Source: an uncultured Synergistales bacterium
GTDB taxonomy: Bacteria; Synergistota; Synergistia; Synergistales; Aminobacteriaceae
Direction of reading: 5' to 3'
Length of the DNA: 40,690 nt
NCBI GenBank assembly: GCA_905234075.1
Contig: CAJOGI010000011.1
Coordinates: 1 to 40,690 of the forward strand
The notes beneath the pieces were generated by a model. That model saw only the letters and a program-made list of their open reading frames with translations, ran no database searches and was not told the origin of the DNA. The stretch's first letter is position 1. Every line of letters begins with the position of its first letter. Of this stretch, positions 1 through 40,690 are shown one piece after another. The position numbers and the translations under genes are program-made.

Positions 1-15
1 TAGGAGGAATTTACA

Positions 16-531
16 ATGAAAAATGCAAAGCTTGAAATGAAGCGCAAGGGCTTCACCCTTGTTGAACTTTTAATTGTCATTGTCGTAATCGGCGTTTTGA
101 GCGCGATGATGATGTTGTCGAGCACGGAAGCTGTAAGCTCGGCGAAAGCGGCTGACATTGTGAGCGACTTGCGGAATTTGAAGACTGCGGCGTTGGCGTG
201 GTATGCTGATAACTTGGACTATGTTGAAGGCAGGGTTGATAAGACAGCTACTATAACTGGAACATTTACTGACAAAAAGTTAAATGCTGCCAAAGAGGAA
301 ATTACAAAATACATGAACAATGATGGGCTTGGAAGCTATACTTTTGGTGGATCTGCTGCTGCAGGGCCTTGGTTTGTTTGGCTTAACGTTACCGATACTA
401 ATGTATTTGGCAAACTGAAATCACGTGCAAAATCAACAGGACTTTACTTGCAGGGTAATAGTGATACGACATCGGCTGACCTTTCAACAACTACAAACAC
501 TAGCGGTATCGTAGGCATGTTCATTCGCTAA
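16..531 (+). CDS. Type IV pilin-like / pseudopilin protein (copy 1)
   Basis: Small pilin-family protein of 171 aa. The N-terminus has a short basic leader ending in Lys-Gly, followed by FTLVELL. This is the class III prepilin peptidase site: cleavage after Gly12, N-methylated Phe, Glu at +5. A ~20-residue hydrophobic helix follows. The rest is a soluble C-terminal region ending in VGMFIR. The ribosome binding site TAGGAGGA at 1-8 fixes the ATG at 16; an internal Met8 is a less likely start. It is the first of three tandem paralogs. The first 50 residues from the processing-site Gly are identical to copy 2, while the C-terminal halves differ. The family forms pili or type II secretion pseudopili. 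Which of the two cannot be told from sequence, because no pilus ATPase or platform gene is adjacent. Confidence 0.85.
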   Translation: MKNAKLEMKRKGFTLVELLIVIVVIGVLSAMMMLSSTEAVSSAKAADIVSDLRNLKTAALAWYADNLDYVEGRVDKTATITGTFTDKKLNAAKEEITKYMNNDGLGSYTFGGSAAAGPWFVWLNVTDTNVFGKLKSRAKSTGLYLQGNSDTTSADLSTTTNTSGIVGMFIR

Positions 532-566
532 TCAATAAAAAATTTCACACAAAGGAGGATTTTTAC

Positions 567-1046
567 ATGAAGAAAAATACAAAGCGCGAAGGTTTTACAC
601 TTGTTGAGTTGTTAATCGTCATCGTTGTAATCGGCGTTTTGAGTGCAATGATGATGTTGTCGAGCACGGAAGCAGTAAGCTCGGCAAAGGCCGCTGACAT
701 TGTGAGCGACTTGAGAAATTTGAAGACAGCGGCATTAGCTTATTATGCGGATCATCTTGATGAGACAGAAAAAACTGGTAATGGTGGCTTTGCAGGGCTT
801 CAAAACGCTGATGTCCAAAAAGCAATCAAAAAATACATGAATAATGAGGGAATAGGAGACTACAAGTTTTCTGGAAAATTGGCTGGATCGTGGTGTGTTT
901 GGCTTGCAGTGAGTGATACAAAAGTACAGGACAAGCTGTACTCTCGCAAGGATTCTGTAGGACTTAGAGGAATTGCTACACTCAGTGATACAAGCTCCGG
1001 AGACGTTTACAACAAACAAGCCTATGTCGGCATGTTCATTCGCTAA
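567..1046 (+). CDS. Type IV pilin-like / pseudopilin protein (copy 2)
   Basis: Second tandem pilin, 159 aa. The leader MKKNTKREG is followed by FTLVELL, with Glu at +5 and the same hydrophobic helix as copy 1. Its start is set by AAAGGAGG at 551-558. The first 50 mature residues match copy 1 exactly, but many codons differ synonymously (for example TTA/CTT and GTC/GTT), so the identity looks selected at protein level rather than the result of a very recent copy. After about residue 60 the sequence diverges, although both copies keep a K-Y-M-N-N segment, a W-x-V-W-L segment and the VGMFIR end. Overlapping minus-strand reading frames are shadows. Likely co-transcribed with copies 1 and 3. Confidence 0.85.
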   Translation: MKKNTKREGFTLVELLIVIVVIGVLSAMMMLSSTEAVSSAKAADIVSDLRNLKTAALAYYADHLDETEKTGNGGFAGLQNADVQKAIKKYMNNEGIGDYKFSGKLAGSWCVWLAVSDTKVQDKLYSRKDSVGLRGIATLSDTSSGDVYNKQAYVGMFIR

Positions 1047-1076
1047 ATAAAAATCTCAACGAAGGAGGAATTAACA

Positions 1077-1679
1077 ATGAAAAAAAGAGCAAAGTTAAAG
1101 GGCTTTACCCTTGTTGAGTTGTTAATCGTCATCGTTGTGATTGGGGTTTTGAGCGCGATGATGATGCTGTCAAGCACGGAGGCAGTAAGTTCTGCAAAAG
1201 CCGCGAAGGTTATTAACAATCTTCGACAGTTAAAGACAGCAGCATTATCATGGTATACGGATAATTACGACAAAGTTAATAATATCGGCAAGGTTAAAAA
1301 GTCGTCAGATACTGGTAATTTTACGGGAGATTTGCGTCTGACAAGTATGTAACAATGTCCATGCTTCTGCCGTATCTTGGCAACGAGTGAGCTTACAGCC
1401 GGAACACTGACTGGTACTTTGAAAGACTCTTCTGGAGGACTTTATTTTACGGACTGGCGAAACAGTGCAACCCATCTAGGAAAAGAAGGTGGCGATGCTA
1501 ATAAAGCTGTAGAATGGCTTATTGTTTACCAAATTCCTGACAAAGACAGCAGTCTTCGGGAAAAACTGAAATCACGCATGAGTACAGCTAACCTTGTTAA
1601 TAAACGGCCCGGCTCTAGCAAAAATACAGATGCTAATGACTTTTTCGGCATGGTTATTATGAGTTTTTTGGAGAAATAA
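1077..1679 (+). pseudogene. Type IV pilin-like protein (copy 3), broken by two frameshifts
   Basis: Third tandem pilin with its own GGAGG site (1063-1067), ATG at 1077, leader and FTLVELL motif. The first frame stops at TAA 1350-1352. The peptide continuing the family's K-Y pattern (KYVTMSMLLPYLGNE) is encoded one base back, from 1343 to 1387, and then hits TGA 1388-1390. From 1389 the original frame resumes and runs to 1679 with a pilin-like C-terminus. This is best explained by a 1-base loss near 1335-1343 and a 1-base gain near 1380-1390. It could be a true pseudogene or two assembly errors. As written, the only intact product is a 91-aa truncated pilin that keeps the membrane helix. Confidence 0.75.
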
Positions 1680-1705
1680 AGTCCAAATAGTTCACAGAAA
1701 AATTT

Positions 1706-1742
1706 AACTCTCTCGGCTCTCAATGGGTCGGGAGAGTTTTTT
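1706..1742 (+). terminator. Rho-independent terminator after the pilin cluster
   Basis: Inverted repeat AACTCTC (1706-1712) with GAGAGTT (1732-1738), extended inward by C-G, G-C and wobble pairs to 1717/1727, then a run of T to 1742. It ends the plus-strand pilin cluster and lies directly against the stop of the convergent CobW-type gene, so it may act in both directions. Confidence 0.8.
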
Positions 1743-2682
1743 ATTCCTCATCTTCATCTTCAACAACTAAATCACCGCCGAATAACTCATGAATTTTTTG
1801 AGCTGAAAGTTTTTCGCCGATTATCACGGCCTCGCCCGAAGTCTCGACATTTTCTCCCGAAGTAATTTCATAAATGCCGCCCACAACGCTGAAGGCCGTA
1901 ACGCCGTTATTTGAATTAATAAAGCCCTTCGCCCTCACGACCTCGCCGAAATTCCCTGACAATAATTTCTCTAACTTAAAAATAATTTCGTCCGGCGAAG
2001 AATTTTTCACATTCTCAAGAGCTATGCTCTCTAAATTTTCATCAGCTCCGTCAGATTTTTTTGAAGCGTCCCCGTAATTTTTTCCGTCGGCTCGTCTCGT
2101 CAACAGCTCAAGCCATTTCTCACGCGGCCATTTTTCGTAATGCTCTAACGGAAAATTCACGCCCTCTTTAATTTCAAGCTCGTCATGAATTTCTTTGAAG
2201 TCATCTTCGGTCAGGTTTTCCGATTTCGATAAAACGACACTTCCGGCAGAATTTATCTGGTCATTAAAATATTGCGGATAAAAATTTTTCTGCTCTCTGT
2301 AATTTTTTGAGTCGACGATCACAACAGGAGCAAGCACGCCGATTTTTTCGTAGCTGATTTTTTTCAGGCTCTCTAAAATTCTTGACGGCATAGCGACACC
2401 GCTCGGCTCAACAAGAATATAATCGGGGTTGAGTGTGTTCGCTATCGTCATGACCGACAAAGAAAAATCCATGTTCATAGAGCAGCATATACAGCCTTCT
2501 GTGAGTTCATAAATTTTCATTTCGTTTTGATTTTTATCTTGGCTCAAAATTTTGCTGTCTATGTTGATATTTCCAAATTCATTTTCGACCACGACAAACT
2601 GTCTGCCCGTAGCCTTAGTCATTGCTTTTATAAAACTTGTCTTGCCTGCGCCTAAAAAGCCGCTGATAATTAATACGTCCAT
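1741..2682 (-). CDS. CobW/P47K-family G3E GTPase, putative metallochaperone
   Basis: 313-aa P-loop GTPase of the COG0523 (CobW) group. Members bind metal and GTP and are thought to insert or move metals such as Zn or Co. Visible motifs are Walker A GFLGAGKTS at residues 8-16, the metal-binding C-x-C-C motif at C64, C66 and C67, a DxxP/SxxG-like segment (VEPSGVAMP), and a CobW-type C-terminal part rich in Glu and Asp ending in EDEDEE. The base-recognition motif, usually N/S-K-x-D, reads SKSE here, which is unusual. Upstream on this strand there is no clear ribosome binding site; the intervening heptamer repeat is in the wrong orientation. No metal-dependent enzyme is adjacent, so the client is unknown. 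Confidence 0.85.
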   Translation of the reverse strand: MDVLIISGFLGAGKTSFIKAMTKATGRQFVVVENEFGNINIDSKILSQDKNQNEMKIYELTEGCICCSMNMDFSLSVMTIANTLNPDYILVEPSGVAMPSRILESLKKISYEKIGVLAPVVIVDSKNYREQKNFYPQYFNDQINSAGSVVLSKSENLTEDDFKEIHDELEIKEGVNFPLEHYEKWPREKWLELLTRRADGKNYGDASKKSDGADENLESIALENVKNSSPDEIIFKLEKLLSGNFGEVVRAKGFINSNNGVTAFSVVGGIYEITSGENVETSGEAVIIGEKLSAQKIHELFGGDLVVEDEDEE

Positions 2683-2694
2683 GATTTTATTTTT

Positions 2695-2729
2695 AGGTAG
2701 GAGTTAGGAGGCAGGAGGTAGGAGGTAAG
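2695..2729. repeat. Heptamer tandem repeat, locus 1 (5 units)
   Basis: Five consecutive 7-base units (AGGTAGG, AGTTAGG, AGGCAGG, AGGTAGG, AGGTAAG) between the CobW-type gene and the alcohol dehydrogenase. Same family as the repeats at 5237, 6641, 12202 and 18386. The G-rich strand is the plus strand here, so it is not a ribosome binding site for either flanking gene. Confidence 0.85.
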
Positions 2730-2743
2730 GATTAAAAAAATTT

Positions 2744-3799
2744 TTACAGAACTACAACCGGCTTGATTAAGTCGGCAGGTTTATTTTTCATGAGCATTAA
2801 AGCGTCCTCAACGTGCTCAAAGCCTTTGAACGGGTGAGTGATGAGTTTCTTCACGTTGAGCTTTCCGCATGATACGAGGCTGCTCAATTTTTCGAGGCGA
2901 AGTCTTCCGCCGGGCATAAGTCCGCCTGCGATTGTCTTGTTGCCCATGCCGCAGCCCCATTCAGCTCTCGGAATAGTAACGTATGTGCCGCTGCCGAGAT
3001 AATTAACGTTGCCGATACGTCCGCCGGGTTTGAGGCATTTAATAGCCGGCTCAAAAGTCTCAACGCCGCCGCCGGCGATAACAACCTTGTCAACGCCTTT
3101 GCCGTTCGTGAGCTTCAAGACCTGCTCGTCAATGCTTCCGTCTTTGTAGCCGATGAAATCCGTTGCTCCGTAGAAGGCTGCTGCTTCGCGGCATACTTTA
3201 CGGGTGCCGACGCAGATTATTCTGCTTGCTCCGTGTAAATTCGCTCCTGCGACTGCCATTAAACCGACCGGCCCGATACCGATTACTAAAACCGTATCGC
3301 CGAACTCAACCTGAGCAAGTTCAACGCCGTGAAATCCTGTAGGAACCATGTCTGATAACATGCAGGCTTCTTCGGGGCTTATGCTGTCGGGGAGGTGAGC
3401 CAAGTTTGAGTCAGCTTCGTTGACGTGGAAATACTCACCGAAAACTCCGTCCTTGAAGTTTGAAAATTTCCAGCCTGCTAAAAGTCCGCCGGAGTGCTGG
3501 CCGAAACCGGCTTGAGCTTCGAGCGAACCCCAGTCGGGAGTGATAGCCGCAACCATAACGCGGTCGCCTTTTTTGAAATCTTTGACCATTGAGCCGACTT
3601 CATCGACAACGCCGCAGCCTTCGTGGCCTAAAATCATATTGTGTCTGTCGCCTATTGCGCCTTCCCAGACCGTGTGAACGTCGCTTGTGCAGGGGGATAA
3701 TGCGAGGGGTTTTACTATTGCGTCAAGAGGGCCGCAAGCCGGGCGGTCTTTCTCAATCCAACCGGCCTCGCCGATCTTTAACATTGCATAACCTTTCAT
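2744..3799 (-). CDS. NADP-dependent secondary alcohol dehydrogenase (Zn-type)
   Basis: 351-aa medium-chain Zn alcohol dehydrogenase very like the Thermoanaerobacter brockii/Clostridium beijerinckii secondary alcohol dehydrogenases, which interconvert ketones such as acetone with secondary alcohols. From the chosen start, the catalytic Zn ligands fall at C37, H59 and D150, with E60, as in that family. The Rossmann motif GIGPVG is at 174-179. G198, T199, R200 and Y218 match the NADP-selecting positions. The structural-zinc Cys cluster of liver-type enzymes is absent, as expected for this group. An upstream in-frame ATG (3817) overlaps the GGAGGA ribosome binding site, so the ATG at 3799, eight bases behind it, is the likely start. 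Role: alcohol formation or reoxidation of NADPH in fermentation. Confidence 0.92.
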   Translation of the reverse strand: MKGYAMLKIGEAGWIEKDRPACGPLDAIVKPLALSPCTSDVHTVWEGAIGDRHNMILGHEGCGVVDEVGSMVKDFKKGDRVMVAAITPDWGSLEAQAGFGQHSGGLLAGWKFSNFKDGVFGEYFHVNEADSNLAHLPDSISPEEACMLSDMVPTGFHGVELAQVEFGDTVLVIGIGPVGLMAVAGANLHGASRIICVGTRKVCREAAAFYGATDFIGYKDGSIDEQVLKLTNGKGVDKVVIAGGGVETFEPAIKCLKPGGRIGNVNYLGSGTYVTIPRAEWGCGMGNKTIAGGLMPGGRLRLEKLSSLVSCGKLNVKKLITHPFKGFEHVEDALMLMKNKPADLIKPVVVL

Positions 3800-3873
3800 G
3801 TTAAAAATTTCCTCCATAAAAAATAAAATTACGATTAAATTTTAGCAATCAAACTCAATAAAAAAATCAAGAG

Positions 3874-4971
3874 TTACGCTGATTTTACCAAGACTAAATT
3901 TAATTCTTTATCAAGCGCGATGAGGTTTGCAATTTTTCCGAACTCAATGCTCCCGACGGATTTTTCAATCCCGATAGATTTCGCAGGATTGAATGACGCG
4001 CACTTGACCGCAGTTTCTAAGGGGACATTCATTTTTTTCACGGCAGTTCTTACGCAGTCCATTAAATTCGTAACGCTTCCGGCGATCGTAACTCCGTCCT
4101 CTAAAGTCGCTTTATTGCCGCGCTTAAAAACTTTCTGGCCTCCTAATTCATAAACGCCGTCATTCATTCCCGCAGCTTCCATTGAGTCGCTGATGAAAAT
4201 TACGCGGTCAGAGCCAAAAATTTTCAGAGTAGTTTTTATAATTGCCGGGTGAATGTGAACGCCGTCGCAGATAATTTCAACGCTGACATTTTTATTTTCG
4301 AGAGCCGCGATAATCGGGCCGGGATTACGATGATTAATTCCGTTCATTGCGTTGTAAAGATGAGTAACCTGACTGACGCCTTCATTAAAAGCACGCTGCG
4401 CCGTATCATAACCGCAGGCCGTGTGAGCGAGTGAAAGCCGCGTGATTTTTTTAGCTCGTTCGATAAAATCAAAAGCTCCGTCAAGTTCGGGGGCAAGCAC
4501 GGCAATTTTTATCAAATTTCCTGACGCATTCTGCAATTTTTCTAAAAATTCAAAATCCGGATTAATTGCGTAAGCAGGATTTTGCGCACCGAGTTTATTT
4601 TTAGAGACAAACGGCCCTTCGAGATAAATTCCTGAAAGCCGCGAAAATTTTTTTGCCTCCCTCATGATTTTCAATAATTTTTCTTCGGGAAGCGTCATAG
4701 TCGCCGGACATATTGAAGTAACACCGACTGAACGCTCGTATTCATAAATAGCATTGAAAGCCTCTTGAGTGCCTTCGCAAAAATCATGGCCTGCGCAGCC
4801 GTGAAAGTGAATATCAACGAGGCCGGGAATGATGTATAAATTTTCAGCGTCAATTATTTCAGCGTCATTAACTTCGTTTGTTATAACGCCGTTTGAAATT
4901 GCCAAGTCGCCGCGATAAAAATTAAAGTCTTTGCCTAAAATTATTCCGTTTTTGATGATGTAGTTCTGCAT
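3874..4971 (-). CDS. nagA: N-acetylglucosamine-6-phosphate deacetylase
   Basis: 365-aa amidohydrolase that removes acetate from GlcNAc-6-phosphate, giving glucosamine-6-phosphate in the cytoplasm. The TIM-barrel metal and substrate signatures are in order: HFHG (H55, H57), LEGPF with E118, H183 in LSLAHT, H204 in THLYNAMN, DGVHIHP around 236-242, and the catalytic D262 in SDSMEAAG. Length is typical for the family. The H55-x-H57 pair is retained, although many single-metal NagA enzymes rely mainly on the Glu/His/His site. A GAAGG site lies about 12 bases before the ATG. No nagB is adjacent. It fits amino-sugar scavenging from peptidoglycan or mucin. Confidence 0.93.
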   Translation of the reverse strand: MQNYIIKNGIILGKDFNFYRGDLAISNGVITNEVNDAEIIDAENLYIIPGLVDIHFHGCAGHDFCEGTQEAFNAIYEYERSVGVTSICPATMTLPEEKLLKIMREAKKFSRLSGIYLEGPFVSKNKLGAQNPAYAINPDFEFLEKLQNASGNLIKIAVLAPELDGAFDFIERAKKITRLSLAHTACGYDTAQRAFNEGVSQVTHLYNAMNGINHRNPGPIIAALENKNVSVEIICDGVHIHPAIIKTTLKIFGSDRVIFISDSMEAAGMNDGVYELGGQKVFKRGNKATLEDGVTIAGSVTNLMDCVRTAVKKMNVPLETAVKCASFNPAKSIGIEKSVGSIEFGKIANLIALDKELNLVLVKSA

Positions 4972-5236
4972 TGTGTGATAGCCTTCTAAATTTCTAAAGA
5001 TAATGAAATTTAATTATAAGCCATGAAAATCTTAAATGAACTTAAAAAATTATAGGCGGAAAATTTTCAATGAAGCGGAAAAATTTTTAATGCATTAGGA
5101 AAAAATTTTTTGTCGTGAAAATTTATGAAAGCTAAAAATTTTTGAAGTTTATGTAGTCCCCATTGTAGTCCCCAAAATCGACTCTTATCAATTTTTTTAT
5201 AACTACTTAAAATATTTTATCATAAGTTCTTTGAAA

Positions 5237-5278
5237 AGGTAGGAGGTAGGAGTTAGGAGGTAGGAGGTAGGAGGTAAA
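5237..5278. repeat. Heptamer tandem repeat, locus 2 (6 units)
   Basis: Six 7-base units, four of them exactly AGGTAGG, one AGTTAGG and a final degenerate AGGTAAA. This is the longest array in the window and lies alone in intergenic DNA, with the G-rich strand on plus. Confidence 0.88.
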
Positions 5279-5329
5279 AACAAAAAAAACTTTCTATTTT
5301 TTAACTCCAAAGTCTTTAGCATAAAAATA

Positions 5330-5401
5330 AAGCTCGTACAAGCCCTAGCAGACTTAGTACGAGCTCTCGCAGAACTTATCAGCGAGCTGAAATCACGTTA
5401 A
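5330..5401 (+). pseudogene. Possible coding remnant: heptad Leu/Ala C-terminal tail
   Basis: An open frame ending at TAA 5399-5401 encodes LVQALAD-LVRALAE-LISELKS-R. These are three 7-residue amphipathic units, as in a coiled-coil tail. No ATG, GTG or TTG precedes it back to the in-frame stop at 5261, so it cannot be a normal gene. It may be the surviving 3' end of a lost gene, or chance coding across the inverted repeat at 5331-5365. Confidence 0.3.
5331..5365. repeat. Perfect 9-bp inverted repeat (hairpin)
   Basis: AGCTCGTAC at 5331-5339 and GTACGAGCT at 5357-5365 form a perfect stem around a 17-base loop. A second weaker stem, CTCGC/GCGAG, follows within 5365-5386. No T-run follows, so this is not a typical terminator. 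Confidence 0.7.
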
Positions 5402-5408
5402 TCCTTTT

Positions 5409-5470
5409 CCACATTTAAGGCTTTTACTTAAAGTGTGGGAGGACAGCCCTGCTTTAAGTGAAGCCTTAAA
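5409..5470. repeat. Overlapping, mutually exclusive hairpins
   Basis: The long stem pairs 5414-5433 (core AAGGCTT..ACTTAAAG) with 5452-5470 (CTTTAAGT.AAGCCTT) with one small bulge, about 18 pairs. A competing stem pairs CCACATTTAA (5409-5418) with TTAAA.TGTGG (5428-5438). The two structures share bases 5414-5433, so only one can form at a time. A T5 run at 5472-5476 follows on the plus strand, which would make the long form terminator-like there. Confidence 0.65.
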
Positions 5471-5479
5471 ATTTTTCAC

Positions 5480-5497
5480 GTCCGACCTCTGCCGGAC
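5480..5497 (-). terminator. Small GC hairpin after the DUF2157 gene
   Basis: GTCCG (5480-5484) pairs with CGGAC (5493-5497) around an 8-base loop, just past the minus-strand stop at 5510. The following T-run on that strand is weak, so termination may be partial or assisted by the larger hairpin beyond it. Confidence 0.45.
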
Positions 5498-5509
5498 AAA
5501 TTATATTAA

Positions 5510-6637
5510 TTATACACGATTGAAAAATTTTTTTAGCCGTCCGAAAAATAATCCGGACACCATCAAAATTATTCCCGTTATCGTAAAGCCCCACGCCTTT
5601 GGCATGTAGCCGAATAAGTGATCGAAAAAATATCTGCTCACTAAAAGAAAACAAAAAATTATTCCGATGCCGATATGACCGCGATAAATGTTAAATAACA
5701 TCAACACCGCGACACAAAAAGCCGTAACGACAGGCCAAAAACTTTTTCCGGCAAATCCGAAAACATCAGCTGAAAAAATTTCGCCGTTCCAAAATTCCGG
5801 CCACGTCAATAAAAGTCCGAAGAGGCCGAGCATTAACAGCCCGAACGTCTGCGAGTCGTGCCATCTTGAAATAAATGAAAGCACCGCGCCTAAAATCACG
5901 AGAATTATTAATGCCCATGTTCCGCCGAAGCATAAACTCATTCGCGAAGCTGTTAATAAGAGCGTCAATAACATGTTCACATCGAAAATTATTCTGTCCT
6001 CGCCTTTTGAGACTACATGCCATGCTGCCCATAACGCAAAAATTAAAACAAAGGCGTTTAACGGCGAAAAAAATTCAAGCACTGAGACTCTCGATAAATT
6101 TGAAAACTCAAGAGCAAATAAATTTATAGCGTTAATTGCATTGAGATACGCGAATGAAAGAGCCTGAGCAAAATAAATTTCCCACGTATCACGCGCAAGG
6201 AACGACGTAATTAAAACCTCGACGATCCACCAGCCTGTTATAGTCGTCCATGAAAGTTTTATGTTATACATTCGTGTTATCAAAAAAATTCCTGCGCCGA
6301 AAATTACGCTTGATAATAGCAAAAATGCCCGGCCCGCTCTGTTTTCTGACATTCCGCAATAACAATAAGCCCCCAATGACGCAAGCCAAGCCGCTGAAAT
6401 TATGCAGACCCTCAAAATTTTGGGCAGTTCGTGCCAATGCGCAGCAACGAAACTCACAGCTCCAAGCCCTAATAATATTCCGCCGGCTATGAATAAAATT
6501 ATGCGGAGGTTTCTCGTTTTGATTTCATAGAGCGACAAAATTTTTTCGGACTGCTCTTCAGTGATTAAATCATTTTCGAGCCAGTAATTTATTTCGCCGC
6601 TCAAAAAATCATTTTCCTTTGAAGATAATTTTTTCAC
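5510..6637 (-). CDS. DUF2157 polytopic membrane protein
   Basis: 375-aa integral membrane protein. A soluble N-terminal ~45 residues (including WLENDLITEEQSEKILSLY, a DUF2157 hallmark) is followed by roughly ten or more hydrophobic segments from residue 48 to the end, closing with a basic KKFFNRV tail. The function of the family is unknown. The start is GTG at 6637, placed by a ribosome binding site that is itself the last units of a heptamer repeat (TAGGAGG at 6641-6647, then TCA, then GTG). It follows metG on the same strand with a 38-base gap filled by the repeat, so it may be co-transcribed with metG. Confidence 0.75.
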   Translation of the reverse strand: MKKLSSKENDFLSGEINYWLENDLITEEQSEKILSLYEIKTRNLRIILFIAGGILLGLGAVSFVAAHWHELPKILRVCIISAAWLASLGAYCYCGMSENRAGRAFLLLSSVIFGAGIFLITRMYNIKLSWTTITGWWIVEVLITSFLARDTWEIYFAQALSFAYLNAINAINLFALEFSNLSRVSVLEFFSPLNAFVLIFALWAAWHVVSKGEDRIIFDVNMLLTLLLTASRMSLCFGGTWALIILVILGAVLSFISRWHDSQTFGLLMLGLFGLLLTWPEFWNGEIFSADVFGFAGKSFWPVVTAFCVAVLMLFNIYRGHIGIGIIFCFLLVSRYFFDHLFGYMPKAWGFTITGIILMVSGLFFGRLKKFFNRV

Positions 6638-6640
6638 TGA

Positions 6641-6668
6641 CCTCCTACCTCCTGCTTCCTAACTCCTA
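6641..6668. repeat. Heptamer tandem repeat, locus 3 (4 units)
   Basis: On the minus strand the units read TAGGAGT, TAGGAAG, CAGGAGG, TAGGAGG, filling the gap between the metG stop and the GTG of the DUF2157 gene. The last unit sits at ribosome-binding distance from that GTG. Confidence 0.85.
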
Positions 6669-6675
6669 ACTAACT

Positions 6676-8613
6676 TTAACTGACTCTGCTTCCGAGCGGA
6701 ATATCTTTTTCAGGCGTTAAGAGCGTTAATTGTTCTGACACTCCGTCTTTCTTGACGCTTGCGGCCAAGATCATTCCGTTGCTTTCAACTCCGCATAATT
6801 TAACGGGCTTCAAGTTTGTTACTAAAATTACGGTTTTCCCGTTGAGTTCTTCGGGGGTAAAGAACGCTTTTATCCCGGAGCATACCGTGCGCTTCTCGTA
6901 GCCTAAATCGACTTCGAGTTTATATAATTTTTTCGAGCGCGGAATTTCCTCAACGTTTATGATTTTTGCAACCCTCATCTCAACGGTCTTGAAGTCGTCA
7001 ATCGAAATTTCTGCTTCATGCTCGATAGCAGGCTCTTTTATTTCTTCAGACATTTTCTTTTTCTCCTCCTGTGTTTTTTTCCATTCGTTGATGTCAATTC
7101 TTGGGAACAATACTTCAGCTTTGTTGATTGTTGCATTTGCTCCATCTCCCCATACAAATTCATCATAGAGCATTTTTACGGGCTCGCCCTCAAGGCCAAG
7201 CTGGAGCCAGATTTTTTTTGCTGTGTCGGGCATCGTTGGAGCGATCAACAACGCTGAAAAACACAAAGCCTCATAAAGATTTAAGAGGACAAAATTCAAT
7301 CTCTCGGCTTGTGTCTCGTCCTTTGCAAGTTTCCAAGGGGTTGTCTCATCGATGAATTTATTTGCGCGGCCGATAAATTCCCATATCGCTTTCAAAGCCT
7401 CGTCGAACGCAAAATTATTCATGGCCTCGTCAACGCGGTCAAGAACATTGAAAGCCATTGAGCTTAATTCCGACTCCGCGTTTACGCAATCAGGTACAAC
7501 GCCATCGCGATAGCTCTTTATCATCTGGAGCGTCCTGTTCAGTAAATTTCCTAAGTCATTCGCTAAATCGCTGTTGATCCGTCCGATTAAAGCAAGTTCG
7601 GAAAAATCTCCGTCATTCCCAAAAGGAACTTCACGAAGCAAAAAATATCTGAACGGGTCGAGGCCGTACTCTTCAACCATTTTGAACGGGTCAACTACAT
7701 TTCCTTTAGACTTGCTCATTTTTTCGCCGTTATAGGTCCACCAGCCGTGAGCTATAACTTCAACGGGCAGATTAATTCCAAGCGCGAGCAGCATTAACGG
7801 CCATATGACGCAGTGAAAGCGGATTATATCTTTTCCGACCATGTGCCGGACGTGAGGCCAGTAATGCGCAAATTTTTCAGGGTCGTCGAGATAGCCGACA
7901 GCCGCCGCGTAATTGATCAGAGCGTCAAACCACACGTATATAACGTGCTTCTCGTCGCCCGGTACAGGAATACCCCATTTAATGCTCGTGCGTGAGACTG
8001 ACTGATCTTTAACGCCGCCCTTCAAAAAGCTCATGATCTCGTTATAACGGATTTTAGGCATCACGGCCTTCACATGCTCTTCATAAAATTTTATTAACTC
8101 CGGAACATATTTAGAGCCTTTGAAAAAATAGCTTTCTTCCTCCATTATCGTCAACGGCCTTCCGCAGTCGGGACAAGTTTTATTAGGGCCCATAGCGTTT
8201 TCGGGGACATAGGTCTCGCAAGGCACGCAGTAATAGCCGGTGTATGTGCCTTTGTAAATATCTCCCTGATCCATTAACTTTTTGAACATTGCCTGAACAA
8301 CTTTTATGTGTCTCGGCTCAGTCGTGCGAATGAAATCGTCGTTGCTGATGTTGAGAACTTCCCATAATCTTTTGAAGTTCAAATGAATTTCATCGACAAG
8401 CTGCTGAGGCGTTTTGCCCTTCGCTTCGGCTGCCGTTTGAATTTTCTGCCCGTGTTCGTCCGTGCCCGTCAAAAAATGAACGTCATAACCCTTCATTCTT
8501 TTGTAGCGTGAAACAGCGTCGCAGGCTATCGTCGTGTAAGCGTGGCCGATGTGCGGAATGTCATTGACATAATAAATCGGCGTAGTTATATAAAAAACTT
8601 TATCGTCATTCAT
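6676..8613 (-). CDS. metG: Methionyl-tRNA synthetase
   Basis: 645-aa class I aminoacyl-tRNA synthetase that charges tRNA-Met in the cytoplasm. HIGH signature (HIGHAYT) at 21-27, KMSKS at 298-302. A Zn knuckle has C129/C132 and C147/C150. The anticodon-binding helical domain follows, and a C-terminal EMAPII/Arc1-like tRNA-binding domain (about 540-645, starting ISIDDFKTVEMRVAKI) is fused, as in dimeric bacterial enzymes. The open frame extends 42 codons upstream, but GGGGAGGA about 12 bases before the ATG at 8613 and the family N-terminus place the start there. It is divergent from the ylxM-ffh operon, with a 129-base shared intergenic region. Confidence 0.95.
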   Translation of the reverse strand: MNDDKVFYITTPIYYVNDIPHIGHAYTTIACDAVSRYKRMKGYDVHFLTGTDEHGQKIQTAAEAKGKTPQQLVDEIHLNFKRLWEVLNISNDDFIRTTEPRHIKVVQAMFKKLMDQGDIYKGTYTGYYCVPCETYVPENAMGPNKTCPDCGRPLTIMEEESYFFKGSKYVPELIKFYEEHVKAVMPKIRYNEIMSFLKGGVKDQSVSRTSIKWGIPVPGDEKHVIYVWFDALINYAAAVGYLDDPEKFAHYWPHVRHMVGKDIIRFHCVIWPLMLLALGINLPVEVIAHGWWTYNGEKMSKSKGNVVDPFKMVEEYGLDPFRYFLLREVPFGNDGDFSELALIGRINSDLANDLGNLLNRTLQMIKSYRDGVVPDCVNAESELSSMAFNVLDRVDEAMNNFAFDEALKAIWEFIGRANKFIDETTPWKLAKDETQAERLNFVLLNLYEALCFSALLIAPTMPDTAKKIWLQLGLEGEPVKMLYDEFVWGDGANATINKAEVLFPRIDINEWKKTQEEKKKMSEEIKEPAIEHEAEISIDDFKTVEMRVAKIINVEEIPRSKKLYKLEVDLGYEKRTVCSGIKAFFTPEELNGKTVILVTNLKPVKLCGVESNGMILAASVKKDGVSEQLTLLTPEKDIPLGSRVS

Positions 8614-8706
8614 GAAAAATAAAATCCTCCCCAAAATTTTTTGTAAATGATAGCATGAAAAAATTTTGACAGCCCCGTTAAAAAATTTTTTGTAAAGCAA
8701 AAACAC

Positions 8707-8742
8707 TTGACAGTATAAAACGGTCTTTTTATAATTCATAGC
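8707..8742 (+). promoter_or_regulatory. Consensus sigma-70 promoter for the ylxM-ffh operon
   Basis: TTGACA (8707-8712), exactly 17 bases, then TATAAT (8730-8735). This is a full match to the housekeeping consensus. The expected transcription start (about 8742-8743) coincides with the ATG of ylxM, implying a leaderless transcript. Confidence 0.85.
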
Positions 8743-9099
8743 ATGATTGACAGCGTTAATAAAAAAAATAAAAGCGACAATGAAATTTTGAAACGAAGAA
8801 TTTATTGTAATCTGCTTTATGATTTTTACTCGCCGCTGTTGACGGAGAGACAGAGAAAAGTTTATGAGACGCTTTGTTTTTCTGATTTAACATTGAGCGA
8901 GGCCGCTGACGTTCTTGGAATAAGCAGGCAGGGTGTTTATGTTCTAGTCAGGCACATTATGCAAAAACTTGAGGGCATTGAGCGCGAATTATGTTTCGCA
9001 GTGAACACGCGCCAGCTTGAGAAAAGAATTAAAGAACTTGAGGAAGAAAATAAATCGTTGCGCGAGCAGCTTAAAAAAAGCAGAAGGGAGGAAAAGTAA
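8743..9099 (+). CDS. ylxM: YlxM-type helix-turn-helix protein, SRP operon partner
   Basis: 118-aa protein of the UPF0122/YlxM family, which precedes ffh in many Gram-positive and related bacteria and in streptococci stimulates SRP GTPase activity. A sigma-4-like helix-turn-helix (LTLSEAADVLGISRQGVYVLV) occupies residues 49-69. The C-terminal ~35 residues form a strongly charged coiled coil (KRIKELEEENKSLREQLKK). The family start normally aligns near residue 23, so this copy has a ~20-residue N-terminal extension if ATG 8743 is used. There is no Shine-Dalgarno site before that ATG, and the promoter places the transcript start on it. TTG at 8788 is an alternative, also without a good site. The gene ends two bases before ffh. 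Confidence 0.85.
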   Translation: MIDSVNKKNKSDNEILKRRIYCNLLYDFYSPLLTERQRKVYETLCFSDLTLSEAADVLGISRQGVYVLVRHIMQKLEGIERELCFAVNTRQLEKRIKELEEENKSLREQLKKSRREEK

Positions 9100-9101
9100 T
9101 C

Positions 9102-10436
9102 ATGTTTGACGCTCTTAAAGAAAAATTATCGGCGGTGTTTTCAAAACTCGGCAGTAAAGGCAAATTATCAGAAGCGGATATCGATGCGGCATTACGAGAA
9201 GTCCGCAGGTCTTTGCTTGAGGCCGATGTTGATTTCAGGGTCGCAAAAGATTTTATAGCTAAAGTACGCGAACGGGCTTCGCAGGCTGAAGTTTTAGAAT
9301 CAATTACAGCGAACGAGAGAATAGCCGCTATAGTTTACGAGGAATTAATAGCCCTTATGGGAAAGAGCGAGCCTCTGATTATTTCACCGAAGCCCCCGAC
9401 TGTAATTCTAATGGCAGGTTTGCAGGGTTCAGGAAAAACTACAACGACCGTAAAACTTGCGCGTCAATTAAAATCTTCTCATAATCCTTTGGTTGTGGCC
9501 TGCGATTTACGAAGGCCGGCGGCTGTTGAACAGTTAAAAATCCTTGCTGAAAACGCTAAAATTTCTTTTTACGGGCCGGAAAAAAATAATCAAGACGTTC
9601 TCGAAGTTGTGAGGGGCGCGAAAAAATTTGCAGACGCTCACATGAACGACGTTATTATTCTTGATACAGCCGGACGGCTTCATATTGACGAAGAATTAAT
9701 GACGGAGCTGAAAGAAATTGCAGAGATTTTACCTCCGCATGAGAAAATTTTAGTCGTTGACTCAATGATGGGCCAAGAGGCTGTCAATTCCGCTAAATCG
9801 TTCCATGAGTTATTGAGTTTAACCGGCTTGATTTTAACTAAGCTGGACGGAGACGCACGAGGCGGAAGTGCACTTGCTATCCGTGCGGTTACGGGCGTGC
9901 CTGTAAAATTCGCGGGTGTCGGAGAGAACACTGACGCTCTTGAAATTTTCAGCCCCGAACGAATGGCCGGGCGCATTATGGGCATGGGCGATGTTCAAGG
10001 GCTCGTCGAAAAAGTTAAAGCCGCAGGAATTAATGAAGACGCTATCAAACCAGCCGAGCTTTCAGGAAAGCAGTTTAATTTAGAGACTTTATTAAAACAG
10101 TTTGAGCAGATAGAAAAATTAGGGCCTCTTGATAAACTCGCCGGAATGATTCCCGGTTTGGATAAGATAAAAAACTTTAGTGCCGAAGATGTTGACGCAA
10201 ACGCATTGAAGCGCAACAAAGCCATAATCCAGTCGATGACACCTGCAGAGAGACACAACCCAAGAATAATAAAAGGCTCACGGCGCAGGCGTATCGCAGA
10301 AGGTTCGGGAACTTCGGTTCAAATGGTCAATCAGCTGCTCGCTCAGTATGAACAGATGAAAAAAATGTTTAAGACCTTTTCATCAAATTCAAGAGGGGGC
10401 AAAGGTCTGAAATCGTTGTTCGGTTTCGGTAGGTAA
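9102..10436 (+). CDS. ffh: Signal recognition particle protein Ffh
   Basis: 444-aa SRP54 GTPase that binds 4.5S RNA and signal sequences and targets ribosomes to FtsY at the membrane. N-domain at 1-95. In the G-domain: G1 GLQGSGKTTT at 106-115, DTAGRLHID near 186-194 and TKLDGDARGG near 245-254. A Met-containing M-domain follows from about 295, with the conserved GPLDKLAGMIPG and GTSVQMVNQLL segments. GGGAGG precedes the ATG at good distance inside the end of ylxM. Position between ylxM and rpsP is the classic arrangement. Confidence 0.96.
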   Translation: MFDALKEKLSAVFSKLGSKGKLSEADIDAALREVRRSLLEADVDFRVAKDFIAKVRERASQAEVLESITANERIAAIVYEELIALMGKSEPLIISPKPPTVILMAGLQGSGKTTTTVKLARQLKSSHNPLVVACDLRRPAAVEQLKILAENAKISFYGPEKNNQDVLEVVRGAKKFADAHMNDVIILDTAGRLHIDEELMTELKEIAEILPPHEKILVVDSMMGQEAVNSAKSFHELLSLTGLILTKLDGDARGGSALAIRAVTGVPVKFAGVGENTDALEIFSPERMAGRIMGMGDVQGLVEKVKAAGINEDAIKPAELSGKQFNLETLLKQFEQIEKLGPLDKLAGMIPGLDKIKNFSAEDVDANALKRNKAIIQSMTPAERHNPRIIKGSRRRRIAEGSGTSVQMVNQLLAQYEQMKKMFKTFSSNSRGGKGLKSLFGFGR

Positions 10437-10481
10437 AAATTTTTGTGTATTTGAATTTTAACAGGAGGTGCGAACTTAAGA

Positions 10482-10751
10482 ATGGCGGTTAAAATTCGTT
10501 TGTCGCGTCAGGGCAGGAAAAAAGCTCCTTTTTATAGACTTGTGGTTGCGGATTCACGTTCACCAAGAGACGGAAAATTTATTGAACTTATTGGTACGTA
10601 TAATCCAATGACTGATCCGGCGGCTGTAACGATTAACGAGGAACGTGCCCTTTACTGGCTTAAGCAGGGAGCTTTACCTTCAGATACGGCACGCGGACTC
10701 TTAAAGAAACAAGGAGTCTGGGACAAATTTAAGGGCGGGGAACAGAAGTAG
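10482..10751 (+). CDS. rpsP: 30S ribosomal protein S16
   Basis: 89-aa S16, a 16S rRNA-binding assembly protein. The N-terminus [20 protein letters not shown] and the conserved GTYNP and W-L-K-Q-G-A-x-P-S-D-T segments are typical. AGGAGG lies 13 bases before the ATG, slightly far. A 12-base string AACAGGAGGTGC around this ribosome binding site is repeated before khpA. Part of the ffh-rpsP-khpA-trmD-rplS operon. Confidence 0.96.
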
Positions 10752-10840
10752 CAGTCCCCCGAAAAGATTTAATTAATAAAATAAACATCATCATAATATT
10801 TTCTTCGTAGACCGCGAATAAAACAGGAGGTGCCACTTTT

Positions 10841-11083
10841 ATGGTCAATTATAAAGAGCTTGTAGAGTTTATCGTCAAACACCTTGTTACGCAGCCTGAA
10901 TTAGTCGGCGTAGAGGGCAATGAAGGCGAAGGCGGAAATAAAATCCTGATTCGGGTTGCCCATGAGGACGTGGGGAGAGTAATCGGGAAAAGAGGTGCAA
11001 CGATCAACGCTATTCGGCTGTTGGCCAAAGCGGCAGCAGTCAAGGCCGGAGAGCGGGTTGATGTTGACATCGTAGAAGATTAG
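10841..11083 (+). CDS. khpA: KH-domain RNA-binding protein KhpA
   Basis: 80-aa single KH-domain protein (YlqC/KhpA). The RNA-binding G-x-x-G loop is seen as VIGKRGATINAIR. KhpA usually acts with KhpB (EloR/Jag) in RNA binding and cell-envelope control. The start has AACAGGAGGTGC upstream. It sits between rpsP and trmD, as in many bacteria. The usual next gene, rimM, is absent, and trmD begins 19 bases after the stop. Confidence 0.93.
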   Translation: MVNYKELVEFIVKHLVTQPELVGVEGNEGEGGNKILIRVAHEDVGRVIGKRGATINAIRLLAKAAAVKAGERVDVDIVED

Positions 11084-11102
11084 CTACCGAGGCTGACAAA
11101 AA

Positions 11103-12218
11103 ATTAACGTAACAATAATAACGGCGTTCCCGGAATTATTCGCCGATTTTCTTGCCACTAGTATTCCGGGACGTGCTGTGAAAAATGAGCTTGTCGGCGT
11201 AAATATCGTAAATTTTCGAGACTTCGGGCGCGGAAATTATAAGCAGCTTGATGATTACGCTTTTGGTTCAGGCGGAATGTTATTCGCCGCGCCGCAGTTA
11301 AAAAACGCTTTAAGCTCAGTCAAGCCGGGTTTTGTAGTTTATCCTTCGCCGCAGGGAGTTCTAATAAGTCAGGAAATTATAGAGAGCCTTGCTCATCAGG
11401 AACATGTAATAATAATCTGCGGCCACTATGAAGGAATTGACGAACGCTTTACGGAAAAATACGTTGACTTAGAAATTACTGTCGGCGATTGTGTTTTGAC
11501 GGGCGGAGAAATTCCGGCGATGCTGATTGTTGAGGCAATGTCGCGCCTTGTTCCGGGAGTTGTCGGAAAAAGTAAAGCTGTCGTAGAAGATTCTTTTTAT
11601 CGCGGTATGCTTGACAACCCAAACTACACGAGGCCGGCGGACTGGGAAGGCTTGGAAGTTCCAGAAGTGCTTTTAAGCGGGAATGAAAAAGAAATTTCTA
11701 GATGGCGCAGGCGTGAGGCAGTCAAAAGAACTTTGACGCGGAGGCCGGATTTAATTTTAAGAGCTTCGATTAGAGAATATCTCTCGGAAAAAATTAAATT
11801 AGCTCTGATTGTTAATGATGAAAATTTTAATATGTCGGGAGTTTTTCAGCTTTGCGAGGCTTATAAACTCGGTAGGCCGTATTTAATTGCTGATAATAAA
11901 GATTTGCGCGAAAGGATTAAAAAAATTTATCCGGGCGCAAAAGTTCTGGGAAGCGTCAGAAAAATTATTGAGACGGCAGAAAACGCCTTAGTAATAAAAA
12001 TTTCCGGCGGAGCTGAAAAAAATTCGCTTCACAGTCTCGAAATTAAAAGAAAATGCCTTGAGCATGACGGAGAAATTTTTTTCGTGTTTGCTCAAGAGGA
12101 TTTAATGTTAAAAGATATTTCCGGGATTGTCGGCTATCTTTATGAAAGCGATATAAAAATTCCGTTAAACATGAAAATCGGAATTGCTTTAGACAGGCTT
12201 TTAGGAGTTAGGAGTTAG
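11103..12218 (+). CDS. trmD: tRNA (guanine-37-N1) methyltransferase fused to a second SPOUT-like domain
   Basis: 371 aa if started at ATT 11103. The first ~235 residues are TrmD, which makes m1G37 in tRNA with S-adenosylmethionine to prevent frameshifting. It has the N-terminal T-x-F-P-E motif, GSGG, the trefoil-knot segment GHYEGIDERF, GDCVLTGGEIPAMLIVEAM, and YTRPADWEG. The first ATG/GTG/TTG is GTG 11178, which would delete the FPE motif; ATT 11103 aligns with the family Met1 and has GAGG ten bases upstream (11089-11092). The C-terminal ~135 residues resemble the SPOUT methyltransferase encoded separately next to trmD in Thermotoga. The loop motifs are poorly kept: FFVFAQED replaces the usual F-G-T-G, and IALDRLLG closes the domain. 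The last residues (GVRS) and stop lie in a heptamer repeat. Confidence 0.85.
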   Translation: MNVTIITAFPELFADFLATSIPGRAVKNELVGVNIVNFRDFGRGNYKQLDDYAFGSGGMLFAAPQLKNALSSVKPGFVVYPSPQGVLISQEIIESLAHQEHVIIICGHYEGIDERFTEKYVDLEITVGDCVLTGGEIPAMLIVEAMSRLVPGVVGKSKAVVEDSFYRGMLDNPNYTRPADWEGLEVPEVLLSGNEKEISRWRRREAVKRTLTRRPDLILRASIREYLSEKIKLALIVNDENFNMSGVFQLCEAYKLGRPYLIADNKDLRERIKKIYPGAKVLGSVRKIIETAENALVIKISGGAEKNSLHSLEIKRKCLEHDGEIFFVFAQEDLMLKDISGIVGYLYESDIKIPLNMKIGIALDRLLGVRS

Positions 12219-12220
12219 GA
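12202..12220. repeat. Heptamer tandem repeat, locus 4 (2.7 units)
   Basis: TAGGAGT, TAGGAGT, TAGGA on the plus strand. The trmD stop codon TAG is the start of the third unit, and the last coding codons are repeat sequence. Confidence 0.8.
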
Positions 12221-12279
12221 ATTTTTCACCCCCTTACCCCTCAACCCCTTAATCAAAAAGAAGGGAGGAAAAATTTAAG

Positions 12280-12642
12280 TTGAACGCAGTTGATTTAGTT
12301 CAGAAAAATTATTACAGAGCTGAAGCTCTGCCGGACTTCAGGCCGGGCGACACTCTCAGAGTACATGTAAAAATCAAAGAAGGAACTCGTGAACGTATTC
12401 AGGTTTTCGAGGGAATAGTCATAGCGAAGCAGCACGGAGGACTTGACGAGACTTTCACGGTACGCAAAATTTCAAACGGCGTAGGAGTTGAAAGAATTTT
12501 CCCTGTCCACTGCCCTTCGATTGAAAAAGTTGAAGTGCAGCGCAAAGGAAAGGTCAGACGCGCAAAATTATATTATCTGCGTAAACTCAGCGGTAAGGCC
12601 GCAAGAATTAAAGAGCGCAGAAAATTCACTGAACAGCAGTAA
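12280..12642 (+). CDS. rplS: 50S ribosomal protein L19
   Basis: 120-aa L19 at the 30S-50S interface. The conserved segments [26 protein letters not shown] and [14 protein letters not shown] are all present, as is the basic R-R-A-K-L-Y-Y-L-R tail. It starts with TTG at 12280, preceded by GGGAGG about 11 bases upstream; no ATG is available near the family N-terminus. Last gene of the operon before the terminator. Confidence 0.95.
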
Positions 12643-12649
12643 AGAATTA

Positions 12650-12681
12650 AAATCCCCTGTTCTTTTTAGAGCGGGGGAAAT
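12650..12681 (+). terminator. Terminator after rplS
   Basis: TCCCC (12653-12657) pairs with GGGGA, extended by flanking A and T pairs, around a loop that includes CTTTTTAG. It is followed by a run of nine T from 12670. It closes the ribosomal/SRP operon before mutL. Confidence 0.75.
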
Positions 12682-12720
12682 TTTTTTTTGCTATACTTTT
12701 CAAAGAAGGAGAATAAAAAT

Positions 12721-14430
12721 ATGTCAATAAAAGCACTTCCGGAAAATGTCTGGTCAAAAATCGCTGCCGGCGAAGTCGTCGAGCGTCCTGCCTCTGTAGT
12801 CAAAGAGCTTGTTGAAAATTCTTTGGACGCACATTCAAAACGTATCCGCGTGAAATTATTTGACGGCGGAAGATTAAAAATTATTGTTGAAGATGACGGA
12901 AGCGGGATAGCCTTTGAAGATTTGCCCTTAGCGTTGATGTATCACGCCACAAGCAAAATTTCAGAAATTGAAGATTTAGAAAGCATAGTAACATTAGGCT
13001 ACAGGGGCGAGGCTCTTGCAAGCATCGCGGCGGTCGCTGATGTTGAAATCCGCAGCCGTCAGAAAAATTCAGAGCAGGGCGGAATGATTAAAGCCTCCGA
13101 AGGAAAAATCACCGAACACATAAAAATTAATCACCCTCAAGGAACAAGAATACAGGTTGAAAATTTATTTTCAGGGCTTCCGGCACGGCGTAAATTTCTG
13201 AAAAGCGCGTCCGGCGAACTTAGAAGGGCCGCCGTTTTTATTCGAGAGTATGCAGTATGCAATCCCGATATAGCTTTTAGTCTTGAGCATGACGGCAAAG
13301 AAATTTTTTCAACTGACGGATCGGGCAGTAAAAAATTCATCTTAATGAAAATTTGGGGGCAGGGCCCTTATATTCAAAATATAAATATTTCGCACGGGCA
13401 CCTGAATTTAGAGTGCTGGTTTCAAGAACGCGCAGGAATTTCTTTCGGAAGAAATGATATTATAGCCTTCGTTAATAACCGTGCCGTTAATGATCCAGTA
13501 ATAAAAGGAGCAGTCGCGCAGGCCGCAAGGGAGCTCGCAGGGAACTGGGCATTATTTTTTACGCTTGAACCTTCGCTGGTTGACGTTAATATACACCCTG
13601 CAAAATCTGAAGTAAGATTTAGATACCCCGATGAAATTTTTTCATCAATCCATAAGGCCGTTAATAATTTAGGGGGCCCGATGCCTCTTTCAAATTTTTC
13701 AAGTTCAAGTATGAATGAAAAAAAGCAAAATAATTTTTCATTCACGAATTTTTCTAACAAAGCAGCGGCTGAAAAATTAACTCCTTCGCCCCTGCCTGCT
13801 AAGGCTGACTATCAACAGCAGACGCAGATTTTTATCAGTGATTTTCAAGAAAATAATTACAATGAGCCGGAAATAATTTTTTTAGGGCAAAATTCAGGCG
13901 GCTATCTCGTCTATGATAATTATGAAGGGCTTGTCTTTATGGACCCTCACGCGGCGCACGAAAGAATTAATTACGAAAAAATAAAATCGCTGGCTGAAAA
14001 TTCAAAGCATGTTCAAAAACTTTTAACGCCGATTTTATTGCACCCGACATTAGCATTGGAGGCTCACGAATATGAACACGAGCTGAAAGAATCCGGCTTT
14101 GAGTTTGAAAATACTCCGTCAGGAATAGAATTAAAATCAGTCCCGGCACTTGGAAGCGTCGAGTTTGAGCCGGAAGTTTTATTGAGAGCGTCGTTAGCTG
14201 CGCTTAAAAATCATCATGACGGCGACACTCTGAAAATTTTATGGCGGACTTGGGCAACAATGGCGTGCAAAGCCTCCGTGAAGCTCACGACGAAAATTTC
14301 ACGCGAGGAAGCCTTGACTCTCTGGAAAGACCTTCATAAATGCGAACAGCCTTCCGTGTGTCCTCATGGAAGGCCGACAATGATCAGATTGACGAATGAG
14401 AAGTTAAAAGAACAATTTTTGCGTACGTAA
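12721..14430 (+). CDS. mutL: DNA mismatch repair protein MutL
   Basis: 569-aa MutL, the ATP-driven matchmaker of mismatch repair. N-terminal GHKL ATPase motifs: GEVVERPASVVKELVENSLDA, DDGSGI, and GYRGEALASIAAVA. The C-terminal metal-binding endonuclease signature reads DPHAAHERINYE (D-x-H-A-x2-E-x4-E), with ACKAS and CPHGRP also present. It is therefore probably an endonuclease-type MutL, as in bacteria without MutH. A Gln/Ser/Asn-rich linker covers about 320-380. AAGGAG precedes the ATG at 12721; the longer frame from 12688 overlaps the terminator T-run. No mutS is in the window. Confidence 0.95.
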   Translation: MSIKALPENVWSKIAAGEVVERPASVVKELVENSLDAHSKRIRVKLFDGGRLKIIVEDDGSGIAFEDLPLALMYHATSKISEIEDLESIVTLGYRGEALASIAAVADVEIRSRQKNSEQGGMIKASEGKITEHIKINHPQGTRIQVENLFSGLPARRKFLKSASGELRRAAVFIREYAVCNPDIAFSLEHDGKEIFSTDGSGSKKFILMKIWGQGPYIQNINISHGHLNLECWFQERAGISFGRNDIIAFVNNRAVNDPVIKGAVAQAARELAGNWALFFTLEPSLVDVNIHPAKSEVRFRYPDEIFSSIHKAVNNLGGPMPLSNFSSSSMNEKKQNNFSFTNFSNKAAAEKLTPSPLPAKADYQQQTQIFISDFQENNYNEPEIIFLGQNSGGYLVYDNYEGLVFMDPHAAHERINYEKIKSLAENSKHVQKLLTPILLHPTLALEAHEYEHELKESGFEFENTPSGIELKSVPALGSVEFEPEVLLRASLAALKNHHDGDTLKILWRTWATMACKASVKLTTKISREEALTLWKDLHKCEQPSVCPHGRPTMIRLTNEKLKEQFLRT

Positions 14431-14446
14431 GAAATTTTTTATTTTT

Positions 14447-15622
14447 TTATAATATTTTTTTTGCCCCGTCAGAAGTTTCTATGCAGTAGAATGATGCTTT
14501 TCTATTCGTTAATTTTTCGTATCCTGCCCCGATTTTTTCGATAAAGTCATTAACTTTTTCACTCTCAACGATGCTGACGGTGCAGCCGCCAAAACCGCCG
14601 CCTGTCATTCGAGAGCCTATAACGCCCGGAAATTCCCAAGCTAAAGAAGCCAGAGTATCAAGCTCCGGGACAGTTACCTGATAATCATCGCGCAAGGAAA
14701 CGTGAGAAGCATTCATAAGTCGGCCGAAAGTTTTTAAGTCGCCGGATTTCAACGCCTGCGAAGCTCTTATAGCCCTTGCGTTTTCGCTGACTGCATGATG
14801 TGCGCGGCGTAAGTTCACGGGATTTTTTACGCAATAAGAATATTCATCGAGCTCATTTTGATTTAAGCCGCACAGGCAGGAAATTTTTTTAATTTTATTT
14901 ATGTCGGCCAGAGCCTCTTCGCATTGCTGACGGCGCAGATTATATTCAGACCCTGCAAGCGAGTGAGGGACGTTTGAATTTGTGATTACGATTTTATAAT
15001 TTTCGAGATTAAGAGGCGCGTATGAATATTCAAGGGTTGAGCAGTTTAACAGAACGGCGTGATCTTTTCTGCCCATACTGACTGCAAATTGATCCATTAT
15101 GCCGCAGTTCATGCCGACAAAATTATTTTCAGCTTCCTGCGAAAATTTTGCCATGCTCACGCCGTCAATATTAAGATTAAAAAGTTCGCTGAAAATTTTT
15201 CCCGTTAAAACTTCGATAGCAGCCGAAGATGAAAGTCCTGCGCCGCCGGGAAGATTTCCGTTATAAAGAATATCCGCGCCGTAATTTAATTTATAGCCGT
15301 GATTTTTTAATATATTCACGACACCTAACGGATAATTGACCCATGTACGAATATCAATTTTATTTTTAATTTCATCAATGTTAATTTCAAACGGCGTAAA
15401 AATTCCCTCGTCAAAATTCATTGAGTAAAGCCGCAGAATTTTATCATCTCTTTTTGCTGCGAGGGCGTATATGCCTAAATTAATAGCGCACGGAAAGACG
15501 AAGCCGCCCTCGTGGTCTGTATGTTCGCCGATTAAATTTACACGTCCCGGCGCAAAAAATTTTTCAGGTTCGTAAGCTGTTCCAAAAATTTTTGTGAAAG
15601 TGTTCCGCATTTCTTTGAGCAT
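14447..15622 (-). CDS. galK: Galactokinase
   Basis: 391-aa GHMP-family kinase that phosphorylates galactose at C1 with ATP (Leloir pathway). The galactokinase signature PGRVNLIGEHTDH is at about 26-38. The P-loop-like motif GGAGLSSSAA is near 126-135, and the C-terminal GHMP motif GGGFGGCTVSIV is present. GGGGAT precedes the ATG at 15622 by seven bases. It lies convergent with mutL with a 16-base gap, and downstream of the flagellar operon on the same strand after a 25-base gap. No galT or galE is in the window. Confidence 0.93.
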   Translation of the reverse strand: MLKEMRNTFTKIFGTAYEPEKFFAPGRVNLIGEHTDHEGGFVFPCAINLGIYALAAKRDDKILRLYSMNFDEGIFTPFEINIDEIKNKIDIRTWVNYPLGVVNILKNHGYKLNYGADILYNGNLPGGAGLSSSAAIEVLTGKIFSELFNLNIDGVSMAKFSQEAENNFVGMNCGIMDQFAVSMGRKDHAVLLNCSTLEYSYAPLNLENYKIVITNSNVPHSLAGSEYNLRRQQCEEALADINKIKKISCLCGLNQNELDEYSYCVKNPVNLRRAHHAVSENARAIRASQALKSGDLKTFGRLMNASHVSLRDDYQVTVPELDTLASLAWEFPGVIGSRMTGGGFGGCTVSIVESEKVNDFIEKIGAGYEKLTNRKASFYCIETSDGAKKIL

Positions 15623-15647
15623 AAAAAAATCCCCATTCTAATTTTTT

Positions 15648-16004
15648 TTAGGCGTAAAATTCAAAACTTTTTTTGCTTTTTATATTTATATTATTATCTT
15701 GAATCAAAGGGGCATTATTATTTTCAAGTAATTTTTCTTTTTCTTTTTTTTCTGTGATTTCAAAAGTATCGCGTTTTTTTCGGGAATTATCGCCCTTGCC
15801 GCGTTCGTCATTTTCATTTTTTCTGTGAACTTTTTGAGCTTCTGAGGCGGCCTCGCTTGCTTGGACGGTCTGGACAATTCTAATTCCATCGCGGATAATT
15901 TCTTGACTCTGTCCTGTATCTTGGGCAGCCGCGAGAGCATTGGGGGCATGGTGGGTATTTGCTTCGACGTTCAAATTTGACATTAACATACTTACAGGCT
16001 GCAT
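15648..16004 (-). CDS. Small Lys-rich protein at the end of the flagellar operon
   Basis: 118-aa protein not assigned to a named family. The N-terminal ~65 residues are Ala/Gln/Thr-rich and predicted helical (VQTVQASEAASEAQKV). The middle is strongly charged (KNENDERGKGDNSRKKR, then KKEKEKLL), and the C-terminus ends KSKKSFEFYA. AGGAGG lies eight bases before the ATG, and the gene follows fapA by six bases, so it is surely part of that operon. From memory, small charged proteins of this general type occur after DUF342/fapA or sigD in other flagellated Firmicutes-like operons, but I cannot confirm homology. No membrane segment or signal peptide. Confidence 0.65.
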   Translation of the reverse strand: MQPVSMLMSNLNVEANTHHAPNALAAAQDTGQSQEIIRDGIRIVQTVQASEAASEAQKVHRKNENDERGKGDNSRKKRDTFEITEKKEKEKLLENNNAPLIQDNNINIKSKKSFEFYA

Positions 16005-16010
16005 TTTATT

Positions 16011-17627
16011 TTAACCTCCTAAACGTCCTCCCATATAATCATAAGGAACAAGAACTATCGCTCGTTTTTCGTCATCAGCTATAAAGGACGTAAATTTACA
16101 GGGCTCGTGAACTATATGCGAAAGTCCACGTATCGAAATTACAACTCCGCCGTAACATGTATCTTTTACGCGGACGATGCCTTTATCTTTTACCAATTCT
16201 AATTGCTCAAGAAGAGCATTTAATTCTGTCTGCATACTATCACGCGCCGCCTGAAGCTGAAATTTCATTTTCGTTAAACTCATCATAATGGCGCGTTTTT
16301 TATCGTTGAGCTGTCCGGCTGCCTCAAGTTTTTTTAATAACGCTAAATTAGGTTCGACGCGCTCTAAATTTTCTTCGCAGCGTTTTATTTCTGTCGTGAA
16401 AACTTTTCTTTTTTCTAACATTTCCGGCGGAAGTCCGACGACAACTTCTGTTTTAGTTCCCATTTCCGAGCCGAGAATGTTGCATGAAACTTCAAGACCT
16501 GCTTCAATTTTTCCTCCGGCTATCTGGGATTTTTTCCCCATTCCCAATGCCATAACAGCACGCTGCGCATATAAATGGCTGTGAAGTATAGCATTTTTAG
16601 CGAGTATAGTTCCGCCGCTTCTAATCGTGGCTTGGTCGGCAAAATTTAGACTTACATCGCCGTTTGCGCGTAAAGTTCCCTTGCCCATGCCCCTAACGCC
16701 GCCGTGAACTATAACAACGCCCTGCGAGTCAATGTCAGCTCCCTCGACGGGGCCAAAGATTTCAATATTTCCCTGCGCCACGACATGAAAGCCCTCGCGG
16801 ACAGAGCCGTGAATTTTTACAGCACCTGTGAAATCTATGCTGCCCACTCCGAAATCTATATCTTTATGAATATCAAGCTCAGGCAAAATTAAAAGGCGGC
16901 CTTTATCATTTTTTAACTGTCCTTCAGCCGTCGCTATTAATAAAAGTCTGTTCTCGTCGTCGCGTTTTAAGCCTTCACCAAAAGAAAATTCTACATTCTT
17001 AACCGGCTTGGCCTTCACCACAACGCCTGTAACATCAATGCCGTTTTTGCCGTTCTCTAACGGGTGCTTAACAGCAATTTCCTGTCCCGGATGAACGGTT
17101 ACTATAGTGCTTCTGCTCCAAAAATCTATCTTTTCATCATCGCGGACTTCAAACGGTTTGTCGGGATCTTTTATTAATTCTATGAAAGCGTCTTTACCTT
17201 CAACGGGCTTAATACCTTCGGCAACTATGGCGGGCTCGTTTGCAATTTTACGGGCCAAGAGCGAGCGCACAGCATTTTCTTTTATGCCGACTTTTACTCC
17301 GTGTGCTTCTAATGATTTCATGACTTGCTCTTCAGTCGGCCAAGGCTTTGCAAAAAATGGAGGCTCTATGGCAACTGAAGCGGTCATTTTATCTTTTGCA
17401 AGGGTTACTAAAATTTTCGCGTCCTTTTCAAACGCAGGATTACGAGCGCAAATTTTACACGTCTCGCCGTCTTTCAGAAATTTTCTTACGGCTTTGAAAT
17501 CATAGCGGACTATTCCATATTCTTTTAAGTAAGCATATACATCGTTCTCTTTGAAGTCTCTGTCATAACACGATAAATATATTCCGTCCGGCCGTGCCTC
17601 AAGAGAAAAAATATCTTTATCGAACAT
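16011..17627 (-). CDS. fapA: FapA/DUF342 family protein, flagellar-operon
   Basis: 538-aa DUF342 (FapA-type) protein. Layout: a variable N-terminal region (1-170); a Gly-rich right-handed beta-helix-like domain (about 175-390) with repeated short turns such as G-S-V-R-E-G-F-H-V and IFGPVEGADIDSQGVVIVHGGV; a coiled coil (about 400-480); and a short beta C-terminus ending GGRLGG. In Vibrio, FapA helps set flagellation in response to glucose. In other bacteria DUF342 proteins often sit next to sigD or chemotaxis genes, as here. It starts one base after fliA ends, indicating translational coupling. Exact role here unknown. Confidence 0.82.
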   Translation of the reverse strand: MFDKDIFSLEARPDGIYLSCYDRDFKENDVYAYLKEYGIVRYDFKAVRKFLKDGETCKICARNPAFEKDAKILVTLAKDKMTASVAIEPPFFAKPWPTEEQVMKSLEAHGVKVGIKENAVRSLLARKIANEPAIVAEGIKPVEGKDAFIELIKDPDKPFEVRDDEKIDFWSRSTIVTVHPGQEIAVKHPLENGKNGIDVTGVVVKAKPVKNVEFSFGEGLKRDDENRLLLIATAEGQLKNDKGRLLILPELDIHKDIDFGVGSIDFTGAVKIHGSVREGFHVVAQGNIEIFGPVEGADIDSQGVVIVHGGVRGMGKGTLRANGDVSLNFADQATIRSGGTILAKNAILHSHLYAQRAVMALGMGKKSQIAGGKIEAGLEVSCNILGSEMGTKTEVVVGLPPEMLEKRKVFTTEIKRCEENLERVEPNLALLKKLEAAGQLNDKKRAIMMSLTKMKFQLQAARDSMQTELNALLEQLELVKDKGIVRVKDTCYGGVVISIRGLSHIVHEPCKFTSFIADDEKRAIVLVPYDYMGGRLGG

Positions 17628-17628
17628 T

Positions 17629-18378
17629 TTATAAATTCATCTTCTCTTTCATAATGGCTCTAAGCATTGAAAGTGCTTTGCCGTGAATTTGACTGACTCG
17701 GCTTTCAGTAACTCCCAAAACGCGCCCGATTTCTTTGAGATTAAGACCTTCATAATAATATAAACTAAGCATAGTACGCTCGCGTTCGGGAAGTTCTGCT
17801 AAGGCTTCTGCCAATTCCTGACGCTCGGCTTCTTCGTCCAAACGTTCCGAAATTCCCTCGCGGTCGTCGGCTAAAGTAGCTTCAACAGAGACATCTCCAT
17901 CGTCAAGCGGCGTTGTGTCGTCAAGCGAAGTGATGTAGCCGCGCCCGGCCAAGTCTTGAATTTCGTAATATTCTTCTTCGCCTATTCCCATTTCCGCCAT
18001 GATCCATTCGTCTTTAATTTCGCCTTTGTCGCGCAAAATTTTTTCCATAGCTCTGTTTAACTTCTGGACTTTTTCGCGAGCAGAACGGGAATACCAGTCG
18101 CATTTTCTGAGCTCGTCGAGAATTGCACCGCGTATTCTGGGAATTGCGTAAGTCTGAAATACAAAGCCCTTTGAAGGGTCAAATTTATCGACAGCATCAA
18201 GCAGGCCGAACACTCCGAAACTCAATAAATCTTCATAATCAAGCCCCTGCGGAGGAGTTACAGCCATTCTGCTGACAACGTATTTTATTAACGGAAGATA
18301 TTTGATCACAAGCTCATCACGTCCAATCCCTGAACGCGTATATTCCTCCCATAATTTTTTTTCTTCTTCTGAAGTCAT
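17629..18378 (-). CDS. fliA: RNA polymerase sigma factor FliA/SigD (sigma-28)
   Basis: 249-aa sigma-70-family factor for late flagellar and chemotaxis genes. Region 2 contains LIKYVVSRMA, DYEDLLSFGVFGLLDAVDKFDP and the conserved YAIPRIRGAILDELRK segment of the FliA/WhiG group. Region 4 helix-turn-helix: LNLKEIGRVLGVTESRVSQIHGKAL. The region 3 segment is present. The ribosome binding site is the final TAGGAGT unit of the heptamer repeat at 18386-18392, seven bases before the ATG. No FlgM anti-sigma gene is in the window. Confidence 0.93.
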   Translation of the reverse strand: MTSEEEKKLWEEYTRSGIGRDELVIKYLPLIKYVVSRMAVTPPQGLDYEDLLSFGVFGLLDAVDKFDPSKGFVFQTYAIPRIRGAILDELRKCDWYSRSAREKVQKLNRAMEKILRDKGEIKDEWIMAEMGIGEEEYYEIQDLAGRGYITSLDDTTPLDDGDVSVEATLADDREGISERLDEEAERQELAEALAELPERERTMLSLYYYEGLNLKEIGRVLGVTESRVSQIHGKALSMLRAIMKEKMNL

Positions 18379-18385
18379 TTATCTC

Positions 18386-18420
18386 ACTCCTAACCCCTCA
18401 CTCCTAACTCCTGACTTCTC
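18386..18420. repeat. Heptamer tandem repeat, locus 5 (5 units)
   Basis: Plus-strand units ACTCCTA, ACCCCTC, ACTCCTA, ACTCCTG, ACTTCTC. On the minus strand they read as TAGGAGT-like units. They fill the 48-base gap between the cheD stop and the fliA start, and the last unit is in ribosome-binding position for fliA. Confidence 0.82.
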
Positions 18421-18426
18421 ACAGAA

Positions 18427-18918
18427 TTAAATTTCGCTTATTCCTTTGCCGAGAGTTTTAACTTTTAGCATCCAGTTACTTGTTGAAAATTCTATTGTGC
18501 GTCCTTTATTTCCGCCCGTGTCGGACGCAAGCAGAGCTATTCCCATTTTTGCGAGTTTCATTTTTGTTTCTCGAACGTTTTTAGCTCCGACAGTCAAAAA
18601 TTCCGCGCTTGCTCCAGGCAATGCAAACATCTGCGCCCCTCCGGCCAATTTAGCTTTTATGCGCGGACGTGTCGCGCCTTTTTTCAACATTTCCTCAATC
18701 AAAGCAGGCACGGCAGTGTCCGCAAATTTTCCGACTTTTTCAGAACCTTGAAGTCCTCTGCTGTCCGGAAGCATTATATGCGCCATGCCGGCAACTTTTG
18801 CGAAAGAGTCATAAACTACAAGACCTATGCACGAACCAAGCCCAAGAGTTACAAGTTTCACTGGAGCCGGAACGACCATTAAATCCGCCATTCCTAAAAC
18901 TATAGTCTGTTCTGCCAT
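18427..18918 (-). CDS. cheD: Chemoreceptor glutamine deamidase CheD
   Basis: 163-aa CheD that deamidates receptor glutamines and cooperates with CheC. The catalytic Cys30 sits in LGLGSCIG, and His47 sits in AGMAHIMLP; the conserved KLAGGAQMF and later DTGGNKGRTIEF segments are present. Length is normal. The start overlaps the cheC stop (TAATG), so translation is coupled. The following gene is fliA. Confidence 0.95.
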   Translation of the reverse strand: MAEQTIVLGMADLMVVPAPVKLVTLGLGSCIGLVVYDSFAKVAGMAHIMLPDSRGLQGSEKVGKFADTAVPALIEEMLKKGATRPRIKAKLAGGAQMFALPGASAEFLTVGAKNVRETKMKLAKMGIALLASDTGGNKGRTIEFSTSNWMLKVKTLGKGISEI

Positions 18919-19556
18919 TACATCACCTTCAGCCTTTTCAATAAAAGCTCCAGCGCATCGGGGTCCGGAATTAAAATTATGTGCCCCGAAATTTTGCGCC
19001 CTGCTTCAAGTCCGTCAACGCTAAGCTCCGTATTCACAAGCAAAGCCGTCTCGCCCATCTGACCGTATATCGAAGCAACTACGTCAAGAATTGAGCTTAA
19101 CATGTCGTGAGCTACGCCGGGTACGCTTATCTGATGCTGAGTGCCTATTAAAAGATTTATTGCGTTAAGAAATGAGCTTAAAACTATATTGCCCACTTCG
19201 CTTAACGCGCTGTCCTTCATTTCTTCGGGAATTTCGTTTATGGGAATAAAAGTCCCGAACTGCTGCTTTAATAACAGCTCAACCATTACATCAGCGTCTT
19301 CCTCGTTTTGAATGAATATCAGACTGCACCCAAAACCGCCGGTCGAGCGAACAAAAACGGCTCCGACAACCTGCAGCGGATCTCCGTAATGTTCGCCAAG
19401 TTCATAAATTGAAACTAATTCCGTTTTGGGAACGTCCATATGTATCATTCGGGACAGCAGGCCGGAAAGAGCTGTAGCGGCGTTTCCTGTCCCTATGTTG
19501 CCGACCTCCCGTATCGCGTCAAGCTGTAATGCGTTGAACGATGCTATATCAGCCAT
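18918..19556 (-). CDS. cheC: CheY-P phosphatase CheC
   Basis: 212-aa CheC/FliY/CheX-family phosphatase that dephosphorylates CheY and binds CheD. Two copies of the active-site pattern are visible: REVGNIGTGNAATALS near residues 15-30, and LSEVGNIVLSSFLNAI near 110-125, each with the conserved Glu and Asn. It lies six bases after cheA and overlaps cheD. The FliY-type C-terminal FliN domain is absent, so it is CheC rather than FliY. Confidence 0.93.
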   Translation of the reverse strand: MADIASFNALQLDAIREVGNIGTGNAATALSGLLSRMIHMDVPKTELVSIYELGEHYGDPLQVVGAVFVRSTGGFGCSLIFIQNEEDADVMVELLLKQQFGTFIPINEIPEEMKDSALSEVGNIVLSSFLNAINLLIGTQHQISVPGVAHDMLSSILDVVASIYGQMGETALLVNTELSVDGLEAGRKISGHIILIPDPDALELLLKRLKVM

Positions 19557-19562
19557 TAAACA

Positions 19563-21623
19563 TTACCCCTTTGTCGAATAGAACGACGCTACGTCAAGAA
19601 TTAATGCGACATTGCCGTCTCCAAGTATTGTGCCGCCGGTGATGCCGTCAATTTTCGCAAGGAATTTTCCAAGCGATTTAATAACAATTTCCTGTTGTCC
19701 TATTAACTGACTGACTATAAAGCCGATTTTATTTTTTCCGATTTTCACGACTACAACGGGATATTCGTCCCTGTCGCGTTCTAAATCTTCGGTGCCTAAA
19801 ATATCTCCTAAAATATTCAGCGATAAAACTTCGCCGCGCAATAAAGTCGTAGGCTCTCCGTGTACCGTCTTAATATCTTCTTTGCGGACCATGATAGTTT
19901 CTTCGACGTTCTCAAGGGAGATTGCGTATGTTTCTTCGCCGACTTTAATTAAAAGCGAAAGAACTATTGCAAGCGTCAAAGGAAGCCTTATATAAACGTG
20001 AGTGCCTTCGTTCTTTTTGCTGACTAAATCAAATTGTCCGCCGAGCTGTTCGACTTTTGTTTTAACCGCGTCCATTCCGACTCCGCGCCCTGACAAGTCA
20101 GTAATCTGCTTGGCCATGCTGAAGCCCGGAAGTAAAACGATCTGCGTTGCCTCGTCATCGCTCATAATCGCGGCTCTGTCCTCAGTGATAATTCCGCGCT
20201 CGATGGCCTTCTGTTTTACTCTCTCCGGGTCAATTCCTGCGCCGTCGTCGGAAACTTCAATTACGACGCCTGAGCCTTCCTGATAAGCGGCGATTTTTAA
20301 TATGCCTTTTTCGGGTTTGCCCATTGCTTTGCGTTCTTCGGGGTGTTCGATGCCGTGATCCATTGAGTTACGGATTAAGTGAACCATAGGGTCGCCGATC
20401 TCGTCAATGACTGTGCGGTCAAGCTCTGTGTCTTCGCCTTCAAGAACTAATTCAACATTTTTATTTAACGTCTTGCATAAATCGCGGATAAGTCTCGGAA
20501 ATCTATCGAACGTAAAGGAAACCGGGACCATTCTCAATTTCGTAACAAGCTCCTGAATATCGCCCGAAATTCGGCCTAATTGCGAAAGAGTTTCATCAAA
20601 CTGGCGCAATCTAGCTTCTTGAACAAGACGCTCAATTCTTGCGCGGGAAATTACAAGCTCGCCGACTAAGTTCATTAATTTGTCAAGCCTTCCGATGTCA
20701 ACTCTGACTGTCTGTGTGCCTTTTTTAGCACCGTCTTTTTTCGCCGGAGCCGCCGCAGGTTTTGGAGCTTCTTGAGCCGGAGCCGGTGCAGGGGCAGCCT
20801 GTTGAGCTTGTGCTTCGGGAGCCACAGCCTGTTGAACTTGGGCAGGAGCCGGAGTCGGCGCAGCTTCTTCAGCTTTTACTTCTGTAACTTCAGCCGACTG
20901 AACATCGCCGATTTTTTCTATAGTTGCTTTGACCTCATCAGCTACAGCAGGGGTAGCAACATAAATTTTGAAATCAAATTCAAATTCTTCTTTTTCAAGA
21001 GCTTCTGTTGAGGGTTCAGCGCGGTAAATTTCGCCCATTTCCTCAAGCCTGTTCACGACCATGTAAGCGCGAGCGGCTTTTAATAAACAGCTCTGGCTTA
21101 AAGTTACATGAACTTCGTAAGCATTCGAGCCTTCCTGATTAGCTTTCTTGGCCCATTCAGCGTCCTGTGATGACACGCCGCCCGATGCCGGAGCCGCTTC
21201 ACTTGCTACACTAGCCGGAGCTGCAGCCGCCGGAGCAGGTGCTGTATTTCGGAGCTGTGCGACTAAATCTGAAACGTCTATATGCGCGTCATTTCCGCCG
21301 CCGCGTATAGTGTCAGCCATTTCCTGCAAAGTATCAAGCCCCTTGAAGAGCAAGTTCATATCGTTTTCAGTTAATGGCCTCGTACCTTTTCTGGCCGCGT
21401 CAAGTCTGTCCTCCATAGCGTGAGTGAGCCCCATCATGTTCGTGAAGCCCATTGTTCCGGCCATGCCTTTAAGCGTATGCGCTGCTCTGAAAATTTCGTT
21501 TATTACGTCCATATCGACCATATTTTTTTCAAGAGCTAGCAGGAAATCGTCAAGTCTCTGTACGTTATCGTCAGTCTCATCGAGAAATGCCCCGAGATAC
21601 TGACTCATATCCATATCTGCCAA
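19563..21623 (-). CDS. cheA: Chemotaxis histidine kinase CheA
   Basis: 686-aa CheA. P1 (1-105) carries phospho-acceptor His49 in AHTLKGMAGTMG. An Ala/Pro-rich linker is followed by a P2-like CheY/CheB-binding domain (about 165-245). A second Ala/Pro/Gln linker (about 255-305) leads to P3 dimerization (VRVDIGRLDKLMNLVGELVI), then the P4 ATPase with N box LIRNSMDHGIEHPEER, G1 VSDDGAGID and G2 SGRGVGMDAVK. P5 is CheW-like and binds receptors and CheW. The first codon is TTG (21623) behind GGGGGAAG. No cheW lies next to it, although most homologous operons place cheW between cheA and cheC. Confidence 0.95.
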   Translation of the reverse strand: MADMDMSQYLGAFLDETDDNVQRLDDFLLALEKNMVDMDVINEIFRAAHTLKGMAGTMGFTNMMGLTHAMEDRLDAARKGTRPLTENDMNLLFKGLDTLQEMADTIRGGGNDAHIDVSDLVAQLRNTAPAPAAAAPASVASEAAPASGGVSSQDAEWAKKANQEGSNAYEVHVTLSQSCLLKAARAYMVVNRLEEMGEIYRAEPSTEALEKEEFEFDFKIYVATPAVADEVKATIEKIGDVQSAEVTEVKAEEAAPTPAPAQVQQAVAPEAQAQQAAPAPAPAQEAPKPAAAPAKKDGAKKGTQTVRVDIGRLDKLMNLVGELVISRARIERLVQEARLRQFDETLSQLGRISGDIQELVTKLRMVPVSFTFDRFPRLIRDLCKTLNKNVELVLEGEDTELDRTVIDEIGDPMVHLIRNSMDHGIEHPEERKAMGKPEKGILKIAAYQEGSGVVIEVSDDGAGIDPERVKQKAIERGIITEDRAAIMSDDEATQIVLLPGFSMAKQITDLSGRGVGMDAVKTKVEQLGGQFDLVSKKNEGTHVYIRLPLTLAIVLSLLIKVGEETYAISLENVEETIMVRKEDIKTVHGEPTTLLRGEVLSLNILGDILGTEDLERDRDEYPVVVVKIGKNKIGFIVSQLIGQQEIVIKSLGKFLAKIDGITGGTILGDGNVALILDVASFYSTKG

Positions 21624-21647
21624 AGTTTTTTCTTCCCCCTTAAATTT

Positions 21648-22733
21648 TTATCCCTTAACTAATCTGACCATTGCGTCCGGAATTTCATTCAGCGGCAGAA
21701 CCTCATCAACTACTCCAGCATCTACAGCGGCTTTCGGCATTCCGTAAACTACGCAGGTTTTTTGACTTTCAGCAATGACATACGCGCCTTTTCTTTTAAG
21801 CGCAACAGCACCGTCCGTTCCGTCGCGTCCCATGCCGGTTAAAATTACGCACAGAACATTTCCGCCGTATTCATCAGCAACGCTCAGGAACATTATATTA
21901 GCGGCAGGCTTTACTGACAAAACGGGAGGCGCGTCCGAAAGTCCGCACACAGCAGCACCGGCCCGGCGTTTTACTATTAAGTGGCTTCCGCCCGGCGCAA
22001 CGACGGCTCTTCCGGCTTTTAAGCTTAAACCGTCAAAACCTTCTACAACTTCTATTTCAGACGTGTCATTTAATCTTTTTGCAAAAGAAGGCGTAAATTC
22101 TTTTGGCATATGCTGAGTTATTACTATAGGCACGGGAAATTTTTTAGGAAGTTTAGGAATTAATTCGCTCAAAGCCATCGGGCCGCCCGTTGATGAAGCT
22201 ATAGCGACAATATCAATCCGGCCTGTGTTTACAGGAGGGGTCATGCGCCTAAAATCTGGAGCGACGGGCAAAGTTCTCGGAGCTGGTTTAGGTGCGCCGA
22301 AAATTCCCGGACGAGCTATAACTCTGGCTGTACTGGCAGCTATTACTTTATTAATTAACTCTTGGCCTATGTCCCTGATATTAAGTGAAATTGTCCCTGA
22401 AGGCTTGCCGATGAAGTCAACACAACCGAGCGCAAGAGCTCTCATTGTCGTTTCGGCACCGCTCTGCGTCAAAGAACTCACCATTATTACTGGGAGAGGT
22501 TTTATCTTCATTATTTCTTCAAGTGCTTTGAGCCCGTCCATATTAGGCATTTCAACGTCCATCGTAACAAGGTCGGGATTAAGAGTTTTTATCTGAACTA
22601 AAGCGTCCTTGCCGTCCCGCGCTGTTCCGGCAACCTCAATTCTAGGATCGGAGTTTAGAATATCGCTGATAAACTGACGCATTAAAGCACTATCGTCTAC
22701 TACAAGTACCCTGATTTTTCCGTTTGGGGGCAT
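21648..22733 (-). CDS. cheB: Chemotaxis methylesterase/deamidase CheB
   Basis: 361-aa CheB that demethylates receptor glutamates. The N-terminal receiver domain has D13/D14, the phosphorylated D59 in MDVEMPNMDG, and the conserved T/S and K (VSSLTQSG, GKPSG). The C-terminal esterase has the catalytic Ser in SSTGGP, the His in ITQHMP, and the Asp in TGMGRDGTDG. The ATG overlaps the stop of a 6-codon mini-ORF (22753-22733). No cheR is in the window. Confidence 0.95.
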   Translation of the reverse strand: MPPNGKIRVLVVDDSALMRQFISDILNSDPRIEVAGTARDGKDALVQIKTLNPDLVTMDVEMPNMDGLKALEEIMKIKPLPVIMVSSLTQSGAETTMRALALGCVDFIGKPSGTISLNIRDIGQELINKVIAASTARVIARPGIFGAPKPAPRTLPVAPDFRRMTPPVNTGRIDIVAIASSTGGPMALSELIPKLPKKFPVPIVITQHMPKEFTPSFAKRLNDTSEIEVVEGFDGLSLKAGRAVVAPGGSHLIVKRRAGAAVCGLSDAPPVLSVKPAANIMFLSVADEYGGNVLCVILTGMGRDGTDGAVALKRKGAYVIAESQKTCVVYGMPKAAVDAGVVDEVLPLNEIPDAMVRLVKG

Positions 22734-22783
22734 TATAGATCTTCTGCTGTCATTTATAACGGCAACAGATTACACCCTCCTTT
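22733..22783 (-). promoter_or_regulatory. cheB leader with distant strong SD and 6-codon mini-ORF
   Basis: AAAGGAGG (22776-22783 on the minus strand) lies ~42 bases before the cheB ATG, too far to serve it directly. Between them, ATG at 22753 encodes MTAEDL and ends in TAA overlapping the cheB ATG (TAATG). This suggests coupling or a leader-peptide arrangement, but the site-to-ATG spacing for the mini-ORF is also long (22 bases), so it stays tentative. Confidence 0.4.
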
Positions 22784-22865
22784 CTGCCTTATGTAAAAAA
22801 TTTTTAATAATCATTTTAATTCTAATCTCAACCATAATTATAACGTCATAATTTTAATTTTTAAT

Positions 22866-23846
22866 TTATCTTTTTTCATCTTCTGCAAATAAACTTTTTG
22901 TAAGTCTGCGCAAAAATCCTCCCATTCCGCCGGCCTGTTCAGGGACAACTTCGCGCCTCACTTCAATTCCCTCGAATAATCTCAAAACTTCTCCGGCTAA
23001 ATTTCTTACGCATATTCCTGCGTTTGAATCCGGGTCAGTCCTGTAAAAAATTTTGCAATTTTTAACGGATCTATTAATCACGTCATCTTTTAAGACATAT
23101 CCGAGATAAGACGGGGCATTTCCTAAAAACTGCATTGAAGCGAGCCTTATTCTTTCAGCGACTTCAGCGGCCTCTCTGCTGCTCCCTGCCATATTAACGA
23201 CTAACATTAAGCCCGTGCCGTTTGCGCCTCCTGCCCATGCCGCCGCACCCAAAGATTTTATAACGCCGTAAGCGTCTCTTATGCTCGTGGGTTCGGGAGT
23301 TGTTACTAAGATCGTAGCTTCTGAAGCGTAAGCAAACGACAGCGCACCCTTATGAATACCTGCGCCGGCATCCATGATGACATAATCGGCGGTTTCATCG
23401 AGTGCGGACAATGACGCAAAAAGCCTGCCAAGTTCCATGTCGTCCATGTCGGCAATTTCTTTAAGACCGACTCCGCCCGGCAGCAAAGCAACTCCGCCGT
23501 TCTCGCGTTCGGCACGGCCTGAAACTCTAAAATGCACGAGGACTTCACTCAAACTTCTTGAGCCGTCAAGTAAATGCGAGATGTTCCACTTAGCGTTTTT
23601 AACTCCGCATAAAATGTCAAGATTGGCCATGCCTAAATCAGCATCAATTAAAACCACGCGCTTTCCGAAATCTGCGAGCGCGAATGAAAGTCCGGCTGAA
23701 ATATTACTTTTCCCCACTCCGCCTTTTCCGCTTAAAACAGAAAGCGTATGAAGTCTCGGAGGAGTTCTGCTAATGTCTTTCTCCACCATTTTTCTAAGTT
23801 CTCCTGCCTGATCCGGCCTGCCTCGAAAATCAGAATAATTTGACAT
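22866..23846 (-). CDS. flhG: Flagellar number regulator FlhG (YlxH/MinD-like ATPase)
   Basis: 326-aa MinD/ParA-family ATPase. N-terminal DQAGELRKMV (residues 12-21) matches the DQAxxLR element that stimulates the FlhF GTPase. The deviant Walker A is SGKGGVGKS at about 39-47, with LIDADLGMANLDIL and DAGAGI as Walker B-like motifs. FlhG restricts flagellar number and placement together with FlhF. It begins one base after flhF. A 132-base gap separates it from cheB, the largest gap in the operon. Confidence 0.93.
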   Translation of the reverse strand: MSNYSDFRGRPDQAGELRKMVEKDISRTPPRLHTLSVLSGKGGVGKSNISAGLSFALADFGKRVVLIDADLGMANLDILCGVKNAKWNISHLLDGSRSLSEVLVHFRVSGRAERENGGVALLPGGVGLKEIADMDDMELGRLFASLSALDETADYVIMDAGAGIHKGALSFAYASEATILVTTPEPTSIRDAYGVIKSLGAAAWAGGANGTGLMLVVNMAGSSREAAEVAERIRLASMQFLGNAPSYLGYVLKDDVINRSVKNCKIFYRTDPDSNAGICVRNLAGEVLRLFEGIEVRREVVPEQAGGMGGFLRRLTKSLFAEDEKR

Positions 23847-23847
23847 T

Positions 23848-25374
23848 TTAATAACGCTTCCGTTCTTCTTCAGGTTTCATAAGAAATTCAGCTATGCGAA
23901 TCCCTTCAGCCGTCTCTATATCTTTCGGGACGTTCTGACCGACCGTCAAAAAAGACACGGGACAGCCCATAACCTGCTGTATATTAAAAATTGAGCCGCA
24001 TGAAATAGTTTCGTCAAGTTTTGTAAATAATAAATGCGAGACAGGAATATCAGGTATATGTTCAACTACGTCAAGCATGTCTCTGTATTTCATGTTTGCC
24101 GCTAAAACTAAATGCACAGCGTCGGGATTAAAAGCATTATAAAGATTTACGTACATGTCCATGCTTTTTTTATCGCGCTGGGAGCGGCCCGCAGTGTCAA
24201 GCAAAATTATATCGGAATTTTCGTGATTATCGACTATTCCGGGTATCGTAGAAATATCAAAAATAATTTCAACGGGAACTCCTAAAATTCTTGCGTAAGT
24301 CTTCAACTGTTCGACGGCGGCTATTCTGTAAGTGTCGCTCGTAAGCAGCAAAACTCTTTTATGTTCCCAAAGAGCTTTTATTGCCGCAAGTTTCGCTATA
24401 GTCGTAGTCTTTCCGACTCCTGTCGGGCCTATCAGCATAATTCTGCGGCCTCCTATAGCATCGCCGCCGTTATCGCCTGCACATTCAATTCGTGAAGCCA
24501 GCCACTTAGTAAACGAAAATTTTCTGTTCCTGTCTTTTGACTTCATGATTGAAAAATCTGCTAACAATTTTCTGATATATTTTTCGTCAACTTCGGACGC
24601 TCTTAATTTTTCTTCGATTTCAGCATTTTCCGACGCGGGCATAAGTCCAGCCTGAAAACCTGAATTTCTTGACGGTGCCGAGATATTCATGCTATTAGCG
24701 TTATTATTCGCGCTCATGCTCATGTTTTCGACGGCGGTCAATCTCTGAAGCAAAAAGTCTATTCTATCAGCAAGCGCACCGACCTGCTCTTTTAATATTT
24801 TCGCGTCATCGTTGCTCATGCCTCCCGAAGAAGGCTGGGGCTGGGGTTGAGGCTGATAATTATTTTGCGGCGTAAATGTCTGCGGTGCCGGAATAACAGG
24901 TTCTTGCACGGGCGGAGCAGGTTTTGTGGTCAGGCCGTAAGCGTTTCTCAAGCCTTCGGGGGAAATTTTGACATTTTCAGTCATATACCCCTCGTCGCCT
25001 AAATCAGCAGCAGGCATTAACGGGGCCGACGGAGCTGAAGGTGCAGGAGGGATACCGCCGCGCTCTTTGATTTCTAAAAGTTTTTGGAACGCAATTAAAT
25101 TTTCGCGCCGCGTGTCGTCGTCCATCGTTGAAATCGTTGACGAGGCCGACGAAAAATTATTCTGTCTTTTTACCGGCTGGGGCTTGGGCGTATCGTCCTC
25201 AAGTATTCCGGCAGTAACGCGCAGCACGGAACGCTGAAAGAGCCCTAAAACCCCTCCCTCTTTTACCATTTGAGACGAAAGTATGACGGCATCGCGCCCC
25301 AGTCTTTCTGAAGCAAGCCGCAACGCTTCCGCGTCATCTTTTGCTGTAAATGTTATTTGATTCGTTACTCGCAT
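23848..25374 (-). CDS. flhF: Flagellar placement GTPase FlhF
   Basis: 508-aa SRP-type GTPase that fixes where flagella assemble, often at the pole. The basic N-terminal B-domain includes ERLGRDAVILSSQMVKEGG. A long Pro/Gln/Asn-rich linker covers about 75-240. The N-domain (about 240-300) and G-domain have G1 GPTGVGKTTTIAKLA, DTAGRSQRD and TKLDETISCGSI. It lies three bases after flhA and is coupled with flhG downstream. The FlhF-FlhG pair suggests a controlled, low flagellar number. Confidence 0.93.
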   Translation of the reverse strand: MRVTNQITFTAKDDAEALRLASERLGRDAVILSSQMVKEGGVLGLFQRSVLRVTAGILEDDTPKPQPVKRQNNFSSASSTISTMDDDTRRENLIAFQKLLEIKERGGIPPAPSAPSAPLMPAADLGDEGYMTENVKISPEGLRNAYGLTTKPAPPVQEPVIPAPQTFTPQNNYQPQPQPQPSSGGMSNDDAKILKEQVGALADRIDFLLQRLTAVENMSMSANNNANSMNISAPSRNSGFQAGLMPASENAEIEEKLRASEVDEKYIRKLLADFSIMKSKDRNRKFSFTKWLASRIECAGDNGGDAIGGRRIMLIGPTGVGKTTTIAKLAAIKALWEHKRVLLLTSDTYRIAAVEQLKTYARILGVPVEIIFDISTIPGIVDNHENSDIILLDTAGRSQRDKKSMDMYVNLYNAFNPDAVHLVLAANMKYRDMLDVVEHIPDIPVSHLLFTKLDETISCGSIFNIQQVMGCPVSFLTVGQNVPKDIETAEGIRIAEFLMKPEEERKRY

Positions 25375-25377
25375 ATT

Positions 25378-27540
25378 TTATTCCACCATTCCGGCCGTCT
25401 TTATTTGGACACCGTGAACTACTTCATTATACGATACCACAAAAATATTTGATATTGAGCCTTCGATTAAACGTCTGACTATTAATCTTACATCGGGGTG
25501 AACAAGCAAAACCGGCGGAAGATTTTTCACGACTAGCTCCTCCATTGCTCTTGAGATAGCTGAAATCATTTTCTGAACTTCGCGGGGGTCTAAATTTAAC
25601 TGCCAGCCTCGTGTTAAATCTCCGTCAACTCCGGCCATAATTTTTTGCTCCCAGTTCGGTGAAAGAGTGAACGCCGTAATAATTCCGTCAGGCCCCTGAA
25701 TTTTTAATGATATTAAACGCGCTAATGACTCTCTTGCACGTTCGGTCAAGAAGTCAACGCTTCGAGACATCTTGCCGTAATCAGCGAGGGCTTCAAAAAT
25801 CGTAACTAAATCCCTAATCGGAATTTGCTCGCGTATTAAATTTTGCAAAACCTTCTGAATTTCCCCTAAAGTCAAAGAAGCTAAAAGCTCGCTTATGACC
25901 GCCGGAGCAGTCTCTTTAACCATGTCCGTTAATTTTTGAACTTCTTGACGTGTTAATAATTCCGCTCCGTTCTTTCTGATTACTTCGGATAAATGCGTCG
26001 CTAAAACAGACGGAGCGTCAACGACCGTGTAGCCCATTGCTTCGGCTTTGTCGCGGAGGTCGGGAGAAATCCACAATGCCGGGAGCCCGAACGCAGGCTC
26101 TTTAGTAGGAACGCCTATTAAATCTTCTTCAACTCCGCCGGTGTTCATAGCAAGATAGTGATCCGGCAAAAGTTCTCCGCGCCCTGCCTCTGCTCCTTTG
26201 ACGCGCAAAATATATTCAGTAGGCTTAATTTGAATGTTGTCTCTAATTCTTATCGGGGGCACGACAATTCCCATTTCGAGGGCCATTTGTTTTCTTATTG
26301 TGCCTATTCTGTCGAGCATGTCGCCGCCCTGCGCCGGGTCAATTAACGGGATAATTGCATAACCGATTTCAGCTTCCATAGGCTCGACCGTCAATAATTT
26401 CATAACGTCATCAGGCGATACAGGCTCGGCCTTAGGCTGTTCTGCTGAAGGTGCGCCTGGTGCCGCTGTCGTAGCTCCTGCTGTTCCTGCTCCGGCTTGG
26501 CCTGATTGAGCTTGAGGAGTTCCGGCGGCCTGCTCTTCTGCCGTGATTGCTTGAACGTTTGCTTCCCTGCTGACGGTGTAGCCTAGAAAGCCCATTAAAA
26601 ATGAAAGCGTTACGAACGGAACTGTCGGAAGTCCGGGAATTATTCCAAGCGACATTAACATAGCCGAAGCAATATATAAAGGCCGTGGGTATCTGGTGAA
26701 CGAGTTGATTAAGTCCGGGCCAAGCTCTGAAGAAGCCGCCGCCCTCGTAACTATAACGCCCATCGCCGTTGACATTAAAAGAGCCGGGATCTGTCCGACT
26801 AAACCGTCCCCGACGGTTAATAAGCTGTAGTGTGCCGCCGCGCCTGCCGCGTCCATGCCGCGCATAAAAATTCCGATTGAAAGTCCGCCAATTATATTTA
26901 TAGTCGTGATGATTAATCCTGCTATAGCGTCGCCCTTGACGAATTTTGACGCACCATCCATAGCTCCGTAAAAATCTGCTTCTCTTTGAATGTCCTGCCG
27001 TCTCTGCTTTGCTCCCTGCTCGTCAATTAATCCTGAATTTAAGTCTGCGTCGATTGACATCTGTTTTCCGGGCATAGCGTCGAGCGTAAATCTTGCGGCA
27101 ACTTCCGCGACACGCTCTGCACCCTTCGTAATGACTAACATCTGAATTATTACGAGTATCAGGAACATAATTATTCCGACGACGTAATTCCCGCCGACGA
27201 CAAAATTTCCGAATGCGTTTATTAATTCTCCGGCGTTTCCGTAAAGCAAAATTAATCGCGTTGTCGAAACGTTGAGCGACAATCTGAACAAAGTCGAAAT
27301 TAGTAGCAGCGTTGGAAAAATTGAGAGGTCTAATGCCCTTTTTACATAGAAGGTTACGAGCAGAGTAACTACTCCGAGCGTTATGTTCATGGCCAGCAAA
27401 ATATCGATAAGCCACGTCGGAAGAGGCACGACCATCATAATTATAATGAGCACCATTAAGAGAGCTACGCCGATATCGGAATAGCTCTGAACTTTCTTTC
27501 GCATTGTACCAACGCCTGCGGCACTCACTGCTTCAGCCAA
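25378..27540 (-). CDS. flhA: Flagellar export-gate protein FlhA
   Basis: 720-aa FHIPEP-family component of the flagellar type III export gate. About eight transmembrane helices lie in residues 25-325, with the conserved cytoplasmic loop (GKQMSIDADLNSGLIDEQGAK, then R-x-x-I-Q-R-E-A-D-F-Y-G-A-M-D-G-A-S-K-F-V-K-G-D-A). An Ala/Gly/Thr-rich linker (about 340-375) leads to the cytoplasmic domain (about 380-720). It starts with TTG at 27540 behind GGAGGA. In many relatives it is preceded by fliPQR-flhB; here it is the first gene and is divergent from a pilus-type pair. Confidence 0.95.
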   Translation of the reverse strand: MAEAVSAAGVGTMRKKVQSYSDIGVALLMVLIIIMMVVPLPTWLIDILLAMNITLGVVTLLVTFYVKRALDLSIFPTLLLISTLFRLSLNVSTTRLILLYGNAGELINAFGNFVVGGNYVVGIIMFLILVIIQMLVITKGAERVAEVAARFTLDAMPGKQMSIDADLNSGLIDEQGAKQRRQDIQREADFYGAMDGASKFVKGDAIAGLIITTINIIGGLSIGIFMRGMDAAGAAAHYSLLTVGDGLVGQIPALLMSTAMGVIVTRAAASSELGPDLINSFTRYPRPLYIASAMLMSLGIIPGLPTVPFVTLSFLMGFLGYTVSREANVQAITAEEQAAGTPQAQSGQAGAGTAGATTAAPGAPSAEQPKAEPVSPDDVMKLLTVEPMEAEIGYAIIPLIDPAQGGDMLDRIGTIRKQMALEMGIVVPPIRIRDNIQIKPTEYILRVKGAEAGRGELLPDHYLAMNTGGVEEDLIGVPTKEPAFGLPALWISPDLRDKAEAMGYTVVDAPSVLATHLSEVIRKNGAELLTRQEVQKLTDMVKETAPAVISELLASLTLGEIQKVLQNLIREQIPIRDLVTIFEALADYGKMSRSVDFLTERARESLARLISLKIQGPDGIITAFTLSPNWEQKIMAGVDGDLTRGWQLNLDPREVQKMISAISRAMEELVVKNLPPVLLVHPDVRLIVRRLIEGSISNIFVVSYNEVVHGVQIKTAGMVE

Positions 27541-27675
27541 ATAAAAATCCTCCGTTCTTTAAGACTGAAAATTATTCTGTATTTTACACGAAAAATTAAA
27601 ATAATTCTTCATGGCTGACTGATATAATTTTCATGCTCGATTAAAAAAAATAAATTTCAGGAGAAAAATTAAAAC

Positions 27676-28170
27676 ATGGAAGAAAATAATTCTTGTACGA
27701 TACATGTTGTGCTTTTTTTTGCGTTGTGCATAGCTTTGTGCTCGGGAGTATGGTACGGGCTTCACGTCCTTGAAAGCTACCGCGAGGAATATGATTTTAT
27801 CGTCAACGAGCGCGATAATTTTTCAACCGTCATGGAGAGCTTGAGAAATAAAAATAAAACTCTCCAGAACATAAATAATCTACACTTGGGCGATGTCGGA
27901 ACTTCGGCAGACGGCGTGGATTTCTACGCACGTGTTAAGAAATTAATCGATGAAAATTCCGTGAACATGCTTTCAATGTCCGCAAATGACAACAACATCC
28001 TGACGCTGAAACTTCAAGGCAATTATTATTCGCTCATTCATCTCTTTGCAGACTGGCGCAATATGCCTTTTGCGTCGCGCATTACGTCATTGAGAATTGC
28101 CCGAGATGCTCAAGCCCCCTCAGATTTTGTAGATGTTGATGTAACGCTGGAGGCGTGGCAGAATAAATGA
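27676..28170 (+). CDS. PilO/GspM-like bitopic membrane protein
   Basis: 164-aa protein with a short cytoplasmic N-terminus and one transmembrane helix (about residues 10-28). A periplasmic coiled coil (about 33-65) leads to a small alpha/beta domain. This is the layout of PilO/PilN or GspM/GspL-type alignment-subcomplex proteins of type IV pili and type II secretion. AGGAG lies about 12 bases before the ATG. Its stop overlaps the next gene's start (ATGA at 28167-28170). Family assignment rests on architecture and on the neighbour rather than on a diagnostic motif. Confidence 0.55.
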   Translation: MEENNSCTIHVVLFFALCIALCSGVWYGLHVLESYREEYDFIVNERDNFSTVMESLRNKNKTLQNINNLHLGDVGTSADGVDFYARVKKLIDENSVNMLSMSANDNNILTLKLQGNYYSLIHLFADWRNMPFASRITSLRIARDAQAPSDFVDVDVTLEAWQNK

Positions 28171-28937
28171 ACGTCTTACTCGATAGTTTTACGGAATTTT
28201 GGGAAATTCTTACCGGAGTTTTTGATGACAACAGAGCAAGATTAATCCGCCTGTCGTGCTTTACCCTCCTTGCCTTCGGAGTGGCATGGGCTGCCATAAA
28301 TTATTTCAAGGCCGACAGAATTTCTGACACTGACGTTGAATTTTATTCGCCTTCCCAGCGCGAGGCACGCGGAGACAGCGCGGCTCTGAAAAAAATGGCT
28401 GACCTTGCTCGCACCGTTCAGGAAATGAAGCAGGGCGGTGAAGCAATAGCCGCAGCAATAGCCGCAAGACATTCAAAGCCCTTTAATATTGACGGCTATA
28501 ACGAAATGGGACTAGAAAATCTCGGAGAGGGCGGAGAATTTTTTTCGCAAAGCGACTCAACTATACAAATTCCCGGAGAAACTTCACTGGGCGAAGATAA
28601 TTCTGCTGAGCCGGAAATTTTAGTCAAGGCCGTGATGCTTTCAAAAAAGAATGCACGCGCCATTATCGACACGGCGACAGAAAAAAATAAAATCATTAAA
28701 CGCGGCGAAAATATTGACGGCTTCGGGCGCGTAACAAGAATAAGGAAAAAAGGAATAACGGTCAGGATAAACAGGCAGGACGTTGATTTTAATATCGCCG
28801 CATTTCCAAAAGCTGCGATGAATAAAAAAGACGAAGCGAAAAAAACTAATTTAGGCGTGGAAGAATTTTTATTTGAGGGCACGGTGCCGAAGGACAGTCC
28901 CTTAGCACCGACGACCGAGAGAGCGACAACAAATTAA
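28167..28937 (+). CDS. PilP/GspC-like single-span membrane protein
   Basis: 256-aa protein with a cytoplasmic N-terminus (~25 residues) and a hydrophobic helix at about 28-46. A long polar linker follows, then a C-terminal domain (about 150-230) with V-K-A-V-M-L-S-K-K-N-A-R-A-I-I-D, GENIDGFGRVTRIRKKGITV, like the homology-region beta domain of PilP/GspC that contacts the secretin. Likely partner of the preceding gene in a pilus or type II secretion alignment complex. Its stop overlaps the stop of the convergent ADP-ribosylglycohydrolase-like gene (shared TTAA at 28934-28937). Confidence 0.55.
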   Translation: MNVLLDSFTEFWEILTGVFDDNRARLIRLSCFTLLAFGVAWAAINYFKADRISDTDVEFYSPSQREARGDSAALKKMADLARTVQEMKQGGEAIAAAIAARHSKPFNIDGYNEMGLENLGEGGEFFSQSDSTIQIPGETSLGEDNSAEPEILVKAVMLSKKNARAIIDTATEKNKIIKRGENIDGFGRVTRIRKKGITVRINRQDVDFNIAAFPKAAMNKKDEAKKTNLGVEEFLFEGTVPKDSPLAPTTERATTN

Positions 28938-29740
28938 TTTTTCCATTGCTCCCACTTTTCGAGAGCAAATTTCAATCTTTTCTCGAGCCTTTCAAAGGCT
29001 TCAACCTCTGTCAAAGTTTTTATGCCGTAAAGAGCTTCAGCCAATGCGCCCGACATTGACGCAGTAGCGTTAGTCTCTCCGCCCAGAGAAATCGCTTTGC
29101 GTACAGCGTCCTCGAAATTTTCGGTCTCAAGAAAAGCAATTAAAGCCGCTGAGACCGTCTCAGGAGCCGAAGTCATAAAATCAAAATCAGGCCGTATATC
29201 TTCAATAGTTTTTGAGAGTGTCAGGCCTGTTTTCTCTTCAAAATAATTTTTTATGTCGGCCTTCTCTTTTTTTATGCGTGCAAGAAAAATCATTCCTGCC
29301 ATTGCACGCGCATAATTAACGCCCGTTTCAGTTTTATGAGTAACGCTTGCGGCGATCCCTGCGAATTTCTCAACGTCCTCAAGATTATCAAAAGCCCAAG
29401 CGATCGGCGAGACCCTCAAGGCTGCTCCGTTGCTCTCTGATTTATAGGGAAATGACTTTTCCACATGTATCCACGCATAAAATCTTCTGCCGTAATGAAT
29501 TTCTTTGAATTGTTTTCCAAATGTCTTCATAAAGTAAATTACTTCGTTCTTAAATTTTCCCTCAGAAAAATTTTTTTTACCCTGCACGCGCATAACCCGC
29601 ATTAAGGCTTCGGCAACAGCCAAAGTCATTACGCTGATTTCAGTGTTATAGGAATTTTCATTGAAAAGAGGAAAATCCGCATCTGCTTTTTCATTTCGAT
29701 ACGGACTTCCGATTATATCTCCGGCTATTGCGCCGAGCAT
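28934..29740 (-). CDS. ADP-ribosylglycohydrolase paralog, metal-binding motifs lost
   Basis: 268-aa member of the ADP-ribosyl-glycohydrolase (DraG-like) fold, a clear paralog of the gene upstream. Both share the MLGAI-x-GD-x-x-GSP opening, the M-R-V-S-P-x-A-W-A-F-D-N-L-E-D-V segment, and the ATA/YGI closing. The metal-binding motifs are gone: TDDT is TEIS, the C-terminal GDSDT is GETNA, and VTHNHSEG is VTHKTETG. It is therefore predicted to lack hydrolase activity, although it is full length and not frameshifted. It may bind ADP-ribose or ADP-ribosylated protein, or partner the active copy. Three bases separate it from the upstream gene. Confidence 0.82.
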   Translation of the reverse strand: MLGAIAGDIIGSPYRNEKADADFPLFNENSYNTEISVMTLAVAEALMRVMRVQGKKNFSEGKFKNEVIYFMKTFGKQFKEIHYGRRFYAWIHVEKSFPYKSESNGAALRVSPIAWAFDNLEDVEKFAGIAASVTHKTETGVNYARAMAGMIFLARIKKEKADIKNYFEEKTGLTLSKTIEDIRPDFDFMTSAPETVSAALIAFLETENFEDAVRKAISLGGETNATASMSGALAEALYGIKTLTEVEAFERLEKRLKFALEKWEQWKN

Positions 29741-29743
29741 GAA

Positions 29744-30568
29744 TTAATTTGCCCTCCATGCTTCCCATTTATTGAGGGCGTTCAATAGAAATTCATCGAG
29801 CTTGGGCAAAATCATTTTATTAATTTCGTCAGGTATTCCGTAAGCTCCTTCGGCGATCGAGGCAGCTATTGCCGTGAGAGTGTCAGAGTCTCCGCTTAAT
29901 GAAACGGCACAGCGCAGAACATCCTCAAAATTTTCGCCCTCCATAAAAGCCGTTATGGCTTCGGGGACTGTCTGCTGACAAGACTCAATGTGATGATAAT
30001 TCGGCCTGATTTCGTCAAGCGTCCGAGTTAAATCGTAATAATATTTTTCGCTGATGTAATGTTTTATTTCGGCTTTGCTCTTTCCCGTCCGCGCTAAAAA
30101 AATTGCCGCTGCCGTAGCTTGCGCTCCTTTTATGCCTTCGGAATGATTATGAGTAACACGCGAACTCACTGCCGCGAATCTTTCAACGTCTTCGAGATTA
30201 TCAAACGCCCACGCGACAGGGGAAACTCTCATGGCTGAGCCGTTACCCCATGAGTTATAAGGCTTAGGTAGTCCGCCGCTGAAAAGCCAATCATAAAATC
30301 TTCCTCCGTAGCCAGCGTTCGGATATTTTTTTCCAAAAGCCCGCATGGATTTTATGGCGTAGTGCTTAAATTCCGCCTCTGAAGTTTCGTCGCCCCTCTT
30401 AGGCATCGCGCACATCAAAGCGTCAGCCACAGCTAATGTCATTACAGTATCGTCAGTGTAGCGGGAAGCGTCTGACACTAAAGGATATTTTCTGCTGTAT
30501 GCTGTTTCTCTGTTGTTATCAAATTCAAACGGACTTCCGACAACATCTCCGACAATAGCTCCTAACAT
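29744..30568 (-). CDS. ADP-ribosylglycohydrolase (DraG/ARH-like), intact active site
   Basis: 274-aa hydrolase predicted to remove ADP-ribose from proteins, nucleotides or small molecules using two Mg ions. N-terminal TDDTVM and C-terminal GDSDTLTA carry the metal ligands, and VTHNHSEGIKGA is also intact. Length is normal for compact bacterial family members. It starts two bases after the DUF362 gene, with GAGGG in that gene's end as ribosome binding site. No ADP-ribosyltransferase is seen in the window, so the substrate is unknown. Confidence 0.9.
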   Translation of the reverse strand: MLGAIVGDVVGSPFEFDNNRETAYSRKYPLVSDASRYTDDTVMTLAVADALMCAMPKRGDETSEAEFKHYAIKSMRAFGKKYPNAGYGGRFYDWLFSGGLPKPYNSWGNGSAMRVSPVAWAFDNLEDVERFAAVSSRVTHNHSEGIKGAQATAAAIFLARTGKSKAEIKHYISEKYYYDLTRTLDEIRPNYHHIESCQQTVPEAITAFMEGENFEDVLRCAVSLSGDSDTLTAIAASIAEGAYGIPDEINKMILPKLDEFLLNALNKWEAWRAN

Positions 30569-30570
30569 TT

Positions 30571-31557
30571 TTAACCCTCGAACGGTTTCACGCCCTTCAC
30601 AGCGTCAGCCGGATAAATTCTCGAATTATTATTATCAATGTCGATTAAAACGTATTTATCGTTGCCCATTCCAAGTTCTTTCATGTAAGAGAGCTGTCTA
30701 AATCCGTGCCTCGATGACATTCTCTCAACGAGGGCAGCGCGGTCTTTTTCTGAAAGAGCAAAAATTAAATCGACGCAGGCTGAATCAATCGCAAGAATAT
30801 CGAGCGAGGCAAGTATACCAACGTTAGGAGTTACAACAGGCTCAGCGGCAACGCCCTCGCAGTCGCACGAGACTGACATATTGCGCATGACGTTAATATA
30901 TGCGACATTCTTCCCGAAATAATCTATAGTGGCCTTTGTTGATTCCGCGATGCGCTCCATAAATTCTTCTTTTGCTATATCCCACTGGTCAGGCTGTCCG
31001 GGTGTCGTGTGGATCATGGCCTTTCCGATTCGTCCGTCAGCACAGCCGATGCCGATATTTTTATTCGAGCCTCCGAAACCGCCCTGCACGTGTCCTTTGA
31101 AGTGAGTTAAAGCTAAGAGAGAGTCATAATTCAAAAGATTAACTCCGACTGACATCTCTTTGAACCAGTTGCCGCCTTTGACGGGTAATAACGCCGTGCC
31201 GTGTTCATCAAGAATATCGACGTTAGCAAAATCCCAGCCGTTAATTTTAAGCGTCTCTCTGTGCTGCTCGGTCGTATAGCGGTCGCCCTCGTAATATGAA
31301 TTTGTCTCAACAATTTTCGCGTCGGGTAAATCTTTTTCAATTAGGCTTTTAACCCATGTTCTAGGGATAATATTCGGGCCGTGCGGTTCGCCGGTGTGAA
31401 GTTTAATTGCAACTTTGCCGGTGATGTGCTGATTAATCTTTGAATAAATTTTTCTGAGTCCTTCCGCAGAAAGATCGCGTGTGAAATATACGATCGATTC
31501 ATTTCCGCAGCGTTTTTCGTATGGAACGTATTTGTCTCCGTCTTTTCCCGGTACCAT
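30571..31557 (-). CDS. DUF362 family protein (uncharacterised Fe-S-type protein)
   Basis: 328-aa DUF362 protein. Conserved features include V-A-I-K-L-H-T-G-E-P-H-G-P-N near residue 50, T-H-F-K-G-H-V-Q-G-G-F-G-G-S-N-K-N-I-G-I-G at about 150, and a C-D-C motif (VSCDCEG) with the Asp-rich segment ILAIDSACVDLI. No ferredoxin-type 4Fe-4S cluster is present in this copy. GGAGGA lies six bases before the ATG. It heads an operon with the two ADP-ribosylglycohydrolase genes (gaps 2 and 3 bases). The biochemical function of the family is not known to me. Confidence 0.85.
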   Translation of the reverse strand: MVPGKDGDKYVPYEKRCGNESIVYFTRDLSAEGLRKIYSKINQHITGKVAIKLHTGEPHGPNIIPRTWVKSLIEKDLPDAKIVETNSYYEGDRYTTEQHRETLKINGWDFANVDILDEHGTALLPVKGGNWFKEMSVGVNLLNYDSLLALTHFKGHVQGGFGGSNKNIGIGCADGRIGKAMIHTTPGQPDQWDIAKEEFMERIAESTKATIDYFGKNVAYINVMRNMSVSCDCEGVAAEPVVTPNVGILASLDILAIDSACVDLIFALSEKDRAALVERMSSRHGFRQLSYMKELGMGNDKYVLIDIDNNNSRIYPADAVKGVKPFEG

Positions 31558-31598
31558 GAAAAAATCCTCCAGTGCATAAAAATTAAACGAATTAAAGC

Positions 31599-31674
31599 TG
31601 GCGCGCTTGAGGAGAGTCGAACTCCTGACCTACGGCTCCGGAGGCCGTCGCTCTATCCACTGAGCTACAAGCGC
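31599..31674 (-). tRNA. tRNA-Arg (anticodon CCG)
   Basis: 76-base tRNA with CCA encoded. The acceptor stem GCGCTTG pairs with CAAGCGC. The D-arm is GCTCAGTGGATAGAGC. The anticodon stem ACGGC/GCCGT surrounds loop CTCCGGA, giving CCG, which reads CGG (Arg). The T-arm has AGTTCGACTCT. It lies just upstream of the DUF362 gene on the same strand. Confidence 0.95.
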
Positions 31675-31714
31675 ATTTCAAGTAGGAAGTAAATTATTTT
31701 TGCCGCTAACTTAA

Positions 31715-31731
31715 TTTTATAGATTATATCA
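31715..31731 (-). promoter_or_regulatory. Extended -10 promoter for tRNA-Arg
   Basis: On the minus strand, TGATATAAT (31723-31731) is an extended -10 element with the TGn motif. No good -35 box is 17 bases upstream. It would start transcription about 42 bases before the tRNA. Confidence 0.45.
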
Positions 31732-31811
31732 CGCTAAAAAATTAGCAGTTGTTTTTTCATAAAGATTACCGTAGAATTTTTAAGTAAATTTAATTACAAC
31801 AAGGTAATTTT

Positions 31812-32090
31812 TTGAAAAAGTCATTTTTAATTGTTTTCGCTCTTCCTGCTATGGCAATAATCGAACATGAATTTAAGCAAATTTGCCGCTCAGGTTCAGT
31901 TCAAGAACTTCAAGCCGCGATCGCCAGTGAAAAAATTTTGCAACCCTGCGTTTTCATGAGATGGACACGCCGCTGATAATTGCCACCGAGAAAGCAAGAA
32001 ACCCGGAATTTCTGAAACTAATCATTCAGTCCTCAAAAATTCGTTGGGGGGACTGCTTGAGACTTCACGAAAAAAAATCGAATCTTTAAA
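31812..32090 (+). pseudogene. Decayed ankyrin-repeat protein gene
   Basis: TTG at 31812 opens a frame with a signal-like start (MKKSFLIVFALPAMA), then FKQICRSGSVQELQAAIAS, the opening pattern of a small ankyrin-repeat protein. It stops at TGA 31973-31975. A second frame from about 31949 gives FHEMDTPLIIATEKARNPEF, then LKLIIQSS, the core of an ankyrin repeat (D-T-P-L-I-x-A...), and ends at TAA 32088-32090. The two parts are in different frames and several repeats seem missing, so an internal deletion or frameshift destroyed the gene. Confidence 0.65.
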
Positions 32091-32143
32091 TTTTTATTCT
32101 GCACTGTAAAATTTCATGGGAATTAAAAAAATTAAAACTTTTT

Positions 32144-32172
32144 GTTGTGGCAAATGTTGTGGCAAAAATTTT
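32144..32172. repeat. Paired direct repeat TTGTGGCAAA
   Basis: TTGTGGCAAATGTTGTGGCA contains two copies of TTGTGGCAAA spaced 12 bases apart, in the gene-free stretch between the ankyrin remnant and the Nfn operon. It is similar in layout to GTAGTCCCC ATT GTAGTCCCC near 5154. The rest of 31675-31811 and 32091-32240 is AT-rich with nothing else recognisable. Confidence 0.5.
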
Positions 32173-32240
32173 TTTTCTTGAATTTTTGAATGGAACAAAG
32201 ATATTTTAGCATAAAATTTTCACTTGCCGAAGTAACAGTG

Positions 32241-32276
32241 TAAAAGCGGAGAATTTTATAAAACCCTCCGCTAAAG
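32241..32276 (-). terminator. Terminator after nfnB
   Basis: AGCGGAG (32245-32251) pairs with CTCCGCT (32266-32272) with an AT-rich loop that can pair further, followed on the minus strand by TTTT. It lies about 27 bases after the nfnB stop. Confidence 0.65.
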
Positions 32277-32302
32277 TTCATGAAAAAAATTTTACAGGCA
32301 AA

Positions 32303-33793
32303 TTACTTTCCTGCTAGGTACTCATTCATGCTTGCGGCCGCGCGTCTGCCCTCGCCCATAGCAAGAATGACAGTTGCTGCACCAAGTACTATATCTCCGC
32401 CGGCCCAGACTCTCGGAATATTAGTGCGCTGATTTTCATCTACGATAATATTTCCGCGTTTGTTGACTTCAAGGTCAGGAGTCGTCTGCTTCATTAACGG
32501 GTTTGATTCATTGCCAAGCGCAACGACGGCCGCGTCAATGTCGAGTACGTGTTCAGTTCCCGGAATTGCTACGGGCTTTCTGCGTCCAGAAGCGTCAGGC
32601 TCGCCGAGTTCGTAGTTCAATAACTCAACGCCGATTAATTTTCCTTTCTCGTCGCCGATAAATTTCGTCGGGTTTTCAAGGAAGTGGAAGTCAACACCCT
32701 CTTCGATAGCGTGCGCGACTTCTTCAGCTCTTGCCGGCATTTCTGCACGTGTTCTTCTGTAGACGCAGTAAACTTTTTCAGCACCGAGCCTCAAGGCCAT
32801 TCTTGCGCCGTCCATTGCAACGTTGCCGCCTCCGAAAACTGCGACGCGCTTCGCGTCATAAAGCGGAGTGTCTGCATGTTCGCGGTCGTATGCTTTCATT
32901 AAATTGGCACGCGTTAAATATTCGTTGGCACTGAAAACGCCGATTAAATTTTCTCCGTCAATTCCTAAAAATTTCGGAAGTCCTGCGCCCGTTCCGATAA
33001 ATGCCGCGTCAAAGCCCTCGCGGTCTAATAACTGCTCAAGCGTCTCCGTGCGTCCGACGAGGAAACTTGTTTTGAACTCAACGCCCATTTTCTTTAAGTT
33101 CTCGACTTCTTTAGCTACGATTTCTTTAGGAAGTCTGAACTCCGGAATGCCGTAGACCATAACGCCGCCGGTTTTCTGGAAAGCCTCGAAAACTGTAACG
33201 CTGTGTCCTGCTCTGCGAATGTCAGCCGCGACCGTAAGACCTGCCGGGCCTGAGCCGATAACCGCAACTTTTTTGCCGGTATCGGGAGCAGGAGTCGGGA
33301 CTGTAATTTTATTGTTAGCTCTCTCCCAGTCGGCGACAAAACGCTCAAGTCTTCCGATAGCTACGGCTTTTTCGGGGGACTTCATCATTTTTCCAACGGT
33401 GCAGAAACTCTGGCACTGTTTTTCCTGCGGACATACGCGGCCGCAAATTGCAGGAAGTAAATTTGTCTGCTTGATCGTATCGACTGCCGCCTTGTAATCT
33501 CCGTTCTGAATGCATTTAATAAATTCAGGTATCGGCACTCCGACGGGACAGCCTTTTTTGCAAGGCGCACCTGCACACTGAATACAACGGTCAGCTTCGA
33601 CTCTTACCTGCGTCTCCGTGTAGCCTAAAGCAACCTCGCCCATCTCGTGAGCTCTCTGAATGGGATCGCGTGAAGGCATTTCCTGCGGAGGTATTGCGGT
33701 TCTGTCCTTAGGCGTTAAAGTTTTGCCCTCTAAATCTTTCCAGAGCTTTTCGGCCTCAGCCTGAAGCATCTCTGTAGTTTTGTGTTCACTCAT
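32303..33793 (-). CDS. nfnB: NADPH-binding subunit of NADH-dependent ferredoxin:NADP oxidoreductase (NfnB / GltD-like)
   Basis: 496-aa flavoprotein of the glutamate-synthase small-subunit fold. The N-terminal domain holds cysteines for two 4Fe-4S clusters (CIQCAGAPCKKGCP at about 71-84 and CGRVCPQEKQCQSFC near 118-132). An FAD Rossmann motif (VIGSGPAGLTVAADI near 176) and an NADP Rossmann motif (VFGGGNVAMDGARMALRLGA near 320) follow, then the C-terminal AGGDIVLGAATVI. With NfnA it forms the electron-bifurcating NfnAB, which uses reduced ferredoxin and NADH to reduce NADP. Homology alone cannot exclude the glutamate synthase beta or sulfide dehydrogenase role, but the adjacent NfnA-type gene and the missing large GltB subunit favour Nfn. 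Confidence 0.9.
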   Translation of the reverse strand: MSEHKTTEMLQAEAEKLWKDLEGKTLTPKDRTAIPPQEMPSRDPIQRAHEMGEVALGYTETQVRVEADRCIQCAGAPCKKGCPVGVPIPEFIKCIQNGDYKAAVDTIKQTNLLPAICGRVCPQEKQCQSFCTVGKMMKSPEKAVAIGRLERFVADWERANNKITVPTPAPDTGKKVAVIGSGPAGLTVAADIRRAGHSVTVFEAFQKTGGVMVYGIPEFRLPKEIVAKEVENLKKMGVEFKTSFLVGRTETLEQLLDREGFDAAFIGTGAGLPKFLGIDGENLIGVFSANEYLTRANLMKAYDREHADTPLYDAKRVAVFGGGNVAMDGARMALRLGAEKVYCVYRRTRAEMPARAEEVAHAIEEGVDFHFLENPTKFIGDEKGKLIGVELLNYELGEPDASGRRKPVAIPGTEHVLDIDAAVVALGNESNPLMKQTTPDLEVNKRGNIIVDENQRTNIPRVWAGGDIVLGAATVILAMGEGRRAAASMNEYLAGK

Positions 33794-33795
33794 GA

Positions 33796-34668
33796 TTAAG
33801 CACTCACCTTTCCTGCGTCAAGTCCTATGCGGCACTTGTGATCGGCTTCGCGTTCCTTGTCCTTGAAGGCCGTCATTCTCTGCATCATGTTGTCGAAATC
33901 AACTTCATAGCCGTTAAATTCCGGGCCGTCAACGCAGACAAATTTTGTCTGTCCGCCGACCTTTACACGGCAGCAGCCGCACATTCCAGTTCCGTCAATC
34001 ATAATCGTGTTTAACGACGTCGTAATCGGAACTCCGAACGGACGCGCCGCAGCGACGCAGAACTTCATCATTATAGGAGGCCCGATCGAAATAATTTCGT
34101 CAACTTTTTCTTTGTCGCAGAGTTCTTTCAGCGGCTCTGTAACGAGTGCTTTACGGCCGTATGAACCGTCATCGGTAACGACGATTAATTCGCTCGAAGC
34201 GTCTCTCATTTCGTCCTCAAAGAATAATAATTCTTTTGTCCTTGCGCCTATGACTGTAACAACTTTGTTGCCGAGTTTGTGATGAGCCTGAGCAATCGGG
34301 TGAAGCGGAGCAATTCCGACACCGCCGCCGACGCATAAAACTATTCCGTCTTTTTTCTCGATATGCGTGGGTCTTCCTAACGGACCGACAATAACGGGAA
34401 TGCTATCGCCGACGTTGAACTTCACTGAAAGTTTGCGCGTGGTCGCCCCGACAGTCTGGAATACGATAGCGATCCAGCCTTCTTCGGCGTTCGCGTCCGC
34501 TATAGTCAGCGGCACTCTCTCGCCCCAATCTTCATCAATCTGGAAAATAATAAACTGACCGGCTTTTCTGTTGCGAGCTATTTCGGGAGCTTCGACTTTG
34601 TAATAAAAAACGCTCTGATCTCTTTCTCTATCATACGAGAGCTGGCGTTTTTCGAGTATCTTATGCAA
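33796..34668 (-). CDS. nfnA: NfnA: FAD/[2Fe-2S] ferredoxin-NADP reductase-type subunit
   Basis: 290 aa with the chosen start. It has FAD-binding (R-V-P-L-T-I-A-D), NAD-binding (VGGGVGIAPLHPIAQA, then GART) and a C-terminal [2Fe-2S] site (DGTGMCGCCRVKVGGQTKFVC). A longer frame begins at ATG 34689, but GGGGGA at 34676-34680 is seven bases before TTG 34668, and the family N-terminus (M-x-K-I-L-x-K) aligns there. It lies two bases before nfnB; together they encode the bifurcating NADH/ferredoxin:NADP complex of anaerobes. Confidence 0.88.
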   Translation of the reverse strand: MHKILEKRQLSYDRERDQSVFYYKVEAPEIARNRKAGQFIIFQIDEDWGERVPLTIADANAEEGWIAIVFQTVGATTRKLSVKFNVGDSIPVIVGPLGRPTHIEKKDGIVLCVGGGVGIAPLHPIAQAHHKLGNKVVTVIGARTKELLFFEDEMRDASSELIVVTDDGSYGRKALVTEPLKELCDKEKVDEIISIGPPIMMKFCVAAARPFGVPITTSLNTIMIDGTGMCGCCRVKVGGQTKFVCVDGPEFNGYEVDFDNMMQRMTAFKDKEREADHKCRIGLDAGKVSA

Positions 34669-34910
34669 AAAAATTTCCCCCTCATTCAAAATAAATATAT
34701 TTAATTATTTTTTTAACACGTGAAATAATAAGCCTTATTCGTTTTTAAGGCAAGAAACTTTTTTGCTGAGAACGTTAATATTCTCCGTCCCTTATGGATT
34801 TTGAAAGTTAAAAAATTATAGCATGAAACAGCCCGGCAAAAATCGTACGCAATAAACTCAAGCTGTCATGTTAGAATTATTTTTAATAATTTTTATCAGG
34901 AGAAGAAATT

Positions 34911-35825
34911 TTGCCGGAAAAAGATATTGGCGAGAAAACTTTAATTGGATACCCGGACGTGTTCGCAAATATATTGAATGTATTTTTCAAAATCGAGGGC
35001 TTAGAGGGAAAAGTGCCGCGAGTGGAGCCTGAAGATCTTGAAGATATAAGGGGCTGGTCGTTTTATAAAGCATCTAATAAATTACGGGATCAGGAGCGCG
35101 ACGTTGTTAAGCTCTGGAAAACCGAAGGGGTTGCGTTTTGTTTAGTGGGCATGGAAAATCAGACGAGAACGGATCGTTATATGCCTTTGAGGGTTTTCAG
35201 CTACGAGGGAGCGGACTATCGAGAACAGTTGAGCAATATAAAAAAGAAAGGCGAAGATAAACAGAGAAAATTATATCCTGTTATAACTATCGTTCTTTAT
35301 TACGGAATTAAAAAACGCTGGAAAAATAATAAAAATCTGTTTGACGTTGTTAAACCGCAAAAATGGCTTAAGCCGTATGTAAATGACTGCCATATTAATA
35401 TTTTAGAGCTTGCGTGGCTGAATGAAGAACAGGAAAAATTTTTCAGCAATGACATGCGCTTAGTGGTACGGTATCTGCGTATGCTCAGAGAAGGGGAAAA
35501 GTTTGAGCCGGATGATACATTGCCGCTTCATTACCAAGCATTTTTGAATGCAATGCAGGCAATGACAGGTGATAAGCGTTTTGACAAAATTATTCAAGAG
35601 ACCGTAAAGCTAAAAAAAGAGAAAGGAGAAAAAACTATGATACCAAGTCCGTTTGAAGTTTTTAAAAATCAAATTACTGATGAACAACGTGCGATATGGC
35701 GAGAAGAAGCACTTGCAGAAGGCCGCGAGGAAGAGCGAAAAAACATTTTAAGCACGATGAGAGCGCGTTTGTTGGCGCACGGCATGTCCATTGATGAAGT
35801 CAATGAAATTCTTGCGCTTTCTTAG
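34911..35825 (+). CDS. Rpn/YhgA-family PD-(D/E)XK nuclease (putative transposase family)
   Basis: 304-aa member of the Rpn (recombination-promoting nuclease)/YhgA-like group, often annotated as putative transposase. The restriction-fold core is visible in YPDVFANILN, LVGMENQTRTDRYMPLRV (E-x-Q catalytic strand) and PVITIVLYYG. The C-terminal ~50 residues form a charged helical tail (EEALAEGREEERKNILSTMR) typical of the family. The start is TTG 34911 with AGGAG eight bases upstream. Such genes occur as multicopy solitary units in gut bacteria and probably move by recombination. No terminal repeats were found around it. Confidence 0.82.
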   Translation: MPEKDIGEKTLIGYPDVFANILNVFFKIEGLEGKVPRVEPEDLEDIRGWSFYKASNKLRDQERDVVKLWKTEGVAFCLVGMENQTRTDRYMPLRVFSYEGADYREQLSNIKKKGEDKQRKLYPVITIVLYYGIKKRWKNNKNLFDVVKPQKWLKPYVNDCHINILELAWLNEEQEKFFSNDMRLVVRYLRMLREGEKFEPDDTLPLHYQAFLNAMQAMTGDKRFDKIIQETVKLKKEKGEKTMIPSPFEVFKNQITDEQRAIWREEALAEGREEERKNILSTMRARLLAHGMSIDEVNEILALS

Positions 35826-35847
35826 AAAAAATTAAGGAGAAAAAATT

Positions 35848-36669
35848 ATGACTGAATATAATTACGACAGCGCAAATGAATCTATAAAATTCATAAAAAA
35901 ATTTTTTCACGACACCCCTCAGACTGCCGTCGTTGCAGGATCAGGGCTCGGAGACATCGCGGACGCGATTGAAAATAGAATTATAATTGACGCTTCGGAA
36001 ATTCCTCACTGGCCGCGCTCAACGGCTCCAAGTCATGCCGGAAAAATTATCGCCGGAAAAATTAAAGGCCGTAATGTTATTATGCTTCAAGGCCGCGTGC
36101 ATTATTACGAAGGCTATTCGATGAATGCCGTAACTTTTCCCGTAAGAGCTCTAAAAATGCTCGGAGTTAATGAATATATAGCTACTAACGCTGCAGGAGC
36201 ACTCAATAAAAATTTCAGCATCGGAGAAATTATCGCCGTCAGAGATCACATTAACTTAATGGGAACTAATCCTTTAATCGGTCAGAATGAAGATCGCTGG
36301 AACGTCAGATTTCCCGACATGACACACGCATATGACGAAAAATTGCGCGGCATTCTAAAAAATTTTGGCCTTCAAGAGGGAGTTTACGCGGCATTTTCAG
36401 GGCCTTCGTATGAAACTCCTTCAGAAGTAAAAATGGCCGGCATCTTAGGAGCTGATTTAGTCGGCATGTCAACAGTTCCCGAAGTCATAATTGCAAATTC
36501 TATGGGAATGAAAGTCTGTGTGCTTTCATGCGTTGCTAACATGGCCGCAGGAATTTCTCCGACTGAATTAACTGAGCAGGAAGTTATCGACAACATGAAA
36601 AAAACTTCTAAAAAATTATCTGAAATTATCGTAAACTTAATCGAGAAAATGAATGACATGAAGGAGTGA
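35848..36669 (+). CDS. Purine nucleoside phosphorylase (trimeric, PNP-I)
   Basis: 273-aa phosphorylase that cleaves inosine and guanosine to base and ribose-1-phosphate. Diagnostic segments are VAGSGLGDIADAIE (phosphate site), APSHAGKIIAG, GRVHYYEGY, the purine site FSGPSYETPSEVKMAG, and VGMSTVPEVIIA near 209-220. AAGGAG precedes the ATG. It is followed ten bases later by the M23 peptidase gene, whose ribosome binding site overlaps its end. It pairs functionally with the adenine deaminase at the window's end in purine salvage. Confidence 0.92.
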   Translation: MTEYNYDSANESIKFIKKFFHDTPQTAVVAGSGLGDIADAIENRIIIDASEIPHWPRSTAPSHAGKIIAGKIKGRNVIMLQGRVHYYEGYSMNAVTFPVRALKMLGVNEYIATNAAGALNKNFSIGEIIAVRDHINLMGTNPLIGQNEDRWNVRFPDMTHAYDEKLRGILKNFGLQEGVYAAFSGPSYETPSEVKMAGILGADLVGMSTVPEVIIANSMGMKVCVLSCVANMAAGISPTELTEQEVIDNMKKTSKKLSEIIVNLIEKMNDMKE

Positions 36670-36678
36670 TGTTCATAG

Positions 36679-37605
36679 ATGAGAATAAAAAAATTTTCAT
36701 GTGAAATTATTTTTACTTTAGGAATTTTATTTTTAAGTGCCGGCTCTTCGTTTGCGGCTGCGTGGGTAAATTTTCCGATGAGCTGGGACATCGGGCAGGC
36801 GTTCGCAATTTCAATAACTTCAAACGCTGATTACTCAAACCCCGTCGTTACATGGAAGGGACGAAGCATTAATCTAAACGTCGAGCAGGGAGGCGCAGGA
36901 AAAATTTCTTACGGGCTTTTAGGTTCCGACGTTCGCAACACTAAGCCGGGAAATTACGATATTTTATTCGAGTTCGTACAGGGTGGAAAAAAATATAAAG
37001 CCTCCGGCACAATTACTCTCAACGAAAGAAAATATCCGCAGGAAAAATTAACAGTAAGTCAAAAAATGGTCACTCCCCCAAAAAAAGAATTGAAAAGAAT
37101 ACGCGAAGAGTCAAAAGCTATCAGCGCGGCCCTTAGAACTATGACGACCGTCAGACGCTGGACGACTCCTCCGCAGCCTCCGCTGGCAAATATAACTTTA
37201 ACGAGCCATTACGGCTTTCAGCGCATTTATAACGGCGTGCCTAGAAGCGGCCATAACGGCGCAGATATTCGGGCGGCTAACGGCACTCACGTCCGCGCAC
37301 CGTTCGCAGGCACCGTAATTTTAACCGGCTTTCACTATTACGCAGGGGGAAGCGTCTATATTGACTCGGGAAACGGAATTATTACAGCATTTTTTCATTT
37401 GAATGAAATTAACGTTAAAAAGGGCGATAAAGTTGAAAAGGGACAAATTGTCGCAAAGAGCGGAAGCACAGGGAGAGTTACGGGCCCGCATCTTCATTAC
37501 AGTTTAATTTTAGGCGGACAGTTCGTTGACCCGATACCGCTGCTTTCAACAAGCATAACTCAAATGCTTAAAAAAGGGACGCAGTCGCAGGTTAATAGCC
37601 TGTAA
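36679..37605 (+). CDS. Secreted M23-family (LytM) metallopeptidase
   Basis: 308-aa exported peptidase. The signal peptide spans about 1-27 (KKFSCEIIFTLGILFLSAGS, cut near SSFA-A). An Ig-like N-terminal domain (about 28-125) and a basic linker lead to the M23 domain (about 165-300). Zn ligands are His/Asp in SGHNGADIRAA and the C-terminal H-x-H in GPHLHYS, with the usual G-x-V-x-x-G turns between. Such enzymes cut or bind peptidoglycan cross-bridges in the periplasm. Confidence 0.9.
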   Translation: MRIKKFSCEIIFTLGILFLSAGSSFAAAWVNFPMSWDIGQAFAISITSNADYSNPVVTWKGRSINLNVEQGGAGKISYGLLGSDVRNTKPGNYDILFEFVQGGKKYKASGTITLNERKYPQEKLTVSQKMVTPPKKELKRIREESKAISAALRTMTTVRRWTTPPQPPLANITLTSHYGFQRIYNGVPRSGHNGADIRAANGTHVRAPFAGTVILTGFHYYAGGSVYIDSGNGIITAFFHLNEINVKKGDKVEKGQIVAKSGSTGRVTGPHLHYSLILGGQFVDPIPLLSTSITQMLKKGTQSQVNSL

Positions 37606-37617
37606 AAATTTTGCAGT

Positions 37618-37646
37618 TTGACAAAATTACAAAGCAAGTGTATTTT
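37618..37646 (+). promoter_or_regulatory. Promoter of tRNA-Leu
   Basis: TTGACA (37618-37623), 17 bases, then TATTTT (37641-37646). Predicted start is about 7 bases after it, some 8 bases before the mature tRNA. Confidence 0.7.
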
Positions 37647-37660
37647 ATGCACTATCCCAA

Positions 37661-37746
37661 GCCGGAGTGGCGGAATGGTAGACGCAGTGGACTCAAAATC
37701 CACCGGGGGCAACTTCGTGGGAGTTCGAATCTCCCCTCCGGCACCA
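37661..37746 (+). tRNA. tRNA-Leu (anticodon CAA)
   Basis: 86-base class II tRNA with a long variable arm and encoded CCA. The acceptor is GCCGGAG/CTCCGGC. The anticodon stem GTGGA/TCCAC has loop CTCAAAA, giving anticodon CAA. The variable arm spans roughly CGGGGGCAACTTCGTGGG, and the T-arm holds GTTCGAATC. The overlapping protein frame is an artefact of the tRNA. Confidence 0.95.
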
Positions 37747-37777
37747 TTAATTAAAATTAAATCAGGAGCGAAATTTT

Positions 37778-38044
37778 ATGCCAAACAAAAAATCCGCTGA
37801 GAAACGGGTAATTACGTCGGAGCGTAACAGACTTTATAATAAGTATTGGATATCAAGATGCAAGACTGCTGTCAAGAGTTTGATTTCGGCAGTGGAAGCA
37901 GGCAATAAAGATGAAGCCGTTAAGACCTTTAACTTAGCGCAGAGCGTCATTGATAAAGCAGTAGTTAAGGGTGTCATGCACAAAAACACGGCCGCGAGAC
38001 GCAAGGAATTAATGTCGCGCCGAATGAAGGCAATGGAAGCCTAA
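37778..38044 (+). CDS. rpsT: 30S ribosomal protein S20
   Basis: 88-aa S20, a helical 16S rRNA-binding protein. The opening MPNKKSAEKRV is typical, as is the later VVKGVMHKNTAARRKELMSR. AGGAG lies about 10 bases before the ATG. A tight terminator follows. It is transcribed just after tRNA-Leu, probably from the same region. Confidence 0.96.
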   Translation: MPNKKSAEKRVITSERNRLYNKYWISRCKTAVKSLISAVEAGNKDEAVKTFNLAQSVIDKAVVKGVMHKNTAARRKELMSRRMKAMEA

Positions 38045-38079
38045 AATTCACAATTAACTTCATACACTGAAAAATAATA

Positions 38080-38117
38080 AATTCTCCTTGTAAGAGATTG
38101 CAAGGGGAATTTTTTTT
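38080..38117 (+). terminator. Terminator after rpsT
   Basis: AATTCTCCTTG (38080-38090) pairs with CAAGGGGAATT (38101-38111) with one T-G wobble around a 10-base loop, then a run of T to 38117. Confidence 0.88.
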
Positions 38118-38148
38118 GCTTGAATTTTTTTCATAAAGTTTCATAAAC

Positions 38149-38177
38149 TTGCTCAAAAAAATTTTTTTATATATAAT
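38149..38177 (+). promoter_or_regulatory. Promoter of the XRE regulator
   Basis: A TATAAT -10 box at 38172-38177, with TTGCTC (38149-38154) as a weak -35 box 17 bases upstream. A tandem direct repeat, TTTCATAAAG-TTTCATAAAC (38129-38148), lies immediately upstream and could be the operator. Confidence 0.55.
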
Positions 38178-38220
38178 CGAACAAAAATGTATCATAAAAT
38201 GCTCTTTGGAGGTATTTTTT

Positions 38221-38562
38221 ATGTCGATAGCTAATAATATAAGACTGTATAGAAAAAAAGCAGGGCTGACTCAAATTCAGCTGGCTGACGATATGGAGAT
38301 TTCTATCGCTACGTTAAGGAGGTGGGAAGCCGGCGAGACAACACCGACAGGCTCAAGGATTGAAGAACTTGCGCACCGTTTAGACGTTTCGCCGGAGGAT
38401 ATTGTCGCCAGCAATGAAATAAAAAAGCAAAGCGACTCGGCATCAAAAGTAAATAACGGAATGTTAGTTTTTGAGAACGGAGGCACACGGGTTGAACTTC
38501 CGCCGACTGAAAAAGGCTACGAAATTTTTAATCAGCTTGTCCAGCAGTTAATAAAAAAATAA
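38221..38562 (+). CDS. XRE/Cro-type transcriptional regulator
   Basis: 113-aa protein with an N-terminal XRE helix-turn-helix at residues 4-63 (IRLYRKKAGLTQIQLADDMEI, then IATLRRWEAGETTPTGS). A linker (about 66-82) leads to a short C-terminal domain with an E-L-P-P-T-E segment. TTTGGAGGT lies seven bases before the ATG at 38221; the longer open frame begins before the promoter and is not used. No toxin or phage gene is adjacent. The direct repeats at its promoter suggest autoregulation. Confidence 0.85.
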   Translation: MSIANNIRLYRKKAGLTQIQLADDMEISIATLRRWEAGETTPTGSRIEELAHRLDVSPEDIVASNEIKKQSDSASKVNNGMLVFENGGTRVELPPTEKGYEIFNQLVQQLIKK

Positions 38563-38601
38563 GGAGTTAAGAAAAATTTTTTTTTCCTAACCCCCGTTTA
38601 A

Positions 38602-39348
38602 TTAACACACAAAATCTTTATTCTGTGCACTTGTGAGATATTCGATATTTTGAATCACATTTGAGTTAAGCCCCATAGCTTTTGCGAGCTTATCGAGGTA
38701 TTTTTTCTCCGCGTCCGTATCAACTTCAATCGCCATTAACGAAGCTGAATAAACCTGCGCCGCGAGTTCGGGTCTTCCCTTTACAGCCGCGACAATTTTT
38801 GCTGTCTCCATAGGCCCCTGCAATTTTTGAATGACGTAGTTCACGCCTTCTTGGCCTGCTCCTGAAGATTTCAAGTTGCTCATGATTTTATTTAATTCGT
38901 CAGCGTCAACCTGTCCGTCTGCTTTTGCAGCGTCAATCATAGCAATTAAAATAATTTCCGCGTCAGTTGCCTGCTGCTGGGGCGTGGGCGGTGTGTACGT
39001 TGCCTGCCGTTGAGGTTGAGCCTGAGCCGGTGCCGCGCTCTTTGCGTTCGAGTTCGTGAGGGCCTTATAAGCCATCATTCCTAAAAGTCCCATCATTCCG
39101 CCGCCGAGAGCGTTAGCCGTTGTGCTTCGCGAGCCTCCCATTAAAGTTCCGAGTAACGCACCAATTCCTCCGGCCGCGAGATTATCTCCTCCGACCCTTT
39201 GAGTTACGGACTGCCCCGCGCCCATTAATGAGCCTAATAAATCCTGAATACCATTTCCGGCGTTCGACATTCTTGCGCTCGCAGCAGGTGATGAAGCCAT
39301 AGTTCCCTGCACCATTGAGCCAAGTAAATCCATAAAGTTCAAAGCCAT
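38602..39348 (-). CDS. DUF533/TerB-like membrane-associated protein
   Basis: 248-aa protein. The N-terminal half is Gly/Ala/Met-rich (about 1-100), with a hydrophobic glycine-zipper-like stretch LAAGGIGALLGTLMGG and GGGMMGLLGMMAY. A Pro/Gln/Ala linker (about 105-125) leads to a helical TerB-like domain (about 128-245), with DAEIILIAMIDAAKADGQVDADE and the acidic D-x-D-x-x-E pattern seen in DUF533/YebE proteins. Function unknown; often envelope-associated. AAAGGAG precedes the ATG. It is convergent with the XRE gene. Confidence 0.8.
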   Translation of the reverse strand: MALNFMDLLGSMVQGTMASSPAASARMSNAGNGIQDLLGSLMGAGQSVTQRVGGDNLAAGGIGALLGTLMGGSRSTTANALGGGMMGLLGMMAYKALTNSNAKSAAPAQAQPQRQATYTPPTPQQQATDAEIILIAMIDAAKADGQVDADELNKIMSNLKSSGAGQEGVNYVIQKLQGPMETAKIVAAVKGRPELAAQVYSASLMAIEVDTDAEKKYLDKLAKAMGLNSNVIQNIEYLTSAQNKDFVC

Positions 39349-39397
39349 GAAAAAATTTTCTCCTTTGAATAAAAAATTTTAATCTCTACGGAAAATT

Positions 39398-40690
39398 TTA
39401 GCACGCTGAAATATTTACGCGGCCTTTTCTAATGTCAACGTAGCCCTGATCCGTTATGCGCAGTTCCGGAATTACGCTGAGGCACAGGAAAGACATAGTC
39501 ATGAACGGGTGATGAATTTTCACTCCTAGTTCTTCAGCGGCGTTTTCAAGTTTTGTGAGTTCAGCAGCAATTTTTTCGGGGTTAAGATAACTCATGAGAC
39601 CGCCGACGGGAAGAGCCAGCGACGCTTTAACTTTATCCTTCTCAACAACGACGAGACCACCTCGAATATCAGCAAGAGCCTTCAGAGCAGTTATGATCGA
39701 TTCGTCATCAGCTCCGGCGACGACAAAATTATGAGCGTCATGAGCGACTGACGAGCCTATCGCACCGCGTGCAACTCCGAGCCCTTTCACGAAGCCCACG
39801 CCGAATTTTCCTGTGTCTCTGTGTCTTTCAAGAACTACGATTTTTGCAACGTCGTTTTCATGGTCCTGAACGACAAAACCGTCTTTAACTTTCGGCTCAA
39901 GCTGAAGGGTCTGTGTTATGACGCTCCCCTGAGAAACTCCGATGACGTTAATTAATTTTGACTCGTGCCTGACTTTTATCTGCCCGGCTGAAGGAATTTT
40001 TTTCACTTTGATTTTTATTGCGGGTGCGAGGTGTTCATATTCAGACGCACTGAAGACATTTTCATCTCTGACAATTTGTCTGCCGTTCTTCCAGACGTAT
40101 TCAACTCTGAAATCTTCGTCCATTACGTCGCTGTCGAGCAGAGAGAAGTCCGCGATTTTTCCCGGCGCGACCGCGCCCCTGTCCCAGAGCCTGAAATACT
40201 CCGCAGGGCTTAATGTTACCATTCGCAACGCTATAAACGGATTAATGCCCTCTTTAATCATTATGCGCATCTTCTCGTCCATGTGTCCGCGCTCGTGAAT
40301 ATAACGTGCTGTTAAGTCATCGCTTACTATCATGCAGCGTGCGGCGTTGAGGGGATTTTCGCGAATGACGGGCAAAAGAGCTTTGAGGTTAGGGAACGAC
40401 GCTCCCTCGCGTATTTGAATCCACATTCCGCGCTTTAATTTTTCCCGTGCTTCGTCCGGGTCAATGCACTCATGGTCGGACGATACGCCCGAAGCTAAAT
40501 AAGCGTTGAGAGCTTTTCCGGCCACTCCGGGCGCGTGCCCCGTCAAAGGTACATCACCGGCGGCAATAATTTTTCCCCAGACTTCAGGATCTCCGGCAAT
40601 GACCGCAGGAAAGTTCATCATCTCGCCCAAGTGCTGAGTATATTTTTTCTCAAACATTAATTTTATTGCCGTCATGTCGAGTTCGTCATA
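39398..40690 (-). CDS. ade: Adenine deaminase, N-terminus cut by window edge
   Basis: C-terminal ~430 residues of an adenine deaminase (amidohydrolase that converts adenine to hypoxanthine with release of ammonia). Visible segments include GHAPGV, SSDHECI (metal/active site), IREGASFPNLKALLP, FRLWDRGAVAPGKIADF, VAHDAHNFVVAGAD, LALPVGGLMSYL and the Ade C-terminal closing HHPFMTMSFLCLSVIPELRITD. The reading frame is open through the window's end (continuing before an internal Met at 40675), so the true start lies beyond 40690. It complements PNP in purine salvage. Confidence 0.92.
   Translation of the reverse strand, partial: YDELDMTAIKLMFEKKYTQHLGEMMNFPAVIAGDPEVWGKIIAAGDVPLTGHAPGVAGKALNAYLASGVSSDHECIDPDEAREKLKRGMWIQIREGASFPNLKALLPVIRENPLNAARCMIVSDDLTARYIHERGHMDEKMRIMIKEGINPFIALRMVTLSPAEYFRLWDRGAVAPGKIADFSLLDSDVMDEDFRVEYVWKNGRQIVRDENVFSASEYEHLAPAIKIKVKKIPSAGQIKVRHESKLINVIGVSQGSVITQTLQLEPKVKDGFVVQDHENDVAKIVVLERHRDTGKFGVGFVKGLGVARGAIGSSVAHDAHNFVVAGADDESIITALKALADIRGGLVVVEKDKVKASLALPVGGLMSYLNPEKIAAELTKLENAAEELGVKIHHPFMTMSFLCLSVIPELRITDQGYVDIRKGRVNISAC

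Follow-up and report, generated by a model that had tools for sequence, protein, structure and literature searches.

A putative ADP-ribosylglycohydrolase pseudoenzyme encoded beside its intact paralogue in a Synergistales bacterium

An uncultured Synergistales bacterium (GenBank assembly GCA_905234075.1; 1.84 Mb in 18 contigs) carries two adjacent genes of the ADP-ribosylglycohydrolase (ARH) family, one with canonical catalytic motifs and the other with those motifs altered. Why would a copy that is apparently inactive be kept next to an intact one, and what might it do? We addressed this question within the window, which is the whole stretch of DNA analysed (40,690 nucleotides, corresponding to one contig, CAJOGI010000011.1), and in related genomes. 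For brevity the two paralogues are called the live copy and the dead copy, the latter name reflecting a prediction. The relevant features are:

28934..29740, minus strand: paralogue B of the "dead-1" type, 268 aa, ARH fold, predicted to be catalytically dead (Pfam, alignment, tree, AlphaFold2)
29744..30568, minus strand: paralogue A, canonical ADP-ribosylglycohydrolase (live), 274 aa, seven metal ligands all present
30571..31557, minus strand: DUF362 (PF04015) protein, first in the presumed operon (Pfam; gene order in relatives)
31599..31674, minus strand: tRNA-Arg (ccg), upstream of the DUF362 gene
29696..29698, minus strand: R15 of the dead copy, replacing the flap glutamate (live E15 at 30524-30526)
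29633..29644, minus strand: TEIS of the dead copy, residues 33-36, replacing TDDT (live TDDT at 30446-30457; DNA read directly)
29066..29080, minus strand: GETNA of the dead copy, residues 221-225, replacing GDSDT (live GDSDT at 29879-29893; DNA read directly)
29753..29757, minus strand: GGAGG inside the live gene at its 3' end, 12 nt ahead of the dead-copy ATG

Two adjacent paralogues and their metal sites

Both proteins match PF03747 above the curated cut-off of 26.2 (live, 9.8e-37, 127.6 bits; dead, 1.7e-26, 94 bits), and they are the only matches to this family in the 18 contigs. They are identical at 120/273 positions (44%). These matches, together with the ARH fold predicted by AlphaFold2 for each protein, agree with the initial annotation, which had described two adjacent paralogues sharing one fold. 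Membership in two equivalog families was not indicated, with scores of 38.0 and 57.4 bits against the DraG equivalog (TIGR02662, cut-off 337.05 bits) and 31.2 and 44.6 bits against the Tri1 equivalog (NF041672, cut-off 490 bits). The closest named relative that we found is the Synergistaceae MAG RGIG3568 from goat rumen, whose dead copy is 87% identical.

The dinuclear metal site of the ARH family, as in ARH3 and DraG, consists of a glutamate flap, a T-D-D motif and a D-x-D-T motif. PMC7050489 is consistent with this ligand set. The live copy contains every ligand (E15, T38, D39, D40, D227, D229, and T230) and hence a complete active site by this definition; the corresponding positions of the dead copy read R, T-E-I, and E-T-N-A, leaving an incomplete site in which T33 is the sole ligand retained (1/7). 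The replacement of TDDT by TEIS and of GDSDT by GETNA in one copy is exactly as annotated initially, both reading frames (268 and 274 aa) are full length and uninterrupted, as stated there for the dead one, and the annotated loss of metal ligands extends to six of the seven positions, including the flap glutamate (E15 to R15), which had gone unmentioned. All seven ligands are kept in 44/44 complete rows of our tree outside the clade of the dead copy (described below) and in 43/43 ARHs from 72 IMG/VR loci, so the ligand loss in the dead copy is not chance scatter. Catalytic inactivity of the dead copy is therefore strongly indicated, as far as sequence can indicate it. A small doubt about metal loss arises from E34 and E222, the glutamates that replace two of the four aspartates: some carboxylate remains, and these residues might still hold metal. 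E222 is present in 5/6 dead-1 copies, and the title of PDB entry 6d3a describes human ARH3 D314E with ADP-ribose and magnesium.

AlphaFold2, given alignments that combined proteins from the window, L033, and IMG/VR, produced confident models for the dead copy (mean pLDDT 91.4, pTM 0.92) and the live copy (95.4, 0.94), both of which are predicted to have the all-helical ARH fold. The best PDB match of each model is ARH3 (dead, Z 29.1, 2.9 Å over 256 residues; live, Z 31.8, 2.8 Å over 262 residues). By sequence, ARH3 again ranks first among solved structures for the live copy, and the archaeal protein MJ1187, followed by ARH3, for the dead copy. The matches of the dead model also include subunits of large complexes (8xks_Q, Z 24.9; 6sga_FP, Z 18.3), indicating that an ARH fold can serve as part of an assembly. 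These two subunits are the "ARHL" of the algal Ycf2/Orf2971-FtsHi motor and chain FP of the trypanosome mt-SSU assemblosome, respectively; each has an ARH fold within an assembly but, unlike the window proteins, belongs to a eukaryotic organelle.

Clade B in the genus and selection on the dead copy

The initial annotation had proposed looking for the pair in relatives and testing selection on the dead copy, and had named relatives with only relaxed, disrupted versions as the outcome that would speak against it. We examined 43 genomes of the genus (Synergistaceae), 39 of which have a PF03747 match. A tree was built from 62 complete rows, taken from the loci around the best matches and some from outside the genus, and was repeated without the ligand columns. 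Clade B comprises 18 rows, all from this genus, and has support of 100/98 with and without the ligand columns. The dead copy is nested within it, also when these columns are removed, which rules out a separately acquired ARH as its source. Clade A comprises 26 rows including the live copy, and none of the 26 complete A rows lost a ligand. Four intact rows, termed group C (G005, G021, G026, and G080), occupy the B position of the operon.

Six B rows from six genomes (species) are of the dead-1 type: G000 (the window), G007, G014, G008, G082, and G025. Each is full length (frames of 267-274 aa) without a stop or frameshift, at about 60% mutual identity, and each adjoins an A copy with all seven ligands; the pair of a dead copy beside an intact partner is thus found in six genomes of one genus. 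Intact frames in six genomes rule out a pseudogene or a sequencing error. Replacement at six of seven ligand positions is seen in all six dead-1 copies and nowhere else. In five other B rows, two or three ligands have changed. G004, G028, and G084 have H for E, E for the first D of GDSDT, and S for T; G029 has N for E and for the first D of TDDT; and the G027 copy reads TADS and GNSDT. The remaining seven of the 18 B rows are intact. Ligand loss accordingly affects 11/18 clade B rows vs 0/44 other rows (Fisher exact, 6e-8, a value overstated because the rows are related). Within clade B, parsimony requires four changes between the lost and intact states, and the starred branches alone force three.

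All 11 degenerate B copies adjoin an A gene, which is complete and intact in ten cases and split by Ns in G027. B occurs without A only in G006 and G011, each with one PF03747 match, and both of these copies are intact; B might degenerate only beside A, a pattern that two solitary copies are too few to prove. A stands without an adjoining B in seven genomes (G013, G017, G018, G023, G032, G033, and G085; in G018 the contig ends 222 bases downstream of A), so at genus scale the B copy is dispensable beside A. These counts leave aside the A copy of G010, a frameshifted gene that stops short of the GDSDT stretch, together with five fragments (two from the G027 A gene, which is split by Ns, two from G019, and one from G002 at a contig end).

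Fifteen in-genus loci outside the tree (L022, L025, L029, and L192-L203) were checked by motif pattern. Nine are intact, L022 and L195 have all motifs with an in-frame stop between them, L199 (G005:C76), a long-frame type outside clade B, has S-S-D for T-D-D, and L200-L202, which represent another ARH subtype, were left unscored. In a control set from outside the genus (40 loci, 41 ORF hits), the ligand pattern was found in 32/41 hits by its first version and in 38/41 by a looser version, set after the misses were known. The three misses are L170, which is cut at its end, L153, which fails only the Glu part, and L155 (G093), with T-G-D for T-D-D. A change of a single ligand is rare, yet it is not confined to clade B.

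To estimate selection, we used the two close genome pairs; the other 13 pairs have dS above 1.2 or undefined and were left out. The Nei-Gojobori omega of the dead copy was 0.242 (95% 0.145-0.400) for G000/G007 vs 0.095 for the live copy, and 0.115 (95% 0.056-0.206) for G008/G082 vs 0.037. None of 2000 codon bootstraps gave an omega of 1 or more for either dead pair. For G000/G007 and G008/G082, respectively, Biopython returned 0.242 and 0.121 (NG86) and 0.343 and 0.094 (YN00) for the dead copy and, by YN00, 0.106 and 0.040 for the live copy. Dead omega exceeded live omega in both pairs, the order being reversed in a bootstrap share of 0.022 (G000/G007) and 0.045 (G008/G082). For G000/G007, dS was higher in the dead gene (0.251 vs 0.149), so these neighbouring genes do not share one common neutral rate. 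Across 15 genome pairs, the protein divergence of the dead copy was a median 2.69 times that of A; the corresponding values were 1.47 for intact B copies (median of six pairs) and 1.53 for B copies of the G004/G028/G084 type (three pairs).

Purifying selection acts on the dead copy (omega 0.24 and 0.12) but constrains it less tightly than the live copy, and with six of six copies full length the disrupted relatives that would have spoken against retention did not appear. Three sequence marks of a pseudoenzyme are all found for this gene, namely the loss of catalytic residues, purifying selection, and a frame that stays intact in relatives, and the "retained dead partner" of the initial annotation is borne out at the level of sequence. 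As a separate observation, the mean net charge of the six dead-1 copies is -0.8 vs -7.7 for their live partners, and is -5.7 for the seven intact B copies and -7.4 for the five other degenerate B copies. At most, these values hint at a basic shift of the surface in the dead-1 copies only.

The remodelled pocket and the possible role of the dead copy

The six dead copies are invariant at 109/268 positions. At 86 positions, 90% or more of the 51 intact rows agree, and at 50 of these the conserved residue is still present in five or all six of the dead copies. The losses cluster at the metal site, the 140-148 loop, and the V-P-E motif: H140 is kept in 3/6 copies, G148 is replaced by Y or F in 6/6, and G86 and E144-G145 are variable. 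At eleven positions all six dead copies share one residue that is unlike the residue common to at least 85% of the 51 intact rows (in live numbering, D39E, D40I, P83K, M113L, A155M, G162K, Y191F, P202S, E203A, T230A, and I234M), and the replacement of E15 varies among R, H, L, K, and I. None of the six dead copies departs from S106, N109, G110, or R114-V-S-P (live numbering); these S, N, G, and R residues belong to the phosphate loop. The pattern suggests that the pocket of the dead copy was rebuilt rather than abandoned.

On balance, and with modest confidence, we favour the reading that the downstream gene encodes a selected pseudoenzyme, with the ARH fold minus the dinuclear metal site, which would be retained behind the active enzyme for non-catalytic binding. 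The dead copy would either pair with the live copy or hold a client protein of the live enzyme, and such binding would tune de-ADP-ribosylation. We infer both the inactivity and the role, the latter from the order of the genes, the presence of A in every case, and the re-fixation at the site. To our knowledge, known ARHs act without such a partner, which counts against this role. An alternative reading is that the dead copy is a slowly decaying, loosely constrained duplicate heading for loss because A covers its function. It evolves faster than A with a higher omega, an observation that also weighs against a binding role, ligands were lost repeatedly in clade B, and seven genomes have A without B next to it, all of which would fit decay; the absence of any stop or frameshift from six copies that have diverged to about 60% identity, an omega far under 1, and the fixation of new residues at ex-catalytic positions make this outcome quite unlikely.

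The initial annotation suggested that retained dead partners often become regulators or ligand sensors, and for the dead copy such a role is plausible. In one form, it would bind ADP-ribose or an ADP-ribosylated protein without cleaving it, thereby shielding the mark or sensing the ligand level. The invariant S106, N109, G110, and R114-V-S-P speak for this possibility, as do PDB titles 7l9h and 7l9i, which describe human ARH3 D77A and D314A with ADP-ribose, so that loss of one ligand need not abolish binding. In the dead copy, however, the change extends beyond a single ligand to six of the seven, among them the flap glutamate; moreover, the half-lost loop histidine, the aromatic residue in place of G148, and the variability at G86 and E144-G145 resemble loss or reshaping of the pocket. 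This remodelling somewhat disfavours a simple ADP-ribose sensor, and we regard the uncleaved-ligand reading as unlikely. Still another possibility is that the rebuilt site, with T33-E34 and G-G-[EQ]-x-x-A-T-A as its core, performs a new or differently metal-bound chemistry. That the ex-ligand positions are mostly re-fixed and not drifting speaks for it, and it gains weight because two aspartates became glutamates; we nevertheless consider it highly unlikely, as there is no recognisable catalytic motif, and isoleucine for D40 and a variable residue for E15 suggest filling rather than chemistry. A more specific version of the favoured binding role would be that B evolved in the direction of a pseudoenzyme on three to four separate occasions and A never lost a ligand, the two forming an active/inactive, prozyme-like switch of de-ADP-ribosylation in which the DUF362 protein would also take part. 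We put this forward tentatively and think it rather doubtful; it is made less likely by the finding that ligands have also changed outside clade B.

Several known systems resemble parts of this arrangement. ARH3 (ADPRS) and ARH3-like proteins share the flap Glu, TDDT, and GDSDT with the live copy, and differ from the dead copy, which has neither the metal site nor the flap glutamate. ARH2 (ADPRHL1), the nearest precedent, is described in PMC7390403 and PMC7050489 as a vertebrate ARH pseudoenzyme whose gene is kept and needed despite its presumed inactivity. As in the dead copy, its ARH fold has the metal-binding aspartates replaced, with one Asp of the C-terminal pair changed to Glu; unlike the dead copy, it is a vertebrate heart protein whose gene shares no operon with an active copy. 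Of the four aspartates, one survives in mammalian ADPRHL1 and none in the bacterial dead-1 copies, and the two proteins probably have a separate origin. DraG has the same fold and is itself under partner control, being regulated by a bound PII protein (PMC7050489; PDB 3o5t); the partner proposed here is instead a paralogue, and the scores of the two window proteins fall far below the DraG cut-off. The trypanosome prozyme, a dead paralogue that activates S-adenosylmethionine decarboxylase (PMC5201418), likewise combines an active enzyme with a retained catalytically dead paralogue, although complex formation was shown there and is proposed here. The fold of the prozyme is unrelated to that of ARH.

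In a limited literature search that covered few subscription papers, we found no bacterial ARH pseudoenzyme beside a live paralogue. The only pseudoenzyme passage found in the accessible literature on prokaryotic ADP-ribosylhydrolases concerns PARPs, and the accessible part of a paper on RNA de-ADP-ribosylation (PMC11833690) mentions no dead ARH. Vertebrate ARH pseudoenzymes and pairs of active and dead paralogues are already known; a bacterial ARH pseudoenzyme that is under selection next to its live paralogue appears to be new within these limited searches. The function of the vertebrate pseudoenzymes is hard to dissect, whereas the bacterial side-by-side pair consists of small soluble proteins, in which the reason for keeping a dead ADP-ribosylhydrolase, and its job, are directly testable. 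The sister species represent stages from two intact copies through a partly degenerate to a wholly altered site, and thus provide natural before-and-after pairs.

Candidate partners and operon context

The initial annotation reported no ADP-ribosyltransferase nearby, and a Pfam scan of 34 of the window ORFs likewise found none. A genome-wide search for partners covered DarT, macrodomain, and sirtuin families; the DarT and macrodomain families gave no match, and one sirtuin was found. SIR2 is present in 40/43 genomes of the genus, including four without a PF03747 match (G016, G020, G024, and G036), and the three genomes without SIR2 (G001, G013, and G022) have ARH genes. The sirtuin product O-acetyl-ADP-ribose is therefore unsupported as the reason for the pair, since the presence of SIR2 does not track that of ARH.

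In the window, the DUF362, live, and dead genes follow one another on the minus strand with intergenic gaps of 2 and 3 bases, and this unit is presumed to be an operon. By hand count, a DUF362 gene lies just upstream on the same strand at 26 of the 29 loci of the genus that carry A, B, or C. It is missing at G025, G006, and G013, and is separated by a gap of 173 bases at G023; a contig end cuts it at G008 and G022, and G001 and G002, whose ARH pair is itself cut, were left out of the count. A sequence search with an E-value limit of 0.1 found no solved relative of the DUF362 protein. According to PMC11770544, one Pfam clan includes both DUF362 and DUF2088 (lactate racemase family), from which no mechanism follows. 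A tblastn search against plasmids returned 13 records, none above 60% identity.

The usual order in the genus is DUF362-B-A, and that in the window is DUF362-A-dead B. At the dead-1 loci A precedes the dead B copy, with FlhA beyond the dead copy in 6/6 cases and DUF362 on the opposite side in 5/6. The 3-nt distance between the live stop and the dead start is compatible with translational coupling of the two genes. A TGGAGG sequence in the end of the A gene precedes the start of the dead copy at all six dead-1 loci; it is also found before the second gene at two-copy loci of the other order, and Trp-Arg codons may explain it just as well as a ribosome site.

Neighbouring genes in the window

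In this genus a DUF362 gene almost always accompanies the ADP-ribosylglycohydrolase (ARH) genes: it neighbours them in 26 of 29 loci, which suggests that the DUF362 and ARH genes share a pathway. At the other end of the gene group, the stop of the dead ARH copy and the end of a convergent ORF overlap by 4 bases (28934-28937). A putative transposase gene lies elsewhere in the window, flanked by oxidoreductase genes and a gene of the nucleoside phosphorylase family.

30571-31557 (-), DUF362 protein gene
28167-28937 (+), convergent ORF, no Pfam match
34911-35825, PF04754 (YhgA-like putative transposase) gene, by Pfam match

Altered and interrupted ARH genes

Ligand changes were also observed outside clade B, the tree group of the dead copy. 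At a locus outside the genus (L155, genome G093), two ARH genes lie within 1.8 kb of each other, and in one of them the metal-ligand motif T-D-D is changed to T-G-D and, near the gene start, G-D to G-N. A long-frame ARH of the genus that does not belong to clade B (L199, G005:C76) carries S-S-D in place of T-D-D, and likewise G-N in place of G-D.

Within the genus, a frameshift splits the A copy of genome G010 (L050, 5150-6040), the B copy of which is intact; this frameshift may be real or an assembly error. In G019, three ARH sequences, one complete and two fragmentary, follow one another where a contig ends (L069, 3-1495).

An in-frame TAG occurs at nearly the same place in two ARH genes of the extended kind described below, each from a different genome, with the coding sequence intact on both sides.

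L195 (G003:C148), ARH gene with TAG at codon 58
L022 (G023:C111), ARH gene with TAG

The reading of this TAG as pyrrolysine is not supported, because none of the 43 genomes of the genus has a PylS match over the family cut-off.

ARH genes with a C-terminal extension

At four loci of sister genomes, the reading frame continues past an intact ARH domain into an extension of 238-263 aa, giving frames of 523-537 aa.

L019, 1501-3000, extended ARH frame
L028, extended ARH frame
L070, extended ARH frame
L071, 5296-6867, extended ARH frame

When two of the extended proteins were scanned against Pfam, the ARH part alone was matched and the extension had no match. The extension contains D-R-S-G-S-M, a motif that resembles a VWA metal site.
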